Assembly: GCF_000426465.1 (NCBI RefSeq)
Contig: NZ_KE384528.1
Coordinates: 1-64,000 of the forward strand
From: Epilithonimonas caeni DSM 17710
GTDB lineage: Bacteria > Bacteroidota > Bacteroidia > Flavobacteriales > Weeksellaceae
Direction: 5' to 3'
DNA: 64,000 bases
The translations under genes and the position numbers were made by a program. Shown here in pieces: positions 1 to 64,000 of this stretch. Under the pieces are notes generated by a model, which did not search any database, was not told the origin of the DNA, and was given only the letters and a program-made list of their open reading frames with translations. Within the stretch, counting starts at the first letter, position 1, and each line of letters begins with the position of its first letter.

Positions 1-185
1 TTGTGCGCCTACAGGGCCAGTATTACCCGTAACACCCTGAATGCCTTGGATTCCCTGAGGACCTGTTGCGCCAGTCGCTCCTACCGCACCTGTTATACCT
101 TGTGCACCTGCGGGGCCAGTATTACCCGTAACGCCCTGAATGCCTTGGATTCCCTGAGGACCTGTTGCGCCTGTAGCCCCTGTAG
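1..185 (-). repeat. 99-bp direct repeat encoding Gly-X-Y triplets
   Basis: The segment around bases 17-75 recurs at 116-174 with a period of exactly 99 bp (33 residues, 11 Gly-X-Y triplets) and only a few substitutions. The near identity suggests recent expansion by slippage or unequal crossing over. The array continues past the window edge, so the copy number is unknown. Confidence 0.85.
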
Positions 186-600
186 GGCCAGGAAGCGAAC
201 TTCCAGAATTTTTTGCATACAATGCATACGGCACGCTCAATAGTTGGGATGTTCCCGTTATAGTATAATTCGTTGAACCATTAGGATCTGTTTCTGTTTT
301 GATGAAATAAGTATCAGCACCCCAGTCTATTGCAGAATAAGAACCAGTTACCAATGTCCCCGCACCTATCTTAGCAGTGACCAACCCATTCATATTGGTT
401 TGTGGACTTTGCGTTTCAGAATACACGACTGTTCCAGTCGGAGAACCTTTTAATATAGAGAATTTCATCCCTACATTCTGATTCTTAATCAGTTCATTGT
501 TTGAGTTTCTTATGATAGCCTGATAACTCATAGCATCCTGTGATTGGGAAAATGCCAAAATAGAAGCCAAAGAGGCCGCTAGAAAAGAAAGCTTTTTCAT
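1..600 (-). CDS. Collagen-like repeat exported protein (partial, C-terminus outside window)
   Basis: The reading frame starts at the ATG whose complement ends at 600 and is still open at base 1, so only 200 codons are visible. Residues 1-19 ([19 protein letters not shown]) form a signal peptide. A globular N-terminal part of about 115 residues follows, of a type common at the start of Bacteroidota collagen-like surface proteins. From about residue 135 the protein is a Gly-X-Y repeat rich in GPTGAT and GPQGIQ triplets, encoded by a 99-bp DNA repeat. It lies 26 bp downstream of the T9SS cargo gene on the same strand, so the two are probably co-transcribed. A trimeric surface or secreted fibre is likely by analogy; the partner is unknown. 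Confidence 0.85.
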
Positions 601-626
601 AGTTAAATTATTATTTATTAGTTATT

Positions 627-1112
627 TTATTTATCAGCTTTTAAAACCTTGAAGACCTTGACAACTTTACCATCTTTTGATATCTTAAGATAATAGACAG
701 CCGCAGGATAAGAGGTCACAGTTATAGAAGTCTGGGATCCATTGATAGCCTTACCTGTTAAAACTTTTCCACTACTGTCAAAAAGCTCATAACGGTATTT
801 CCTATAATCAGGAAATCCAACCTTAAGATACAATACATCTGGAGTTGGATTTGGATAGATTTTAAGACTTAGATTAATTTCTTTGATGTCAGAGCCTAAA
901 GTTTCTATTATTTCATAGGAATACTGAACACCTGTAGAAACATTACCTGACGAAGAGATGGATGTTTCGTAAAAGGACTGACCAATTGAGGAAGTAACAC
1001 TCCCACCCGAACCGGAAGAATTATCTCCATTGGCATTAACAGACTCTTGGGCTGAAACTTGGATAGAAAAACCCAAAAGCAGAAAACAACCCGTGATTAA
1101 TGTAGTTTTCAT
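627..1112 (-). CDS. Small T9SS type A sorting domain protein
   Basis: 161 residues. A signal peptide (residues 1-21, ending VSA) is followed by a Gly/Ser-rich stretch and a GQSFYET...GVQYSYEI segment, a pattern seen in many small Bacteroidota surface proteins. The last ~75 residues are a typical T9SS C-terminal domain: LKIYPNPTPDVLYLKV, then short beta strands and a Lys-rich end (VFKVLKADK). Such domains send a protein through the type IX system to the cell surface or outside. There is no catalytic domain, so the mature part is only about 60 residues. It lies directly upstream of the collagen-like gene. Confidence 0.85.
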   Translation of the reverse strand: MKTTLITGCFLLLGFSIQVSAQESVNANGDNSSGSGGSVTSSIGQSFYETSISSSGNVSTGVQYSYEIIETLGSDIKEINLSLKIYPNPTPDVLYLKVGFPDYRKYRYELFDSSGKVLTGKAINGSQTSITVTSYPAAVYYLKISKDGKVVKVFKVLKADK

Positions 1113-1302
1113 ATCGTATATATTATATATTTATTAGTTTTTCAATGATATACAAATATATAAATATAAAAAATACAAATATTAAATTATTACAAATAAT
1201 ATAAAAACCACAAACCGCCTGATCAAATGATAATGTAGGAAAACTTGGCTATGGCGGACATAAGCGCCCGAGATGATATTTATAATTTAAAGGATGTTCA
1301 AA

Positions 1303-2376
1303 TCAATGTCCCAACATTGTTTTCAGGTATTCTCTATTCTGTTTCACGGAAGAACAGTCGGGTCTTGATAAAGAAGCCCTTTCATTGTATTCATCTGCTT
1401 TTTGGTAATCTCCTAAAAAACATAAGCAAACACAAGCTTCAATATTCGGTATATAGCCTGTATGATCATCGTGAATAAACCCTACGGAAGTTGAGTGGGC
1501 AAGCCTTGTGGCTAAATCAAACCAGCGAAACGCCAAATCATAATTGCCTTCATCCTTATAGTAGTATCCCAATTCGCAACAAATCGATGCTCTTGGAATG
1601 TCATATTCAAAACTTTTGAGCAAAGTCGGAAGAATTTTATTTCTCTGACCAATATTTTTATAACAAACAGCCAGATCATAAGAAGAACTAATTATATCCT
1701 CAAACCAACCTAATTCCGTTGCCAAAAATTTCTCATAATATCCGATTGCCTCCTGCAATCTCCCATGATCCCTCAGTTCTCTAGCATAATAATATAGTTG
1801 TCTTGGGGAAAACTCTTTCCCACTATTTTCCAAATTTCTGTAAATATCAATATTTCTGGTAGAAAGCGCTTCCAATTTCGTTTTTTTATGCCAAATTTCA
1901 ATATCAGTATATTGCAGTTGTCCTATTAACGGAATACATTCGTGAACAGGATCGATCCATTCATAATTCCTGCTTCTTTTAAACAACCTTTCCCTGGTAG
2001 AATAGAACGCAGGTTTATTATTTTGATCAAATGACAAGACATATTTCATCGTGACGATCTCAACATCATTATTTAAAGTTTTCTTCAACTCATTGATTTC
2101 CTGAACCGATTTTTCAGGAACAATATCGTCCGCATCCAGCCACATCTGATAATCCATAGTTGCTTTGGAAAATGCAAAATTACGAGCGGCAGAAAAATCA
2201 TTGACCCATTCAAAATCGTAAATTTTGTCCGTGAATCGCTTGGCAATTTCTTTCGTTTTATCGGTAGAACCCGTATCAACGATGATGATTTCATCCGCAA
2301 AATCTCTCGCACTTTCCAAGCATCTTGCTAAAACTTCCTCTTCATTTTTAACAATGAGACACAAACTGATTTTCAT
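1303..2376 (-). CDS. Family 2 glycosyltransferase with C-terminal TPR-like region
   Basis: 357 residues. The N-terminal ~100 residues are a GT-A fold: LCLIVKNEE near residue 5, VDTGSTDKT near 33 and the metal-binding WLDADD near 79. The rest is helical with aromatic TPR-like repeats (YYYARELRDHGRLQEAIGYYEKFL region; later GYYYKDEGNYDLAFRWF). This architecture occurs in glycosyltransferases that modify peptides or cell-surface glycans (SunS-like). The acceptor cannot be told from sequence. It is divergent from the permease gene and has no obvious operon partner. Confidence 0.85.
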   Translation of the reverse strand: MKISLCLIVKNEEEVLARCLESARDFADEIIIVDTGSTDKTKEIAKRFTDKIYDFEWVNDFSAARNFAFSKATMDYQMWLDADDIVPEKSVQEINELKKTLNNDVEIVTMKYVLSFDQNNKPAFYSTRERLFKRSRNYEWIDPVHECIPLIGQLQYTDIEIWHKKTKLEALSTRNIDIYRNLENSGKEFSPRQLYYYARELRDHGRLQEAIGYYEKFLATELGWFEDIISSSYDLAVCYKNIGQRNKILPTLLKSFEYDIPRASICCELGYYYKDEGNYDLAFRWFDLATRLAHSTSVGFIHDDHTGYIPNIEACVCLCFLGDYQKADEYNERASLSRPDCSSVKQNREYLKTMLGH

Positions 2377-2418
2377 AGACTCGAAAACAAAATTTTTATA
2401 ACCATAAATATACAGCTT

Positions 2419-2445
2419 TTGATGTGTTGATTATTGTTATATTTG
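2419..2445 (+). promoter_or_regulatory. Putative promoter of the amino-acid permease gene
   Basis: TATATTTG at 2438-2445 matches the Bacteroidota -7 consensus TAnnTTTG. A TTG at 2419-2421 lies 16 bases upstream, slightly short of the usual spacing. The permease ATG is at 2462. Confidence 0.4.
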
Positions 2446-2461
2446 ATTATTAATAAAAACT

Positions 2462-3853
2462 ATGGAGAAAAAACTCAAACTCTGGGACGCTGTAATGATC
2501 GTAATGGGATCGATGATTGGAAGCGGGATTTTTATCGTGAGCGCAGACATTATGCGGAATCTCGGTTCCGGCTATTGGCTGATTGTCGTTTGGGTGATTA
2601 CAGCAGTAATGACCGTTGCAGCGGCCATTAGCTACGGCGAATTGTCAGCAATGTTTCCAAAAGCAGGCGGACAATACACTTACATCACAGAGATTTTCGG
2701 CAAACCGATGGGATTTCTATACGGCTGGGGAATGTTCACTGTAATTCAAACAGGAACCATTGCGGCAGTTGCGGTTGCTTTCGGAAAGTTTACAGCTTAT
2801 CTTGTCCCGGCACTTAATGACGCTGCTCCGATTTTCCAAAATGGCGACTTTAAAATCACCTGGATTCAGATTCTGGCGATTGGCGTGATTCTATTCCTGA
2901 CTTTTGTGAATACCCGAGGCGTAGAAAGTGGAAAGCTTCTTCAGAATGTTTTTACCTCATCCAAAATTATTGCACTTCTTGGTTTGATTGTTCTTGGCTT
3001 CGTTTTGATCTCTCAATCCAATTGGAATTCCAACATGAGTTTCGGTTGGGATGCCTTCCAAAATCTGAAACAAACCGAATGGAAAAATATTTCCGGCGCA
3101 ACTGTTCTGGGCGGAATTGCTGCGGCAATGGTTGGTTCGGTTTTCAGTTCTGTGGCCTGGGAGAATGTGACCTTCATTTCCGGCGAAATCGAGAATCCAA
3201 AGAAAAACGTGGTGAAAGCAATGATTTTGGGAACTTCTGCTGTGATGATTCTTTATCTTTTGGTCAATTTTGTTTACCTCAATGCGCTTGACAGAGATTC
3301 TATCGCTTTTGCAGCGAATGACAGAGTTGCTGTTGCTGCAGCCGAAAAAATGTTCGGAAATGCCGGAACAATAATCATTGCAGTTCTTGTAATGATCTCA
3401 ACTTTTGGCTGCGTGAATGGAATTGTTCTCGCCGGAGCAAGAGTTTTCCAAACGATGGCAAAAGATGGTTTGTTCTTAAAATCAGCCGTAGAAAATAATA
3501 AAAATGGTGTTCCTGCAAAATCACTTTGGATGCAGGGAATTTGGGCAAGTTTGCTTTGTCTTAGCGGACAATATGGCGATCTGCTGGATATGATTTCGTT
3601 CGTGATTGTTTTGTTTTATATGATAACCGTTTTTGGTGTGATTTATTTGAGAATCAAAAAACCCGAATTGGAAAGAGGTTACAAAACTTTTCTTTATCCT
3701 TTCACGCCCATTCTTTATCTTTTGATTGGAACCGGATTTTGTATTTTATTATTCATCTATAAGCCACAATATACTTGGCCAGGATTGGGATTAATTTTGC
3801 TTGGATTGCCGGTTTATTTTTTTATTAATAAGAAAATTGACAATATTCAGTAA
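2462..3853 (+). CDS. APC-superfamily amino-acid permease
   Basis: 463 residues with about 12 hydrophobic membrane segments. The N-terminal helix carries the glycine-rich GSMIGSGIFIVSADI (residues 16-30) that lines the substrate site in APC transporters. Further motifs fit the LAT/YfnA-like branch, for example GELSAMFPKAGGQYTYI after helix 2. It is an inner-membrane amino-acid importer or exchanger; the substrate cannot be predicted. Start: ATG at 2462 behind an A-rich leader. The next gene begins 16 bp downstream. Confidence 0.85.
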   Translation: MEKKLKLWDAVMIVMGSMIGSGIFIVSADIMRNLGSGYWLIVVWVITAVMTVAAAISYGELSAMFPKAGGQYTYITEIFGKPMGFLYGWGMFTVIQTGTIAAVAVAFGKFTAYLVPALNDAAPIFQNGDFKITWIQILAIGVILFLTFVNTRGVESGKLLQNVFTSSKIIALLGLIVLGFVLISQSNWNSNMSFGWDAFQNLKQTEWKNISGATVLGGIAAAMVGSVFSSVAWENVTFISGEIENPKKNVVKAMILGTSAVMILYLLVNFVYLNALDRDSIAFAANDRVAVAAAEKMFGNAGTIIIAVLVMISTFGCVNGIVLAGARVFQTMAKDGLFLKSAVENNKNGVPAKSLWMQGIWASLLCLSGQYGDLLDMISFVIVLFYMITVFGVIYLRIKKPELERGYKTFLYPFTPILYLLIGTGFCILLFIYKPQYTWPGLGLILLGLPVYFFINKKIDNIQ

Positions 3854-3868
3854 TCGAATAAATATTTT

Positions 3869-4312
3869 ATGCAGGAATTAGAATTATTAATTATTGTCAT
3901 AAAAGCTTTTGAGAATAAGGCGAACGAAATGATAAAGATATTGGCTGATGAATTTAATCTTGACTTATCAGCTGAAAATCCATTTGGAAAGCTACTAAAC
4001 GTAGAAAATAATTTAAGAAAAGGAAAACTAAGAGAGAACTGGACTTATTGGTTTCATGGTGACGCATCTGATTTCATAAATATTGAAACAGAACAGTTTC
4101 TTCATGTTAAAATTAATAGGGCTGGAAATTTTGGAGCAATTGACAATCATTATCTCTTTGAATTTTTACAAACGACAAAATCTCTAGATTACATCAGAAA
4201 AAACATAGAGACCGAAAAAAAGTTTGGTGAGCTATTAAGTATTTTAACTGACAAAGGAATTTTAGTAAATATTGGTGAGGATCCTTTCAAAACATTAATC
4301 TTAAAACATTAA
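3869..4312 (+). CDS. Protein of unknown function (DUF6896-like?)
   Basis: 147 residues, no signal peptide or membrane helix. The centre has WTYWFHGDASDFINIETEQF followed by a FGAIDNHYLFEF motif; this HG...ID arrangement reminds me of the DUF6896 family, but that is recall, not a search. It is only 16 bp from the permease and 34 bp from the HD gene, so an operon is plausible. It is AT-richer than the permease and may be a recent acquisition. No function is proposed. Confidence 0.6.
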   Translation: MQELELLIIVIKAFENKANEMIKILADEFNLDLSAENPFGKLLNVENNLRKGKLRENWTYWFHGDASDFINIETEQFLHVKINRAGNFGAIDNHYLFEFLQTTKSLDYIRKNIETEKKFGELLSILTDKGILVNIGEDPFKTLILKH

Positions 4313-4346
4313 TTTTTATTCAAACTCAATAATTTTATTTTGTGAT

Positions 4347-4964
4347 ATGAAAATTAGCGATATTTATAAAGAACTATTTTCAAAATATTCCGATAATGAA
4401 ATATTAAAAAAAGATTATTGGAAAGAAATAGAACAATCTTATTCTCAAAAAAGCAGAAAATATCACAATCTCATTCATCTTGAAAATATGATTCTAGAAT
4501 TGGAAGAAGTGAAAGATAAAATTTTAGATTATGATTCCATACTTTTCTCAATTTTCTATCATGACATTATTTACAAAGCGACATCCAAAGACAACGAAGA
4601 GAAAAGTGCAGAAAAGGCAAAAATCAGACTTGAAAAACTGAATATCCCTCAAGAGAAAATAGCCAGAATTCACAATCAAATCCTAGCAACAAAATCTCAC
4701 AAGAAAAATGAAGACTCTGACACCAATTTTCTCCTTGATGCAGATTTGGCAATTCTCGGTCAGGATTGGAAAATCTATGAAAATTACACTCAACAAATCC
4801 GAAAAGAATATTCAATTTATCCTGACTTTATGTATAAGCCTGGACGCAAAAAGGTACTGATTCACTTTTTAGAATTCGAAGAAATTTTCAAAACCGATTA
4901 CTTCAAAGGAAAATATGAAGAAAAGGCTAGAGAAAATATTCAAAGAGAGTTAGAAATCATTTAA
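4347..4964 (+). CDS. HD-superfamily predicted metal-dependent phosphohydrolase
   Basis: 205 residues, cytosolic. Metal-binding residues of an HD domain are visible: H40 and H44 in KYHNLIH, the HD pair H72-D73 in FYHDIIY, and an Asp in LLDADLAILG. The pattern fits the COG4339-type family, whose substrates are not established. Its TAA stop at 4962-4964 overlaps the pheA stop on the other strand within the tetranucleotide TTAA. Confidence 0.8.
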   Translation: MKISDIYKELFSKYSDNEILKKDYWKEIEQSYSQKSRKYHNLIHLENMILELEEVKDKILDYDSILFSIFYHDIIYKATSKDNEEKSAEKAKIRLEKLNIPQEKIARIHNQILATKSHKKNEDSDTNFLLDADLAILGQDWKIYENYTQQIRKEYSIYPDFMYKPGRKKVLIHFLEFEEIFKTDYFKGKYEEKARENIQRELEII

Positions 4965-5809
4965 CTCTCCAGCAAAAACTCCTTATAATTCCCCAAAAAC
5001 TTAACATCAGCGCCAATTGCTCTCAACTCATCAATCGAATTGACATAAAGAACATCATCCCAACTACCAACAACGGTCACAAAGAAGAAATAATTCCCCA
5101 ATTTTGTTTTCAAAGTTCGGGATTCGATCTTGCTAAGGTTCATATTTCGCCACGCAAAAACCGATAAAACCTGGTGTAAGCCTCCGGCGTGGTCTTGTGG
5201 TAAAGTAATCAAAAGTCCGGTTTTCTTTCCGGAACTGTTCAAATCGCTGTCAAAACTTTCCTCACTTTTAGAAATCACAATAAACCGGGTGTGATTTTCT
5301 TCCACATCGTGGATATTGTCATTAATGATTTTCAATCCATATAATTCTGCTGCAAACTTATTCGCAACTGCCGCAATTTTTCGGTCTGGATTTTCAGAAA
5401 CCCGTTTGGCAGCAGCTGCCGTAGAAGCGAATTCCTGTTTTGGAACGTCCGGATAATTTTTGTTAAGTGAATGAAAACTTTGCGCAAGTGCCTGCGGATG
5501 AGAATAGATTTTTTCAATCGTGTTGTCATTATCGTTACTTGGATGAATCATCAGATGATGCGCAATCGGCATTACAGCTTCCGCTTCAACTCGGATTTCA
5601 GGCGTTTGATAGAGATAATCCAAAGTCATAGAAACCGTTCCCTCTATCGAGTTTTCCAACGGAACCACCGCTTTATCCACCTCATTATTCTGAATCGCCA
5701 GAAAACAATCTAAAATATTGGCTTTTGGAATCAATTCTTCGTTTGGGAATAATTGAGTCGCGGTCAACTGCGTAAAAGATGCTTCGGGTCCTAAGAATGC
5801 TATTTTCAT
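4961..5809 (-). CDS. pheA: Prephenate dehydratase
   Basis: 282 residues. Converts prephenate to phenylpyruvate, the committed step of phenylalanine synthesis. The N-terminal PDT domain has VPLENSIEGTV (49-59) and the catalytic TRF motif (T174-R175-F176). Residues ~197-275 form an ACT domain; the Phe-binding motifs appear as AGGLHQVL and ESRTLK, close to the canonical GALxxVL and ESRP. It is a stand-alone dehydratase without a chorismate mutase domain. Convergent with the HD gene, with 4 shared bases. Confidence 0.92.
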   Translation of the reverse strand: MKIAFLGPEASFTQLTATQLFPNEELIPKANILDCFLAIQNNEVDKAVVPLENSIEGTVSMTLDYLYQTPEIRVEAEAVMPIAHHLMIHPSNDNDNTIEKIYSHPQALAQSFHSLNKNYPDVPKQEFASTAAAAKRVSENPDRKIAAVANKFAAELYGLKIINDNIHDVEENHTRFIVISKSEESFDSDLNSSGKKTGLLITLPQDHAGGLHQVLSVFAWRNMNLSKIESRTLKTKLGNYFFFVTVVGSWDDVLYVNSIDELRAIGADVKFLGNYKEFLLES

Positions 5810-5922
5810 ACTGCGAAATTAAAGATTATAATTAAAAAATTACCACAAATCGAAGATTCGACGAAGTCAAAAGTCACAAAAGAAAAAGTTAATTGCTCTT
5901 TAAGCTAAAAATCAACCTAAAA

Positions 5923-5970
5923 TCCTTCGACTTAGTTTATATTGAGCGAAGTCGAAATACTCAGTATGAC
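5923..5970 (+). repeat. CTTCG...CTCAG-TGACA interspersed repeat, copy a
   Basis: Contains CCTTCGACTT, then GAGCGAAGTCGAAATACTCAG and GTATGACA. CTTCGACTT pairs with AAGTCGAA to form a hairpin. It resembles the REP-like intergenic repeats common in Chryseobacterium-type genomes. Confidence 0.6.
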
Positions 5971-6000
5971 AATTCTAACACTAGACTTAAATCATCAACG

Positions 6001-6028
6001 GTGTCAGGCTGAGCGGAGTCGAAGCCCT
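6001..6028 (-). repeat. CTTCG...CTCAGCCTGACA interspersed repeat, copy b
   Basis: Reads GTGTCAGGCTGAGCGGAGTC then GAAGCCC on the plus strand, the reverse complement of the GGGCTTCGACTCCGCTCAGCCTGACAC form. This looks like the fullest copy in the window. Confidence 0.7.
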
Positions 6029-6083
6029 TATCAACAAAAAGTAGAAAATTTGAATAAAAACTTTTGTGACTTTTGTGGTTAGT

Positions 6084-6875
6084 CTAATCAACCATTTTCT
6101 TGGAGAAATCAAAATTAAAATTTGCACTTATGATAAAACCATTGTTGTACTGGAACACGTTTTTACCTTCCACTTCCCTTCCTAATTGAATAATTTGATT
6201 CAGATAACCGCCTTCTACTCTTACCAAATCATTGAATTTATATCCTAACAAAACTCCGATTCTATTCTGGTCAAAAATATTCTCACCAACATTTTTCCCG
6301 AATCCAATCATCACCTCATCATAAACTGCAACATAAGGCGTTTTGTCCGCAATTGAATTTCCTTTCAAAGGCATTTGCAAACGAATCATATATCGCGCTC
6401 TGTTCATAAAAGGATATTGATCTTCCGAGGTCAAGTTGGCATTAGAATATCGTCCAACCCAGCGCTGTTCCAACATAAAACGGTGTGACAAATCAATTTT
6501 TCCAATCTTGTCGATCACCGTTGCCATTTCGTAAATCCTATGTTCCGTGAAGTCTTTTCCCATTCCGTTCAATGGGATTTCGCCGTAAGGAAAAGTCTCT
6601 GCCCAGGCGTAACCTAGGCGCAATTGCAGATTCGGATTTGCCTGATAATTGATTCCCAGACGCAAAAGACTCTGTTGCCAGGTCGTGATATAATCATTTC
6701 TTCTCCACTGATATTCAGTATGGATGGAGAATTTGGAATCTAATTTGAAAGTTCCGTTGTAAACGTACCAGCCGATATTATTGTGATCGCTGATTCGGTT
6801 TTGTGCAGAAAAAGAATTTGAAATTAAAACTAAGAACAATGCGCTAAAGAATAAATTTGCTTTAGTGAAAACCAT
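6084..6875 (-). CDS. DUF2490 family outer-membrane beta-barrel protein
   Basis: 263 residues with a signal peptide (residues 1-24, ending SFSA). The mature part is a run of alternating aromatic/hydrophilic beta strands (WYVYNGTFKLDSKFSIHTEYQW; LRLGYAWAETFPYG; HRFMLEQRWVGRY) and ends in FNFDFSKKMVD. This matches the DUF2490 pattern of Bacteroidota outer-membrane barrels, whose function is not established. Confidence 0.8.
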   Translation of the reverse strand: MVFTKANLFFSALFLVLISNSFSAQNRISDHNNIGWYVYNGTFKLDSKFSIHTEYQWRRNDYITTWQQSLLRLGINYQANPNLQLRLGYAWAETFPYGEIPLNGMGKDFTEHRIYEMATVIDKIGKIDLSHRFMLEQRWVGRYSNANLTSEDQYPFMNRARYMIRLQMPLKGNSIADKTPYVAVYDEVMIGFGKNVGENIFDQNRIGVLLGYKFNDLVRVEGGYLNQIIQLGREVEGKNVFQYNNGFIISANFNFDFSKKMVD

Positions 6876-7024
6876 ATTGAAATTTTATCGATTTCAGCAA
6901 AAATAGGGATTCAGAAAGGGAAAAACAAATTGGGCAAACTGTATTTTGTTTTAACGCAAAGGCACAAAATAATTTAAAATGAAACTTATATTTTAAGGTA
7001 TGAAGATTTTAGCTTCGTTAAAAT

Positions 7025-7468
7025 TTAATTGGTTTCTATGCTGATGGCTGGAACTTTATAATTATTGAATTTCTTATCGGGCTGCAGAATTCGGGCTCTT
7101 TTCAAAAGATCTTCCGCAATCAGAATCGATTCGTTGTGAACTTCGATATCATTCAGGAAAAATCTTGATGCTGATGTGAGGTTCAATCTTTTCTTGGCCT
7201 CGGAAACCGTTACTTTTTCGAGATTAAGAGGTTTTTTCATGATGATATTGATCAAACCATTTTTGACGAGATCATCATATTGTTCGATTTGCGAAGACGG
7301 TGATTTATAAACCTGAACGCTTTCTATGTCATTCGGATTGAAGCTATGGAGCAAAACATTAGAAACAATCACATTATCAACAATATAAATCGGATTAGCT
7401 TCAGATTTCTGAGCGAAAGAAAATTGAACACAAAATAAAACTGCGAAAGCAAGAATCAGCTTTTTCAT
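7025..7468 (-). CDS. Exported small protein resembling a free-standing TonB plug segment
   Basis: 147 residues with a signal peptide (residues 1-19, ending FSFAQ). Residues ~27-80 read IYIVDNVIVSN...FNPNDIESVQVYKSPS...NGLINIIMKK, the same order as the plug of TonB-dependent receptors (VDGV..., NPNDIESIEVLK..., GVI.I..K). No barrel follows. Bacteroidota encode many such small periplasmic proteins without known function. Confidence 0.65.
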   Translation of the reverse strand: MKKLILAFAVLFCVQFSFAQKSEANPIYIVDNVIVSNVLLHSFNPNDIESVQVYKSPSSQIEQYDDLVKNGLINIIMKKPLNLEKVTVSEAKKRLNLTSASRFFLNDIEVHNESILIAEDLLKRARILQPDKKFNNYKVPAISIETN

Positions 7469-7502
7469 AAATTTTAATTAAATTTAAAAGTAATAAAAAA
7501 TT

Positions 7503-7536
7503 TTGAGGGTTCGAAAGGCTCAGCCTGACAACATTG
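7503..7536 (+). repeat. CTTCG...CTCAGCCTGACA repeat, copy c
   Basis: Contains GGGTTCGAAAGGCTCAGCCT followed by GACAACATTGAT. It shares CTCAGCCTGACAACAyTGAT with the copy found inside prmC. Confidence 0.65.
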
Positions 7537-7557
7537 ATTAGACCTTACTTCTAGCAC

Positions 7558-7588
7558 TGTCATCCTGAACAACTTGTCGAAGGATATG
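7558..7588 (-). repeat. CTTCG...TGACA repeat, copy d
   Basis: TGTCATCCTGAACAACTTG then TCGAAGGAT, the reverse complement of an ATCCTTCGACA...TCAGGATGACA form. It faces copy c, so the two can form a large imperfect hairpin between the flanking genes. Confidence 0.65.
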
Positions 7589-7591
7589 TAA

Positions 7592-8665
7592 CTAATCGTT
7601 GGCATCGCCTTTTTCGATACCTTCTTCAATCTTTTCAACTACCTCTTCTTTTTCTCCTTGTGAAATTTCGAATTGGTCTTCTTTATCCTCATTTCGCACA
7701 ACCAACGAAATCCAGATCGGAAAATGGTCGGAATCCACAGACCTCATTACTTTCATATCGACCAACCGGAAATGCGGGCTTACGAAAAAATGGTCCAGAG
7801 GCCAGCGCAGAAACCAATATTTGACGTGAAATGTATTGAACATTCCCCTTCCACGCCGCGGGTCGAGCATTCCGCTGGATTTTAGGAACAACTTGGTCGT
7901 TCTGGACCAGGCGACATCATTCAAATCTCCAAAAACTATTGCGGGGCTTCCAAATTCCTGAGCTTTTTCACCTACCAGAAGAATCTCCGCATCGCGCTCG
8001 GTACTTTCCGGATTTTCCTGCGGAACCGGTGGTGTCGGATGGATTCCGAACAATCTGACCGTTTGATTATTATAATCCAGATCCGCAACAATCGACGGGA
8101 TCTCATCATCAATCAAATAATTGACTTCGTAATTTTTAACCGGAAAATGGCTGTAAAACAAAAGCCCGTAAGTGTTGGCCAGCGGCACTTCAATTTTATA
8201 CTCGTAATTTTTGGTAACCGGTTTCAAAGCATTTTGCCATTCTTCATCGGTCTCCAGAAAAAACAAAACTGACGGATCTTGTTCTTTAACTAAATCTATT
8301 AATTTCTGATAATTCCTGTTATGCTGATAAACATTACAAACAAGAATATCCAAAGTTTTTTCTTCTGCATTTGGCTGCGTTTTATCAATCATCGTTTTCC
8401 CGAATCTGGTGTAGGGAGTGATGATGTAAAACAAATAAACGCTGCAAACGATCTCTACGGAAAGAATGATTTTTTCGTAAATACCAGGCTTATCAAAAAC
8501 AAAAAACCACGTAACAATCAGAACAAGAAGAATTACAAATTTCTGAAACCGTGGATAATCAAAAACCCGAAAAGTCCAGTAATTATTTCTGATAGCCGGA
8601 ATCAGCACCGACGAAATCGCTAAAACGGAAATAACCCAATACAGACAGTGCGTGATACTTTCCAT
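7592..8665 (-). CDS. Membrane-anchored endonuclease/exonuclease/phosphatase family protein
   Basis: 357 residues. Three hydrophobic segments in the first ~85 residues anchor the protein in the membrane. The EEP fold follows with its catalytic set: N111 (LVCNVYQHN), E138 (FFLETD), H209 (FGIHP), D247/N249 (FGDLND), D291-H292, and D313-H314 in SDHFP. The substrate (phosphodiester, sphingolipid or nucleic acid) cannot be told. The C-terminus is a Glu/Lys-rich tail. It starts 6 bp after the acetyltransferase stop, so the two are probably co-transcribed. Confidence 0.85.
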   Translation of the reverse strand: MESITHCLYWVISVLAISSVLIPAIRNNYWTFRVFDYPRFQKFVILLVLIVTWFFVFDKPGIYEKIILSVEIVCSVYLFYIITPYTRFGKTMIDKTQPNAEEKTLDILVCNVYQHNRNYQKLIDLVKEQDPSVLFFLETDEEWQNALKPVTKNYEYKIEVPLANTYGLLFYSHFPVKNYEVNYLIDDEIPSIVADLDYNNQTVRLFGIHPTPPVPQENPESTERDAEILLVGEKAQEFGSPAIVFGDLNDVAWSRTTKLFLKSSGMLDPRRGRGMFNTFHVKYWFLRWPLDHFFVSPHFRLVDMKVMRSVDSDHFPIWISLVVRNEDKEDQFEISQGEKEEVVEKIEEGIEKGDAND

Positions 8666-8671
8666 TTTACT

Positions 8672-9169
8672 TTAATCCTTGATATTTTTTCCGAGAATAA
8701 TCAGACTTCTTTTTTCACCGTCGAGTTCGGCAATATTTTTGAGATTTGCCCATAATTCAAAACCAAACTTTTCGAACAAATTCAAACTCGGAAGATTATG
8801 GGAGAAGATGAAAGCCAGTAGATTTTCGATTCCAAGTTCGTGGGATTTTTCGATGGCATATTCCAGAATCAACCTGCCTAAACCTTTTCCCCGATATTTT
8901 TCATCAATATAAATACTGATTTCTGCCGTTTTCTGATAAGCCGGTCTTCCGTAGAAATCCTGAAAACTTACCCAACCAACCATATTTTTATCCGAATCCA
9001 AAACTATCCAAAGCGGACGGAATTCGGAGTTATGCTGATGAAACCAGTTGATTTTACTATCAATAGAAACGGGTTCCAGATCAGCAGTAACCAATCGCGA
9101 TGCAACTGTAGAATTATAAATTTCCACAATTTTAGGAAGGTCTTCTAAAGTCGCATCACGAAAAGTCAT
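8672..9169 (-). CDS. GNAT-family N-acetyltransferase (PAT/MnaT-like)
   Basis: 165 residues. The acetyl-CoA binding motif is EKYRGKGLGRLIL, near residue 90. The N-terminal FRDATLEDLPKIVEIYNSTV and the WVSFQDFYGRPAY segment resemble the phosphinothricin/methionine-sulfone acetyltransferase group, which acetylates small amines or amino-acid analogues. It lies between the PLP-enzyme gene (15 bp) and the EEP gene (6 bp) on the same strand. Confidence 0.82.
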   Translation of the reverse strand: MTFRDATLEDLPKIVEIYNSTVASRLVTADLEPVSIDSKINWFHQHNSEFRPLWIVLDSDKNMVGWVSFQDFYGRPAYQKTAEISIYIDEKYRGKGLGRLILEYAIEKSHELGIENLLAFIFSHNLPSLNLFEKFGFELWANLKNIAELDGEKRSLIILGKNIKD

Positions 9170-9184
9170 TTTAATGATTAATTG

Positions 9185-10339
9185 TTAATTATTAATTGAG
9201 TTAAACGCCTTTTCCAGATCAGCAATCAAATCCTCCGCATCTTCGATTCCGACACTTAGTCTTACCAGATCATCCGTGATTCCAAGAACTGCTCTTTTGT
9301 CCTCTGGAATCGAAGCGTGCGTCATCATCGCAGGAAGATTTGCCAATGATTCTACTCCACCCAAAGATTCTGCCAAAGTGAAAACTTTGATATTTTCCAG
9401 GAATTTAATCGCATCTTCTTTTTTACCGGATTTGAACGTGAAGGAAACCATTCCGCCAAATTCTGTCATTTGTCTTGTCGCCAGATCATACTGTGGATGA
9501 GACGATAATCCCGGATAATAGATCTTTTCTACCAAAGCATGATTCTCAAGATATTTAGCGATTTCGAAACCATTGTCAGAATGTCTTTGCATTCTAAGTG
9601 CCAAAGTTTTGATTCCTCTTAACACCAAATAAGAATCGTGAGGCCCTAAAATTCCACCACTTGCAAACTGGATAAAATGTAATTTTTCTCCTAATTCCGT
9701 ATCTTTTGCAATCAAAGCGCCGGCAATCACATCAGAATGTCCGCCCAAATATTTCGTTGCAGAATGCATCACAATATCAGCACCTAAATCCAATGGTTTT
9801 TGAATATAAGGCGTTGCAAAAGTGTTATCAACCGCAATTAAAATATCTTTGCCTTTTACAGTATCAGCAACCATTTTGATATCCACCAATTTCATCAAAG
9901 GATTAGTAGGCGTTTCCAGCCAGATCAATTTGGTTTTATCGGTAATCACATTCTCTAATTCTTCAACATTATCAAAACCGATGAAAGTAAATTTCAACTG
10001 ATATTTTTCGAATAATCTGGTGAACATCCTGTAAGAACCGCCGTAAAGGTCGTCCACAGCAATCACTTCGTCGCCAGGGTTGAGCAATTTCAGAACGCAA
10101 TCGATAGCAGCCAAACCGGAACCGAAAGCCAGACCTCTCGCTCCGTTTTCTATACTAGCCAAAGCATCTTCCAAAGCCTGTCTTGTAGGATTCGCTCCCC
10201 TTGAATATTCGTAGCCGGAAAGCAGTTGTCCCGGACTTTTTTGTGCGAAGGTTGATGTTAAAAATACAGGAACATTCACAGCACCGGTTGCTGGTTCGTG
10301 GTGTTGTCCACCGTGTATCACTTTTGTATTGAATTTCAT
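9185..10339 (-). CDS. Cystathionine gamma-synthase / trans-sulfuration PLP enzyme
   Basis: 384 residues. A Cys/Met-metabolism PLP enzyme: the Schiff-base lysine is K196 in SATKYLGGHSDVIAG, with YEYSRGANPTR near residue 44 and DNTFATPY at 171-178. The family includes gamma-synthase (metB), beta-lyase (metC) and gamma-lyase; sequence reading alone cannot separate them, though the length and N-terminus (TKVIHGG) fit gamma-synthase/lyase. It sits between gldC and the acetyltransferase on the same strand. Confidence 0.88.
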   Translation of the reverse strand: MKFNTKVIHGGQHHEPATGAVNVPVFLTSTFAQKSPGQLLSGYEYSRGANPTRQALEDALASIENGARGLAFGSGLAAIDCVLKLLNPGDEVIAVDDLYGGSYRMFTRLFEKYQLKFTFIGFDNVEELENVITDKTKLIWLETPTNPLMKLVDIKMVADTVKGKDILIAVDNTFATPYIQKPLDLGADIVMHSATKYLGGHSDVIAGALIAKDTELGEKLHFIQFASGGILGPHDSYLVLRGIKTLALRMQRHSDNGFEIAKYLENHALVEKIYYPGLSSHPQYDLATRQMTEFGGMVSFTFKSGKKEDAIKFLENIKVFTLAESLGGVESLANLPAMMTHASIPEDKRAVLGITDDLVRLSVGIEDAEDLIADLEKAFNSINN

Positions 10340-10427
10340 AATATTTTATTTACCAATCTAAAAATCTAACAATGTAACAATTGAATTTATTGGTAAACTG
10401 ATACATTGGTATATGATTAAATTAATT

Positions 10428-10754
10428 TTACATTTTAATAGCCGACTTTACTGCAAATTCTTCTGCAATTTCTCCCAACCATTGCGCCACATCTTCTTCG
10501 CTGGTTGCTCTTTCGTAAGTGTGTCCAATAGAAACCAGAATCTGATGAAAGAATCTTTTCATTTCGTCAACAGGCATATCTTTTGTCCAAAGGTCGATTC
10601 TAAGAGCTTCCATTGCTTTGCTGTCCCAGACTGAGATCATCGCTGCTTTGGTTTCCTGTCTTTTTATTCCGCCGTCTTCGGCTTTCCAAAACAACTTTTC
10701 GGGAACATGATTATCGTCCAATTCTACATCTATAACGATTTTTGTCTTTTTCAT
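10428..10754 (-). CDS. gldC: Gliding motility protein GldC
   Basis: 108 residues from the ATG at 10754 (MKKTKIVIDVELDDNHVPEK). An upstream in-frame start at 10802 would add 16 residues that look non-coding, so the internal Met is preferred. No signal peptide; soluble. WDSKAMEALRIDLWTKDMPV and the MKRFFHQILVSIGHTYERAT region are characteristic of GldC, a small protein found with gldB in gliding Bacteroidota; its biochemical role is not established. Confidence 0.88.
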   Translation of the reverse strand: MKKTKIVIDVELDDNHVPEKLFWKAEDGGIKRQETKAAMISVWDSKAMEALRIDLWTKDMPVDEMKRFFHQILVSIGHTYERATSEEDVAQWLGEIAEEFAVKSAIKM

Positions 10755-10904
10755 TGATTTTATTCTTAAATATTTACATTCTTTTTTAGACACAAAGTCC
10801 ACAAAGATTTTTTATTGTTAGCTGTTTTTAAGTTCACAAAGGCGTAAAACTTGACAAAAGAAGAATTCTCCTCTAGTAATATTACATTGTCAAATACTCC
10901 AATT

Positions 10905-11888
10905 CTATTTTGGCCTGTAATCTGAAGCATTGAAAATCTCCGTTGCATTTTTCTTCAAAAACACAGGTAATTTTTCTTCCGGATGAGCTTTCAAATAATG
11001 TTTGCAAATCTGCCAACCAGTCCAAATTGCAATCTGCGGAGAGCTTTCTCTATCCACTTCCGTATAGAATTTTGAAAACGGGCCAACAGTAATGAAGCGC
11101 TCAGAAAGATTGGGATCAGGACTGAAAAGCAAATCGTTTTCTACAAAATAATTCCAGATATTGGCTTCATTCGCAACAGCCCAGTCATATTGAGCTTTTG
11201 TATAATTCATTTTCAGATTATCCGGAACATTTGGTAAAAAAGCATCTTGAAGAATCTGAATCTTTCCCTGGTAAACGATTTGATCTAAAAATTTTTGCTG
11301 CTCCATCTGAGCAGGAACCAATCTTGCGGCGAAAAAAGCAGAAATCTTCGGAACTAGATTTTCCGGATTCATAGATTTTTGAAAGTAAAGGTCGAGACCA
11401 TTATAATTTTTGTTCCCGTCCCCCATAAAACCGGTTATATCTACGAAAAGCATATTCTCATCTTCTCTCAGAAAAATCGGATCTGTAACATTTTGCGGAT
11501 CAATAACCGATGAATATAAATAAATATGCGGCGGCACAAATTTCGGGAAATAGTTCTTGATATGAGAAAACAGATCAGCAAGTTCTTTGTTCAGCTTAGT
11601 CTTATCGATTTTTGAAATTGCTTCCTTGTAAACCCTAACTTCCATTGTATCTTTTCTTCGGTCTCCGTAATCGGCATCTGGAACAGAACCCTGAAACCAA
11701 GGATATTTCTTTTTGAAATCGTCCAAGCTAACAGAAGAATTATAAAATTCACCAGACAAATCGGTAAGCTCAACTTTTTTGACAGGATTCTTGATCTCGA
11801 CATCCCATTGGTTTTCATTTTCCTTTTTGCAGGCGGATAAACTGAAAACAATTATCGCCGAAAAAGAGATATATCGGAAAAACTTCAT
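10905..11888 (-). CDS. gldB: Gliding motility lipoprotein GldB
   Basis: 327 residues from the ATG at 11888. An upstream frame start at 11918 is rejected because this Met begins a clean lipoprotein signal, MKFFRYISFSAIIVFSLSAC, with lipobox Cys20. The body fits GldB, required for gliding in Flavobacterium. The gene is followed by gldC after 150 bp of repeat-like AT-rich sequence, and is divergent from an acetyltransferase-nadE pair. Confidence 0.88.
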   Translation of the reverse strand: MKFFRYISFSAIIVFSLSACKKENENQWDVEIKNPVKKVELTDLSGEFYNSSVSLDDFKKKYPWFQGSVPDADYGDRRKDTMEVRVYKEAISKIDKTKLNKELADLFSHIKNYFPKFVPPHIYLYSSVIDPQNVTDPIFLREDENMLFVDITGFMGDGNKNYNGLDLYFQKSMNPENLVPKISAFFAARLVPAQMEQQKFLDQIVYQGKIQILQDAFLPNVPDNLKMNYTKAQYDWAVANEANIWNYFVENDLLFSPDPNLSERFITVGPFSKFYTEVDRESSPQIAIWTGWQICKHYLKAHPEEKLPVFLKKNATEIFNASDYRPK

Positions 11889-11915
11889 TATTTTTACATT
11901 AAGATTATCGAAAAG

Positions 11916-11923
11916 CAAAAATA
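11916..11923 (-). promoter_or_regulatory. Putative gldB promoter -7 element
   Basis: CAAAAATA on the plus strand is TATTTTTG on the minus strand, matching TAnnTTTG, 28 bases upstream of the gldB ATG. No clear -33 TTG is claimed; upstream lies the coding start of the divergent acetyltransferase. Confidence 0.4.
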
Positions 11924-11936
11924 AGAATTTTAAAGG

Positions 11937-12467
11937 ATGAAGCTTCCAATTATTACCGAAAGATTGATGTTAAGAAAATTAACGCCAGATGACCTGGATG
12001 ATATGTTTCTGTTGGACAGCAATCCCGATGTTGTAAAATATGTAGGCATACAGCCTTTGACGAAGAAAGAAGAAAGCCTTGAGATGATTGAAAATCTTAT
12101 TGGTCAATACGAAAAGAACGGAACCGCAAGATTGGCGGTGGTAGAAAAAGAAAGTAATAGATTTATTGGCTGGAGTGGGATCAAACTTTTGACAGAAGAA
12201 GTCAACGGCTTCAAAAACGTTTATGAATTGGGCTATCGGTTTCTACCTGAATTCTGGGGAAAAGGTTATGCTACAGAATCCGCGAAAGCTTCATTAGACT
12301 TAGGATTTGATCAACTGAATGCTGATAAGATATATGCTTATGCCGATGTTGAAAATCTGACCTCCAACTATATTCTCACGAAATTAGGTTTTGAAAACAA
12401 AGGGACTTTTCTTGACAAAGGCGATATTTGTAATTGGTATGAATTAAAAAAAAATAATAGAAAATAA
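11937..12467 (+). CDS. GNAT acetyltransferase, RimJ/RimL type
   Basis: 176 residues. LPIITERLMLRKLTPDDLDDM at the N-terminus and LGYRFLPEFWGKGYATESAK (the acetyl-CoA loop is WGKGYA) are typical of the RimJ/RimL branch. These enzymes acetylate ribosomal proteins, other proteins or small molecules; the target is unknown. It is 4 bp upstream of nadE and probably shares its transcript. Confidence 0.82.
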   Translation: MKLPIITERLMLRKLTPDDLDDMFLLDSNPDVVKYVGIQPLTKKEESLEMIENLIGQYEKNGTARLAVVEKESNRFIGWSGIKLLTEEVNGFKNVYELGYRFLPEFWGKGYATESAKASLDLGFDQLNADKIYAYADVENLTSNYILTKLGFENKGTFLDKGDICNWYELKKNNRK

Positions 12468-12471
12468 AAGA

Positions 12472-13263
12472 ATGCAGACACAAAAAGTAATCGATCATAT
12501 TGTAAACTGGCTAAAAGATTATGCTATCAACGCTAAAGTAAATGGTTTCATTGTGGGAGTTTCCGGAGGAATTGATTCCGCAGTGGTTTCCACATTAGCA
12601 GCAAAAACAGGTTTGAAAACTTTGGTTTTGGAGATGCCGATCCGTCAAAAAGCTGATCAGGTGGACAGAGCACAAGATCACATTGAATTTCTAAAATCCA
12701 ATTTCCCAAATGTAGAAGGTTTCACTGTTGACCTTACCCCTGTTTTTGAAAGCTTCGAAACCACAGTAAACAATTATAAGGAAGGTGCTTGGAGCAAAAA
12801 TCTTGCTTTGGCCAATACCAGGTCCAGGTTCCGAATGGTAACACTTTATTATTATGGACAGCTTAATGGTCTATTGGTGACCGGGACAGGAAACAAGGTC
12901 GAAGATTTTGGTGTCGGATTCTATACAAAGTATGGCGATGGTGGTGTAGATATCTCTCCTATTGCCGACCTTTACAAAACACAGGTCTACGAAATCGCCA
13001 AGAAACTTGATATATTGGAAAGTATTCAAAAAGCTATTCCAACAGACGGGCTTTGGGATGCGGATAAGACCGACGAAGACCAAATGGGCGCAACCTATCC
13101 TGAACTGGAATGGGCAATGGAACAGCAATTTGCGGGTAAAACAGAAGCAGATTTTGAAGGCAGGCAAAAAGAAGTGATGGAAATCTATCTCAAACTTAAC
13201 AAAGCCACCCAACATAAGATGAATCCGATCCCCGTTTGTGAGATCCCACAAGAATTGAAGTAA
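12472..13263 (+). CDS. nadE: NH3-dependent NAD+ synthetase
   Basis: 263 residues. Amidates deamido-NAD to NAD with ATP. The PP-loop is SGGIDS at residues 31-36, and the substrate-binding GTGNKVEDFGVGFYTKYGDG is intact. There is no glutaminase domain, so it uses ammonia. nadE often lies close to gldB/gldC in Flavobacteriia. Start: ATG at 12472 after the acetyltransferase stop. Confidence 0.93.
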   Translation: MQTQKVIDHIVNWLKDYAINAKVNGFIVGVSGGIDSAVVSTLAAKTGLKTLVLEMPIRQKADQVDRAQDHIEFLKSNFPNVEGFTVDLTPVFESFETTVNNYKEGAWSKNLALANTRSRFRMVTLYYYGQLNGLLVTGTGNKVEDFGVGFYTKYGDGGVDISPIADLYKTQVYEIAKKLDILESIQKAIPTDGLWDADKTDEDQMGATYPELEWAMEQQFAGKTEADFEGRQKEVMEIYLKLNKATQHKMNPIPVCEIPQELK

Positions 13264-13301
13264 AAAAAAATAATATTTCATCCAATCCGAAACAATAAGT
13301 T

Positions 13302-13991
13302 ATGCAAGAAGAAATCAGCAAACATTCCAGGAAAATTTATAAAACTGTGAAAAGTCCAAAACATACAGTTAATGAAAAAATCAAAGAAATCATCATAGAA
13401 ATCTTTATCATCGTTTTTGCTGTATCCCTTTCTATCTGGTTGCATGGCTGGAGTGAGCATAATCACGAACAAAAAGAATCTAATAAATTCCTGAAAGAAC
13501 TGAAAGCAGACCTACAGGCAGATGCAAAACTTATTGAAGAAAATAAAAAAACATTATCAAACTTAGAAAACGATTATAAGTTTATCCTTTCTCTGAAAAA
13601 TCTTAAAACTCCTATCACAGATAGCCTGGTGGGTTCACATTCTAATTTCTATCTTTTAGGCTCCGCATTCAATGTTGGAAGGTATGAGGGTTTCAAATCT
13701 AGTGGTAAAATTGGGACCATAGAAAATGATGTTCTCAAGAACGAAATATTGGCGTATTATCAACAAACCTTGCCCAATCTGACATTCAGAGTTAATTTTA
13801 TAAATTCCGAACAACTGAAAATAAAGGATGCTGATTCTGGTAATCGTAATCTATCGGATTTTTATACAAGTCAAAAGATGCAGTCTAACTATTCTAACCT
13901 GAGTTATAACAGCAAAGGCCTCATTGATGAATATCAAAATGCACTAAAACAGATCAATCAGATCTTAAAGGAAATTGATGCCGAAAAGTAA
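13302..13991 (+). CDS. Single-pass membrane protein with coiled coil (DUF6090-like)
   Basis: 229 residues. A Lys-rich N-terminal cytoplasmic tail precedes one membrane helix (IIIEIFIIVFAVSLSIWLHG, ~28-47). A charged helix (KFLKELKADLQADAKLIEENK) and a mixed C-terminal domain follow. The layout resembles the DUF6090 family of Bacteroidota; function unknown. It follows nadE by 38 bp and precedes another unknown exported protein. Confidence 0.7.
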   Translation: MQEEISKHSRKIYKTVKSPKHTVNEKIKEIIIEIFIIVFAVSLSIWLHGWSEHNHEQKESNKFLKELKADLQADAKLIEENKKTLSNLENDYKFILSLKNLKTPITDSLVGSHSNFYLLGSAFNVGRYEGFKSSGKIGTIENDVLKNEILAYYQQTLPNLTFRVNFINSEQLKIKDADSGNRNLSDFYTSQKMQSNYSNLSYNSKGLIDEYQNALKQINQILKEIDAEK

Positions 13992-14032
13992 AATTAAAAG
14001 GTATTAAGTACAAACAACAAAATCCAAAATAT

Positions 14033-14674
14033 ATGAAAGTCAGAAATCTACTCGCCATTTCAATAGGTTTGATCTTTACATCAGCTTTTCATGCTCAGGA
14101 AACTACACCTGCTGCAACTCCAATAGAAATCACAGAACGACTGAATATCCCAGGCCCATTAAACTTCTATGGAAATGAATTTATTCTGGCTTTGAGCAAA
14201 CAAAACTCAGCAACCTGGGCACAGCAACAATACATCATGAGAGATGATGAGCTCAGCAATTATAAGGAATTGATCAACATTTCCTATTTCGACAAAGAAA
14301 TTGACATGGAAACTGCTGTGAAACAAAAAGTAGATTTTGTGGAGAAACGCAAGGACAGGACCCAGGACAAATATTCTTTCGTAAGCATAACAGAAAGCCC
14401 TGACGGCAAAGAGATGATTGTGGATTATCTAACGACAACCACGCCCAGTGAAGGCGAACCTTTTGCAGAATACAATCTTGACAGATTCAAGAGTTATGAT
14501 ACGGGCGAAAAAAAATCGTTCGTCATTTTTTCTTATTCCAAAAGAATTGCAGGTGATCTAAAATATGCAGCGAGGTCCTTATCAAAAGAAAGAGGCAGAA
14601 TAATGGAAGCAGCGATAAAAACCGCAATTCCGTCCGTGACTTACAAGCCTACAGAAGTTGACAAAAAGAAATAA
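14033..14674 (+). CDS. Hypothetical exported protein
   Basis: 213 residues with a signal peptide (residues 1-21, ending AFHAQ) and a Thr/Pro-rich start of the mature part. The middle is soluble alpha/beta without cysteines or recognisable catalytic motifs. A segment with YDTGEKKSFVIFSYSKRI recalls small periplasmic proteins of Flavobacteriia. It lies between the coiled-coil membrane protein and ribD; no function is proposed. Confidence 0.7.
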   Translation: MKVRNLLAISIGLIFTSAFHAQETTPAATPIEITERLNIPGPLNFYGNEFILALSKQNSATWAQQQYIMRDDELSNYKELINISYFDKEIDMETAVKQKVDFVEKRKDRTQDKYSFVSITESPDGKEMIVDYLTTTTPSEGEPFAEYNLDRFKSYDTGEKKSFVIFSYSKRIAGDLKYAARSLSKERGRIMEAAIKTAIPSVTYKPTEVDKKK

Positions 14675-14700
14675 TTATTTCAGATGTTAGAAGTTAGATA

Positions 14701-15741
14701 ATGACGAATGATGAATTCTATATAAAACGTTGCATAGAGTTGGCAGAAAAAGCTTTGGGACAAACTTACCCCAATCCTTTGGTAGGCTCTGTCATCGTTC
14801 ACCACGACAGGATCATTGGTGAAGGTTTTCACAAGAAAGCGGGTGAGCCTCATGCTGAGATCAATGCCATCAATTCGGTAAAAGACGAGGATAAACATCT
14901 GATTCCGGAATCTACGATCTATGTCTCCCTGGAACCTTGTGCGCATTTTGGAAAAACACCGCCTTGTGTACTAAAAATTGTGGAATTGGGATTCAAAAAA
15001 GTCGTGATCGGCGCCATGGACAGCCACGATAAAGTGAACGGAAAAGGAAAAAAAATAATTTCTGACGCAGGAATCGAAGTTGTTTCCGGCATTTTAGAAG
15101 ATGATTGCAGAGAACTCAACAAACGTTTTTTCACTTATCATGAGAAAAAACGGCCTTATATTATCCTGAAATGGGCACAATCTGCGGATGGTTTTATGGA
15201 CAAAGATTTCAAACCGATCCAAATCAGCAATTCTCTTTCGAAGCAGTTTGTCCATCAGATGAGAAGTGAGGAACATGCTATTTTAGTAGGAAAAAACACT
15301 GCGCTTCATGACAATCCGGGTTTGACCGTGAGAGAAATCGAAGGAAGAAATCCAAGTAGGATTCTCATTGATTTCAACCTTGAAGTCCCTAATGATTTTA
15401 AAATCTATAATAATGAAGCAGATACTCTTATTTTCAATTCGATAAAGGATTCAGAAGAAAACCATTTGAAATTCATTAAAATAGAAAAGGAAAATTCTGT
15501 CAATCAGATTTTGGAGAAATTGTATGAATTACAAATCCAATCTGTGATTGTGGAAGGCGGAAGATTTACATTGCAACAATTTATCGATCAGGACATTTGG
15601 GACGAGGCTATTATTTTCAAAAATCCGGATCTTCATTTAGAAAACGGAACCAAGGCACCTGATTTTGATTCAATCCCTCAAAAAATAGAAAATTTGAGAG
15701 ACACTGAGGTTTTATTTTTCAAGAATCGGGGTCTTGATTAA
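14701..15741 (+). CDS. ribD: Bifunctional riboflavin deaminase/reductase RibD
   Basis: 346 residues. The N-terminal zinc deaminase domain has H51-A-E53 and C80/C89 (EPCAHFGKTPPC). The C-terminal reductase begins near residue 150 with RPYIILKWAQSADGFM and contains ILVGKNTALHDNPGLTVR. It carries out the second and third steps of riboflavin synthesis from GTP. The C-terminal part is slightly short but contains the expected VIVEGG motif. The ATG at 14701 is preferred. Confidence 0.93.
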   Translation: MTNDEFYIKRCIELAEKALGQTYPNPLVGSVIVHHDRIIGEGFHKKAGEPHAEINAINSVKDEDKHLIPESTIYVSLEPCAHFGKTPPCVLKIVELGFKKVVIGAMDSHDKVNGKGKKIISDAGIEVVSGILEDDCRELNKRFFTYHEKKRPYIILKWAQSADGFMDKDFKPIQISNSLSKQFVHQMRSEEHAILVGKNTALHDNPGLTVREIEGRNPSRILIDFNLEVPNDFKIYNNEADTLIFNSIKDSEENHLKFIKIEKENSVNQILEKLYELQIQSVIVEGGRFTLQQFIDQDIWDEAIIFKNPDLHLENGTKAPDFDSIPQKIENLRDTEVLFFKNRGLD

Positions 15742-15840
15742 TATCAGAATCATAAAAATTACAGGCTAGGAAAAAATACGTAAATTCGCACCTTTAATAT
15801 TGCTTTCACATTTACCTTTGAAAAGTAATAAAAACTATCT

Positions 15841-16413
15841 ATGAAAAATCTGAGTGCTTCCGTAAAAGGTTTAATTTTTTCTTTGTTGGCAATGGGATTT
15901 GCATTCGCTATCTACTTTTTGTTTTTAGCCAAGCCAAACTACTATTTGGTGGACAACCCTACGCCTGAGACTTATTATTTCAAGATCAATAATGGTCAGG
16001 AAAATATTCTTTCTGCAGGGCAATATCTGAAAGTTGACCTTAATAAAGGAAAAAACAGCATCAAGGTTTTTGACCAGAACAAAAAAATGCTTTACGATTC
16101 CGCTTTCTCTGTGGAAAAAGTGAGAGGGTTGATCAATATTACCCATAAAGATTATTACATCAATAACCAATATTACGGCTATGGACTCAATAAAGATTCT
16201 TTGATTGCTGCACAACCAGGAATCGAGATCGATAAGAAACAATATCTGGGCGATGTTAAGAAAATGAACAAACTCTATTCTGAAGATTTTTATTACAATC
16301 TGGATGAAGACTACGACCGTGTCATCAAAAATGTTGCAAAAGTAGAAAGCAGATCCAAGATTTTCAGAAAACAGGATTTCATTAATTATTATAAAAATTA
16401 TTACAAACTTTAA
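15841..16413 (+). CDS. Hypothetical membrane-anchored protein
   Basis: 190 residues. One N-terminal membrane segment (LIFSLLAMGFAFAIYFLFL, ~11-29), then a domain rich in Tyr/Asn/Lys with a beta-strand character (TYYFKINNGQENILSAGQYL), probably periplasmic. The C-terminus is helical and very Tyr-rich. It lies between ribD and ubiE on the same strand. I do not recognise the family. Confidence 0.7.
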   Translation: MKNLSASVKGLIFSLLAMGFAFAIYFLFLAKPNYYLVDNPTPETYYFKINNGQENILSAGQYLKVDLNKGKNSIKVFDQNKKMLYDSAFSVEKVRGLINITHKDYYINNQYYGYGLNKDSLIAAQPGIEIDKKQYLGDVKKMNKLYSEDFYYNLDEDYDRVIKNVAKVESRSKIFRKQDFINYYKNYYKL

Positions 16414-16465
16414 TAAATTAAATGGTCATCAATCTCAGTGTCATTTAATATTTATCATTCATAAA

Positions 16466-17191
16466 ATGGAGCATAACAAAGTAACACCATATAACTCGGA
16501 GTACAGCAAGAAAAGTCAGGTAGAAGACATGTTTGACAACATTGCACCAAAATATGACCTTCTGAACCATGTCCTGTCTATGAAAATAGATGTGCTTTGG
16601 AGAAACAAATTGGTGGACATGCTGAAAAAAGATAAGCCAGAGCTCGTCCTGGATGTTGCAACCGGAACAGGAGATCTTGCGATCACAGTACAGAAAGGGA
16701 CCAATGCAGATGTTGTAGGACTCGACCTTTCCCAGCAGATGCTGAATGTAGGAATAGAGAAAGTTAGGAAGCAAAATCTGGATGGTAAAATATCTATGCA
16801 GAAAGGAGACGCTGAACAACTTCCGTTCGAGGACAATAAATTTGATGGAGTTACCGTTGCATTTGGAGTAAGAAATTTTGAAAATCTGGAAAAAGGTTTA
16901 TTGGAACTCAGAAGAGTTGTAAAAGAGAACAAAAGTATTTATATCTTAGAATTCTCAAAAGTAGAAGGATTTCTAGGCCCATTCTATATGTTCTATTTCA
17001 AGAACATTTTGCCTGCTATCGGGCGTTTGGTGTCCAAAGACAATCGCGCTTACACGTATCTTCCGGATTCGGTAAATGCTTTTCCTTTTGGAGAAAAAAT
17101 GAAAACAATACTTCTCGATACAGGTTTCAGAAAAGTAGAATACACAAAATTAAGTCTGGGAATAGCCACCATTTATAAAGCTACCAAATAG
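16466..17191 (+). CDS. ubiE: Demethylmenaquinone methyltransferase UbiE/MenG
   Basis: 241 residues. Class I SAM methyltransferase: VLDVATGTGD at residues 61-70, VVGLDLSQQML, and the family signatures YDLLNHVLSM and VAFGVRNF. It methylates demethylmenaquinone in the last step of menaquinone synthesis, the main quinone in Bacteroidota. porT follows after one base, an arrangement I recall as common in this phylum. Confidence 0.94.
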   Translation: MEHNKVTPYNSEYSKKSQVEDMFDNIAPKYDLLNHVLSMKIDVLWRNKLVDMLKKDKPELVLDVATGTGDLAITVQKGTNADVVGLDLSQQMLNVGIEKVRKQNLDGKISMQKGDAEQLPFEDNKFDGVTVAFGVRNFENLEKGLLELRRVVKENKSIYILEFSKVEGFLGPFYMFYFKNILPAIGRLVSKDNRAYTYLPDSVNAFPFGEKMKTILLDTGFRKVEYTKLSLGIATIYKATK

Positions 17192-17192
17192 A

Positions 17193-18002
17193 ATGAAGCA
17201 GCGTTTATTGAAAATTTTATCATTGATCATCCTTTCGGGAAGCGCTATGCAGGCGCAGAACTATAATAATCTGTTCAGAACCAGAGACAGGGCACACAAC
17301 AGAGAGGGCGTGGATCTGGAGAAATTCAGCTATGGATTCTATCTGGCTGCCAATAATTTTGATTACAAGATGAATCTGAATCCTACCTTGGGAGTCGATG
17401 GCAACAAAAATCTCGTAGAGCCCAAATCTACTTACAGCTTCGGAGCAGGATTGATCGGAAAAATGAGACTTAACGAATTTTTGGACCTAAGAATAGAACC
17501 TGGATTGCATTTCGTACAGAGAAACCTGACCTTCAATACATTTGATCACGTTAACGAACTGTATCCATCAGGAGTACTTTTGCCCAATGGAGAATTAAGC
17601 CAGGTAATCACAAATCCGGATGAAAGCATGATCAAGAAGGTTGTAAAATCCACTTATATAGATGTCCCTGTTCTATTGGAGATCCATGGAGACCGTTGGT
17701 ATAACTCCCGCCCTTATGCGGCTGCAGGAGTCAATTATCTGATGAATTTGCAGTCCAATGAAACTTCGGAAAGTGATAATCAGCAAAATGTCTTCCGTAC
17801 AACCTCCCATAATTTTGGCTGGTCGGCAGAGATCGGTATCCAGTTCTATTTTGAAAGGTTCAAACTGACACCCGCCATCCGGGGGACATTCTTCACCAAC
17901 AACGAATTGGTTGCAGACAAGGCAACTACACCACCTTATTGGTCATCCGCCATTTCCACATTACAGTCGAGGGCATTCATGTTCGTATTGAAATTTGAAT
18001 AA
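17193..18002 (+). CDS. porT: PorT family outer-membrane protein (type IX secretion/gliding)
   Basis: 269 residues with a signal peptide (residues 1-21, ending SAMQA). The mature protein is an eight-strand-type barrel: FSYGFYLAANNFDYKM, SFGAGLIGKMRL, LRIEPGLHFVQR, a terminal FMFVLKFE ending in an aromatic-hydrophobic residue pair. It matches PorT/SprT, needed for T9SS secretion. Immediately downstream of ubiE and followed by a terminator. Confidence 0.85.
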   Translation: MKQRLLKILSLIILSGSAMQAQNYNNLFRTRDRAHNREGVDLEKFSYGFYLAANNFDYKMNLNPTLGVDGNKNLVEPKSTYSFGAGLIGKMRLNEFLDLRIEPGLHFVQRNLTFNTFDHVNELYPSGVLLPNGELSQVITNPDESMIKKVVKSTYIDVPVLLEIHGDRWYNSRPYAAAGVNYLMNLQSNETSESDNQQNVFRTTSHNFGWSAEIGIQFYFERFKLTPAIRGTFFTNNELVADKATTPPYWSSAISTLQSRAFMFVLKFE

Positions 18003-18013
18003 AAGATAAACAG

Positions 18014-18036
18014 AGCTTTCTTATGAAAGCTTTTTC
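18014..18036 (+). terminator. Rho-independent terminator after porT
   Basis: AGCTTTC (18014-18020), loop TTAT, GAAAGCT (18025-18031), then TTTTCTGT. Ends the ubiE-porT transcript. Confidence 0.7.
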
Positions 18037-18197
18037 TGTCTTCAGGGAAGAAATATTGTCTAATACTTTTAAATTCAAATACTCAGTTTTAATTTGTCTT
18101 CGATTCTTTGTTCAAAGTTAAATCATTATAAATCAAACACAAAGAACATCTAACTCATAAAAGAGAAATATCGTGTTAATTCATCATTAATTTTTCC

Positions 18198-18205
18198 TAT
18201 TTTTG
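18198..18205 (+). promoter_or_regulatory. Putative -7 element upstream of the coiled-coil gene and zapA
   Basis: TATTTTTG matches TAnnTTTG and lies 26 bases before the ATG at 18231. The -33 region has TTA rather than TTG at a fitting distance, so the call is tentative. Confidence 0.4.
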
Positions 18206-18230
18206 TAAAAGTTAGAATTTAATTCTGGTT

Positions 18231-18533
18231 ATGTTAAGCGAATTGGAAAACAACTTTTCTGTTTTAGAAAAAAAGATCCTCAATCTTTATAAAAAGTATA
18301 AGAATCTTTCGGAAAAATACGCAGAAACGTCTGATGAGCTACAAAAAGTGAAGGAAGAATATGCCGAGGAAAAACGCAGAAACCAGATATTAGTAGAAGA
18401 AAACAAAGAATTAAAGCTCTATTCAGCAATATCGGGAAACGCAGAACACAACAGGCTGATGAAAAATCACATCAATCGGTTGGTAAAAGAAATAGATATG
18501 TGCGTTTCTGAATTACAAAACAGTGGTTTATAA
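18231..18533 (+). CDS. Small coiled-coil protein upstream of zapA
   Basis: 100 residues, almost wholly predicted coiled coil (LEKKILNLYKKYKNLSEKYA, then SDELQKVKEEYAEEKRRNQI). No signal peptide or membrane helix. It ends two bases before the zapA start, so the two are translated from one message. A role as a ZapB-like partner of ZapA at the division ring is suggested by size, fold and position only. Confidence 0.75.
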   Translation: MLSELENNFSVLEKKILNLYKKYKNLSEKYAETSDELQKVKEEYAEEKRRNQILVEENKELKLYSAISGNAEHNRLMKNHINRLVKEIDMCVSELQNSGL

Positions 18534-18535
18534 AA

Positions 18536-18823
18536 ATGGATTTCAGAAGAATAACAATCAATATTGCAGGAAGAAATTATCCATTGAATGTACCGGCTGC
18601 AGAAGAAGAGACCCTGCGTAAAGTGGGGAAACAGATAGAAAGTATGATCAAGGATTTCGAATCGAGCTTCGATGTAAGGGACAAACAGGATGCCCTTGCA
18701 ATGTGCGCTTTGAAACTGGGGACCAATGCAGAGGTGTATTCTTTAAACAATGAAAAAAATATTATAAATACAAACGAACGTGTTGCAAAAATCAACACGC
18801 TCTTAGAGCAATTGGAAAAATAA
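18536..18823 (+). CDS. zapA: Cell division protein ZapA
   Basis: 95 residues. The N-terminal RRITINIAGRNYPLNVPAAEE is the ZapA dimerisation/FtsZ-binding head, followed by KVGKQIESMIKDF and a C-terminal helix (VAKINTLLEQLEK). ZapA bundles FtsZ filaments at the septum. The gene is followed by a 6S RNA and rny. Confidence 0.9.
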   Translation: MDFRRITINIAGRNYPLNVPAAEEETLRKVGKQIESMIKDFESSFDVRDKQDALAMCALKLGTNAEVYSLNNEKNIINTNERVAKINTLLEQLEK

Positions 18824-18839
18824 TTTTTTCTATTACAAG

Positions 18840-19007
18840 CTGCCTACAATAGTTCTAACACAAAGAAGTAAACTCAACAATTAAAAATTACCGGACGAAA
18901 GTTCATTCGATGGCGTGCTGCCCTGCGCAGATTACAGAGAGTGAAAATCAGTTCAAATCGTGTTTTTATGGAGTTTACTCTATAACTGAACTGTTGTAGG
19001 TTTTTTT
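18840..19007 (+). ncRNA. ssrS: 6S RNA (6S-Flavo type)
   Basis: A long hairpin with a central bulge. CCTACAATAGTTC (18843-18855) pairs with GAACTGTTGTAGG (18988-19000, one G-U), and AGTAAACTC (18867-18875) pairs exactly with GAGTTTACT (18971-18979). A T-run, 19001-19007, follows as terminator. The closed stem, open centre and length (~165 nt) match 6S RNA, which binds RNA polymerase holoenzyme. Its place right behind zapA parallels zapA-ssrS in gammaproteobacteria. The 298-bp gap holds no ORF. Confidence 0.85.
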
Positions 19008-19121
19008 ATATACTTGATACAAAGTAAAATGTATGAAGTATTATGGTTAAAATGAAAGGTCATTATACAGTGTACCTTTCACAGAAAAGAAGGACAATTA
19101 AACTCAATATATATTAAATTT

Positions 19122-20693
19122 ATGGACACAATCACTATTATCATCGGTGTCGTGGCAATTCTCATAGGAGCGGTCGGTGGACTTTTATTCGGTAAAAGTT
19201 CCCTCAATTCAAAAGCTCAATTCATTATAGAAGATGCCAAAAAAAGAGCCGAGAACATTATAGAAAAAGCGACAGTTCAGGCGGAGGCTGTGAAAAAAGA
19301 AAAACATCTGCAGGCCAAGGAAAAATTTCTGGAACTGAAATCGGAACATGATTCCAATATCAATCAGAGAGAGAAAAAAATGCAGGAAGCCGAAAAACGG
19401 ATAAAGGACAAAGAAAACAAGCTGAACGATGAGCTCAGTAAAACAGGAAAGCTTGAAAAGGACCTAGAAAGACAGGTAAATGACTATAATAAAAAGCTGG
19501 AGGTCATTCAGAAAAAACAACATGACCTGGATGTTGCAACAGCCCAAAAAGTAGAAATGCTGGAAAAGATCTCCAATTATTCTGCAGAAGAAGCCAAGAA
19601 CGAACTGGTAGAATCTTTGAAAGCTGAAGCTAAGACGAAAGCGCAGGCTCACGTTCAAAGCATCATGGAAGAGGCACAACTGAATGCAAAAAATGAGGCG
19701 AGAAAAATTGTTATCCAGACCATCCAAAGAATTGGGACAGAACAGGCAGTAGAAAATTCGGTTTCTGTTTTCAATATCGAATCTGACGAGATCAAAGGTA
19801 GGATCATTGGTAGAGAAGGTAGGAACATCCGTGCTCTGGAAGCTGCTACAGGAGTTGAGATCATTGTGGATGATACTCCGGAAGCAATCCTTCTCTCTTG
19901 TTTCGATCCCGTGAGAAGAGAGATCGCGAGATTGTCACTTCACAGATTGGTAACAGATGGTAGAATTCACCCTGCAAGAATCGAAGAAGTGGTAGAAAAA
20001 ACCAGAAAACATATCGAAGAAGAGATCATCGAAGTTGGTAAAAGAACCATTATCGACCTTGGGATCCATGGCCTTCACCCAGAATTGGTAAAAATCGTTG
20101 GTAGAATGAAATTCCGTTCTTCTTATGGTCAAAACCTGCTGCAACACTCCAGAGAAGTTGCAAATATCGCTGCAACCATGGCCGCTGAATTAGGATTGAA
20201 TGTAAAACTAGCGAAGAGAGCTGGCCTTTTACATGATATCGGAAAAGTTCCGGAGCAGGAATCAGAATTGCCTCACGCACTTCTTGGTATGCAATGGGCT
20301 GAAAAATATGGAGAAAATGCTGAAGTTATCAACGCCATCGGTGCTCACCACGACGAAATAGAAATGACCTCTCTTCTATCTCCAATCATCCAGGTTGCAG
20401 ATGCTATTTCAGGAGCTAGGCCTGGCGCAAGAAGACAGGTTCTGGAATCTTATATCCAAAGATTGAAAGACCTGGAAGCTGCAGCTTTGAGTTTTGAAGG
20501 CGTTTCCAGCGCATATGCCATCCAAGCCGGTAGAGAACTAAGGGTAATGGTAGAAAGCGGAAAAGTAAATGACGAAAATGCTTACCAACTATCTTACGAC
20601 ATCTCCGAAAAGATACAGAATGAGTTAACTTACCCTGGGCAAGTAAGGGTAACTGTTATTAGAGAAACAAGAGCTGTGAATATCGCCAGATAA
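19122..20693 (+). CDS. rny: Ribonuclease Y
   Basis: 523 residues. N-terminal membrane anchor (residues ~4-22), a long coiled coil to ~residue 200, a KH domain with GxxG at G230-R-E-G233 ([11 protein letters not shown]), then an HD domain with the metal pair H371-D372 (LLHDIGK). Endoribonuclease that starts mRNA decay at the membrane. Full length compared with Bacillus RNase Y. Start at ATG 19122. Confidence 0.95.
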
Positions 20694-20716
20694 TGTAAAA
20701 CTTAGAAATAAATTGT

Positions 20717-20745
20717 AAAGGCTTCCTAATCTGGAAGCCTTTTAT
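20717..20745 (+). terminator. Terminator after rny
   Basis: AAGGCTTCC (20718-20726), loop TAATCT, GGAAGCCTT (20733-20741), then TTATTTT. Confidence 0.8.
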
Positions 20746-20853
20746 TTTAAATCAGAGTATCGAATTTCTTTTTAATATTATATAATTCACAAAGATTATA
20801 GACTAAGTCAAAAACCACTTTGGAGCGCGCAGACTAATCACAATATAGTGAAA

Positions 20854-22539
20854 TTACTCTACACTCACAGAATCATCTCCTCTTCCATCCGCAACAGCGT
20901 GGATATTTTGATGATCATCTACAAGAATTATTTCCGTTTTTCCGATTTGTTTGATCTTTTCGAATTTATAATTCTTTTTCTCAAGAGCTTTGATGGTCGT
21001 TTCTGGGAAGTCATACTCTACTTTCACAACTTCCGGCAACCATTGATGATGAAACTTTGGTGTATTGATCGAGAAATTGGCATTTTGCTTAAAATCAATC
21101 ACACCAACAATCGTCTGAAAAACCGAAGTCGGAATTGTAGTTCCACCAGGTGTCCCGACAACCATTTTTACTTTTCCGTCTTTTAGAACTATTGTAGGTG
21201 TCATAGAAGACAACATTCTTTTTCCCGGTTCTATTTTGTTCGCTTCTCCTCCAACTGCGCCAAACATGTTCGGAACGCCTGGTTTTATGGAGAAATCGTC
21301 CATTTCATTATTCAGGAAAAAACCAGCTCCGGAAACAACTGTTTTGCTTCCGTAATAACCATTGAGCGTTGTGGTAATGGAAACCGCATTCCCAGATTTA
21401 TCCAAAATCGAAATATGTGTAGTTTCTGTACTTTCTCTTGGTTGATTCACAATCTTACCTACATCTTTGCTTGGTGTCGCTGAGTTTGGATTATAAGATT
21501 TCCAACGGTTTTTAAGATACTCATCGGAAATCAGCATTTGGGTTTTATCTTCGGTAAAATCCGGGTCGCCCATATATTCTGCTCTGTCCGCATAAGCCCT
21601 CCTCTCGGCTTCCACCATGACCTGAACCGCTTCAGCAGAATTCTGTTGATACTTTGAAAGGTCTTCGTAAGAAGCCATTTTCAGCATTTGGGCAAGCAAT
21701 GTTCCTCCGCTGGAAGGCATTGGCATTGATACTATCTCGCTTCCTTTATAATCAAAAGACAAAGCATTTCTTTCCTTCGTTTTATAATTTTTAAGGTCTT
21801 TTGCCTGAATAATCCCGTTCCCGAGCTTCATCTCGGCAAGGATCAATTCAGCAGTTTTTCCTTCATAAAACTCTTTTTCTCCAGACCTTTGGATTCGTCT
21901 CAATGTTTCTGCCAACTCTGGCTGAATCAACAAATCCCCAGCTTTCCAGCCTTTGTCATTAATAAAAACAATTTTGTTCTTGTTATGTTTTTTGAAATCA
22001 GCTTGGTGTCGATTGAGAAGGTCGGCTTCCTGCTCTGTGATCGCAAAACCTTTTTGCGCTAAATCTATTGCAGGTTCTATCAATTTCGAAAACGGAAGTT
22101 TAGCATATTTCAAGGTTTCGAACATTCCGGAGATACTTCCCGGAACGCCAACTGACAATCTCCCATATTGTGACAGATCTGTATTTGCATTTCCCTTTTT
22201 ATCCCAATACATATCGAAACTTGCTTTAGACGGCGCAGTTTCACGATAATCCAAAGCCAGCTTTTTCCCATCGGAAGTAACAGCAACCAAAAAGCCGCCA
22301 CCACCAATATTTCCAGCTTGAGGATAGACAACCGCCAAAGCCAGTTGTGTTGCAATAGCAGCATCAAAGGCATTTCCGCCTTCCTTCATAATTTTGGAAC
22401 CTGCTTCACTTGCTAAAGGATGCGCTGAAACCACAACACCTTTATTCTTAACTTTAACTTCTTTGATGAGATCAAAGTCTGTATATTGTGCAGAAACAGT
22501 GATAGATAGAAGGAAGCTTGCGTATAGTATTTTTTTCAT
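20854..22539 (-). CDS. ggt: Gamma-glutamyltransferase
   Basis: 561 residues with a signal peptide (residues 1-18, ending VSAQ). A self-cleaving Ntn hydrolase that breaks glutathione and transfers gamma-glutamyl groups in the periplasm. The nucleophile after autoprocessing is predicted as T373 in ETTHIS, followed by the small-subunit SITTTLNGYYGS and GGxxI motif (TPGGTTIP). The large subunit begins VVVSAHPLASEAG. It is a complete enzyme. Possible roles are glutathione salvage and amino-acid uptake. Confidence 0.92.
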   Translation of the reverse strand: MKKILYASFLLSITVSAQYTDFDLIKEVKVKNKGVVVSAHPLASEAGSKIMKEGGNAFDAAIATQLALAVVYPQAGNIGGGGFLVAVTSDGKKLALDYRETAPSKASFDMYWDKKGNANTDLSQYGRLSVGVPGSISGMFETLKYAKLPFSKLIEPAIDLAQKGFAITEQEADLLNRHQADFKKHNKNKIVFINDKGWKAGDLLIQPELAETLRRIQRSGEKEFYEGKTAELILAEMKLGNGIIQAKDLKNYKTKERNALSFDYKGSEIVSMPMPSSGGTLLAQMLKMASYEDLSKYQQNSAEAVQVMVEAERRAYADRAEYMGDPDFTEDKTQMLISDEYLKNRWKSYNPNSATPSKDVGKIVNQPRESTETTHISILDKSGNAVSITTTLNGYYGSKTVVSGAGFFLNNEMDDFSIKPGVPNMFGAVGGEANKIEPGKRMLSSMTPTIVLKDGKVKMVVGTPGGTTIPTSVFQTIVGVIDFKQNANFSINTPKFHHQWLPEVVKVEYDFPETTIKALEKKNYKFEKIKQIGKTEIILVDDHQNIHAVADGRGDDSVSVE

Positions 22540-22559
22540 ATTCTTGGTTTATTTTATTG

Positions 22560-22615
22560 ACCACCCCGTCATTCTTTGAATTTTCGCCACCCCTCCAGAG
22601 GAGGGGAATTTTCTC
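22560..22615. repeat. Short repeat with GC-rich CCCCTCC/GGAGGGG hairpin
   Basis: CCCCTCC (22590-22596), loop AGA, GGAGGGG (22600-22606), preceded by CACCCCGTCATTCTTTGAAT. I recall near-identical units between genes of other Chryseobacterium-like genomes. The arm-loop-arm is self-complementary; it could also serve as a weak terminator upstream of ggt. Confidence 0.5.
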
Positions 22616-22627
22616 ATGGCTTATGTT

Positions 22628-23188
22628 TTATTCTATAATTATATTAAATCTGTCTAACAATCCGCTGAGATTGTCTTTGGAAAATTTGGTTTTTTTGAGT
22701 TGATTTTGATTGGGATCAATGGAAAAATTAATCGCATCTCTGAAATCTGAATTATCCAAAATCGTTCTGTCAAAAACAGCATTGCTCAAATTGGAATCCG
22801 TAAAAACTGAGTTCGAAAGATTGGTTTCCGTAAAATCAGCCTCGTTTAAACTACAATTTTTAAAAATCGTTTTTCTAATGTCCAATTGATAAAATGAGGA
22901 ATGATTCATCAAACAATCTTCAAACCTGAATGAAATATTGAATTGATGAGCATCTTCAAAATTGATTCCTATCAATTTACAGTTTTTGAAAACAACGTCC
23001 CGAAAAGCTGTCTGATTGATTTTGACGTTGCTGAGATCACAATCTTTGAAATCGCAATCGGAAAATTTGTAATCGGACAAATCCTGATCTGCGAAGTTAC
23101 AATCCGTAAAAATACAATTGTCGTAATCCGCTTTCGGAATTTTGCCTGTACCGAGCTTTGAGAATTTTTGTTCGGAGAAATAGTCCAT
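22628..23188 (-). CDS. Pentapeptide repeat protein
   Basis: 186 residues made largely of A(D/N)LxX pentapeptides: CDFKDCDLSNVKI, NEADFTETNLSNSVFTDSNL and so on. They form a right-handed beta helix. There is no signal peptide. The start ATG shares one base with the stop of the bestrophin gene (TGATG), so the two are translationally coupled. Some pentapeptide proteins protect gyrase; nothing here shows that role. Confidence 0.85.
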   Translation of the reverse strand: MDYFSEQKFSKLGTGKIPKADYDNCIFTDCNFADQDLSDYKFSDCDFKDCDLSNVKINQTAFRDVVFKNCKLIGINFEDAHQFNISFRFEDCLMNHSSFYQLDIRKTIFKNCSLNEADFTETNLSNSVFTDSNLSNAVFDRTILDNSDFRDAINFSIDPNQNQLKKTKFSKDNLSGLLDRFNIIIE

Positions 23189-24111
23189 CAGTCAATAAAA
23201 TAGCTTGTTGGTGTTTCGAATTTTGGCTGAGAGATTTCCGCCTGTTCAAAAATAGAAAACTGGATCGTCTTGCAAAGACTGTTTAGCGCCAAATCATTTT
23301 CCTCTTCGTCAAACGGGTCTTGAATCTCCTGAATAAGCGCATCTAACGCAATGAAAGTGTAACTGATGAACAAAACGATAACTGGTGTCATCCAGCCGAT
23401 CGTATCAATCAAACCAAACGGCAACCAAAAACAATACAGATAAACAGTCCTGTGAAGCAAAACGCTGTAAGCAAAAGGCAAAGGCGTATTCGCAATTCTT
23501 TCGCAACCTCCTGCAATACCGGACAAATGATTCAGTTGTACATCTATTGAAGACAAAATAATTGTATCGATCTTCTGGTTTTGATTCTGAGCATTGATCC
23601 ACTCCCCCATCAAATCTAGGATGATAATTGGTTTGAACTTTTTATCATTTATTTTCTCAAAATTCTCTTCAGAAAGTAATTCTCTAAGTTTTTCATTGCC
23701 TTCTTTATTTCTCAACTGAAAGTTAAGCGCCCAACAAAATGCAGAGATCATCTTTACGAATTCCTGTTTTCTAGTTTTCGAATCTGGCGACTTGTCATTA
23801 ATCAAAGTCAAAACCTGACGTGTAAGAGACCTTGTCTCGATGACCAATGCTCCCCAAAGTTTGCGTCCTTCCCAAAATCTGTCATAACTTGCAGAATTAC
23901 AAAATCCCATAAAAATGGCCAAAGACAAACCCAGCAATGTGAAAATCGCAGGATTGAGATGGACTTTGAAATCGTAAATAAATCCTTTAAAATAGAGTAC
24001 AATTACCGAAAACAAAGTAATGATCAATAATTGCGGAATAATCTTTCGCAGAACAGAACCTTTCCAAATGAAAAGCATCAAAAACCAGTTGGTTCTTTGT
24101 CTAATTATCAT
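23188..24111 (-). CDS. Bestrophin family (UPF0187) membrane channel
   Basis: 307 residues. N-terminal RQRTNWFLMLFIWKGSVLRK leads into a first membrane pair; FMGFCNSASYDRFWEGRKLWG is the family signature. Further membrane segments lie near residues 215-255 and the protein ends in a cytosolic tail with DPFDEEENDL. Bacterial bestrophins form pentameric ion channels. Coupled to the pentapeptide gene. Confidence 0.88.
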   Translation of the reverse strand: MIIRQRTNWFLMLFIWKGSVLRKIIPQLLIITLFSVIVLYFKGFIYDFKVHLNPAIFTLLGLSLAIFMGFCNSASYDRFWEGRKLWGALVIETRSLTRQVLTLINDKSPDSKTRKQEFVKMISAFCWALNFQLRNKEGNEKLRELLSEENFEKINDKKFKPIIILDLMGEWINAQNQNQKIDTIILSSIDVQLNHLSGIAGGCERIANTPLPFAYSVLLHRTVYLYCFWLPFGLIDTIGWMTPVIVLFISYTFIALDALIQEIQDPFDEEENDLALNSLCKTIQFSIFEQAEISQPKFETPTSYFID

Positions 24112-24225
24112 AATAAAACTGAATTGAGAAATGTCTGTTTTTCAAGCTTTCAAAAAAACAGATAAATTTACTGAATGTTCTGATGAAGCGAAAATTCTGA
24201 AGCTAGAAATTTCAAAATTATAAAA

Positions 24226-24265
24226 ATAAGAGCCTCGGTTAAAAAAAACTGAGACTCTTATTTGA
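24226..24265 (-). terminator. Terminator of the His-rich exported protein gene
   Basis: On the minus strand, AAATAAGAGTCTCAGTT pairs imperfectly with AACCGAGGCTCTTATTT across a T-rich loop. It lies just after the stop at 24273. Confidence 0.6.
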
Positions 24266-24272
24266 CTTTAAA

Positions 24273-24815
24273 TTATCTGTGTCCTTTATGAGGGTTGCCG
24301 TGACCTTTTATCTTGCCAAACTTCTGATGTTTAGGCTGATTATGATATTTTTTTGAAACCATTTTTTTATGAACATATCGAGGATTAGAATTAAAGTGGC
24401 CAACCTTAACAACATTGTGAGGCTTGTGTTTATAATTCCTTACAACTAAATGATCTCCATGGTTCCCTCTGTATCGAGCATATTGTTTGTAGTGAATTTT
24501 GTGTCTTTTAAAAGGATATCTGTCAACCAATACAACTTTGTGAGTTTGATACAAATTAATGTGACGATATCTAACCGGCAAAGCCGTGGAGTGCAACCAT
24601 CTGTTTCCGGAAAAATAGTAATATCTGCGATGCGGGACATTATAATAAATATCGTATTCCGGCAAATAATAGGATTCTACATAATTATAACCTCTAGGTC
24701 CCCAATCTGGCTGACTGTTGATGTTAATATTTACATTGACCTGAGATTTCACAAAACCAGTACTGAAACCTGTCATAATCATCAGTACCAATAACAATAA
24801 TCTTTTCATATTCAA
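24273..24815 (-). CDS. Basic, His/Tyr-rich exported protein
   Basis: 180 residues with a signal peptide (residues 1-25). The mature part is unusually basic and rich in Tyr, His and Arg (YYLPEYDIYYNVPHRRYYYF region), ending in a Lys/His/Gly tail (GKIKGHGNPHKGHR). I recognise no catalytic domain. The composition suggests metal or polyanion binding, but this is inference. Single gene with its own terminator. Confidence 0.7.
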   Translation of the reverse strand: MNMKRLLLLVLMIMTGFSTGFVKSQVNVNININSQPDWGPRGYNYVESYYLPEYDIYYNVPHRRYYYFSGNRWLHSTALPVRYRHINLYQTHKVVLVDRYPFKRHKIHYKQYARYRGNHGDHLVVRNYKHKPHNVVKVGHFNSNPRYVHKKMVSKKYHNQPKHQKFGKIKGHGNPHKGHR

Positions 24816-24976
24816 TTATTTTTTAAGAATATTTCTTTACAAACATAATACCATAGAACTTAAACAATTAGAAATCAATTATTACAGAAATTATATAATT
24901 TAAAAAAATCGTTTTGAAATCGCTTTAAAAACAAATAAATTTACAGAACAGTTCTGAGTATTCAGAAAGTTTGAAA

Positions 24977-26320
24977 ATGGAGAAATCGAAAAAAGTTCTA
25001 ATTGTTACCTATTATTGGCCACCAGCTGGTGGGCCTGGTGTTCAGCGCTGGTTGAAGTTTGCAAAATACCTTCCCGAATTTGATTGGGAACCAATTATTT
25101 ATACACCAGAAAACCCAAGTTACCCTTTGATCGATGAGACTTTGATAAAAGAAGTCCCTAAGAATCTGCAAATTGTTAAAACTGATATTTGGGAACCTTA
25201 TCAGATTGCGGAGAAATTCAGTAAGAGTAATCAAAAATTCAAGGGTGGACAGTTTGATGTTGGAAAGAACCAATCTTTTATGTCGAAGCTTTCGATTTTT
25301 ATCCGAGGAAATTTTTTCATTCCAGATGCTAGAAAATTTTGGGTAAGACCATCGGTTAAATTCCTGAAACAATATTTGAAAGAGAATAACATTGATGTTC
25401 TCGTTACAACTGGTCCACCCCATAGTTTGCATCTCATTGGACTTGGATTAAAAAAAGAATTGCCAAACCTGAAATGGGTTGCCGACTTCCGTGATCCGTG
25501 GACAGAAATCTCCTATTACAAACATTTGAAACTAACTTCCGGCTCTGATAGAAAACACAGACTACTGGAAAGATCGGTTTTTGAGACTGCAGATATTACT
25601 TTAGCGACAAGTTTTACGGATGCAGAAAACTTCAAAAAAAATGGAGCTAATGCTTTTTGTATTACGAATGGATTTGATGAGTCAGAGAATTCTAGAGTTG
25701 GAGAATTGGAGAGTGAGAGAATTAGGAAATTGGGGGGTAATGAAACTATGAGACCATCAAATTCCAAATTCACATTAAGTTATGTTGGGGTTTTGGAACA
25801 ATTGCGAAATCCAGAAAATCTTTGGAAAGCATTAGAGAATTTGTGCAAAACCAATTCTGATTTCGCCAATGATCTTGAATTGAAATTTGTCGGACGGGTT
25901 GATGATAAAATTCTGAACGCGATTGAGAATTCGGTTTTGAAAAATAATATTAGAAACCTAGGTTATCTTTCTCATAACGATTCTGTGAACGAAATGAAAA
26001 ATTCGGATCTGTTATTGATCACCAATTTCCCGAATGAAAGTTCAAAAGGTATTATCCCAGGAAAATTGTTTGAATATCTTGCGACAGGGAAACAAATCAT
26101 TTCATTTGGACCTAAAGATGCGGATGTGGAAACTATTCTTAACAAAACAAAATCAGGAAAGCATTTTGATTATCAAGAGAACTTTGGAATCCGGGAATTC
26201 ATATCTGCACTTTATGAGGATTGGAAAAGCGGAAAAGCAATTCAGAACGAAGCTAATATCAATGAATTCAGTAGAAAAGAATTGACGAAAAAACTAGCGG
26301 AGTTGCTGGATGAGATTTGA
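24977..26320 (+). CDS. Glycosyltransferase, family 4-like
   Basis: 447 residues from the ATG at 24977; a TTG two codons upstream is less likely. The N-terminal Rossmann domain starts KKVLIVTYYWPPAGGPGVQRW. The C-terminal donor-binding domain has SYVGVLEQLRNP and SSKGIIPGKLFEYLATGKQI. This GT-B enzyme type builds polysaccharide or lipid-linked glycans. Residues ~236-263 form an inserted-looking Glu/Arg/Ser-rich loop encoded by GAG-rich repeat-like DNA. Stand-alone gene. Confidence 0.85.
   Translation: MEKSKKVLIVTYYWPPAGGPGVQRWLKFAKYLPEFDWEPIIYTPENPSYPLIDETLIKEVPKNLQIVKTDIWEPYQIAEKFSKSNQKFKGGQFDVGKNQSFMSKLSIFIRGNFFIPDARKFWVRPSVKFLKQYLKENNIDVLVTTGPPHSLHLIGLGLKKELPNLKWVADFRDPWTEISYYKHLKLTSGSDRKHRLLERSVFETADITLATSFTDAENFKKNGANAFCITNGFDESENSRVGELESERIRKLGGNETMRPSNSKFTLSYVGVLEQLRNPENLWKALENLCKTNSDFANDLELKFVGRVDDKILNAIENSVLKNNIRNLGYLSHNDSVNEMKNSDLLLITNFPNESSKGIIPGKLFEYLATGKQIISFGPKDADVETILNKTKSGKHFDYQENFGIREFISALYEDWKSGKAIQNEANINEFSRKELTKKLAELLDEI
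25684..25765 (+). repeat. GAG-rich low-complexity segment inside glycosyltransferase gene
   Basis: A run built on GAGTTGGAGAATTGGAGAG-type units, ending in ATGAGACCATCAAATTCC. It resembles intergenic tracts at 37087-37115 (GAGTTGGAGGGTTTGAGAG) and, inverted, at 30788-30835. It stays in frame and encodes a linker between the two Rossmann domains. Confidence 0.4.
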
Positions 26321-26442
26321 GGTATTTAGTTTGAAAGCATTTGTTTTTTTTAAAATGAACTTAAAATTCATATTTATTTTGGTGTTGGCATAAATTTTTC
26401 TATTAACTTTAATAATCAAATATTAATCACAAAAATTATATC

Positions 26443-26679
26443 ATGGGAAATAAAACAAATGGCCTATTGGCATTGTTAGGATTGGGAGCTCTTGCTTGGT
26501 GGAAATACAAAAAAGCTTCTCCTGAAGATCAGCAAAAAGTAAAAGACACTATTAACAACGCAAAAGACAATCTGACCAAGTTTGGCAACGACTTAAAAGA
26601 TAAAGCCTCCCAAACAGCAGAGCAGCTGAAAGCAAAAGCTGAAGAACTTAAAAACGACACCCAGCAAGCTGCGGAATAA
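26443..26679 (+). CDS. YtxH-like small protein
   Basis: 78 residues: a short hydrophobic N-terminus (GLLALLGLGALAWWKYKKA) followed by an amphipathic Lys/Ala/Asp helix (KVKDTINNAKDNLTKF). This is the pattern of YtxH/stress-type small proteins. The role is unknown. Confidence 0.7.
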   Translation: MGNKTNGLLALLGLGALAWWKYKKASPEDQQKVKDTINNAKDNLTKFGNDLKDKASQTAEQLKAKAEELKNDTQQAAE

Positions 26680-26685
26680 ATAAAA

Positions 26686-26716
26686 AACCGTCTCGATCAT
26701 TTGAGGCGGTTTTTAT
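26686..26716. terminator. Bidirectional terminator between YtxH-like gene and EamA gene
   Basis: AACCGTCTC (26686-26694) and GAGGCGGTT (26703-26711, G-U allowed), followed by TTTTATTTTT on the plus strand and preceded by an A-run that serves the minus strand. The two genes converge here. Confidence 0.8.
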
Positions 26717-26719
26717 TTT

Positions 26720-27703
26720 TTAGTGAAAAGCTATTATTTCCTGATCGTCATTTTTTGAAGGTAGATTCATCAAGACAATAGCAAACAATATCAGAACAAT
26801 TCCGAACCACTGCATAGGAATCACTTCTTCGCCCAATAACACAAAAGCCATCGTCACAGAAACCGGAAGTTCCAAAGATGAAATAATGCTTCCCAATCCC
26901 AAACCTGCTTTCGGAAAACCTATATTGAACAAGATTGGCGGAATAATAGTTCCAAACAAAGCCAATATAAATCCATAAGTCCAAAAGATAGAATAATCAA
27001 ACGGTCTGATGTGTTCTGTATTTTCTGTAAAATTGAGATAGAAAGATCTCAGTCCTTCAAAATACATTGGCCCTATCTGAGCAAAGAATAAAAACGAAAG
27101 CACAACCACAGTTCCTCCAGAAAGCATTGTCATACTTTTTCTCAAAACAGGTAGATGTGTCGCCAAAGTATTGGATGTAAACATCGTCATTGTAAAAGAA
27201 GCCGCTGCTAATAGACCCCAAAAGATACCATGCCAATCGATTTCAACTTCTAGATTGATCAAATTGGTTGCTAAAACTGTTCCTGCCAAAACTATGATCA
27301 CGGCAATTACTTTTCTAGCATTCGGGAATTTTTTGGCAATGAGACTTTCTACGACAACACTGAACCAAACCGACTGCATCAGCAATACAATGGCAATAGA
27401 AACATTGATATACTGAACGGCGATGTAATAGAACAAACTTGTAAATCCCATAGAAGTTCCTGCCAGCATCAACATCCTTATTTCTTTAGGATTTGGTTTT
27501 GACAATTGTCTTTTTGAGGTTTTGGTTTGAATTAGATTCAAGATCAACAATCCTACAAATCCTAATAAAAACTGCGCCGTAGTAACCTCAGAAGTTGTAA
27601 AACCTTCCTTGTAGGACATCTTTACAAATGTTGCCAGCATCCCGTAAATACTAGCACCGATACCAACGAAAAAAACGCCTTTTAATATGTTTTTCTTCTC
27701 CAT
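26720..27703 (-). CDS. EamA/DMT-superfamily transporter
   Basis: 327 residues with ten hydrophobic segments in two repeated five-helix EamA halves (first half ~10-155, second ~165-315). The family exports amino acids, nucleosides and other metabolites; the substrate cannot be told. It ends in the charged tail KNDDQEIIAFH. Confidence 0.85.
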   Translation of the reverse strand: MEKKNILKGVFFVGIGASIYGMLATFVKMSYKEGFTTSEVTTAQFLLGFVGLLILNLIQTKTSKRQLSKPNPKEIRMLMLAGTSMGFTSLFYYIAVQYINVSIAIVLLMQSVWFSVVVESLIAKKFPNARKVIAVIIVLAGTVLATNLINLEVEIDWHGIFWGLLAAASFTMTMFTSNTLATHLPVLRKSMTMLSGGTVVVLSFLFFAQIGPMYFEGLRSFYLNFTENTEHIRPFDYSIFWTYGFILALFGTIIPPILFNIGFPKAGLGLGSIISSLELPVSVTMAFVLLGEEVIPMQWFGIVLILFAIVLMNLPSKNDDQEIIAFH

Positions 27704-27798
27704 AACTCTTTTTCAGCCGGCGAATTTACAATTTAAAAAATTGGTGCTGAATTTCAGAATAGACAAGGTACTAGCAAAAAGATTAATTAAATCGAAAA

Positions 27799-27828
27799 AA
27801 AACCGTTTCGAAATTGCGAAACGGTTTT
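27799..27828 (-). terminator. Terminator of the T9SS cargo gene at 27834
   Basis: AAAACCGTTTCG (27799-27810) and CGAAACGGTTTT (27817-27828) form a perfect 12-bp stem; an eight-base T-run follows on the minus strand. Confidence 0.85.
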
Positions 27829-27833
27829 AAATA

Positions 27834-28592
27834 TTATTGTTTTATAACTTTACTTTGATTTTTGCTTCCATCTTTATACTCGATGTTAAGAATGTAATTT
27901 CCTTTTTTGAGTTCTGATAATTTTACTTCTTTCGAAACTTCATTGATCATTTTAAGTTGTCTTCCAGAGAAATCTGAAACTATGATTGACTTTATAGCTT
28001 CAGAATTATCTATATGGATCACGTCTTTAAAAGGATTCGGGTAGATCTTGGATTCTTTTTTACCGGAATCAGTAGTTGCAAGAACAACATCCTGAGATAT
28101 TTTGAAATCATCCAGCAACAGCCAATAATCACCCGATATCCATTGTCCCGAAACTCTGAGTTTAAAGTCCGCATTGGTTGGAACATTACCCTGTGGAATA
28201 GAGCCTGACCAGGTTTTGCAGGAAAGCACAGAATTTAAACTTATCGTTTCCAAAGTCTGATAATTCTGTCCTCCATCTACCGAATATTCAACTTTCAAAG
28301 TTCCATTCACGGAACCTCCAGAATAGATATGGGTCTTGTATTGGAAAGAAACATCCAGCTTTCCTCCGTTAGAAGCTGCGGAACTATATGTTGTAGACCC
28401 AGATGCTCCTCCACTCCAGAATTCTCTATTAATAGTGTAAGCCCCTACACAAGCAGAGATCACACTGCTACGAAAGAATGACACATTGGTGAATCCAGGA
28501 TATGTATTATTCTCAAACCCTTCATTCACACTGATCTGAGCCGAGGAATAAAATGCAGCAAACAAACTTGCAAATAGTAATTTTTTTTTCAT
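27834..28592 (-). CDS. T9SS type A sorting domain protein with carbohydrate-binding-like domain
   Basis: 252 residues. Signal peptide (residues 1-18, ending SSAQ), an all-beta jelly-roll-like domain (~20-170) with NEGFENNTYPGF at its start and WLLLDDFKI at its end, as in choice-of-anchor/MAM-like domains, then a T9SS sorting domain (SKIYPNPFKDVIHI to the SKVIKQ end). Probably a secreted or surface protein. It lies between rpsA and the EamA gene with its own terminator. Confidence 0.82.
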   Translation of the reverse strand: MKKKLLFASLFAAFYSSAQISVNEGFENNTYPGFTNVSFFRSSVISACVGAYTINREFWSGGASGSTTYSSAASNGGKLDVSFQYKTHIYSGGSVNGTLKVEYSVDGGQNYQTLETISLNSVLSCKTWSGSIPQGNVPTNADFKLRVSGQWISGDYWLLLDDFKISQDVVLATTDSGKKESKIYPNPFKDVIHIDNSEAIKSIIVSDFSGRQLKMINEVSKEVKLSELKKGNYILNIEYKDGSKNQSKVIKQ

Positions 28593-28617
28593 TTGATAAA
28601 CTTATTAAAAATAAAAG

Positions 28618-28652
28618 CCACCCGAAAAAAATTTTCGGGTGGCTAATTTATT
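28618..28652 (-). terminator. Terminator of rpsA
   Basis: AGCCACCCGAAAA (28618-28630) and TTTTCGGGTGGCT (28634-28646) are perfect arms; TTTATTTTTAA follows on the minus strand. Confidence 0.88.
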
Positions 28653-28668
28653 AAAAAAGAATCAAGGA

Positions 28669-30465
28669 TTATTTACCTTCTTCCATTTTTCTTTTCAATT
28701 CTGCTAATGCATCGATATCTCCAAGGGTAGATCTTTCTTCGTTTGAAGAAGATGAAACATTGTTAGATCTGTTGTTAGAAGCCTCTCTAGCATTTTTCTT
28801 CTCCTCATCTCTGAAGATACCTGTGTGAGAAACAACAACTCTCTTGAATTCTTTGTTGAACTCGATAACTTTGAATTCAGCAGTTTCTCCTTTCTTGATC
28901 TTAGATCCATCTTCTTTCTCTAATAATCTTGAAGGGCAGAAAGCTTCAACCTCAGCATCTTCGAATTGTACAGAAGCTCCTTTATCGTGAACTTCTACCG
29001 CAGTTCCTGTGTGTATAGTTCCTTCAGCATATTTAGTTTCGAATTTATCCCATGGGTTCTCAGTCAATTGTTTGTGACCTAGAGATAATCTTCTTGCTTG
29101 AGTATCCAATTCCAATACTACAACATCTAATTTATCTCCAACTGCACAGAACTCGGATGGGTGCTTGATCTTCTTGGTCCAAGAAAGATCAGAGATGTAG
29201 ATCAATCCATCGATACCTTCTTCCAATTCTACGAAAACTCCGAAGTTTGTAAAGTTTCTTACAGTTCCAACGTGTTGAGAACCTACCGGATATTTAGCTT
29301 CGATGTTTTCCCATGGATCTTTGTTCAATTGCTTGATACCAAGAGAGATCTTTCTGTCTTCTCTATCCAATGTCAACACTTCTGCTTCTACCTCATCACC
29401 TACTTTTACGAAATCTCCCGCAGATCTCAAGTGAGTTGACCAAGACATTTCAGAAACGTGGATCAATCCTTCTACACCTGGAGCGATTTCTACGAATGCA
29501 CCATAGTCAGCAAGAACCACTACTTTTCCTTTTACTTTGTCACCAACTTTCAAGTCAGCAGAAAGAGCATCCCAAGGGTGAGCTTCTAATTGCTTCATAC
29601 CCAATTGGATTCTTGTTTTCTCATCATCGAAATCAAGGATAACAACTTTTACAGTTTGTCCGTCTTCCAGGATCTCAGATGGGTGGTTCACTCTAGACCA
29701 AGAAAGGTCCGTAATGTGAATCAATCCATCTACTCCACCAAGATCTACGAATACACCGTAAGAAGTGATGTTCTTAACAGTACCTTCAAGAACCTGTCCT
29801 TTTTCAAGCTGAGCGATGATCTCTTTTTTCTGACCTTCGATATCTGCTTCGATCAATGCTTTGTGAGATACAACTACGTTTTTGAATTCCGGGTTGATTT
29901 TCACAACTTTGAACTCCATAGTTTTACCTACGAACTGATCGTAATCTTTGATTGGCTTCACATCGATCTGAGAACCTGGTAAGAATGCTTCGATTCCGTG
30001 TACGTCAACGATCATACCACCTTTAGTTCTGGATTTTACAAAACCGTTTACGATCTCTCCAGTTTCGTGAAGCTCGTTTACTCTATCCCAAGCTTTAAGC
30101 GTTCTGGCCTTTCTGTGAGATAACTGTAACTGTCCGGTTTTGTCTTCTCTTCTGTCAACCATTACTTCTACCTCATCACCTACTTTAAGTCCTTGGTTGT
30201 AACGGAATTCGTTAAGAGAAATAACACCTTCTGACTTGAAGTTGATATCTACGATAGCTTCCTTGTCTGTCAATCTTACAACTTTACCAACGATCACGTC
30301 GTTATCTGTAAGATCGTTCAAAGAGCCATTATAGATCTCTTCTAATTCTTTCTTCTCGCTTCTGTCCTCTGCATTAAGTCCTGATTCGAAAGATTCCCAA
30401 TCAAATTGTTCTGGTGCTACGTTTTGGTTCAAAAGAACCTCTGCTGAATTTGTCTCTTTTGACAT
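28669..30465 (-). CDS. rpsA: 30S ribosomal protein S1
   Basis: 598 residues with six S1 OB-fold domains in series, from ~55 to ~555. Typical strands recur: VKNITSYGVFVDLGGVDGLI, VVLADYGAFVEIAPGVEGLI, VRNFTNFGVFVELEEGIDGL. S1 brings mRNA to the 30S subunit. Bacteroidota depend on S1 and A-rich leaders because Shine-Dalgarno sites are rare. The C-terminus carries an Asn/Ser-rich linker and an ALAELKRKMEEGK end. Confidence 0.96.
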   Translation of the reverse strand: MSKETNSAEVLLNQNVAPEQFDWESFESGLNAEDRSEKKELEEIYNGSLNDLTDNDVIVGKVVRLTDKEAIVDINFKSEGVISLNEFRYNQGLKVGDEVEVMVDRREDKTGQLQLSHRKARTLKAWDRVNELHETGEIVNGFVKSRTKGGMIVDVHGIEAFLPGSQIDVKPIKDYDQFVGKTMEFKVVKINPEFKNVVVSHKALIEADIEGQKKEIIAQLEKGQVLEGTVKNITSYGVFVDLGGVDGLIHITDLSWSRVNHPSEILEDGQTVKVVILDFDDEKTRIQLGMKQLEAHPWDALSADLKVGDKVKGKVVVLADYGAFVEIAPGVEGLIHVSEMSWSTHLRSAGDFVKVGDEVEAEVLTLDREDRKISLGIKQLNKDPWENIEAKYPVGSQHVGTVRNFTNFGVFVELEEGIDGLIYISDLSWTKKIKHPSEFCAVGDKLDVVVLELDTQARRLSLGHKQLTENPWDKFETKYAEGTIHTGTAVEVHDKGASVQFEDAEVEAFCPSRLLEKEDGSKIKKGETAEFKVIEFNKEFKRVVVSHTGIFRDEEKKNAREASNNRSNNVSSSSNEERSTLGDIDALAELKRKMEEGK

Positions 30466-30587
30466 TTTCTAATAAAATTTGTATTCCTATTTACTCAGAC
30501 TTTGGCTTTGCTGTGAATCCTGAAAAATATGGAAGATGTTAATTGTTAATGTTTTACTTCGCCAAAAGTGCGTTCACAAAAGTGGTG

Positions 30588-30615
30588 CAAAATTAAGCAA
30601 AATATTTGAAACCAA
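30588..30615 (-). promoter_or_regulatory. Putative rpsA promoter
   Basis: On the minus strand TTG (30613-30615), 17 bases, TAATTTTG (30588-30595), matching TTG-N17-TAnnTTTG. The predicted leader is about 115 nt to the ATG at 30465, long enough for leader control by S1 itself, which is an inference. Confidence 0.55.
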
Positions 30616-30682
30616 CAATACTTTCATAGAAGTTGAATTTAATTATAACCAATTGATAATCAAATTAAAACCAACACGGTAT

Positions 30683-30771
30683 TTAGGAGCTAATCCCGCT
30701 ATCCGCTACTACTCCTCGCGCCAAGGCTTTTCCCATTGCCAGCTGTGGGGTAACCGCTTCTATCGGGGCTA
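30683..30771 (-). repeat. Structured interspersed repeat (AGCCC...GCGG family), copy A
   Basis: The plus strand runs from TTAGGAGCTAATCCCGCTAT through CCGCTTCTATCGGGGCTA. On the minus strand it begins TAGCCCCGATAGAAGCGG and ends GCGGATAGCGGGATTAGCT, the same frame as copy B at 37132. I recall such units as widespread between genes of Flavobacteriia. It fills the middle of the 389-bp gap between rpsA and the helicase gene, which holds no ORF I would call. Confidence 0.65.
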
Positions 30772-30787
30772 TGGTTTTGTCAAAAAA

Positions 30788-30836
30788 ATTCAAACTTTCA
30801 AACCACCAAACTTTCCAACACTAAAACCCAAAACCA
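30788..30836. repeat. CAAACTTTC/CCAAACTTTCC low-complexity tract
   Basis: A run of AAACTTTC and AAACCACC units with an 8-12 base rhythm, ending in AACACTAAAACCC. Similar tracts appear at 57605-57690 and, inverted, at 37087-37115. Confidence 0.5.
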
Positions 30837-30842
30837 AATCTT

Positions 30843-30850
30843 TATCTTTG
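30843..30850 (+). promoter_or_regulatory. Putative -7 element, near-leaderless start of the helicase gene
   Basis: TATCTTTG matches TAnnTTTG and ends only 4 bases before the ATG at 30855, so transcription would begin at or next to the start codon. No -33 TTG is obvious. Confidence 0.4.
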
Positions 30851-30854
30851 CAAA

Positions 30855-32162
30855 ATGGAATTACAACCAATTTTTGAAAAACTGCAGATCCAGGATATGA
30901 ATCAAATGCAGAAATCGACATTTAGCGCCTCTGAAAACGAAACCGACATCGTTTTGCTTTCGCCAACAGGTTCTGGTAAAACCTTGGCATTCTTGTTTCC
31001 TGTTCTTAGAAATTTAAAAACTGATGTTAAGGGAATCCAAGCAATCATTCTGGTTCCAGCCAGAGAATTAGCTTTACAGATCGAGCAGGTCTTCAAATCG
31101 ATGGGAACAGATTTCAAAGTGACGATTGCTTACGGCGGGCATGATAAAAAGATTGAAATCAACAACTTGATAGAATCACCTGCTGTTTTGATCGGAACAC
31201 CGGGAAGAATTGCTTATCACTTAAAAAACAAAAACTTTGATCCAAGCTCAATCAAAACTTTGGTTCTAGACGAGTTCGACAAGGCTTTGGAACTCGGTTT
31301 CCAGGAAGATATGGAATATATCATCGGTTCTCTAACTGGTCTTTCTCAACGTATTTTGACTTCTGCAACTTTAATGGACAATATTCCGGAATTTGTGAAA
31401 CTCAACAAAGAAAAGAAAATCAACTTCCTCAAAGAGAACGAGTCAAAACCGAACATCCAGCTGAAAAAGGTAATGACAACCCCGGAAGAAAAGCTGAATA
31501 CATTATTCCAATTAATCTGTAAAATCGGAAACAAAAGAACGTTGATTTTCTGTAATCACAGAGATGCGGTGGACAGAATTTCAGAACTTCTGCGAGAGAA
31601 AGGAATCCAAAGAGAAACTTTTCATGGCGGAATGGAACAGGACGAGAGAGAACGCGCACTTTTTAAATTCAGAAATGATTCAGCAAGAATCCTGATAACT
31701 ACAGATCTAGCCTCCAGAGGTCTGGATATCCCGGAAGTTGAATCCATCGTGCATTATCAACTACCTCCCAAAGAAGACGCTTTCATCCACAGAAACGGCC
31801 GGACTGCAAGAATGAACGCCAAAGGCTTTGCTTATCTTATAATGACGGAAGACGAGAATTTCCCATTCATCAAAAGCAATACACCGGAAGAAAACGTATC
31901 GGAAAGCAACCGGGTTCCTGAGAGAACACCGAACCAGACGATCTACATCAGCGCCGGGAAAAAGGACAAAGTCAACAAAGTTGATATCGTAGGTTATCTC
32001 ATCAAAAAAGGACAACTGGAAAAGGATGACATCGGCTTGATCGAAGTAAAGGACACAACTTCCTACGTTGCCGTCAACCGAAAAAAAACTATCGAACTCC
32101 TAAAAAAATTGGCCAACGAAAAACTGAAAGGGAAGAAAGTAAAAATAGAGATCGCTTATTAA
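30855..32162 (+). CDS. DEAD-box family RNA helicase (DEFD variant)
   Basis: 435 residues. Motif I SPTGSGKT (36-43), Ia PARELA (68-73), Ib GTPGR (114-118), motif III SAT, motif VI HRNGRTAR. Motif II reads D139-E-F-D142 instead of DEAD, keeping both acidic residues, so it should still hydrolyse ATP. The C-terminal ~90 residues (IYISAGKKDKVNKVDIVGYL) form a DbpA-like RNA-binding domain, which points to 23S rRNA/50S assembly. Confidence 0.9.
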   Translation: MELQPIFEKLQIQDMNQMQKSTFSASENETDIVLLSPTGSGKTLAFLFPVLRNLKTDVKGIQAIILVPARELALQIEQVFKSMGTDFKVTIAYGGHDKKIEINNLIESPAVLIGTPGRIAYHLKNKNFDPSSIKTLVLDEFDKALELGFQEDMEYIIGSLTGLSQRILTSATLMDNIPEFVKLNKEKKINFLKENESKPNIQLKKVMTTPEEKLNTLFQLICKIGNKRTLIFCNHRDAVDRISELLREKGIQRETFHGGMEQDERERALFKFRNDSARILITTDLASRGLDIPEVESIVHYQLPPKEDAFIHRNGRTARMNAKGFAYLIMTEDENFPFIKSNTPEENVSESNRVPERTPNQTIYISAGKKDKVNKVDIVGYLIKKGQLEKDDIGLIEVKDTTSYVAVNRKKTIELLKKLANEKLKGKKVKIEIAY

Positions 32163-32176
32163 AGCGATCTTTTTAT
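32150..32176 (+). terminator. Terminator overlapping the helicase stop codon
   Basis: GATCGCTT (32150-32157), ATTA loop, AAGCGATC (32162-32169), then TTTTTATTT. The 5' arm is still coding, so the terminator is built from the last codons of the gene. Confidence 0.75.
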
Positions 32177-33063
32177 TTGATTCCGGAAACATTCATCGGC
32201 AAAACATACACTGAATGTGATGCTGTAATAAACAACGTCGAATTATTTTCCCCACCAAAAGTCACATTGGAAGTCCAGTCTTCATTGATCGTAATGTTAG
32301 TCAGTTTTTCCCCTTTTTTATTAAAAATCGTCACACCCTTTCCTGTTAGATAAAGATTGCCCTGATCGTCCAAAGTCATTCCGTCCGATCCCATTTCGCA
32401 GAACAATTTCTTTTCGGAAAGTTTGCCTTCGCCCAAGATGTTGTAAACATAAGTTTTTCCCGCATCGATATCGGAAACATAAAGTTTTTTCAGTTTTTCA
32501 GAACCGATAATTCCGTTGGGTTGAACGAAGGTCTCCAGTTTTGTGATCGTTCCGTTTTGATTTCTGTAATACAGATTTTTTTCAGGAATCTCTTCCTTGA
32601 AATTTTTCCAATAATCTCTTTTGTAAAGCGGGTCTGTGAAATACATTCCGCCGAATTTATCAATCCAAATATCGTTAGGACCGTTCAATCTTTTGCCCTC
32701 AAAGCCTTTTGATAAAACCTGAATGTCTTTATTTTTATTGATTTTCCAGATCTCTCCATTGTCATCGGAGCAAGTTATCAGATCATCATTTTTATCGAAA
32801 TAAGTTCCGTTGGCTCTGCCGGTTTTGTCTAAAAAAAGTTCAATTTTATTGGTTTTCCAGTTCCAGAAATAGATTTTGTCATTTGGTTGGTCTGTGAAAT
32901 AGACATTTCCTTCGATGTCAGAAGCCGGACCTTCAGTAAAAGAAAATTGACTCGAAAGTAATGTTGGTGGTACTTCAAACAATTTTTCGTTCACATTCTG
33001 AACTTTGCAATTCATCAAAACCAACAGTAATCCTATTAAACCTAATCTAAAATGCTTTTTCAT
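32173..33063 (-). CDS. SMP-30/gluconolactonase family lipoprotein
   Basis: 296 residues from the ATG at 33063; ten codons of an upstream frame extension are rejected. N-terminal MKKHFRLGLIGLLLVLMNC is a lipoprotein-type signal with Cys19, though the lipobox LMNC is unusual. The six-bladed propeller has the SMP-30 marks: FTEGPASDIEGNVYFTD, NGPNDIWIDKFGGMYFTDP, and QPNGI. It probably hydrolyses sugar lactones in the periplasm; the substrate is unknown. Convergent with the helicase gene. Confidence 0.85.
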   Translation of the reverse strand: MKKHFRLGLIGLLLVLMNCKVQNVNEKLFEVPPTLLSSQFSFTEGPASDIEGNVYFTDQPNDKIYFWNWKTNKIELFLDKTGRANGTYFDKNDDLITCSDDNGEIWKINKNKDIQVLSKGFEGKRLNGPNDIWIDKFGGMYFTDPLYKRDYWKNFKEEIPEKNLYYRNQNGTITKLETFVQPNGIIGSEKLKKLYVSDIDAGKTYVYNILGEGKLSEKKLFCEMGSDGMTLDDQGNLYLTGKGVTIFNKKGEKLTNITINEDWTSNVTFGGENNSTLFITASHSVYVLPMNVSGIK

Positions 33064-33094
33064 TAATATAAATTCTAAAGTTGCAAGGTACAAT

Positions 33095-33126
33095 TTGTAA
33101 AAAAGAATTAAAAATAATTATCTTTG
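33095..33126 (+). promoter_or_regulatory. Putative promoter of the MerR-type regulator
   Basis: TTG at 33095-33097, 21 bases, TATCTTTG at 33119-33126 (TAnnTTTG). The ATG at 33143 is 16 bases downstream. Confidence 0.5.
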
Positions 33127-33142
33127 GAAATTTGATAAATCA

Positions 33143-33475
33143 ATGAAACTGAATCTTCCTGACAAACTCTATTACTCCATTGGAGAAGTTGCTAAGGCTT
33201 TTGATGTAAATACGTCTCTAATTCGTTATTGGGAGCAGGAATTCCCCATCATCAAACCCAAGAAGAACAAAAAAGGAAATCGGTATTTCACACCTTCTGA
33301 TATAGAAAACCTGAAGATCATCTATCATCTTGTCAAAGAAAAAGGTTATACGCTGGATGGTGCAAGAGTCGCACTTACCACCAATACAAAACTATCCGAA
33401 ACTATTACAATTATTGACCGATTAGAATTTGTAAAAGCTGAACTTCTTAAATTAAAAAATTCTTTGAACGACTAA
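33143..33475 (+). CDS. Short MerR-family transcriptional regulator
   Basis: 110 residues: a winged helix-turn-helix (YYSIGEVAKAFDVNTSLIRYW, then GNRYFTPSDIENLKIIYHL) with a short C-terminal helix. It lacks the effector-binding domain of classical MerR proteins, so it may act as a constitutive DNA-binding dimer. It sits 72 bp upstream of the HhH protein gene. Confidence 0.85.
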   Translation: MKLNLPDKLYYSIGEVAKAFDVNTSLIRYWEQEFPIIKPKKNKKGNRYFTPSDIENLKIIYHLVKEKGYTLDGARVALTTNTKLSETITIIDRLEFVKAELLKLKNSLND

Positions 33476-33547
33476 TTTTGGTCGTTTATTTTTTTCCGTT
33501 TTATCTATTTTTATTGGTTTTATTTTTAATTTTACTAAAAACACAAA

Positions 33548-34870
33548 ATGAAACCAAATTTACCTTTCCAGATCCGGAAAAGGCAACTTTATAGTCTTGT
33601 CTTTTTTGGAATTCTGATTCTTGCACTGCAGTTTTCTTTCACCTTTTATAAAAAGAATCAGGTTTATAAAACTCCGGATATTCAATTTGTTTCTGAAATT
33701 GAACCGGAGGTGATCTTATCCGAGTTCAATCCGAATGAATTAGATGAAAAGCAGTGGAAAGATCTTGGTTTTTCTGAAAAACAAATTAGAACGATCTTGA
33801 AATACAAAGAAATCGTTGGTGGACATTTCAAATCAAAGCAACAGTTCAAAAAATGCTATGCAGTTTCGGATGAGAAATATGAACAACTGAAAGATTATAT
33901 TTTACTTCCGGAAAGCAATCCTGATTTCAGCAATGATCAATTCAGTTATAAAAAATCTGAAAAGAAAAGACTGAATATCAAAGGGAAATTCAATCCTGAC
34001 AACTATTTTCAAAAAGATTGGGAGAATCTTGGCTTTTCTGAGAAACAAGCTGCTGCAATCCTGAAATATAAAAATTATCTTGGCGGAAGTTTCATCAGCA
34101 AAGAAAAGCTGAAAGAATGCTTTATGATCAATGATGAACAGTTCGCACAGATGTCGCCTTATTTGATTTTACAAGATAAGACTCCAGAAAACCTGGCTCA
34201 AAAATTTGAGAAAAAGAAAGAAAAAGAAGTAGTGAAAATCAATCACTATTTTGACCCGAATGAACTGAATGCTGAACAATGGCAACAGTTGGGATTCTCT
34301 GAAAAACAAGCTGTTTCGATTTTGAAATATCGAGACAAGATTCTGAAAGGTTCTTTCAAATCGTTGGAAGATGTTCAAAAATGTTTTATGATTTCGGCAG
34401 AAAAATTTGAGGAAATGAAACCTTGGATCAGACTTCCGGTAATTGAAAAATCAAAAGAAGAAAGACCGATCTTAGCCGAAAAAACAGATTTTTCTAAAAT
34501 AGATCTCAACCAGATCAACTTCAAACAATTAAGGGAATTTGGATTTACCGAGAAAGATTCAGCAGGAATTTTAGCTTTCAGAAAGAAACTGGGTGGATTT
34601 ATCAATAAAAATCAAGTTTTGGAAACCTATGAAATCGACAGAGCATTAGGAGAAAAATTAATTTATGCCACGAAGTTGGACAATTCGAACGTTGCAAAAT
34701 ACTCGTTAGCAGAAGCTCCACAAGATTGGTTGAAAACACATCCTTATTTCCGATATTCTGCCGATAAAATCATTTATTACAGAAATACATATCCTGACGA
34801 CAAAAAGATCTGGAAATGGTTGAAACTGAAACCTGAATATGAGGACAAAATGAGACTTTATGTAAAATGA
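33548..34870 (+). CDS. Membrane-anchored protein with tandem helix-hairpin-helix repeats
   Basis: 440 residues. One N-terminal membrane helix (~16-34), then four ComEA-like HhH units of ~62-75 residues beginning FNPNELDEKQWKDLGFSEKQ, FNPDNYFQKDWENLGFSEKQ, FDPNELNAEQWQQLGFSEKQ and IDLNQINFKQLREFGFTEKD; a fifth degenerate unit ends the protein. HhH domains of this kind bind DNA in ComEA; whether this outward-facing protein takes up DNA is an inference. Confidence 0.82.
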   Translation: MKPNLPFQIRKRQLYSLVFFGILILALQFSFTFYKKNQVYKTPDIQFVSEIEPEVILSEFNPNELDEKQWKDLGFSEKQIRTILKYKEIVGGHFKSKQQFKKCYAVSDEKYEQLKDYILLPESNPDFSNDQFSYKKSEKKRLNIKGKFNPDNYFQKDWENLGFSEKQAAAILKYKNYLGGSFISKEKLKECFMINDEQFAQMSPYLILQDKTPENLAQKFEKKKEKEVVKINHYFDPNELNAEQWQQLGFSEKQAVSILKYRDKILKGSFKSLEDVQKCFMISAEKFEEMKPWIRLPVIEKSKEERPILAEKTDFSKIDLNQINFKQLREFGFTEKDSAGILAFRKKLGGFINKNQVLETYEIDRALGEKLIYATKLDNSNVAKYSLAEAPQDWLKTHPYFRYSADKIIYYRNTYPDDKKIWKWLKLKPEYEDKMRLYVK

Positions 34871-34872
34871 AA

Positions 34873-34904
34873 AATCCGCAGGTTTATCTGCGGATTTTTT
34901 TTGA
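34873..34904 (+). terminator. Terminator after the HhH gene
   Basis: AATCCGCAG (34873-34881), loop GTTTAT, CTGCGGATT (34888-34896), then TTTTTTTGATT. It lies between convergent genes. Confidence 0.85.
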
Positions 34905-34921
34905 TTTATTTCAACTTTGAA

Positions 34922-35560
34922 TTATTTCAATCCAAAGTTTTTAGAGATACCAACTGTAACTCCTTTTCCGAATCCAAATCCAAAAGTATTGGTTTTCAAA
35001 TCAGAATCTTTAATTTTCTCTGACTGGTAACTGATTCCTCCTACATTAAAGTTAAGTCCAAAAGAGTTTTTGAAATTGATGAAAAGGTTTGGTGTAAAGC
35101 CAATTCCAAAACCGTTTGATTTGGTTGTTGTAGAATAAGCCAATGGTCCTGTAGCAGACACTGTAGATTTACTATTATTGAACAAAACATCCAAATCACC
35201 GAAAACTGAAAAAGTATCGTTCAATGGCATCGTATATCTTCCAAAAACACCATATGTAAAACTGTTTGTTTTGATATTAGTAATAGATTCATACGTATCC
35301 CAACCGTTATAAATCGTTTGATAATAATCATCCTTTGAGGAGCCAACTCCAAATTTCACACCGGCTGTAAAGTGGTCGGCAAACTGATAACCAATTGTGG
35401 GAGTGAATTCAAAGTTATCTGATTTCAAATCACCGGCAGTTGTATAGTTCTTATTAGTCGTATTATCATAAGAGATATTTCCTCCCACCAAAAGAGTGTT
35501 CTTTTGAGCACTTACCAATCCGAATGATGCAATTGCTCCAGCAATAATTAATTTTTTCAT
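34922..35560 (-). CDS. Outer-membrane beta-barrel protein
   Basis: 212 residues with a signal peptide (residues 1-18, ending LVSAQ). Amphipathic strands separated by Gly/Ser/Asn loops (TLLVGGNISYDNTTNKNYTT; FTPTIGYQFADHFTAGVKFG; FGFGFGKGVTVGISKNFGLK at the end). The pattern fits the small porin-like OmpX/OmpW-type barrels of Bacteroidota. Transport role unknown. Confidence 0.78.
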   Translation of the reverse strand: MKKLIIAGAIASFGLVSAQKNTLLVGGNISYDNTTNKNYTTAGDLKSDNFEFTPTIGYQFADHFTAGVKFGVGSSKDDYYQTIYNGWDTYESITNIKTNSFTYGVFGRYTMPLNDTFSVFGDLDVLFNNSKSTVSATGPLAYSTTTKSNGFGIGFTPNLFINFKNSFGLNFNVGGISYQSEKIKDSDLKTNTFGFGFGKGVTVGISKNFGLK

Positions 35561-35649
35561 TGTTTGTAATAGTTATATTTTGAGGTCGCAAATTTATAGA
35601 GTTCAAAACTATTTCAAACAGATAAAAAACTGACTTTTATCATAGAGAA

Positions 35650-36378
35650 TCAATCGAAGGTTTTACTAGAATCTTCTAACAAACTATTCAACTCCTTCAA
35701 TTCAGAATCAGTCAAATCACGCCATTTCCCAACAGGAAGATCCAGTTTGATATTCATAATACGAATCCTTTTGAGCTTCTTCACCTCATATCCCAGATGT
35801 TCGCACATTCTGCGGATCTGACGGTTGAGACCTTGCGTGAGCACAATCCGGAAATTCATTGTATCGATTTTTTCAACCTCACATTTCTTTGTGATCGTGT
35901 CAAGAATAGGAACGCCGTTTCTCATTTTTTCGAGAAACTTTTCAGTGATCGGTTTATCAACCCTTACATAATATTCTTTCTCATGATTATTTCTTGCTCT
36001 TAGAATCTTATTGACAATATCGCCATCGGAAGTTAGAAGAATCAATCCTTCACTTGGTTTATCCAGTCTGCCTATCGGGAAAATACGTTTTGGATGGTTG
36101 ATATAATCAACAATATTGTTTTTCTCACGTTTGGTGTCCGTGGTACAAACAATCCCTACGGGTTTATTGAAAGCAATGTAAACAAACTCCTCTTCTACTT
36201 TTCTAATAGTTTTCCCATCTACGAAGATCTCATCCTCATCAGAAACTTTTGTTCCCAATTCAGGAACTACGCCGTTGATAGTGATCCTACCTTCTTCCAA
36301 AAGTTTGTCCGCAGCTCTTCTTGAACAGAAACCGACCTCCGATAAATATTTATTGATCCTTATTTTTTCCAATTTCAA
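35650..36378 (-). CDS. rluF: 23S rRNA pseudouridine synthase RluF-like
   Basis: 242 residues. An S4 RNA-binding domain (residues ~3-60, [20 protein letters not shown]) precedes the RsuA/RluF catalytic domain; the catalytic Asp is D106 in [11 protein letters not shown]. The RluF assignment (U2604) over RluB/RsuA rests on the [18 protein letters not shown] wording and overall length. Overlaps the truB stop by four bases (ATGA). Confidence 0.85.
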
Positions 36379-37082
36379 TTATTTAAATCAACAAATTTAA
36401 ACTCATTTTTCAAAAATTCCGCAGTTGCATCATTTACAGAATAATTCCCAATCTTAGTTCGTCTAAGTTGCGTCAGATATGCTCCGACTTCTAATTCCTG
36501 ACCTATGTCGTGAGCCAGACTCCTTATATAAGTTCCTTTGCTACAACCAACGGTAAAAGACACGAAAGGCAAATTTATTTCTATATCATTGATGTAATGA
36601 ATAGTAGTCTTCCTTGATTTCATTTCAACTTCTTCGCCTTTTCTAGCTAAGTCATAAGCACGATTTCCATCGATTTTGATGGCTGAGAAGACTGGTGGTT
36701 TTTGATCGATCTCTCCTATGAATTTTTCTAAAGCCAAACGAATCTGCTCTTCCGTAATATGGGAAAAATCTCGATGTAAGATTTCCGGTTTTTCGGTATC
36801 ATAAGATTCGGTTTGGACACCAATTTTAATTTCCGTCCAATACTCCTTTGGCGCATCCTGAATCTCCGGAATCTTCTTTGTGAATTTCCCCGTGCAGACA
36901 ATCAAAAGTCCCGTTGCCCTTGGATCCAATGTTCCGGCATGACCAATTTTGAATTTTTTAGGCAATTCTTTGAACTCTCTTTTGAGTTTATACTTCAACT
37001 TATTGACAGTCTGAAAACTGGTCCAATCCAAAGGTTTGTCCAAGAGAAATATGTGTCCGGATTGTAATTCTTCTGCTGTCAT
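36375..37082 (-). CDS. truB: tRNA pseudouridine55 synthase TruB
   Basis: 235 residues. [18 protein letters not shown] at the N-terminus and the catalytic [13 protein letters not shown] with D53. [17 protein letters not shown] is the conserved RNA-binding strand. Makes pseudouridine-55 in tRNA T-loops. Coupled to rluF. Confidence 0.94.
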
Positions 37083-37131
37083 TTTTCGAGTTGGAGGGTT
37101 TGAGAGTTATAGAGTCTTTTTAAAAGGAAGG

Positions 37132-37223
37132 ATGTAATGCAGCCCGGCTTGAGTGGAGCTCTTTTTCTTTTTTTGGCTAAAAAAGAAAAAAGCGGGAACG
37201 GAAGACGGAAAAGCTGCCACTAA
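37132..37223 (+). repeat. Structured interspersed repeat (AGCCC...GCGG family), copy B
   Basis: Starts near GTAATGCAGCCCGGCTTGAG, continues TGGAGCTC and ends GCGGGAACGGAAGACGG, AAAAGCTGCCACTAA. The centre is a hairpin, CTTTTTCTTTTTT/AAAAAAGAAAAAAG with a TGGC loop. Both ends line up with the minus strand of copy A (30683-30771). It fills the truB-uppP gap. Confidence 0.65.
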
Positions 37224-37269
37224 AATATTAAATTGCTTTCAACGAAGTCAAATAGCTGCCCAAATAATT

Positions 37270-38088
37270 CTATTTAAAAAAATAAAAATAGACCAACAAA
37301 GCTATACCTACGAAAATACGATACCAGCCCCAAGGTCGGAAACCATATTTGTTAAGCAAAGCGATAAAAGATTTTATAGCGATCCAGGCTACAATAAAGG
37401 CTACAATATTTCCAACTATGAAAATTAAAATATGATTCTGGGATTGCAAAATCATTTCGTAACCTTTCATTGGATTCGGTGTCTCCTTTCCCCAGGTTTT
37501 TACAAAAACAGAATAGACCGTAACCGCCAACATTGTAGGAACGGCCAAAAAAAATGAAAATTCGGCAGCGGCTTTTCTGGATAAGCCTTGCGCCATTCCT
37601 CCAATGATGGAAGCCGCACTTCTACTCGTCCCGGGCATCATTGCGAGACATTGCCAAAAACCTATCGTCACAGCTTTTTTGATGGATATTTCTTTCTCAT
37701 CATGAACAATGGGATTTTTGAACCAATTGTCAGCAAACAACAATACCACACCTCCTAAAACCAAAACAGATGAAATTGCAATTTGATTTCCCAGAACAGA
37801 TTCTATGGCATCATCCAAGAAAAAACCAATGATCAGAGCCGGCATCACGGCAAAAGCCAATTTGTAATAAAACTGAAGATTACTGAAATCGAAGAACTTT
37901 TTCCAATAAGCAACAACCACGGAAAGTATTGCGCCAAACTGGATCGAAACCTGAAACATCTTCAAAAATTCGGTTTCTTCCAATCCCATAAGGTTTGCAG
38001 CAAACCCCATGTGTGCCGTGGAAGAAATTGGTAAATATTCCGTAAGTCCTTCTACGATCGCAATGATAATTGCTTTTATCAAATCCAT
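37270..38088 (-). CDS. uppP: Undecaprenyl-diphosphate phosphatase
   Basis: 272 residues, about eight membrane segments. The active-site motifs are EGLTEYLPISSTAHM (13-27, with E13 and E17; the family usually has SSTGH, here SSTAH) and PGTSRSAASI. It recycles the lipid carrier for peptidoglycan and other polymers. It belongs to the ftsX-DUF3098-uppP-truB block, which I recall as conserved in Bacteroidota. Confidence 0.93.
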   Translation of the reverse strand: MDLIKAIIIAIVEGLTEYLPISSTAHMGFAANLMGLEETEFLKMFQVSIQFGAILSVVVAYWKKFFDFSNLQFYYKLAFAVMPALIIGFFLDDAIESVLGNQIAISSVLVLGGVVLLFADNWFKNPIVHDEKEISIKKAVTIGFWQCLAMMPGTSRSAASIIGGMAQGLSRKAAAEFSFFLAVPTMLAVTVYSVFVKTWGKETPNPMKGYEMILQSQNHILIFIVGNIVAFIVAWIAIKSFIALLNKYGFRPWGWYRIFVGIALLVYFYFFK

Positions 38089-38111
38089 AGTTTGTTTTTA
38101 TTTTTACTAAT

Positions 38112-38158
38112 AAAAAACTTTGCCCCGAGTTACCAGGACAAAGCTGTTATTTTTATTT
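38112..38158 (-). terminator. Possible terminator after DUF3098 gene
   Basis: On the minus strand CTTTGTCC...GGGGCAAAG form an imperfect stem around TGGTAACTC, followed by TTTTTTATT. It would sit between the DUF3098 gene and uppP, so read-through may be partial. Confidence 0.45.
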
Positions 38159-38167
38159 AAATTAAAA

Positions 38168-38473
38168 TTAATCTTTGTTTCTTTTCAGAATTGCAACCAC
38201 TTGAACTACAAAACCTGCAATCACCAAAAATGGTGCAAGTCTTATTCTTCTAAATGAGAAAATTTCCTCATTCCAATAATTCGGGTCAAATTTCCCTTCC
38301 GGAGTCGTATTTGCATCTGCACCCATCATCAGCAGGAAGCCTAAGAGAATCAATCCTAATCCGATCAACATCAATTTGAAATTCTTATTTCCAAAATAGA
38401 ACGTCTTTTTCTCGACAGTTTCAGTTGTCCCGAACTGGTCTGCAGAATATTTATTTTTTGCTTTTTTTGCCAT
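38168..38473 (-). CDS. DUF3098 family small membrane protein
   Basis: 101 residues with two membrane segments (LMLIGLGLILLGFLLMMGAD, ~34-53, and FLVIAGFVVQVVAIL, ~82-96). A KTFYFGNKNFKLM motif precedes the first. Position right behind ftsX and ahead of uppP is typical of DUF3098; function unknown, but a link to the divisome is likely from context. Confidence 0.85.
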   Translation of the reverse strand: MAKKAKNKYSADQFGTTETVEKKTFYFGNKNFKLMLIGLGLILLGFLLMMGADANTTPEGKFDPNYWNEEIFSFRRIRLAPFLVIAGFVVQVVAILKRNKD

Positions 38474-38475
38474 TT

Positions 38476-39375
38476 TTAAGAGTAATATAAATCATCCACG
38501 TTGCTACGCAAGAATCTCCAGGTTGCAAAGATAGTACTTGCAATGGTAATAAAAACACCCACGAAAAGAATTATCAAAACAAGATAGACATATTGGGTGG
38601 TATCCTGCACAAACGGAGTCCCGATCTGATTGGTAAAGTAATACCAAATACCTCCCAGAGCTAAAATCCCTATAAATGCACCAATCAATCCAAGAACCAG
38701 AGCTTCCCTGATAAAAGGCATCAAAATAAATCTCCTTTTTGCGCCCACCAGCTGCATTGTTTTGATAATGAATCTTTTAGAAAAAATCTTCAGTCTGATA
38801 GAATTATTGATCAATACAATCGCTACAATCAAGAATAAAATTGAAAATGCCAAGATCCAGGTCAATATCCTGTTCAGGTTGTTATAAACGTCAATTGTCA
38901 GCTTATTATCATTGGCCACATCTTTCACACCTTCAATAGCTTTTAGCTGGGCAACAACACCATCTATTTTGGCAGGATCCACAAACTCCGGTTTGAGAGT
39001 AACCTCTACAGAAGCTGGAAAAATATCTTCCTCGAAAAGTGCATCGGAATCAATTCCCAATTGTCTTTTCGCAATTACGGAAGCTTCCTGTTTAGAGATA
39101 TATTTCGCTTGTTTCACATAATTCTGCTGCTTGATCTTTGTAAAAGTCTCTTCCTGGAATTTAAGTGTTTTCGCAGAGTCTCTTGGATCAAGATACTCAT
39201 CAAAGTAAGCTTCAACCACAAGTTGCTCTTTGATATAATCCGAATATTTTTGAGCATTGATCAATATCAATCCAAATAATCCCACAAGGAATAAAACCAG
39301 TGAAATACTGATGACCACAGTAATATTACTGGATCTAAGTCTGCTTTTATTAAAATCGTCTACGGTCTTTGGCAT
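38476..39375 (-). CDS. ftsX: Cell division protein FtsX
   Basis: 299 residues from the ATG at 39375 (an in-frame TTG one codon upstream is ignored). Four membrane segments: one near residues 20-40 and three in the C-terminal half, with a periplasmic domain between. Partner of FtsE in the ABC-type complex that controls septal peptidoglycan hydrolases; ftsE is not in this window. Confidence 0.92.
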   Translation of the reverse strand: MPKTVDDFNKSRLRSSNITVVISISLVLFLVGLFGLILINAQKYSDYIKEQLVVEAYFDEYLDPRDSAKTLKFQEETFTKIKQQNYVKQAKYISKQEASVIAKRQLGIDSDALFEEDIFPASVEVTLKPEFVDPAKIDGVVAQLKAIEGVKDVANDNKLTIDVYNNLNRILTWILAFSILFLIVAIVLINNSIRLKIFSKRFIIKTMQLVGAKRRFILMPFIREALVLGLIGAFIGILALGGIWYYFTNQIGTPFVQDTTQYVYLVLIILFVGVFITIASTIFATWRFLRSNVDDLYYS

Positions 39376-39537
39376 CAAAAAAATTTTTGCTAAAATAGAA
39401 ATTTTCGTTTAATAATCGGCTTTGGTCTCTGTTAATAAAATCATAAAACAAGCCTAAAGGACCCAATCTATTAAGTATCCTTATAACGTCCAAATCGGCA
39501 TTTTTCTTGTTTAGATAAATTTATCAAATCAAAAATT

Positions 39538-40530
39538 ATGAAACTCTTACGTCAAACTTCGGGGAAAAATGTCTTCTACATCAATCAAAATAATGAGAAA
39601 CTCAAAGACAAAGAAAAAATAGACTACATAAAGTCACTTGTGATCCCGCCAGCCTGGACAGATGTAGAGATCACAACCAATAAAAGAGCAAAGATATTAG
39701 CAGTGGGCCGTGATCAAAAAGGCAGGAAGCAATATATCTACAATCCAAAATTCCGGGCTAGAAAAGATGCTGATAAATTTGACAGGATCCTACATTTTGC
39801 AGAAAATCTCGAACATATGCGCCGCGTCACAGGGCAACATCTCCGCAAGAAAAAAATGTCCCGTGAAAAGGTGATGGCTGCGATGGTAAGACTTCTTGAC
39901 TCAGCCTATTTCAGGCCCGGAAGTCCAAAATATACTCAGCAAAACAAAAGTTATGGGTTAACGACGATCCGCAAAAAGCATTTGACAATCGAAGGTGATG
40001 AGATGATTTTTTCTTACAAGGGAAAATCGGGAAAATTTCAGGAAAAACATGTTATCAATTCGAAATTATCAAAAGTAATTGCCCAGCTTGAAGAATTACC
40101 CGGCTACAGACTTTTCAAATATTACGATGAAAACGATGAATTGATCATGGTGGAAAGCCAGGACCTGAATCAATACATCAAAGAAGTAATGGGAGAAGAA
40201 TTCTCTGCGAAAGACTTTCGTACCTGGGCAGGAACGATGATCGCCGCCGGAATCCTGGACGAACTCGGGATCTGTGAAAAACAGCAACAAAAAGAAATGA
40301 AAAAACGAATCCGAAATGCTATTGTTGCCGTTTCCGAAAAATTGGGAAATACACCTGCTGTCGCCAGAGATTCCTACATTGACCCAAGAATTTTTGAGCA
40401 TTACAAAAATGGGCAGACTATCCATTACTTTCAAAAAGAGATCAAAAAACTTTTGAAAAAGAACGAAAATCTTTCAGAAACAGAAATTGGCGTTTTGCAT
40501 ATGTTGAAATCTAAAGTAAAAGCTTCGTGA
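39538..40530 (+). CDS. DNA topoisomerase IB (poxvirus-like)
   Basis: 330 residues. The N-terminal domain has IPPAWTDVEI and RKQYIYNPKFR; the catalytic domain carries KKKMSREKVMAAMVRLLD, an AGTM(I) region near DFRTWAGTMIAA, and the nucleophile Tyr280 in ARDSYIDPRIF. It relaxes supercoils by single-strand nicking. The last two sense codons and the TGA stop lie in an interspersed repeat. Confidence 0.9.
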   Translation: MKLLRQTSGKNVFYINQNNEKLKDKEKIDYIKSLVIPPAWTDVEITTNKRAKILAVGRDQKGRKQYIYNPKFRARKDADKFDRILHFAENLEHMRRVTGQHLRKKKMSREKVMAAMVRLLDSAYFRPGSPKYTQQNKSYGLTTIRKKHLTIEGDEMIFSYKGKSGKFQEKHVINSKLSKVIAQLEELPGYRLFKYYDENDELIMVESQDLNQYIKEVMGEEFSAKDFRTWAGTMIAAGILDELGICEKQQQKEMKKRIRNAIVAVSEKLGNTPAVARDSYIDPRIFEHYKNGQTIHYFQKEIKKLLKKNENLSETEIGVLHMLKSKVKAS

Positions 40531-40545
40531 GCCTCAGCCTGACAG
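40522..40545 (+). repeat. CTTCG...CTCAGCCTGACA repeat, copy e, over a stop codon
   Basis: GCTTCGTGAGCCTCAGCCTG then ACAG. The TGA at 40528-40530 is the stop of the topoisomerase IB gene, so the gene ends inside the repeat. Confidence 0.65.
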
Positions 40546-40577
40546 TTTGTACAATTCCCTTTACTTATCCCAAAATA

Positions 40578-42062
40578 TCAATTTGATAAGTATTTGAATA
40601 CATCTCCTATTTTATTGATCAGATCCGTTGGTAGCATTGCCTCTGTCGAGAATTCTCCAGCAGCAAAATCGCCCGCTTTGCCATGGAGCCAAACTCCGAA
40701 AAGGCAAGCATCTTCGATTTCATATCTTTGAGAGATCAATGATGTTAAAATCCCTGTCAGTACATCGCCGCTTCCACCTTTTGCCATCCCTGCATTGCCT
40801 GTGATATTGTAAAACACTTTTTTTTCCGGTGTGACCACTGCTGTATGATGATCTTTCAGAATAATAAAAATCTGTAATTCTTCCGCTTTTTGTTTTGCTA
40901 ATTCTAATCTTTGAAAAGAGTTTTCAGTTTTTCCAAAAAGCCTTTCGAACTCCAAAGGATGCGGTGTAATGACCGAGTTTTTTGGAATTAGATTTAATTC
41001 CTGACTTTCAGCTAAGATATTAAGTGCGTCCGCATCCAAAACAACTGGATCGGTATAATTTTCAATAAATTCCAACAAAGCTTTTTGTGTCTCTTTTTCT
41101 TTCCCCAAACCAGGTCCTATTCCGTAAACCGCCTTTTCCTGAATTTCGATTTCAACAACGTGATCTTCTCCGGAATCGATGAACATAGCCTCAGGAATTT
41201 GAGATTGGAGAACCATATTTCCACATTTTGGTGCAATAATAAAAGTCAGTCCACTGCCAGTTCTGAGTGCTGAAAGAGTCGACATCAAAACCGCCCCGAT
41301 CTTACCATAACTTCCGCCAACCAAAATACTTTTCCCGTAAGTGCCTTTATGACTGTATTCTTTCCGAGGTTTGTAAATGTTTTTGATCAAAACTTCATCA
41401 ATTACAAAATAATCGGTTTTTGCCTCATTGATAAAATCTTTATTAAGGCCAATATCTAAAACTGTGATCCTCCCACAAAATTTCCCGGTTTCCGGATGAA
41501 GAAAACTTCTTTTGTAAAACTGAAAAGTCAATGTGAAATCTGTTTTGAAAACCGTAGAATGTTCATTAATTATTTTGTCCGCAAAAAGTCCGGTCGGAAT
41601 GTCAATAGATATTTTAGGAGCCTGAGTTTGATTTAATTTTTCAATTAAGTTTTTAAAATCATCAGACAATTCCCGATTCAATCCATAACCGAATAGAGCG
41701 TCAATAATCACTGATCCTCTATTATTCTCAAATTTAGAAAAACCCTTGATTCCTATTCCGCTGATCTTCTTTATTCTATCAAGATTAATTTTGGAATCAT
41801 CAGAAAACTTAGAATTATTTTCATCAATAAAAACATCCACATCAAATCCTTTCTCATAAAGCATCCTTGCGATTGCAAATCCATCACCACCATTGTTCCC
41901 GTTTCCACAGAAAATCGAGAAGCCTTTATTTATCTTAAAATTGATCTCTATCCAATCTGAACAAGCTTTTGCAGCCCTTTCCATGAGATCAATGGAAGAG
42001 ATTCCTTTTTCAATGGTAACAGAATCGGCTTGCTTGATTTGGGTTGATGAGAGGATTTTCAT
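40578..42062 (-). CDS. nnrD: Bifunctional NAD(P)H-hydrate epimerase/dehydratase
   Basis: 494 residues. N-terminal epimerase domain (NnrE) with GNGNNGGDG at 53-61; C-terminal ADP-dependent dehydratase (NnrD) with SILVGGSYGKIGAVLMS and the MAKGGSGDVLTGILTSL motif. It repairs hydrated NADH/NADPH. A fused form like E. coli YjeF, complete at both ends. Divergent from mscL. Confidence 0.93.
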   Translation of the reverse strand: MKILSSTQIKQADSVTIEKGISSIDLMERAAKACSDWIEINFKINKGFSIFCGNGNNGGDGFAIARMLYEKGFDVDVFIDENNSKFSDDSKINLDRIKKISGIGIKGFSKFENNRGSVIIDALFGYGLNRELSDDFKNLIEKLNQTQAPKISIDIPTGLFADKIINEHSTVFKTDFTLTFQFYKRSFLHPETGKFCGRITVLDIGLNKDFINEAKTDYFVIDEVLIKNIYKPRKEYSHKGTYGKSILVGGSYGKIGAVLMSTLSALRTGSGLTFIIAPKCGNMVLQSQIPEAMFIDSGEDHVVEIEIQEKAVYGIGPGLGKEKETQKALLEFIENYTDPVVLDADALNILAESQELNLIPKNSVITPHPLEFERLFGKTENSFQRLELAKQKAEELQIFIILKDHHTAVVTPEKKVFYNITGNAGMAKGGSGDVLTGILTSLISQRYEIEDACLFGVWLHGKAGDFAAGEFSTEAMLPTDLINKIGDVFKYLSN

Positions 42063-42148
42063 TTCGGGTTGATTACATGATCATCAAATTTAGTCAATAA
42101 ATTTATTTTGGAATATTAACGAATAAACTATTATAAATAAAAAAAAGC

Positions 42149-42156
42149 TATTTTTG
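42149..42156 (+). promoter_or_regulatory. Putative mscL promoter -7 element
   Basis: TATTTTTG matches TAnnTTTG, 24 bases before the mscL ATG at 42181. Confidence 0.45.
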
Positions 42157-42180
42157 TTTATAACAATAAAAAAAACAACT

Positions 42181-42555
42181 ATGGGATTTGTAAAAGAATT
42201 TAAAGAATTTGCTTTCAAGGGCAATGTAGTAGATCTTGCAGTCGGTGTTATCATTGGAGGAGCATTTGGTGCAATTGTAAAATCGTTGGTAGATGATGTG
42301 ATCACGCCGCTTTTACTTACTCCGGCCCTGGAGGCTGCGGGTGCAGAAAACATCAAAGAATTGGCCTGGAACGGTGTTACTTATGGAAATTTCCTTTCTT
42401 CTGTCATCAGTTTCCTGGTGATCGCATTTGTTTTGTTCTGGATCATCAAATTGGCTAACAAAGTTAACAAGAAACCGGAAGAAGCTCCTGCTGGACCATC
42501 ATCTACAGATGTTCTATTAGCAGAAATACGAGATGAGCTTAAGAAAAAATCATAA
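42181..42555 (+). CDS. mscL: Large-conductance mechanosensitive channel
   Basis: 124 residues from the ATG at 42181; an in-frame TTG at 42154 lies in the -7 region and is rejected. GFVKEFKEFAFKGNVVDLAV is the N-terminal helix and TM1 entry, TM2 is near 80-100, and the C-terminal LLAEIRDELKKKS is the cytoplasmic bundle. Releases solutes on osmotic downshock. Confidence 0.95.
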   Translation: MGFVKEFKEFAFKGNVVDLAVGVIIGGAFGAIVKSLVDDVITPLLLTPALEAAGAENIKELAWNGVTYGNFLSSVISFLVIAFVLFWIIKLANKVNKKPEEAPAGPSSTDVLLAEIRDELKKKS

Positions 42556-42558
42556 AAA

Positions 42559-42590
42559 AAATCGCCACAAATTGTGGCGATTTTCTATTT
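42559..42590. terminator. Bidirectional terminator between mscL and GLPGLI gene
   Basis: AAATCGCCACAA (42559-42570) and TTGTGGCGATTT (42572-42583), a 12-bp near-perfect stem with T-rich sequence on both sides. Confidence 0.8.
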
Positions 42591-43433
42591 TAACAGGTCT
42601 AATTCTAAGATGTTATTATTCTTTTTCATACGCTCTTGTACTATTTTTTCTTGAGATCTTACATAATCCTGACCTCTTATTTCTTTTCCAGAATCATCAA
42701 CCATATAAGCTTGTCCGCTTAATGCTGCTTTCTTAAAATTCGCTAATGGGTCCTTCCTGTAATTTTTATAAATCGTTTGATATTTTGTATAATTAACAGG
42801 GATTGGTTTTTCGAATTCAAAAGCGAAAATATCTCTTTCAAAAACATTGTTTTTAATTCCCTTCAGCTCCATCTTGTGAAAGCCCGATTTATCTTCAATT
42901 CTCACAATAAGACCTGGTAACCCATAGAATTTATAAGGTCCATCCTGGATTGGAATTTCTGTTGAAAACCAAGCAATCCAATGTCTCCCTGCAAAATGAG
43001 CTTCAGCTTTTTGAACATTCCACTCTCCTACTTTTTCTTTATCTGGTAAAATCTTCCAATTAATTTTAACTTGTTGGTCAGCATTATAAAGTGTCATATC
43101 CAACGAAACAATATGATTGATTTTAAAATCGGGATAAGATTTCAGAACTTTATATCCAACCACACCTTGTTTTCCAGACATTTCTACTGGATTGTCACTG
43201 TGAGCTGCCATATTCTTTTTGAATTGAGCATCCATTATAGAATCGTTCTGGAAAACATATTCACTGTAATATTTGGAGCCTTTTTTATCAATATCCAAAA
43301 CCATTAATTCTGATTTTTTGGTTTCCAAATCTGTTGAATCTGTCTGGAACTGATAATCGTAATAAAATCTTTGGTTTTGAGAGAATACAAAAACAGAAAA
43401 AAAAAGGAAAATGGATAAAAATAGTTGTTTCAT
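42585..43433 (-). CDS. GLPGLI family protein 1
   Basis: 282 residues from the ATG at 43433 (MKQLFLSIFLFFSVFVFS, signal peptide); six upstream codons are dismissed. Carries the name-giving YKFYGLPGLIVRIED motif and HWIAWFSTEIPIQDGPYKFY. The family is exported and restricted to Bacteroidota; function unknown. Paralogue of the next gene upstream, with most of the central block alike. Confidence 0.88.
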   Translation of the reverse strand: MKQLFLSIFLFFSVFVFSQNQRFYYDYQFQTDSTDLETKKSELMVLDIDKKGSKYYSEYVFQNDSIMDAQFKKNMAAHSDNPVEMSGKQGVVGYKVLKSYPDFKINHIVSLDMTLYNADQQVKINWKILPDKEKVGEWNVQKAEAHFAGRHWIAWFSTEIPIQDGPYKFYGLPGLIVRIEDKSGFHKMELKGIKNNVFERDIFAFEFEKPIPVNYTKYQTIYKNYRKDPLANFKKAALSGQAYMVDDSGKEIRGQDYVRSQEKIVQERMKKNNNILELDLLK

Positions 43434-43466
43434 AAGCCGGTTATTAATCATTGATTTGAATTAATT

Positions 43467-44306
43467 TTATTTAGCAATATCAAGTTCAATTCTGTTATTA
43501 TCTTTCTTGATTTGAGCCTTCAAACGGTCTTCCTGCTCTTTGGCAATCTTTGTAGAAGTTCCATCTTTCCCTGTCAGCACGATCGATGTTCCGCCCATCT
43601 GAATTTGTTTGATTCCTTTTGTTGGGTCATTTTCATATTCTTTCAAGACTTTTTGGAATTGTTTGGAATTGACAGCTATTTCTTTTGCTTCCCAAACATT
43701 GATATCCATATCGCCAATTATATTTTTAATTCCTTTCAATTCTAATTTGTGAGAACCTGTTTTGTCTTCAATTTTGACAATTAACCCTGGTAAACCGTAG
43801 AATTTGTAAGGTCCGTCTTGAATCGGAATGTCTGTAGAAAACCAAGCTATCCAATGTCTGCCAGCAAAATCTGTTTCAGCTTTTTGAGTATTCCATTCTC
43901 CGATTTTTTCTTTTTCTGATGAGATTTTCCAATTGATTTTTCTGTCTTCAGAAATATTATATGCATCCATTCCCAATTTTCTGTGAAGATTCGTTTTATA
44001 ATCAGGATAAGTTTTGGTTACAGAATATCTCACATTCCCTTTTCGCATATCCGATTTTACATTGATTGAACCTGTCGCCTTCAGCTGTTGTTCCAAGTCT
44101 GCTTTCATCAAAGAATCTGAATTAAAAACCGTATAGCTATAATATTTGGAACCATCTTTTGTAGTATCCAGAAACATCATCTCCGTTTTGATATCGTCCA
44201 AATTGGTTGAATCTGAAATGAACTTGTATTCATAAATAAAACGTTTGTTTTGAGCAAAAGCCAGAATCCCAAAAATCAGGAATAAATTAATTAATAGTTT
44301 TTTCAT
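43467..44306 (-). CDS. GLPGLI family protein 2
   Basis: 279 residues with a signal peptide (residues 1-18, ending AFAQ). Shares HWIAWFST-IPIQDGPYKFYG and LPGLIV-IEDK with the neighbouring paralogue, which lies 33 bp downstream; a tandem duplication is likely. It follows the blaR1-type gene, but a hairpin terminator at 44325-44346 separates them. Confidence 0.88.
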   Translation of the reverse strand: MKKLLINLFLIFGILAFAQNKRFIYEYKFISDSTNLDDIKTEMMFLDTTKDGSKYYSYTVFNSDSLMKADLEQQLKATGSINVKSDMRKGNVRYSVTKTYPDYKTNLHRKLGMDAYNISEDRKINWKISSEKEKIGEWNTQKAETDFAGRHWIAWFSTDIPIQDGPYKFYGLPGLIVKIEDKTGSHKLELKGIKNIIGDMDINVWEAKEIAVNSKQFQKVLKEYENDPTKGIKQIQMGGTSIVLTGKDGTSTKIAKEQEDRLKAQIKKDNNRIELDIAK

Positions 44307-44324
44307 AATTATAAGTATTAAAAA

Positions 44325-44346
44325 AGCCGGCGGACCGGCTAAATGT
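44325..44346 (-). terminator. Terminator of the blaR1-type gene
   Basis: AGCCGG (44325-44330) and CCGGCT (44335-44340); TTTTTTAATA follows on the minus strand. Short but GC-rich. Confidence 0.65.
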
Positions 44347-44362
44347 TATGAATGTAAGTTGT

Positions 44363-46435
44363 TTATTTTGTAGTAACTTCAATTTTTCCAGTCCCGTTTG
44401 TTTTGAAAACGTTCACTGATGAAATAGTGCTTGGTTCAACTTTTTGAAGTTCAGATCTATCAACTTTTTTCCCATTGATGTAAACTGTTGTATTGTCCAG
44501 CGATTTATCAAGAACAACAACTTGGTTTGACCTGTTGATTCTTTGTGGTGGCGTAATATCTTTGTTATAGACCAATGCTTTCGGAGAATCCAGGTTAGAA
44601 TTAAAACTGATTGTCCAAGGATTGTTCTGGCGCATCTCTTTGTTCAGTTCGCGTTGTTTTTCCTGTAGCTTCTTCTGTTCTTCCATCAATTCTTTCTGTT
44701 TTTCCTGGAGCTGCTTTCTCTTTTTCTCCATTTTTTTTAATTCTTTTGGAGATAATTTGGATTTAGCTTCATTAAAGAAATTATCATCAGAAAACTTAAA
44801 ATTGAAATTAGTTGTCAAATCCTTGACTTCCGGAAAATCACTTAAATCGAAACCATAAGCTACAGTTCCATCAGTAAAAGAATCTTTTCCATATTGGTCT
44901 TTTATCAATTTCTGGAACTCAGCTTCCGAATAGATTTTCCCATATTGCTCAGAAGCTTCTTGCGCTTTTTTCTGTGCATCCTGAATCATTTTCTGAAACT
45001 CGGGAGAATTGATCTTGATCTGCATTTTCTCAGCTTGTTCCTGTGCATTTTTCAAATTCTTTTGGAACTTGGGGGACCGCATCATTCGCTCTGCTATTTT
45101 TGCTTGCCTATCAGCATCAGCAATTCTTTTTCTGAACTCTGGAGAATTGACCATTGCTTCAGCATTCTTCGCAACTTTATCAGCATCAGAGATTCTTTTC
45201 CTGAATTCGGGCGAATCATACATCCTTGCCATTTCTTCCGAATGCTCTTCCAAGCCTTTGATATTTCTCCTATAATTATCAGAGTTTACAACATCGTCCA
45301 TTTGGGCCGCAAGAGATTCCATTTCATTTTCCAAAGCTTTATATTCAGGCGAATCCTCTTTTTTAGCTTTTTTAAGTGCCGATAATGCTTTGCTTTTTTC
45401 GGCCATTTTTTTGCTGATTGCCGACATCTTCAGATGGTCTTCCTGTAAAGCTTCGGAATATGCTTTTGTTTGTCCCTTGTGATCGCTTACCAAACTATCA
45501 AACTTTGGCCGGATCGTATCCATTTTGATTTTTTTGACCGCGATCTCTATCGCTTTGTTCGTTTCTTTGATTTCCTTGTTTTTAGCATTTACCATATAGG
45601 CAAACACCATAAAAAATAAGATCGGTAACGCAAATAACTTGCGTGCATAGCTGTACTTGGTTTGATTTTTTGTAATCATTGTAAGTCTTTTTTTGAGGTT
45701 AGATGATAAAAAAGGACTTGTGACAGGTAAAACCGAACCTGAGAAATGACTCTCCAATAACATCTGCGCAAATGCTTTTGTGTCCGATCTTTTAACTGCT
45801 TTTTTGTCCGCCAAGTATTCGTGAATAAGATTGATTTCTTTGTTGATAAAGTAGAACACGGGATTGAACCAGAAAACAGATTTCGTCATCTGCATCAGGA
45901 GTTTGTCCCAGCTGTGTTTTTGTTGAATATGTACCATCTCGTGCTTCAGGATCTGCTGTCCGACAGGCGAATCCAGCTGAATCGACTGCTTCCAGAAAAG
46001 ATTTCTAAAAAATGAGAAGGGAGCATTGTTTAAGTTGGTCTGATAAAATTTGATTCCCTCGATTGTTTCATTCGGGAATTGTTTTTTAATAGATTGGATT
46101 CTTAGGATTCCGACAATCAACCTAATTAAAAGAATGATTGAAACCACTCCAATAACTGTATAAAAAACCGAATAAATAGTGATATCATAGTCTGTAGTTG
46201 TTTGTAGTTGATTTTGATTGAGCTGACTAAGCAGCAGATACAAGTTCTTATTGGTCTCTATCGTAAAATAGGAAACCTTTATAAGTGGCAGAACCAGGCT
46301 TATAATAACGGACAACAAAAGGTAAAACCGATTGTAATGATGGAACGTTTTATCCTTGAGAAACAAAAGATAATAAGCAAACATCACTGTTGAGCAGAGA
46401 ATCATTTTGCCAAAATACAGTAGCATTGGTTCCAT
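44363..46435 (-). CDS. BlaR1-type M56 metalloprotease sensor with repeat domain and plug-like C-terminus
   Basis: 690 residues. Membrane segments near 5-25, 35-52, 88-110 and 266-284. Between them is the zinc protease motif H165-E-M-V-H169 with NPVFYFINKEINLIHEYLAD downstream (E206 region). After the last helix comes a long charged helical domain with 23-residue SPEF/SPKF repeats (~415-510). The final ~75 residues (VVVLDKSLDNTTVYINGKKV...ISSVNVFKTNGTGKIEVTTK) look like a TonB-plug fragment. There is no penicillin-binding sensor domain. Its start shares one base with the blaI-type stop. Confidence 0.85.
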   Translation of the reverse strand: MEPMLLYFGKMILCSTVMFAYYLLFLKDKTFHHYNRFYLLLSVIISLVLPLIKVSYFTIETNKNLYLLLSQLNQNQLQTTTDYDITIYSVFYTVIGVVSIILLIRLIVGILRIQSIKKQFPNETIEGIKFYQTNLNNAPFSFFRNLFWKQSIQLDSPVGQQILKHEMVHIQQKHSWDKLLMQMTKSVFWFNPVFYFINKEINLIHEYLADKKAVKRSDTKAFAQMLLESHFSGSVLPVTSPFLSSNLKKRLTMITKNQTKYSYARKLFALPILFFMVFAYMVNAKNKEIKETNKAIEIAVKKIKMDTIRPKFDSLVSDHKGQTKAYSEALQEDHLKMSAISKKMAEKSKALSALKKAKKEDSPEYKALENEMESLAAQMDDVVNSDNYRRNIKGLEEHSEEMARMYDSPEFRKRISDADKVAKNAEAMVNSPEFRKRIADADRQAKIAERMMRSPKFQKNLKNAQEQAEKMQIKINSPEFQKMIQDAQKKAQEASEQYGKIYSEAEFQKLIKDQYGKDSFTDGTVAYGFDLSDFPEVKDLTTNFNFKFSDDNFFNEAKSKLSPKELKKMEKKRKQLQEKQKELMEEQKKLQEKQRELNKEMRQNNPWTISFNSNLDSPKALVYNKDITPPQRINRSNQVVVLDKSLDNTTVYINGKKVDRSELQKVEPSTISSVNVFKTNGTGKIEVTTK
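44905..45195 (-). repeat. Tandem 69-bp repeats encoding SPEF(R/Q)K units
   Basis: Three 23-residue units start SPEFRKRISDAD, SPEFRKRIADAD and SPKFQKNLKNAQ; a fourth, SPEFQKMIQDAQ, is followed by a 26-residue variant. The repeats run in frame through the blaR1-type gene and predict a coiled helical rod. Confidence 0.75.
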
Positions 46436-46794
46436 TATTCCTTGTTTTTAAGTTCGTCTAATAAAAGTTCCAAATCTTTCACACTGATTTCGTTTTCTTC
46501 TACCAAAAATGAAACAGCATTGGTATAAGAACCTTCGAAATAATTCTTAACCAGGCTTCTGATAGACTTTCCGCTATAATTCTCCTTACTGATCAAAGGA
46601 AAATATTCGTGTTGTCTTCCAAAAGTTTTGTAGTTCACAAATCCTTTTTCCATCAAGATCTTCAGAATCGTGGAAATCGTGTTGGTATGCGGTTTTGGCT
46701 CGGGAAACAATTCTAAAACGTCTTTTAGGAATCCTTTCTCTATCTGCCAAAGGTATTGCATTACCTGTTCTTCTGCTTTGGTTAACTTATTCAT
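46435..46794 (-). CDS. BlaI/MecI/CopY-family repressor
   Basis: 119 residues. Winged helix with KAEEQVMQYLWQIEKGFLKD, NTISTILKILMEKGFVNYK (recognition helix and wing) and a C-terminal dimerisation helix. The family represses its own operon and is cleaved or released when the M56 partner is activated. The downstream blaR1-type gene is translationally coupled (TAATG). Antibiotic signalling is not implied: no beta-lactamase gene is nearby. Confidence 0.9.
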   Translation of the reverse strand: MNKLTKAEEQVMQYLWQIEKGFLKDVLELFPEPKPHTNTISTILKILMEKGFVNYKTFGRQHEYFPLISKENYSGKSIRSLVKNYFEGSYTNAVSFLVEENEISVKDLELLLDELKNKE

Positions 46795-46828
46795 ATTCTT
46801 TCACTTTAAAAACAATCAATCTTATATC

Positions 46829-46889
46829 ACTAAAAACTTAGTAATACAAATGTAGGATTAATTTTGATTTGTACAACTATTTTTTTAGT
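46829..46889 (-). promoter_or_regulatory. blaI promoter with two ACTA-N6-TAGT operator dyads
   Basis: On the minus strand TTG (46874-46876), 19 bases, TACATTTG (46847-46854) forms a good TTG-N19-TAnnTTTG promoter. One ACTA-N6-TAGT dyad lies just downstream of the -7 (46829-46842) and a second overlaps the -33 (46876-46889). Their centres are 47 bp apart. BlaI-type repressors bind short dyads of this kind. Confidence 0.65.
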
Positions 46890-46976
46890 TAAAAGAAGTT
46901 AAAAACCATAACCTACTGATTCATAGAGTTAAAATTTATCAGTTACCAGTTATTTTTAAAATATTTACAATTATGC

Positions 46977-47006
46977 TTGACTTGTAAAGAAATTGCCGTA
47001 TATTTG
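46977..47006 (+). promoter_or_regulatory. Promoter of the initiator tRNA gene
   Basis: TTG (46977-46979), 19 bases, TATATTTG (46999-47006), a full match to TTG-N19-TAnnTTTG. The tRNA starts 12 bases downstream. Confidence 0.65.
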
Positions 47007-47017
47007 CAGAACAATAT

Positions 47018-47093
<76 letters not shown>

Positions 47094-47099
47094 AATTAT

Positions 47100-47127
47100 G
47101 AGAATCAATTTTTTGATTCTCTTTTTT
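47100..47127 (+). terminator. First terminator after tRNA-fMet
   Basis: GAGAATCAA (47100-47108), TTTT loop, TTGATTCTC (47113-47121), then six T. Confidence 0.8.
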
Positions 47128-47131
47128 ATTG

Positions 47132-47169
47132 AACCCTTTCATAGTTTCAAACTATGAAAGGGTTTTTAA
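47132..47169 (+). terminator. Second, long terminator after tRNA-fMet
   Basis: AACCCTTTCATAGTTT (47132-47147) and its exact reverse complement at 47149-47164 with a one-base centre, then TTTTAATT. A 16-bp perfect stem, just upstream of the Sua5/YrdC gene. Confidence 0.75.
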
Positions 47170-47191
47170 TTCGTAATAAAAAGTCTTTAAA

Positions 47192-47207
47192 TAAATTTGT
47201 ACCTTTG
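47192..47207 (+). promoter_or_regulatory. Overlapping -7 elements of the Sua5/YrdC gene, near-leaderless
   Basis: TAAATTTG (47192-47199) and TACCTTTG (47200-47207) both match TAnnTTTG. The ATG is at 47211, so the leader would be at most a few bases. Either element may be the real one. Confidence 0.4.
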
Positions 47208-47210
47208 ATC

Positions 47211-47822
47211 ATGGCAAAGATCTTAAAAATATACCCGCAAAATCCGCAAGAAAATTTAATAGACGAAGCCGTAAAAGTCCTTCAAAACGGCGGAGTTATC
47301 ATTTATCCTTCGGATACGATTTATACGATTGGTTGTGATATCTATAATCACAAAGCAATGGAAAGGCTCGCTCTGATAAAAGGAATCAAGATTGACAAGC
47401 AAAAATTTTCAATCATCTGCAACGACCTGAGTCATCTCTCAGAATTTACAAAACCGATAGAAACATCTACTTTCCGTTTTTTGAAAACGCATTTACCCGG
47501 TGCATTTACATTTATTTTGGAAGCGAACAGAAATCTTCCGACAGCCTACAAAGGGCACAAAACAGTTGGTATCAGGGTTCCTGACCATATTGTCCCACAA
47601 TTGATCGTGGAGAAATTGGGTCATCCGATCGTTTCCACTTCTATCCACGATGATGATGAGATCTTGGAATATTCTACAGACCCTGAGCTGATCGCTGAAA
47701 AATATGACAAACTGGTTGACATCGTCATTGATTCTGGTTACGGAGACAACGTGGCTTCAACAATTGTAGATTTAACTTCCGGGGAACCGGAAATCATCAG
47801 ACAAGGAAAAGGAGTTCTTTAA
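47211..47822 (+). CDS. L-threonylcarbamoyladenylate synthase family (Sua5/YciO/YrdC)
   Basis: 203 residues from the ATG at 47211 (MAKILKIYPQNPQENLIDEA). A longer frame from 47154 would start inside the terminator stem and is rejected. GGVIIYPSDTIYTIGCDIYN and KFSIICNDLSHLSEF are the YrdC core. TsaC-type proteins make TC-AMP for tRNA t6A37; the YciO-like wording leaves some doubt. Confidence 0.88.
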   Translation: MAKILKIYPQNPQENLIDEAVKVLQNGGVIIYPSDTIYTIGCDIYNHKAMERLALIKGIKIDKQKFSIICNDLSHLSEFTKPIETSTFRFLKTHLPGAFTFILEANRNLPTAYKGHKTVGIRVPDHIVPQLIVEKLGHPIVSTSIHDDDEILEYSTDPELIAEKYDKLVDIVIDSGYGDNVASTIVDLTSGEPEIIRQGKGVL

Positions 47823-47849
47823 TTCAAGATTCAAAGTTTTTTAATAAGT

Positions 47850-47869
47850 CTTCGAGGACCTCAGACTGA
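47850..47869 (+). repeat. Degenerate CTTCG...CTCAG repeat, copy f
   Basis: CTTCGAGGACCTCAGACTGA matches the interspersed repeat with two or three changes. Between the Sua5/YrdC gene and yaaA. Confidence 0.45.
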
Positions 47870-47893
47870 AAAAATATCAACTGACATAAAAAA

Positions 47894-48655
47894 ATGAAAT
47901 TTATAACATCGCCTGCCAAATTGATGAACGTAGAAAATTCTACAGAATTTTTAAAAAGCACGACTCCTAAATTCATCAAGGATTCAGAATTCATCCAATC
48001 TTTTTTAAAAGAGAAGTCTCCTAAATTCCTGGCCGAACTGATGGAAATCTCTCCAAAACTGGCAGACGATAATTGGGAAAGGAATCAAAAATGGACTTCG
48101 AAACCAACCGCCAAAAACTCAGCACCAGCAATGTTTGCTTTCACAGGAGAAGTTTACAGAGGTTTGGATGCGCCAACTTTGGACAAAAACGCGGTTGATT
48201 ACCTTCAGAAGAATTACAGGATTTTATCCGGACTTTACGGACTTCTGAAGCCTTCTGACAAAATAATGTTATATCGATTGGAAATGGGAAGGCCTTTTCA
48301 ATTCGGTTCTTACAAAAATATTTATGAATTCTGGACAGATAAAGTGACGGAACAATTGAATTCTGAACTTAAAAAAGGAGAATTGGTCATTAATCTTGCG
48401 AGTAATGAATATGTAAAAGTTATCAATCGTAAAAAGCTGAAAGGCCAAGTAATTGATTTTGATTTCAAACAGATACAACCTGACGGAAAGTTGAAAACGA
48501 TTGTGGTTTATACTAAACACGCACGAGGTTTGATGCTCCGTTTTTGCGCTGAAAATCAAGTTCAGACCTTGGATGAACTCAAAGCTTTCAATTATGAGAA
48601 TTATCTTTTGGACGAGAAATTATCAACCGAAACTAATTTGGTTTTTACAAGGTAA
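47894..48655 (+). CDS. yaaA: Peroxide stress protein YaaA (DUF328)
   Basis: 253 residues, soluble. MKFITSPAKLMN, then AMFAFTGEVYRGLDAPTL, YRILSGLYGLLKPSDKIMLY RLEMG-type signature and VINLASNEYVKV. In E. coli it lowers free iron and DNA damage under peroxide. prmC follows two bases after its stop. Confidence 0.92.
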   Translation: MKFITSPAKLMNVENSTEFLKSTTPKFIKDSEFIQSFLKEKSPKFLAELMEISPKLADDNWERNQKWTSKPTAKNSAPAMFAFTGEVYRGLDAPTLDKNAVDYLQKNYRILSGLYGLLKPSDKIMLYRLEMGRPFQFGSYKNIYEFWTDKVTEQLNSELKKGELVINLASNEYVKVINRKKLKGQVIDFDFKQIQPDGKLKTIVVYTKHARGLMLRFCAENQVQTLDELKAFNYENYLLDEKLSTETNLVFTR

Positions 48656-48657
48656 CT

Positions 48658-49608
48658 ATGAAACTTTCTGAAATCAAAGCTATTTTCCAAAACGAACTTT
48701 CCGAGCTTTATTCTAAATCAGAAACAGAAGAATTATTCTCTATTTTTTGTGAACACTTTCTTGAACTGAATAAAATCGAGTTGAGACAAAATCTTGATAA
48801 AGATCTACCTGAAATCGATTCAAAAAATTTTTCAAAAGTTATTTTGGAACTGCAAACGGGAAAGCCTTTTCAGCAAATCCTTGGCGAAACCGAGTTCTAT
48901 GGAATGAAATTTTTCATCAATGAACACGTTCTGATCCCAAGACCGGAAACGGAAGAATTGCTGGAATTAGCGATTGGGAAGATCCAGGAGAAAAGAAAAA
49001 AGAATCAAATTATTGATATTGGGCAATTCGAAGGGCTTCGAGAGCCTCAGCCTGACAACACTGATAGTTTTGATCAATCGGACTCTATAACTCTCGGACT
49101 CTCAAACACTTCACTCAAAATATTAGATATCGGAACAGGGAGCGGAATTATCCCGATTGTTTTGAAGAAATATTTTCCGGAAGCTCAAATTTTTGCCATT
49201 GATATTTCTGAGGATGCTTTGGATGTCGCTAAAAGAAACGCCAATTTTCATAAAACAGAAATCAAGTTTATCCAAAAAGACTATCTGAATGAAAAACTTG
49301 ATGACACCTATGACATTATTATTAGCAATCCGCCTTACATCGGAATAGAAGAAAATATTGAAATTGAAGAATCGGTAAAAGGTTTCGAACCAAATATTGC
49401 ATTGTTCTCTCCTACTTCCGATGCTTTGATTTTTTACAGAAAAATTGCCCATGATTCTATAAAACACCTTTCCGAAAACGGAATGCTTTTCCTGGAAATT
49501 AATCAGAAATTAGGAAAAGAAACTTTGGATCTGTTTCAACATTTTTCCGAAGCTGTGCTTTTGAAAGATATTTCCGGTAATGACAGAATTATTTTTGTGA
49601 GGAAATAA
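48658..49608 (+). CDS. prmC: Release factor glutamine methyltransferase PrmC with inserted repeat
   Basis: 316 residues, about 35 more than usual. Methylates the GGQ glutamine of release factors. The SAM motif is LDIGTGSG (156-163) and the catalytic NPPY is N224-Y227. Before the SAM motif, residues 117-122 read IIDIG and are followed by a ~37-residue insertion (Q123 to ~G159) that contains a translated interspersed repeat and ends in a second copy of the LDIG motif. Without it the length would be ~279, normal for the family. The frame is open throughout. Confidence 0.9.
   Translation: MKLSEIKAIFQNELSELYSKSETEELFSIFCEHFLELNKIELRQNLDKDLPEIDSKNFSKVILELQTGKPFQQILGETEFYGMKFFINEHVLIPRPETEELLELAIGKIQEKRKKNQIIDIGQFEGLREPQPDNTDSFDQSDSITLGLSNTSLKILDIGTGSGIIPIVLKKYFPEAQIFAIDISEDALDVAKRNANFHKTEIKFIQKDYLNEKLDDTYDIIISNPPYIGIEENIEIEESVKGFEPNIALFSPTSDALIFYRKIAHDSIKHLSENGMLFLEINQKLGKETLDLFQHFSEAVLLKDISGNDRIIFVRK
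49033..49065 (+). repeat. CTTCG...CTCAGCCTGACA repeat, copy g, in frame inside prmC
   Basis: GGGCTTCGAGAGCCTCAGCC then TGACAACACTGAT, closely matching copy c (7503-7536). It is read as GLREPQPDNTD within PrmC. Confidence 0.8.
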
Positions 49609-49665
49609 AAATCTACACCTTCAATAGATTTGACTAAATCAGTCTCCTCTCCAGAAAAGATATTT

Positions 49666-50325
49666 TTATCCGATTCTCTTTTTCACGAAAATCTCGTAAG
49701 CCAAATACATGAGGGGCAATGCCATAATACCGATATAAAACGCATTTTGCATTGCAAGCTCCGGAAAGATAGCAACACCATAAACCAATCCGAAAAAAGC
49801 CCCCCCTAGATGCGCAGCATGACCAATATTATCATTCATTCTTGGATTCAGCATCATATAAACAGAATAACCAAAATATAATGCTCCGAAAATAAAACCA
49901 GGAATAGCAACAGGGATAAAGAGAATGCCTAGTCTTATATTGACAGGATCTAATATCACAGCTGCAAAAATAAGCCCAGAAACCCCTCCACTAGCACCAA
50001 TTGCGGAATAGAAAGGGACATTTCTGTAATGATATAGACAGAATAAATTCCCAAGAAGAATAGAACCTAAATATATGATCAGAAATCCAACAACCCCAAA
50101 AACTTGTATTACAAAAGGACCAAATGCATAAAGAACGTACATATTAAGAATCAAATGCAGCCAATCTCCGTGAAGAAATCCTGCAGATAACAACCTTATA
50201 TATTCTTTTCTTCTTTGGATAGAACCGACTTCAAACTTATATTTTTGGAATAATTCCGGCTGTTGAAATCCAATGTAACTTGTGACACAAGTGATCACTA
50301 TTATAATTAATAAAACGATGTTCAT
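49666..50325 (-). CDS. Rhomboid family intramembrane serine protease
   Basis: 219 residues, six membrane segments. Active-site Ser112 in IGASGGVSG and His172 in HAAHLGGAFFG; the oxyanion HGDWLHLILNM lies at 52-62. Cleaves membrane proteins within the bilayer; substrates unknown. It is 48 bp downstream of parC. Confidence 0.9.
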   Translation of the reverse strand: MNIVLLIIIVITCVTSYIGFQQPELFQKYKFEVGSIQRRKEYIRLLSAGFLHGDWLHLILNMYVLYAFGPFVIQVFGVVGFLIIYLGSILLGNLFCLYHYRNVPFYSAIGASGGVSGLIFAAVILDPVNIRLGILFIPVAIPGFIFGALYFGYSVYMMLNPRMNDNIGHAAHLGGAFFGLVYGVAIFPELAMQNAFYIGIMALPLMYLAYEIFVKKRIG

Positions 50326-50373
50326 TATATTTTAAGTTTTTCAAGCTAAGACTCTCAAAGTCTTTTTTATTTT

Positions 50374-52947
50374 CTAATTCTCTTCTTCAAATAGATTACC
50401 TATAGTTCCACCCTCGTCATCCAGATCCGAGTCAGGTCTTTCCTCAATTTCTGGTTCCTCTTCGATAATTTCCGGCGGTTCAGGGATAGTGATATTGATA
50501 TTTTTGACCTTGTCTTTTGTTAATTGATTTCCAATAGCTTTGATCCCTTTCACAGCAATAAATTCGTCCAGATCAACCGTTTCCGGGTCTTTTTGTTTGT
50601 CTTTGATCTTTGGGAAAACCAATTCTGCGATAGCGCCAGCTTCTGTTGTTACAAATTCGATGAAAGACTTTGGGTTGTCGTTTGCGAAGAAAGATTGGAC
50701 ATTAGGTGTAGCTTCCAAAAGGAAACGTTTTACAAAATATTTATCCTTTTCACCATCAAAATATATACAAGTAATCGGTTGCTCCGGTTTCCATTTTTCG
50801 AGAATCAGATAATCATCATCAAAACGGTTCATGAGATCAAAGGAAACCAGCTTGGCCTCACCCTGGGAATTGATGGTAAGAATCTTATTATCACCTTTGA
50901 AGCTTCCCAGCAGAGTTCCTCTTCCATCGGCGTTCAAACGTCTTACAGAATCATCAAACCAGATTTTTCTAGGTGCTAAAGTTGATACGCCTTCTTCTTT
51001 CAGGTCAACTTTCTTGACCGCATATTTGGTCACGAGATTTCCTTTGGAATCACGCCCTTTTATTATAATTTCGGAAAAATCGATATCGATCTTATTTTTT
51101 CTTACTCTTGCATTCGGTTTCAATAAAACGGAAACCACTTCTGCCTCACCATTTGGATTGGCAGAAAAATAGAGCATTTCTGAACCTTTCTTATCAGAAG
51201 CCAATTTATAATCCGTGTTTCTGGTAACACCTGTCACAGAAAAACGTTTCATGTAATACGGGCCTTCTCGACCTTCTCTATAGATCGTATTATAAACTGT
51301 ACGTTTATCATTCTTTTTCCAAACTGCAACATGGACTATATTCTTGCCAATAAAAGTTTTGGCCTCTACCTTTACGACTTTCATCGTACCATCTTTTTGG
51401 AACGTGATGATATCATCTATATCCGAACAATCAAAAAGGTATTCATCTTTTTTAAGTGATGTCCCGATAAAGCCCTCTTCCCTATTGACATAGAATTTTT
51501 CATTAGCAACAGCAACTTTGGTAGCATCGATCGTATCGAAAATCCTTAATTCGGTTCTTCTCTCTTTTCCTTTTCCGTATTTTTTCTGGATATTGGTATA
51601 ATAATCTATTGCATAAGCGATAAGATTTGCCAAATGATGTTTCACTTGCTCGATCTTACCTTCCAAAGCCAAAATATTTTCTTTGAATTTATCCAGGTCG
51701 AAACGGGAAATTCTCTTGATCCGGATCTCCGTCAGTTTTATAATATCTTCTTCTGTAACCGCTCTCAGAAGATGTTTTGTATGAGGTTTCAGACCTTCAT
51801 CAATCGTTTTGATGACATCTTCCCAGGATTTGACCTCTTCAATATCATGATAGATCCTATTCTCGATAAAAATTCTTTCCAAAGAAGAAAAATGCCAGCT
51901 TTCCTGTAGTTCATGAAGTTCAATCTCAAGTTCCTTTTTAAGCAGAGAAACCGTATGATCCGTATTGTGCTTCAGAATATCGGAAACCGAGAGGAACATT
52001 GGTTTGTCACCAACGATCACACAGGCATTTGGAGAGATCGGAACTTCACAATCCGTAAATGCATAAAGCGCATCAATGGTCTTATCAGGTGAAACATCCG
52101 GATGAAGATGAATATTGATCTCCACACTATCCGATGTATTATCTTCAATTTTCTTGATCTTGATCTTTCCTCTTTCGTTAGCTTTCAAAATACTATCGAT
52201 AAGATCACCTGTATTTTTTGAAAAAGGAAGCTCTGTAATTGTAAGTGTATGCTTGTCCTTTTGTGATATCCTGGCTCTCGCTCTTATTTTACCGCCTCGT
52301 TTTCCATCATTATAATTGGAAACATCCAACATCCCGGCTGTTAGGAAATCCGGAAACAATTCGAATCTTTTTCCTTTGAGATAAAGAATGGAGGCAGTGA
52401 TAAGCTCGTTGAAATTATGAGGCATGATCTTGGTGGAAAGCCCAACGCCTATACCTTCAACACCTTGTGCCAAAAGTAATGGGAATTTTACCGGGAGATC
52501 TACGGGCTCATTATTTCTACCATCATAAGATTTGGACCAAATGGTTGTCTTCGGGTTGAAGACAATATCCAGAGCCAATGGTGTCAATCTGGCTTCGATA
52601 TATCTTGCAGCAGCAGCAGAATCCCCCGTGTAGATATTCCCCCAGTTTCCCTGGGTATCTATCAACAATTCTTTTTGCCCGAGCTGAACCATGGCATCTG
52701 TAATAGAAGCATCTCCATGTGGATGGTACTTCATCGTATTACCTACGATATTGGCAACTTTGTTATAACGCCCATCCTCCAGCTCTCGCATAGAGTGCAT
52801 AATTCTCCGCTGAACCGGTTTAAACCCATCATAAATAGAGGGAATTGCTCTATCTAAAATTACATAGGATGCATAATCTAAAAACCAATCTTTATACAGA
52901 CCTGAAACTTTTTTCAGGCTCTCCTCGTGATGTGTACTTTCTTCCAT
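50374..52947 (-). CDS. parC: DNA topoisomerase IV/gyrase-type subunit A (ParC)
   Basis: 857 residues. Winged helix and tower with catalytic Tyr116 (AAARYIEARL); the quinolone region reads HPHGDASITD (77-84). The C-terminal beta-pinwheel is complete. ParC is preferred over GyrA because it is linked to parE and its C-terminal half is divergent with an acidic end (ERPDSDLDDEGG). Decatenates daughter chromosomes. Start shares one base with the stop of the upstream small membrane gene. Confidence 0.9.
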   Translation of the reverse strand: MEESTHHEESLKKVSGLYKDWFLDYASYVILDRAIPSIYDGFKPVQRRIMHSMRELEDGRYNKVANIVGNTMKYHPHGDASITDAMVQLGQKELLIDTQGNWGNIYTGDSAAAARYIEARLTPLALDIVFNPKTTIWSKSYDGRNNEPVDLPVKFPLLLAQGVEGIGVGLSTKIMPHNFNELITASILYLKGKRFELFPDFLTAGMLDVSNYNDGKRGGKIRARARISQKDKHTLTITELPFSKNTGDLIDSILKANERGKIKIKKIEDNTSDSVEINIHLHPDVSPDKTIDALYAFTDCEVPISPNACVIVGDKPMFLSVSDILKHNTDHTVSLLKKELEIELHELQESWHFSSLERIFIENRIYHDIEEVKSWEDVIKTIDEGLKPHTKHLLRAVTEEDIIKLTEIRIKRISRFDLDKFKENILALEGKIEQVKHHLANLIAYAIDYYTNIQKKYGKGKERRTELRIFDTIDATKVAVANEKFYVNREEGFIGTSLKKDEYLFDCSDIDDIITFQKDGTMKVVKVEAKTFIGKNIVHVAVWKKNDKRTVYNTIYREGREGPYYMKRFSVTGVTRNTDYKLASDKKGSEMLYFSANPNGEAEVVSVLLKPNARVRKNKIDIDFSEIIIKGRDSKGNLVTKYAVKKVDLKEEGVSTLAPRKIWFDDSVRRLNADGRGTLLGSFKGDNKILTINSQGEAKLVSFDLMNRFDDDYLILEKWKPEQPITCIYFDGEKDKYFVKRFLLEATPNVQSFFANDNPKSFIEFVTTEAGAIAELVFPKIKDKQKDPETVDLDEFIAVKGIKAIGNQLTKDKVKNINITIPEPPEIIEEEPEIEERPDSDLDDEGGTIGNLFEEEN

Positions 52948-53447
52948 TAATCTTTTACCATATTATCTTTTTGTCTGGTTTCCTGATTGGCTTTCACCAC
53001 TTTGTTCAAAGAAAACTTCAAATCCTTCACCTCCTTTCCGCTAAGGTAGGAAAGGTCATACTTCAGTATGACAACATTATTTTTTTTACTAGAAATATAA
53101 ATATATAATTTTCTAAATATCAATAGGTTGACAATATTGAATTTCAACAATTTATACTTTGGAAATTCATCTTTTGCGTTTTTTTTAGTTAATATGTACA
53201 GAATATGATTGTTCCTAAAATTGAGTGCTTCACCATCACTATCATATTCGAATATGGGTCTTCCCAACATATAAAGGAAAATAAACAACAAAAAGGGTAG
53301 TAACAACAACAGCCAAGCATTATCTCCAAGAACATCGAACTTATTGATCTCCAAAATATAGGCAATAATTCCTAAAATAAAAATAATACCTACGACCGAA
53401 TATATAAAACTGTAGAAAGGTGTTCTGTTCCTGTTACTTAATCTCAT
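52947..53447 (-). CDS. Small membrane protein between parE and parC
   Basis: 166 residues. Two membrane segments (~11-30 and ~43-63), then a beta-rich domain (FEYDSDGEALNFRNNHILYI), reminiscent of PH-like domains of small membrane proteins, and a Lys-rich tail. Overlaps the parC start by one base (TAATG) and follows parE by 43 bp, so it is co-translated with parC. I do not recognise the family. Confidence 0.75.
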   Translation of the reverse strand: MRLSNRNRTPFYSFIYSVVGIIFILGIIAYILEINKFDVLGDNAWLLLLLPFLLFIFLYMLGRPIFEYDSDGEALNFRNNHILYILTKKNAKDEFPKYKLLKFNIVNLLIFRKLYIYISSKKNNVVILKYDLSYLSGKEVKDLKFSLNKVVKANQETRQKDNMVKD

Positions 53448-53490
53448 TTGTGTTACTTGCTTTTTTAGTTCTTTGTTGTAGAAAAATTTT

Positions 53491-55377
53491 TTAAATCTCC
53501 ATTTCTCTGATCACTTCTTTTTTATCAATATTAGTATCATCTTCAACCACCAGATTATCCAAAATGAACAGTTGTCTATCCGGCGTATTTTTTCCCATGT
53601 AGAATTCTAAAAGTTGAGTGATCGTCTGATCCTTTCCTAGAACCACAGGCTCCAGCCTAATATCTTTTCCGATAAAATGTTTGAACTCATCCGGAGAGAT
53701 CTCTCCTAATCCTTTGAATCGAGTGATCTCAGGATTTTTCCCAAGTTCATTCAACGCTTTCAAACGTTCCGCATCAGAATAGCAATATCTGGTTTCTTTC
53801 TTATTTCTTACGCGGAAAAGTGGTGTTTGCAAAATATATAGATGTCCGTTCTTAATCAAATCGGGGAAAAACTGAAGAAAGAACGTGATCATCAACAATC
53901 TGATGTGCATCCCGTCAACATCCGCATCAGTGGCAATGATCACATGATTGTAACGCAAGTCCTCAAGGCTTTCTTCAATATTAAGAGCAGCCTGAAGAAG
54001 GTTGAATTCCTCGTTCTCATAAACCACTTTTTTAGTCAAACCATAACAATTGAGAGGTTTTCCTTTCAATGAGAAAACAGCTTGTGTTTCCACATCTCTG
54101 GACTTTGTGATAGAACCGGAGGCAGAATCTCCCTCGGTTATGAAGATCATCGTTTCAGATTTTCTTGCCGCTTTTTGATCGTTATAATGATGTCTGCAAT
54201 CTCTCAGCTTTTTATTATGAAGCGATACTTTTTTCGCTCGTTCCCTTGCGAGTTTTTGGATTCCGGAAAGTTCTTTCCTCTCCCTTTCCGAGATCATGAT
54301 CTTTCTAAGAATCGCTTCGGCAACCTCCGGATTTTTGTGAAGAAAATTGTCCAGCTTGTTTTTCAGAAAATCGATAACGAAAGTCCTGACTGTAACTCCG
54401 CCGGGCTCGATCTCGTTGGAACCCAACTTGGTTTTGGTCTGAGATTCGAAAACAGGTTCGATAACCTTTATAGAGACCGCAGCAATAATCGATTTGCGAA
54501 TATCGGCAGCTTCAAAGTTCTTATTATAAAATTCTCTGATCGTTTTTACGAAAGCTTCCCGGAAAGCATTAAGATGTGTTCCTCCCTGCGTTGTATTCTG
54601 TCCGTTGACAAAAGAAAAATAAGTTTCCGTTTGTGATTTATCAGAATGGGTGATAGCAACTTCGATATCCTCATCCTTCAAATGAACGATCGGGTAGAGA
54701 ATATCGCTTTCCAGCTCTTCTTCCAAAAGGTCTCTTAAGCCATTCTCGGAGTAGAATTTCTCACCATTGAAAACAATGGTCAATCCAGGATTCAGATAAG
54801 CATAGTTCCGAAGCATCCGCTCCACATATTCTTTTCGGAATTTGAAATTGAGGAAGATCTCACCATCCGGAACAAAGCTGATCTCGGTTCCGTTTCTGTC
54901 AGAAGAGTCTGTTTCGGGATAATCTGTTTTGATGATACCTCTGGAGAATTCAGCCATTTTCATACGGCCTTCTCTTACGGATTTCACACGGAAGAAATCG
55001 GACAAGGCATTTACCGCTTTTGTCCCGACACCGTTAAGACCAACTGATTTTTTGAAGGCTTTGCTGTCATATTTACCACCGGTATTCATTTTAGAAACAG
55101 CATCAACCACTTTTCCCAAAGGAATTCCACGACCAAAATCCCGTATGGAAACTTTACCGTCATCCATTTTGATTTCGATGCGTTTTCCGGCTTTCATCAC
55201 AAATTCGTCAATGGAATTATCAATGATCTCCTTGAGAAGGATATAAATCCCATCATCCGCCGATGAACCATCTCCTAATTTCCCAATATACATCCCGGGA
55301 CGTAACCGGATATGTTCCTGCCAATCGAGGGTTCGTATATTTTCTTCAGAATAATCCGGCTGTAAATCTTGTGACAT
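53491..55377 (-). CDS. parE: DNA topoisomerase IV subunit B (ParE)
   Basis: 628 residues. GHKL ATPase ([35 protein letters not shown]), transducer, and TOPRIM with EGDSASGS and [10 protein letters not shown]. The C-terminal region ends [17 protein letters not shown]. Drives strand passage with ParC. Starts at the ATG ending at 55377. Confidence 0.93.
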
Positions 55378-55604
55378 AGTAAAAAATCAGTAACACACAA
55401 AAGTAGGAAATTGAAGCCAAAAATCCGAATTTTTTATTTTAAATATCTTCAAATCATTTTAATTATCTTTAGATATTCATGAAATAAAAAGCCATCTTTT
55501 ATATTACTTTATAGTTTATAAAAACATCCCTCCGGAAACTTACAAATACTAAAAACATAAAAAGAACATATTTCATTTGATATTTTATTTCTAGACTAAT
55601 AAAA

Positions 55605-55632
55605 AAACGCTCTCATTTCTGAAAGCGTTTTT
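55605..55632 (-). terminator. Terminator of the T9SS cargo gene at 55638
   Basis: AAACGCTCTC and GAAAGCGTTT (55605-55614 and 55621-55630, one mismatch) with a T-run on the minus strand. The rest of the 260-bp gap up to parE is AT-rich and holds no gene I can see. Confidence 0.7.
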
Positions 55633-55637
55633 TAAAT

Positions 55638-56432
55638 TTATTTTTTGATTATTTTCTTGGAAATAATTTGCGAACCTGTATGAACATTCAAAATATATTG
55701 TCCGACAGGAAGCTTTCTAATATCCGCTTCGGAAGATTGACATTCAAGAACCATTTTTCCATTCATATCAAAAACTCTGATTTTTTGGATATTATGAACA
55801 CCTTTTATCTTTATAAAATCTGATGTCGGATTTGGATAAGCCTGAGCATTGATCTTATCAGCATCAGAAACCGCCAATCCCGGAGTTTCCACAACCTCAA
55901 TATCATCAATGGCTATAAAAGCAATATCTGTACAGTTGTAATGTCTAAAAACAACTTTGACATCTTGTCCTCCAAATGAAGTAATATTGATGTTGATATT
56001 CTTTGCAGTCTCTGTATAGCCAGCATCCAGAGTTTCTTCAAAAACCGGCGTTTCATCCCCTGTAAAAGTAGAATTTGCAGGAATTACATAAACTGCATAA
56101 TGCTCTTGATACAATTCTTCATCAAAAGCACCGACTTTGAATTTCAGCCAAAGCAAATCTTGAGTAGCGGGCAAAGTAATCGCCGGACTTGTTAAGGTAT
56201 TATCAGGCGTGAAAGCCTCAAGAAACCAAGACCAAGAAGTTGCATACCAACCTGTAAACGCAGGCATCTCATCATCATAAAATTCCCATTTCTGGTCATC
56301 ACCATCTCTGTCAACATTCTCCCAAGAATTTCTTCCGGATTCTGTTTCAAAATCTTCCTTATAAATAATAGTTTGTGAAAAACCTGAAAAACCCATCATT
56401 AATAAAGAAGTAAAAAGTAATTTTCTGATCAT
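55638..56432 (-). CDS. T9SS type A sorting domain protein, choice-of-anchor J type
   Basis: 264 residues. Signal peptide (residues 1-19), then a jelly-roll MAM-like domain (KEDFETESGRNSWENVDRDG ... FIAIDDIEVVETPG) and a T9SS sorting domain (NAQAYPNPTSDFIKIKGV to SKKIIKK). Secreted or surface. Proteins of this kind often bind or cleave polymers; no active site is evident. Between ychF and the 260-bp gap. Confidence 0.85.
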   Translation of the reverse strand: MIRKLLFTSLLMMGFSGFSQTIIYKEDFETESGRNSWENVDRDGDDQKWEFYDDEMPAFTGWYATSWSWFLEAFTPDNTLTSPAITLPATQDLLWLKFKVGAFDEELYQEHYAVYVIPANSTFTGDETPVFEETLDAGYTETAKNININITSFGGQDVKVVFRHYNCTDIAFIAIDDIEVVETPGLAVSDADKINAQAYPNPTSDFIKIKGVHNIQKIRVFDMNGKMVLECQSSEADIRKLPVGQYILNVHTGSQIISKKIIKK

Positions 56433-56468
56433 AAATTCTATTTTTAATTCTTGCTAAAGTACAAATAA

Positions 56469-56500
56469 AAAACTCCCGAGTTATTGGGAGTTTTTTATTT
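56469..56500 (-). terminator. Terminator of ychF
   Basis: AAACTCCC and GGGAGTTT (56469-56477 and 56485-56493) with a T-run on the minus strand, between ychF and the T9SS cargo gene. Confidence 0.75.
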
Positions 56501-56520
56501 TATATTGATTAAAAATCTAC

Positions 56521-57612
56521 TTATACATTGAATCTGAAATGCATCACATCACCATCCTTTACGATATATTCTTTTCCTTCCACGCGCATCTTCCCGGCTT
56601 CTTTTACTTTGGCCTCTGAACCGTAATTTACAAAATCATCGTAACTAATAACTTCCGCACGGATAAAGCCTTTTTCAAAGTCTGTATGAATCACACCCGC
56701 AGCTTGTGGCGCGGTTGCTCCTTGGTCAATCGTCCAAGCCCTAACTTCTTTAACACCTGCCGTAAAATAAGTTTGTAGCTTCAATAAATCATAAGCCTTT
56801 CTAATCAATCGGTTAACGCCCGGTTCGTCCAGACCAAGTTCATCCAGGAACATTTCCCTTTCTTCAAAAGTCTCAAGTTCATTGATATCAGCTTCTATTT
56901 GTGCTGCAAGTACAACGATCTCAGCACCTTCACCTTTTGCCATTTCCTCGATTTTTGCGACCCACTCGTTTCCGTTTTTGATAGAGTTCTCATCTACATT
57001 GCAAACGTAAAGCACGGGCTTATTCGTCAACAATTGAACTTCACCGATGATTGGTTTTGTAAAATCATCGGTTGGGAATTCTCTTGCATTTTTCCCGTCT
57101 TCAACAAATTTCTGAAGATTTTGCAAAGTTTCATAAGCCAAAACATCTTCTTTTTTTCCAGATTTGATGAACTTTTTAGCTTTCTCCACAGCTTTTCCAA
57201 TGGTTTCCAGATCCTTCAACTGAAGTTCTATATCGATGATTTCCTTATCTCTAAGCGGATCAACAGAACCCTCTACGTGAACGATATTGCCATTCTCAAA
57301 ACATCTTAGAACATGAATAATTGCCTCACACTCCCGGATATTTGCAAGAAACTGGTTTCCAAGCCCCTCTCCTTTACTCGCGCCTTTTACCAATCCGGCA
57401 ATGTCCACGATCTCTACAACTGCAGGGAGCACTCTTTCCGGGTTAACAATTTTCTCAAGCTCGAAAAGTCTTTTATCCGGAACAGAAACCGTTCCCAAGT
57501 TAGGCTCGATCGTACAAAACGGATAGTTGGCAGATTGCGCTTTGGCGTTGCTAAGACAATTAAAAAGAGTTGATTTCCCTACATTCGGAAGACCTACGAT
57601 TCCACATTTCAT
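56521..57612 (-). CDS. ychF: Redox-regulated ATPase YchF
   Basis: 363 residues. P-loop GLPNVGKS (7-14), switch region DIAGLVKGASKGEGLGNQFL, and a C-terminal TGS domain ending VKDGDVMHFRFNV. Obg-like GTPase family member that hydrolyses ATP, binds ribosomes and is linked to oxidative stress. Divergent from the DUF721 gene. Confidence 0.95.
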   Translation of the reverse strand: MKCGIVGLPNVGKSTLFNCLSNAKAQSANYPFCTIEPNLGTVSVPDKRLFELEKIVNPERVLPAVVEIVDIAGLVKGASKGEGLGNQFLANIRECEAIIHVLRCFENGNIVHVEGSVDPLRDKEIIDIELQLKDLETIGKAVEKAKKFIKSGKKEDVLAYETLQNLQKFVEDGKNAREFPTDDFTKPIIGEVQLLTNKPVLYVCNVDENSIKNGNEWVAKIEEMAKGEGAEIVVLAAQIEADINELETFEEREMFLDELGLDEPGVNRLIRKAYDLLKLQTYFTAGVKEVRAWTIDQGATAPQAAGVIHTDFEKGFIRAEVISYDDFVNYGSEAKVKEAGKMRVEGKEYIVKDGDVMHFRFNV

Positions 57613-57692
57613 AAAAAAAGGTTTAAAGTTTAAAGTTTTGAGTTTAAGATTTTTGATGTTGTCAACTTTGAACCTTAAACTTTGAACTTTCA
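57605..57692. repeat. AAAGTTTAAAG low-complexity inverted tract
   Basis: GTTTAAAGTTTAAAGTTTTG and, facing it, CCTTAAACTTTGAACTTT. The arms pair as an imperfect hairpin around TTGATGTTGTCAA. It resembles the tract at 30788-30836. Confidence 0.5.
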
Positions 57693-57697
57693 GCGTG

Positions 57698-57714
57698 CAA
57701 ATATACTATTTTTG
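57698..57714. promoter_or_regulatory. Back-to-back divergent -7 elements for ychF and the DUF721 gene
   Basis: CAAATATA (57698-57705) is TATATTTG on the minus strand, upstream of ychF; TATTTTTG (57707-57714) is on the plus strand, upstream of the DUF721 gene. Only one base separates them, so both promoters cannot be occupied at the same time. Confidence 0.5.
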
Positions 57715-57757
57715 AATTTGAATTTTCTACTTTTACAATCTTAATTAAAATGAGAAA

Positions 57758-58054
57758 ATGAGCAGGAAAAAACGCGAATTCCAATCTTCGGAGCTACTGA
57801 ATTCTTTTGCGAAAATCTACGGTTTTGAAGATAAACTGAAAGCTTTTGAAATCAAGGAATTTTTGCAAAATTATCTTTCTGATGCGCTTTTCTCTGAAAT
57901 CGAAACTGTAAATCTAAAGGAAAAAGTTCTGGTTTTGAGAATCAAATCACCTTTACTTAAAAACGATTTCCGAATGAGAAAATCATTCTTCCTGAAAAAA
58001 TTCCAAGAGGTTCTGAAAGACGAATCTCTGATCAATGATCTTCTGATTTTGTAG
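57758..58054 (+). CDS. DUF721/DciA-like protein
   Basis: 98 residues. The N-terminal FQSSELLNSFAKIYGFEDKL and the LVLRIKSPLLKNDFRMRKSF strand match the DUF721 core, related to the DciA helicase loader. The copy is short, which is usual in Bacteroidota. Its 3' end overlaps the Gcr-type gene on the other strand by 23 bases. Confidence 0.78.
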   Translation: MSRKKREFQSSELLNSFAKIYGFEDKLKAFEIKEFLQNYLSDALFSEIETVNLKEKVLVLRIKSPLLKNDFRMRKSFFLKKFQEVLKDESLINDLLIL

Positions 58055-60059
58055 AAATATCCTGGATCATCTGTTTACTTTTCTCATCCAACCTAGACCT
58101 TAGCGGAAAGAAAAACCGGAAAGGGTTTCTGACAAAATATCGAAAAATCTCTCCAAAGATCTCTCTTGCTTCGTTCAATTCTACTTTTCTGGAACGGAAC
58201 GCCAGCAACATGGATAATCCAAAGCTTACAATGAAGTTGAAGAATCCAATAATAAAAACCGTTACAAATGATATCCAAAATGTATAAGAGGTCACAACAA
58301 AGTCTTTTCCGTAAAGTCCCAACGCAAAATTCCCAGCCGCAAACGTTATGTGACGAATATCCAGATCCAGACCCAGGAAAAGCCCGATCGGAGCTGTGGC
58401 ACCAAGAAAAACTCCGAACCAAAAATTGGAAATAATCCCTGCCCAATTTTTGGAATAATAGACCGACAAACGTTTTGCGATCTTTTGTCCAAAGAAATAA
58501 TTGATGAAAGGATTTTTTGCAATTCTCTTAGGAATCTGAAAAAAAACTGAATTATTACTGATATTCCCGGAAATCACACCGGAAATAAAAAGGAAAACAC
58601 CTGCAATGGAAGCGTGCAAAATAGCTTTGGACTGAAAGGGATCCAGATCATACAATAACTTAGTAGATTTTTCGAAGGCAAAATTTTGTTTAAAAAGTAT
58701 TTCCAAACTATAAATTATGACCAAAGAAACAGGAAAAGACAATAGAACATTCCCTACAAATGCAATAAACTGGGATCTGAACAACTGGGAGACAACGTGA
58801 GCAAATTCCATATAGGCACTTCTATTACTTCCTTCCGATAAAACCTTCGCCATTGTAGCGGCCGTCATCGCAGGTTGTTTTGTTGCCAAGGTAAACCGCA
58901 TCAGGTAAATCATTACAAACCCCATCGCATAATTCATAGAAAACAGAAATGCATGAGCAAAATCACTCGTATCAATGTAACTGTAAAGCATCTTTAATAC
59001 ACAAAGTGCCCCGACGATCACACCACCTCCGGATGCCTTCCAAAACATCTTCATATAAGATCCGACAGTAGAAGTAATATAATGCGTTCCCATTTCCGCC
59101 GTATGATTGGTGATCAGATGCGACATCAATCTCGTGCTGTCCGAGATCAGGTCCTGGAGATTATTCTTATGAGACTTATACTTTAAAACATTGAAGAATA
59201 ATTGCTTGGAATTAATCAAATAGTCTTTTTCTTCATCAATTACAAAAAGCTTAACAATATCAGACATTCTTTGCAATTGTTGTCTGATCTTCAGCAATGA
59301 TTGATTTGTCTTGCTGGAAATCCCATATTTGGAAGAGTTCTTGAAAGCAATATTAACAAACTCCAGACATTGGTCAAGATAGACCTTGATCTGTTTATAG
59401 ACTTCGTCCGTTGATGATAATATGAAGTTCGGATTTTCTTTGAAATCAGCATTCAGAACATCAAGTTCATTTTGTAGTGCCAAAAAGGGATTATCAAAAT
59501 TCCTATATTCCGGGGCCATTTTCACCACCTCAACATCCAGTGCATTTCCAATCACTCGCCATGCCAAAATATTGAGAGAAAACAACATCTCGTTTTTAAC
59601 ATGCTGATTATTAATAAATTTATCAATTTTCAATAATCTGAAAAGCTCGTCCATTTTATCTTCTGGTGAATTATGGAAAAACTCGAGGTCTTTTTTAGGC
59701 GTTACTAAAACATTATCTACCAGATACCAGATCGTATTTTCGTTTTCGATCGGAGGGAGGATCTTATTCAGTATTCGTTTTTTGAACTCCGGATAAAAGG
59801 CATTTTCCGACAGAATATCCGCTTCCGTCAGCGACAGATTGAATGGTTTTTCTTTGAAAATATTATGAATATAATAAATCAGATTCTCCCTTATCTTCTC
59901 ATTATCTTTGAGATAAGCTGTAAAAACACCTAAATCATCTTTCTTCAGGCTTACAACAATTTCTGATAAAGGTTCTAAAGACAAAGTTTCATTCTGTTCA
60001 GAAAAATAGTTTTTCAGAATCGTACTGAAACTGTCTTTTTTTGTTAATCTAATTGCCAT
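58032..60059 (-). CDS. Gcr-type (COG4389) multi-pass membrane protein
   Basis: 675 residues. The N-terminal ~330 residues are helical and soluble; the C-terminal half has about seven membrane segments (for example MFWKASGGGVIVGALCVLKM, AFVGNVLLSFPVSLVIIYSL). It corresponds to the family annotated as site-specific recombinase Gcr, but it has no recombinase motif and looks like a membrane protein, so that name should not be trusted. Function unknown. Confidence 0.7.
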   Translation of the reverse strand: MAIRLTKKDSFSTILKNYFSEQNETLSLEPLSEIVVSLKKDDLGVFTAYLKDNEKIRENLIYYIHNIFKEKPFNLSLTEADILSENAFYPEFKKRILNKILPPIENENTIWYLVDNVLVTPKKDLEFFHNSPEDKMDELFRLLKIDKFINNQHVKNEMLFSLNILAWRVIGNALDVEVVKMAPEYRNFDNPFLALQNELDVLNADFKENPNFILSSTDEVYKQIKVYLDQCLEFVNIAFKNSSKYGISSKTNQSLLKIRQQLQRMSDIVKLFVIDEEKDYLINSKQLFFNVLKYKSHKNNLQDLISDSTRLMSHLITNHTAEMGTHYITSTVGSYMKMFWKASGGGVIVGALCVLKMLYSYIDTSDFAHAFLFSMNYAMGFVMIYLMRFTLATKQPAMTAATMAKVLSEGSNRSAYMEFAHVVSQLFRSQFIAFVGNVLLSFPVSLVIIYSLEILFKQNFAFEKSTKLLYDLDPFQSKAILHASIAGVFLFISGVISGNISNNSVFFQIPKRIAKNPFINYFFGQKIAKRLSVYYSKNWAGIISNFWFGVFLGATAPIGLFLGLDLDIRHITFAAGNFALGLYGKDFVVTSYTFWISFVTVFIIGFFNFIVSFGLSMLLAFRSRKVELNEAREIFGEIFRYFVRNPFRFFFPLRSRLDEKSKQMIQDISTKSEDH

Positions 60060-60075
60060 ATCCTCACAAAAGTAA

Positions 60076-60723
60076 TCATTTCAGAACAATATTGTTCATC
60101 TGGCGCATAATCCAGCTGTGTTTTTTCCTAAGATATGGTGTCGGATTTTTCGGATCGTACTTCTTAGGATTTGGTAAAACAGCCGCAATCCAAGCTGCTT
60201 CGCTTTTCGTAAGGTCTTTCGCCGGTTTGTTATAATAATATTGAGACGCAGCCTCTATACCAAAGACACCTTGCCCCATTTCAATGGAATTAAGATACCT
60301 TTCCAAGATAATATCCTTACCCCAAATCTTTTCGATAATGAACGTGTAGATCGCCTCCAAGCCTTTTCTAATCCAGCTTCTGCCCTGCCAAAGAAAAATA
60401 TTTTTAGCGGTCTGCTGAGAAATCGTACTACCTCCCCTCACGACCTTACCTTTCTTATCGTTCTTCTTCATTGCCTTTTCGATAGCTTTATAATCGAAAC
60501 CATTGTGTGTGAAAAACAATTGATCTTCTGAGGCGATCACCGCTTTTTTGATATTATTTCCCATGTCATCATAGGAAACATAATCACGTTGCAATTTCCC
60601 ATATTTCACCAACCCTCCGATCTGAGTAAAGGTAATTGGCGGATTAAAGAATATCCCGAAAATAATGAAAAGTATATTCGCTAAGATTACAAACAAAAAC
60701 AGTTTCTTGATGAACTTCCACAT
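60076..60723 (-). CDS. mtgA: Monofunctional peptidoglycan transglycosylase MtgA
   Basis: 215 residues from the ATG at 60723; twenty upstream codons are dismissed. One membrane helix (~7-28), then a GT51 domain with the catalytic E66 in ASEDQLFFTHNGFD and RGGSTISQQTAKN. Polymerises lipid II into glycan strands. It is the last core gene before the integrated element. Confidence 0.9.
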   Translation of the reverse strand: MWKFIKKLFLFVILANILFIIFGIFFNPPITFTQIGGLVKYGKLQRDYVSYDDMGNNIKKAVIASEDQLFFTHNGFDYKAIEKAMKKNDKKGKVVRGGSTISQQTAKNIFLWQGRSWIRKGLEAIYTFIIEKIWGKDIILERYLNSIEMGQGVFGIEAASQYYYNKPAKDLTKSEAAWIAAVLPNPKKYDPKNPTPYLRKKHSWIMRQMNNIVLK

Positions 60724-60866
60724 TGGTAAAAGAAATTTTAAGCGAAAATAAAACAATTTTCCTGTCCTGTCAAAATCTATCAATCAACAAACTTTCGAAT
60801 ATTATTAAAAATTAATTAACAAATAATTATTCGAAAACAGGAAATAGAAATCTAGCTTTGGGACAT

Positions 60867-60900
60867 AAAAAAACTCACGACCAAAACTGATCGTGAGTTT
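60867..60900 (-). terminator. Terminator of the tRNA-Arg gene
   Basis: AAACTCACGA (60871-60880) and TCGTGAGTTT (60891-60900), a perfect 10-bp stem, with a T-run on the minus strand. It lies four bases beyond the tRNA 3' end, so it belongs to the original tRNA transcript. Bases 60724-60866 hold no gene. Confidence 0.8.
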
Positions 60901-60903
60901 TCG

Positions 60904-60948
60904 TGAGCGCGAAAGGATTCGAACCTTTGACCGTCTGCTTAGAAGGCA
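60904..60948 (-). tRNA. 3' half of a tRNA-Arg(TCT) gene, att site fragment
   Basis: On the minus strand: the anticodon loop with TCT, the 3' anticodon arm, a T-arm (AAAGG-TTCGAAT-CCTTT), acceptor strand CGCGCTC and discriminator A; no CCA is encoded. No 5' half follows: beyond base 60948 the sequence departs from a tRNA. The original terminator is still attached on the left. This is what remains when an element integrates into the 3' end of a tRNA gene. Confidence 0.85.
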
Positions 60949-60988
60949 CGCATACCACAACAATGACAATTAACATCACTGATTTTCA

Positions 60989-61070
60989 ATAGGTTTCTTT
61001 TACAATATTTAATTTTTTCGGAAATATAATCTTTTAATATTGTCTTCAATGTTGTCCATTTCAAACCTAT
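60989..61070. repeat. Nested inverted repeats next to the att fragment
   Basis: ATAGGTTT (60989-60996) is repeated inverted at 61063-61070, and ACAATATT (61002-61009) is repeated inverted at 61036-61043. The 222-bp stretch between the att fragment and the repressor gene holds no ORF; the repeats may be arm-type integrase sites or an RNA structure. Confidence 0.5.
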
Positions 61071-61170
61071 ATAATTTCAACTTTATAATCATTTCATTGA
61101 CTAGCAAGTACAATCTGAAATTATTAAATATTTATCCATAACAATATATCTTATTTAATTAATACAGGTT

Positions 61171-61605
61171 TCATCTTTTCTCTTTCCCTTTATTTAGTTC
61201 CAAATATTCGTCTGAAACCATTGAAGGATGTAAATTAGGTTCTTGTGCTTTTTTAAGTTTTGCTATTTCCTTTTCGAGAATTTGTATTTTTTCTTTTTGT
61301 AATTCAATTGTTTCTTTCCTAGACTCAGCAAGCTCTTTATAATCATTATCTTGCTCTTTTTTCATTAATGGCATATCATCCCTAAGCATTTCGCCTTTTC
61401 CCAAAATTAACCACCAAGGATTCGTCTTAGAATATATACGTAATATATTCTCTATTGCATCTGAATTAATAGGTCGTTTTTTCTTATCTCCAGTGAAATT
61501 ACCATAAGACATATTAATATTTTTAAAAAATTCTTGCTTACTAACTTCAACGTTTTCAGCTAATTGTAAAATTCTTTCTTTAATAGTAGAGAAATTATTA
61601 CCCAT
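61171..61605 (-). CDS. Phage-type repressor with coiled-coil C-terminus
   Basis: 144 residues. The N-terminal ~75 residues form a phage-repressor-like helix-turn-helix (VSKQEFFKNINMSYGNFTGD ... WWLILGKGEM, a wording typical of Bacteroidota Cro/CI-type proteins). A coiled coil follows (KEQDNDYKELAESRKETIEL). There is no LexA-like peptidase domain. Divergent from the rightward genes across a palindromic operator. Confidence 0.78.
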   Translation of the reverse strand: MGNNFSTIKERILQLAENVEVSKQEFFKNINMSYGNFTGDKKKRPINSDAIENILRIYSKTNPWWLILGKGEMLRDDMPLMKKEQDNDYKELAESRKETIELQKEKIQILEKEIAKLKKAQEPNLHPSMVSDEYLELNKGKEKR

Positions 61606-61609
61606 AAAT

Positions 61610-61641
61610 TTGTATATTAGAGAATTAATTCTCTATATTTG
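61610..61641 (+). promoter_or_regulatory. Element promoter with 16-bp palindromic operator
   Basis: TTG (61610-61612), 21 bases, TATATTTG (61634-61641). AGAGAATTAATTCTCT (61619-61634), a perfect palindrome, fills the spacer and touches the -7. A bound repressor would block this rightward promoter. The palindrome lies 14-29 bases before the repressor's own start, so it may also self-regulate. Confidence 0.65.
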
Positions 61642-61710
61642 TGTTAAGATTTAAACAATGTATAAAACAACGATTTACACAAAGTTACTAAAAAAACATA
61701 ATCCATAATC

Positions 61711-61932
61711 ATGAGCATTACAGAACTTGATTTAAGAACTCCATTGCAAAAACAGAAGGATAAGAGGAACGAAAAGATATATCAGGAATATATAAAAATT
61801 CTTGAAAATCCTCCACAAAATGCGACAAAATGGGCAATATGGAGAGCAATAGGAGAGAAATATGGTTTAAAAGCACAAGGAATACGCTCAATTCTCCACA
61901 AAATGAATTCAGTACAAAAATATGACACCTAA
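61711..61932 (+). CDS. Small protein, possible helix-turn-helix
   Basis: 73 residues. A charged N-terminal helix precedes ATKWAIWRAIGEKYGLKAQG IRSILHK-type sequence that reads like a small helix-turn-helix. It is the first rightward gene behind the operator, the place of Cro-like regulators. Family not recognised. The next frame overlaps by 11 bases. Confidence 0.55.
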   Translation: MSITELDLRTPLQKQKDKRNEKIYQEYIKILENPPQNATKWAIWRAIGEKYGLKAQGIRSILHKMNSVQKYDT

Positions 61933-62110
61933 TCAAGAAAGATTTGTACAACTTATCGATGAACTAAAACAATTAATGCCAGTTGTTGAGGCAGAGATTA
62001 TAGGCGCTTTTTCGGGCAGTGTGGGAGCTGCCTCGAAGAAGCAAAAAAAAATAAAGTCTGATGAAGAAATTAAAAGAATCGTAATGAAACGATCCTTTTA
62101 CAAAAAATAA
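61922..62110 (+). CDS. Small hypothetical protein
   Basis: 62 residues: amphipathic helix (QERFVQLIDELKQLMPVVEA), a Gly/Ser/Ala-rich linker and a very basic tail (MKRSFYKK). Overlaps the preceding gene by 11 bases in another frame, so it is likely coupled. No family recognised. Confidence 0.5.
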   Translation: MTPNQERFVQLIDELKQLMPVVEAEIIGAFSGSVGAASKKQKKIKSDEEIKRIVMKRSFYKK

Positions 62111-62136
62111 CATAAAAACAATAGCGAGACATTACT

Positions 62137-62385
62137 ATGGTCGACCCAAAAACACTTATATCTGAATTGACAGTTGAAGAATTTCTATCACTTCAACCTA
62201 AACTGCATAAAAAATATGAATATGGATTGAAGGGAATTGCTAAAATTTTTGGATGTTCAATTTCAAAAGCAAAAGATATTAAAAAATCTGGCCATATTGA
62301 TGGTGCAATCTATCAAAACCGAAACATTATAGTTGTTGATGTTGATAAGGCATTGGTCCTTTTCCATAAAAATGCCAAAAAATGA
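62137..62385 (+). CDS. DUF3853 family protein
   Basis: 82 residues with a small helix-turn-helix-like core: GLKGIAKIFGCSISKAKDIK, then GHIDGAIYQNRNIIVVDVDK. This matches DUF3853, common in Bacteroidota mobile elements; an excisionase-like DNA-binding role is an inference. Its stop overlaps the next start (ATGA). Confidence 0.75.
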   Translation: MVDPKTLISELTVEEFLSLQPKLHKKYEYGLKGIAKIFGCSISKAKDIKKSGHIDGAIYQNRNIIVVDVDKALVLFHKNAKK

Positions 62386-63119
62386 ACTACTTGAACTTAC
62401 TCTCTAATTTTTGGGAAGCCAATCAAAAACTGAAAATTGGAGCTTCTGCAGCTGTCATATATATTTTTCTTCTTCATAAATGGAATGAAAAGCAACTCGA
62501 AGATTTTACATTGTCAGACATTGAAATCAGTAAGAAATTAAGATTATCCATCAACACAATTAAATCTACAAAAGAAGTACTTAGAAATATCGGATTGATA
62601 GAATATCAAACTCAAAACGGACTTCCATGTTGTTACAAAATAGTCACTAACGAAATCATTTTTGAAAAGGAAAATAATTCTAAACAAAAAGTCACTGAAA
62701 AGAAAAAGCAGACCACCTCGAAGCTATCTAAAACTTCAACATTAAAAAATATTACCTCTCTGGATTCTACCTCTGTTGGTAAAAATGAAAAACCTATTAA
62801 GCTTATAGATATTCCGGCTCAATCGGAAATCAATTCAGATTCTCCAGAAAAACATGTAAGTCTAGAAAATCCTTCATTCGATGAATTTTTATCATTTGCT
62901 AAAACAATAAAAAATTATATGCCCGACTTAGATTCAAGTATTGAAACAAAATATATCAGTTGGTTAAATAATCAGTGGAGAAACGATTCTAATCGACCTA
63001 TTACAGACTGGAAAAAAACACTAAAAAACATAATGCCGTATATAATTAACTCTGAAAAGTATAGTGAAAAACAAGAAATAATACCTCAGACCATTAACAG
63101 ACCTCAAATCAAAATATGA
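62382..63119 (+). CDS. Winged-helix replication-module protein
   Basis: 245 residues. N-terminal winged helix (FTLSDIEISKKLRLSINTIK, then LRNIGLIEYQ), a Ser/Thr/Lys-rich linker (~95-155) and a C-terminal DnaD-like helical part (FDEFLSFAKTIKNYM ... WKKTLKNIMPYII). The layout resembles phage and plasmid primosome proteins. Coupled to both neighbours by ATGA overlaps. Confidence 0.65.
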   Translation: MNYLNLLSNFWEANQKLKIGASAAVIYIFLLHKWNEKQLEDFTLSDIEISKKLRLSINTIKSTKEVLRNIGLIEYQTQNGLPCCYKIVTNEIIFEKENNSKQKVTEKKKQTTSKLSKTSTLKNITSLDSTSVGKNEKPIKLIDIPAQSEINSDSPEKHVSLENPSFDEFLSFAKTIKNYMPDLDSSIETKYISWLNNQWRNDSNRPITDWKKTLKNIMPYIINSEKYSEKQEIIPQTINRPQIKI

Positions 63120-63298
63120 GAAAAAACACACTATTGATGCAAATAGATAATCCTACCCATCACAATGCCAAAAAAGAAAAAATTAAAGCTTTAAAGGCAT
63201 TGGAAGTAGCTAAGGCGTTAAACAGAAAACCCGTCTATTTATCAAAAGGTCATAGTATGGATTTTGAAAAATACAAAAAGAATTTAAGAAAAAAGTAG
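63116..63298 (+). CDS. Small basic hypothetical protein
   Basis: 60 residues, Lys/Ala-rich helix (HNAKKEKIKALKALEVAKAL) and a basic tail (FEKYKKNLRKK). Translationally coupled to the replication-module gene. No family recognised. Confidence 0.5.
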   Translation: MRKNTLLMQIDNPTHHNAKKEKIKALKALEVAKALNRKPVYLSKGHSMDFEKYKKNLRKK

Positions 63299-63310
63299 AA
63301 CAAATTGATA

Positions 63311-64000
63311 ATGGGAAGCTCTGAAAATGATCAAAAAATAATCCGGAAAAGTTTCGAGAATGAAAATAATCTCGACAGAATACGTTTTGGAAATGATTTC
63401 GTAGGGGACTTTCTTTTTGAAAATCATCAGATGACAGATATTCCAATCACTGCACTCCGGGTCATTTTCAATATCATTGCAATTATCAATAATGAACAGT
63501 TCCGGCCAGAAGACAGACCTAGGCAACTGTCATTGTTTGAGGAAGAATTTGAAACGGAAAATAACACTTTTGTTTCGATGAAAATTAAAAACAGTAAAAT
63601 TTCGCCAAGTGGTTCTACAAAACAAGTTATTGATGCGTATGAATTTTTAGCTAAATTCAGAATGGGCTGGTATAAATCAATCAATTCCAAGGGTAAAGAA
63701 ATTAGAACCTTTGGAGGACTAATCTCTACTCCAAGCTATGACCTACGAGGTTACACTTCTTTTTTAATCAGTGGTTACTGGTTAAAAAAACTAATTGTAA
63801 TACCGGAATACAATTATATCCTGTATAATCTTGTTTACAATATCCAAAACAACAAGCATATCATTTTTGCAATTTGGCTGATGAAAGTGCCTGAAACAGG
63901 AACTGTACTAAAACTTTCTACGCTGAACGAGAAATTTGGACTGAATTATAAATCTTCTAGAGACTTTTGCAAAAAATTCCTTAAGCCATTACGGGAAAAC
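63311..64000 (+). CDS. Replication initiator protein (partial, 3' end outside window)
   Basis: 230 codons visible, open to the window end. An N-terminal region with RQLSLFEEEFETENNTFVSM is followed by a winged-helix-like segment (YILYNLVYNIQNNKHIIFAI; STLNEKFGLNYKSSRDFC KKFLK-type), as in RepB-type initiators of small plasmids and integrative elements. The catalytic or DNA-binding C-terminus cannot be seen. It is 12 bp after the preceding gene. Confidence 0.6.
   Translation, partial: MGSSENDQKIIRKSFENENNLDRIRFGNDFVGDFLFENHQMTDIPITALRVIFNIIAIINNEQFRPEDRPRQLSLFEEEFETENNTFVSMKIKNSKISPSGSTKQVIDAYEFLAKFRMGWYKSINSKGKEIRTFGGLISTPSYDLRGYTSFLISGYWLKKLIVIPEYNYILYNLVYNIQNNKHIIFAIWLMKVPETGTVLKLSTLNEKFGLNYKSSRDFCKKFLKPLREN

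Follow-up and report, generated by a model that had tools for sequence, protein, structure and literature searches.

A REP-like unit read in frame inside PrmC of Epilithonimonas caeni, with a solo GIY-YIG nuclease as its likely partner

The prmC gene of Epilithonimonas caeni DSM 17710 carries an in-frame insert that we interpret, with a probability of about 0.73, as a copy of a REP-like and probably mobile unit accompanied by short tandem arrays, with a solo GIY-YIG nuclease as the unit's likely partner. The gene lies in the 64,000-nucleotide stretch analyzed here (positions 1 to 64,000 of contig NZ_KE384528.1, referred to below as the window). The insertion is no one-off: the unit was also found in four more genes, at a second site in PrmC of relatives, and on the two sides of a GIY-YIG gene. 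The features of the prmC region are listed with the evidence for each.

48658..49608, + strand: prmC, peptide chain release factor N5-glutamine methyltransferase, 316 aa (open reading frame, TIGR03534, PrmC_N and methyltransferase domains)
49009..49113, + strand: in-frame insert, residues 118 to 152 (35 residues, 105 bp; short linker in 9 of 23 genus genomes)
49034..49057, + strand: REP-like unit GGCT-TCGAGAGCCTC-AGCC-TGACA (copy number of the core pattern, covariation of the flanks)
49081..49113, + strand: short array of the CTCAAACTCTC type, degenerate, following the unit (relatives have cleaner arrays in this position)

A preliminary description of the window had proposed that an interspersed repeat stands in frame inside prmC, and this was borne out. 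The frame is open, the product belongs to the PrmC equivalog family (TIGR03534 score, 227.8 bits; cut-off, 199.1), and a copy of the unit occupies positions 49034 to 49057. Aligning the query with 58 of 120 listed relatives (59 sequences) showed no variation in the NPPY motif (N224, P225, P226, Y227); among the relatives listed, a protein of a Chryseobacterium sp. MAG was closest (97%), followed by one of Epilithonimonas hungarica (84%). The linker that leads from the N-terminal domain (RPETEELLELAIGKIQ...) to the methyltransferase domain, at its first strand (ILDIGTGSG), holds the insert, which places 35 residues in the position of about 1 in short relatives (316 aa versus 282 in the shortest of the genus); the proposed extra stretch is thus present, but its length is not the 37 residues first given. 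For comparison, 6 residues separate two aligned stretches in the solved HemK structure 1sg9 and 44 separate them in the window PrmC. The insert contains the intact 24-bp unit GGCTTCGAGAGCCTCAGCCTGACA, whose core CTTCGAGAGCCTCAG lies at 49036 to 49050 and which is translated from 49036 as LREPQPDN (residues 127 to 134). Behind it, the array element GACTCTATAACTCTC occurs exactly at 49081 to 49095 (+) and again at 37102 to 37116 (−), in agreement with the reverse-complement copy previously placed near 37101 to 37115; with 2 mismatches allowed, two matches were obtained in 0 of 100 shuffles. Four further copies were located in the window by sequence match.

6002..6026, − strand: copy of the unit, CTCCG type
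7507..7530, + strand: copy of the unit, one base off in CTTCGA; the best match named in the preliminary description (given there as 7503 to 7536), and a real one
37102..37116, − strand: second, exact copy of the array element GACTCTATAACTCTC
40521..40544, + strand: degenerate copy of the unit, 2 mismatches in CTCAGCCTGACAAC

It had also been suggested that the insertion duplicated the motif in front of the SAM loop (IIDIG and ILDIG). A hand count gave 10 identical bases of 15 between the two DNA stretches, and G006 also reads IIDIG, but VFNDG stands there in G022, which has the unit in common with the window; the relatives lend such a duplication no support, and it is at most just conceivable.

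Comparison with relatives revealed the expected gap. The linker from RPETEE to GSG is only 34 to 35 residues long in 9 of the 23 genus genomes, and filled linkers reach up to 97. Counting mismatches over 11 fixed bases, we found the unit in the linker of 13 of 23 genomes at ≤2 mismatches, of 12 at ≤1, and of 9 with an exact match. The linker is longer in 14 genomes, and 13 of these hold the unit by this rule; by eye, the G017 linker contains a decayed unit in addition, and that of G021 looks like a truncated one. Two types of linker unit occur, singly or in tandem, namely CTTCGACTCCGCTCAGACTGACAA (read VFDSAQTDN) and CTTCGAGAGCCTCAGCCTGACAA (read LREPQPDN), and they are surrounded by arrays of AAGATTC, CTCAAACTCTC, and CAACCAACAACC. 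The counter-case named in the preliminary description, the same loop made of unrelated DNA in relatives, is therefore not general, although some of the 120 protein relatives do have other linker sequences (e.g., VILNEVKRNEESLKDSS). Five loci titled Chryseobacterium (L274, L276 to L278, and L285) have short linkers and no clear unit.

PrmC is a hotspot for the unit at two places, the other being a loop just before NPPY. By eye, this loop is longer in 13 of 23 genomes and short (e.g., NEKLDDTYD) in 10, the window included. The exact core was present there in 5 of 23 genomes (G011, G013, G014, G020, and G022; loci L050, L034, L051, L033, and L031), in a loop with readings such as NEVFDSAQTDNDIFD (FDSAQTDN), and several genomes have degenerate copies. 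G011 and G014 have short linkers, yet they carry the unit at the pre-NPPY site of the same gene. Control windows elsewhere in PrmC matched in 20, 8, and 5 of 154 cases at ≤2, ≤1, and 0 mismatches, a control that looks high and is not clean, its 5 exact matches being this second insertion site. A further relative, P0058, has the same pre-NPPY insertion.

Next, we looked into the copy number and the symmetry of the unit. The repeat far exceeds its reversed control in the genome: CTCAGCCTGACAAC matched 44 times at ≤1 mismatch (22 + 22) versus once for the reversed control, and the pattern CTTCGAN{3,6}CTCAG matched 175 times (94 + 81) versus 4. This core pattern was present in all 23 genus genomes searched, at 20 to 175 copies each. 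The 108 distinct units whose flanks we evaluated come from the window, from six further loci, and from 100 of the 175 places in the genome. The base before CTTCGA was complementary to the base after CTCAG in 99 of 108 units (maximum of 1,000 shuffles, 44), and the next pair out was complementary in 90 of 108 (maximum of 1,000 shuffles, 53). Many base pairs are used at these positions (GG/CC, 24; GT/AC, 17; CA/TG, 15; TC/GA, 11), whereas pairs 3 to 5 showed no covariation (70, 6, and 16 of 108 versus shuffle means of 70.9, 8.1, and 16.1). A TGACA tag follows the unit on its 3′ side in 80 of 108 cases. The compensating changes in the flanks indicate that the unit has the form NNCT-TCGAnnnn(n)CTC-AGNN-TGACA, with dyad symmetry kept. 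Behind the symmetry there may be a symmetric binding site or, in single strands, a hairpin; the folding energies lent the hairpin no support, being no better than those of shuffles for three units (z = −0.39, 0.31, and 0.39) and one cassette end (z = −1.55).

Neighboring units mostly form inverted doublets. Among 30 pairs ≤120 bp apart, 26 were inverted (+ then −), 3 were ++, 1 was −−, and none was − then +; the 26 inverted doublets are 18 to 76 bp apart, 13 of them at 40 to 45 bp, so that inverted doublets of set spacing, the mark of REPINs, are found here. With 24 bp, a palindrome, and many copies, the unit also has the dimensions of REPs (20 to 40 bp, many copies), its stem being short, and like them it is mostly intergenic, with about 10 of the 108 distinct units, judged without full gene calls, inside conserved genes (five checked and five unchecked). 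Its tag is TGACA and not the GTAG or CGTC of the REP superfamilies. The intergenic zones in which units cluster also contain the arrays. Zones in one genome (L104 to L106; G002:C65 and G002:C39) hold six to nine units each, plus short direct repeats and masked stretches.

We compared four further conserved genes with in-frame units across the genus: pyrD, murC, rsmE, and the gene of a THUMP-like class I methyltransferase. The pyrD unit, read LRQAQTDK, adds 7 residues in G000 and is absent from 22 of 22 other genomes. The murC unit, read HSELVEE, adds 5 residues in G000, and a similar one is present in G017; G011 has it only at 2 mismatches, and 20 of 23 genomes lack it by the rule. In rsmE the unit is present in 10 of 22 located genes, some of which seem by eye to hold both arms of a doublet, and in the THUMP-like methyltransferase it is present in 10 of 23 genomes. 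At ≤1 mismatch these counts are 1 (pyrD), 2 (murC), 9 (rsmE), and 9 (THUMP-like methyltransferase) genomes, and the control windows of the four genes are clean (1/239, 0/342, 0/996, and 0/388). The unit is read differently from gene to gene, as LREPQPDN, as VFDSAQTDN, and, on the other strand, as HSELVEE. These different frames and the use of both strands are explained better by a DNA unit kept wherever the frame survives than by a shared peptide function. The earlier proposal that the repeats can move gains indirect support from presence and absence at species level, which is patchy and involves different genes, frames, and strands; movement itself we infer from the distribution of these sequences.

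Within the genome of the window, five further genes are candidates for holding an in-frame unit, namely those of HemD (L113), a P-type ATPase (L116), a B12/radical SAM protein (L128), the L133 protein, and mevalonate diphosphate decarboxylase (L137). We excluded short frames and those in which the unit is covered only ahead of the likely start (L115, L132, L164, L167, and L172). A match in atpA (L149), with a 6-base spacer, was dropped as chance, and USP (L124), MenD (L161), and L138 were left out as doubtful. On G000:C3, a nuclease gene (348186 to 348470) stands just upstream of murC (348586 to 349965), whose unit is at 349391. With the in-frame unit about 0.9 kb from a bracketed nuclease of the same genome, a local hop could account for it.

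The link to a nuclease started from a solo GIY-YIG gene standing between inverted units in L107. We searched the genus for PF01541 and inspected all solo matches, dropping L334 to L336, where there is no gene. The bracketed proteins are solo PF01541 domain proteins of 84 to 120 aa. Their clade of 17 genes was delimited by eye, with the flanks already known. All 17 of 17 have a unit ≤75 bp away on one side or more, and 13 of 17 have inverted units on both sides. Of the others, L295, L296, and L312 have no downstream copy that fits the pattern, their gene ends (GYDSAEPDN or GFDSAQPDN) resembling a decayed unit, and L323 has a downstream copy in the opposite direction. No unit was found ≤75 bp from any of 25 other solo GIY-YIG loci (some with decayed genes) or 5 UvrC loci. 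Among the control genes, a unit was ≤75 bp from an end in 2 of 23 pyrD and 1 of 23 methyltransferase loci and in none of the prmC, rsmE, and murC loci (23 each), with no inverted pair at any of them. Fisher's test of the bracketing gave P values of 4e-12 and 9e-8, but the 17 genes represent three orthologous places and are not independent.

Of the three inherited places, one is between murG and murC (4 genes), another is next to a pyrE-like gene (6), and the third adjoins a short-chain dehydrogenase-like gene (7); except for murC, the neighboring genes carry putative names read from their sequences. A nuclease of the pyrE-like place has 98 aa and one of murG-murC has 97 aa. The flanking units differ by place: CTTCGACAGGCTCAG-CC between murG and murC (one copy CAAG), CTTCGAGA(G/A)CCTCAG-AC at the pyrE-like place, and CTTCGACTCCGCTCAG at the third, with TG upstream (one CG) and CC downstream. 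The sequences thus suggest one variant for each nuclease lineage, an AC type at the pyrE place, a CC type at murG-murC, and a CTCCG type at the third. G022 has the pyrE-side cassette in the reverse orientation with respect to its neighbors. The murG-murC junction, located in 22 of 23 genomes, measures 2 to 9 bp in 8, 47 to 49 bp in 3, and 427 to 479 bp without a cassette in 7, and it holds the bracketed nuclease in 4.

In a family sample of 296 genomes, our genus included, 94 matched the nuclease at an E value of 1e-25. We inspected the flanks of 30 of those loci, 9 from our genus and 21 from other genera (19 from one genus and one each from two more). In the other genera, a unit lies ≤150 bp away on at least one side in 20 of 21 loci and on both sides in 16, 14 of these inverted; 11 of the 21 are again at murG-murC, and 10 match none of the three contexts. 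These flanks indicate that the bracketing extends over four genera, of which two are represented by a single locus. Plasmids have almost no members of the nuclease clade (2 of 72,556 records at an E value of 1e-15, with about 50% identity). Within the genus, 12 genomes without a bracketed nuclease have 48 to 91 units (mean, 72; sum, 869) and the 11 with one have a mean of 86 (sum, 946); G011 and G014 have the nuclease with as few as 24 and 20 units. Spread of the units may require the nuclease while their persistence does not; alternatively, they may be sites that it binds in some other role. A cassette variant in another genus (L359) has a flanking 46-base inverted repeat with a TGTCAGGCTGAG end and a longer middle part.

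The explanation that we propose joins these observations as follows. GIY-YIG enzymes cut DNA. By analogy with RAYT, a nuclease framed by inverted units would recognize units elsewhere and cut or nick them, and DNA bearing a unit would then be copied to another place during repair, copying at break repair being the simplest route. Units and short tandem arrays would have gathered in one tolerant linker of PrmC, which stays intact because the inter-domain linker accepts extra residues as long as the inserted length is divisible by three and brings in no stop; we infer that the loop is tolerated without a function. Other proteins of the genus would take up units alike, leaving a lightly decorated proteome, as in Rickettsia. 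A wider reading, which we hold tentatively and at a little under even odds, is that the Weeksellaceae have a REP-like system in which a GIY-YIG nuclease replaces RAYT, with lineage-specific variants bracketing the gene and with spread units landing in frame and remodeling protein loops.

An older origin of the PrmC loop would account for some of the same facts. The linker might have gained units once or twice in an ancestor and then lost one or both repeatedly by lineage, as would fit the linker start KIQEKSKKNQ, common to carriers and some noncarriers among the proteins, the resemblance of G021 to a truncated unit, and the degenerate copies at the second PrmC site. On a tree of the genus genomes from five joined proteins, whose backbone is weak, at least 5 changes are required to explain the presence of any linker unit (14 of 23 genomes by eye), and 0.0495 of shuffled labels needed as few. 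The two types occur singly and together, however, and each alone clusters no more than shuffled labels do (first type, 7 of 23 genomes, 5 changes, 0.19 of shuffles as few; second type, 11 of 23, 7 changes, 0.35). With shuffled labels doing as well at these rates, gains and losses of the linker unit are inseparable on this tree. The silent sites of the unit are also better conserved than those of the rest of prmC: in ten genomes that carry the LREPQPDN unit, codons encoding a shared residue were identical in 247 of 301 comparisons (82%) versus 6,265 of 9,774 (64%) in the rest of the gene, a level reached by only 2 of 261 eight-codon windows. Such conservation would be expected from recent arrival, from conversion by other copies, or from constraint on the DNA. 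With the PyrD unit confined to 1 of 23 genomes, we regard the older origin as somewhat unlikely. The same silent-site conservation suits ectopic recombination or conversion between similar short intergenic and linker stretches with no dedicated enzyme, as do the intergenic zones shared by arrays and units and the persistence of units in genomes that have no bracketed nuclease. This account is harder to reconcile with a PyrD unit standing where 22 of 22 relatives have no similar DNA and a MurC unit standing where 20 of 23 lack it by the rule, and we consider it rather unlikely.

That the loops were selected, the inserted residues or an RNA structure being useful in PrmC, RsmE, and other enzymes, seems improbable to us. 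Methyltransferases do account for three of the five checked genes, with the units directly ahead of ILDIGTGSG and NPPY in PrmC, FLIGPEG in RsmE, and DPARR in the THUMP-like methyltransferase; against this, the length, sequence, and repeat type vary freely among species, and the unit is read in different frames and from both strands in different genes. Transfer of the units by a RAYT (Y1_Tnp) transposase, as for classical REPs, is more doubtful still. PF01797 genes occur in 21 of 23 genomes, with four in the genome of the window, but no unit lies ≤75 bp from the gene in any of 32 loci, so that the flanking arrangement of REPs and RAYTs is not found here; only 3 of 45 inspected loci hold any unit, at ≥400 bp from the gene, and G001 and G021, which have no PF01797 gene, hold 86 and 48 units. 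With no units near PF01797 genes in the genome of the window or in the genus, RAYT was dropped as the partner. Two Y1_Tnp (RAYT-like) genes (L061, G000:C1:311138-314482; L062, G000:C4:346053-349397) have AELRRSD-type stretches in the translation of their flanks, which may represent another REP-like family in that genome.

Palindromic elements of Rickettsia are likewise repeats in frame in household genes, and we know of no nuclease partner for them. RPE-1 was reportedly described by Ogata et al. in 2000. It is an element of about 100 to 150 bp read in frame, several times longer than the 24-bp unit here; the prmC insert is 105 bp but composite. RAYT genes are known as single copy and vertically inherited, and the three inherited nuclease places resemble them in this. 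Solo GIY-YIG proteins, which we take to be YhbQ/UPF0213-like, have the PF01541 domain and a length of 84 to 120 aa in common with the bracketed ones, and only one clade is bracketed by these repeats.

The paper of Di Nocera et al. 2013 (PMC3733652) describes REPs of the GTAG and CGTC superfamilies as short, palindromic, tagged, and mostly intergenic, with some in frame inside genes and about the same recB site used in two Xanthomonas species; it also mentions the Rickettsia elements RPE-1, RPE-4, and RPE-6. The unit shares the palindrome, the tag, the mostly intergenic location, and the occasional in-frame position with those REPs, and it differs from them in its TGACA tag, in belonging to a Bacteroidota genus, in the GIY-YIG gene that it brackets, and in the linker that collects several repeat types. 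REPINs, as described in PMC3116915, have in common with it the inverted doublets and a gene bracketed by its own repeats; unlike in those systems, the enzyme here is a GIY-YIG nuclease, and the tags point inward in doublets and outward around the gene.

A literature search returned no match for the sequence of the unit, nothing on interspersed intergenic repeats in Chryseobacterium, and nothing on GIY-YIG with inverted repeats in Bacteroidetes; among the matches listed, from a coverage that omits most subscription journals, none linked GIY-YIG to REP-like repeats. In-frame REPs are thus already known, and this repeat family, its hotspots, and the nuclease link look new. Bacteroidota would join the bacteria with in-frame repeat insertion, and the genus would offer a clear comparison, in filled and empty relatives, of how repeats add loops to household enzymes. 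Should the GIY-YIG link prove causal, a second, unrelated kind of enzyme would be tied to REP-like repeats, and the spread of REPs would become testable with a 98-residue nuclease and a 24-bp target.

The surroundings of prmC hold two further elements. In six genomes (L294, L301, L324, and L326 to L328), GIY-YIG genes of a different clade (MEEFVVYILYS...) lie about 1.6 to 2 kb from prmC; they are decayed in some genomes and have no adjoining units. A search of loci L311, L290, L037, and L038 against Rfam at the gathering threshold gave Flavo-1 RNA (RF01705) in L037 and L038, loci of two relatives, as the sole matches, at 723 to 836 (−) and 1728 to 1841 (+), respectively, within about 0.7 kb of prmC.
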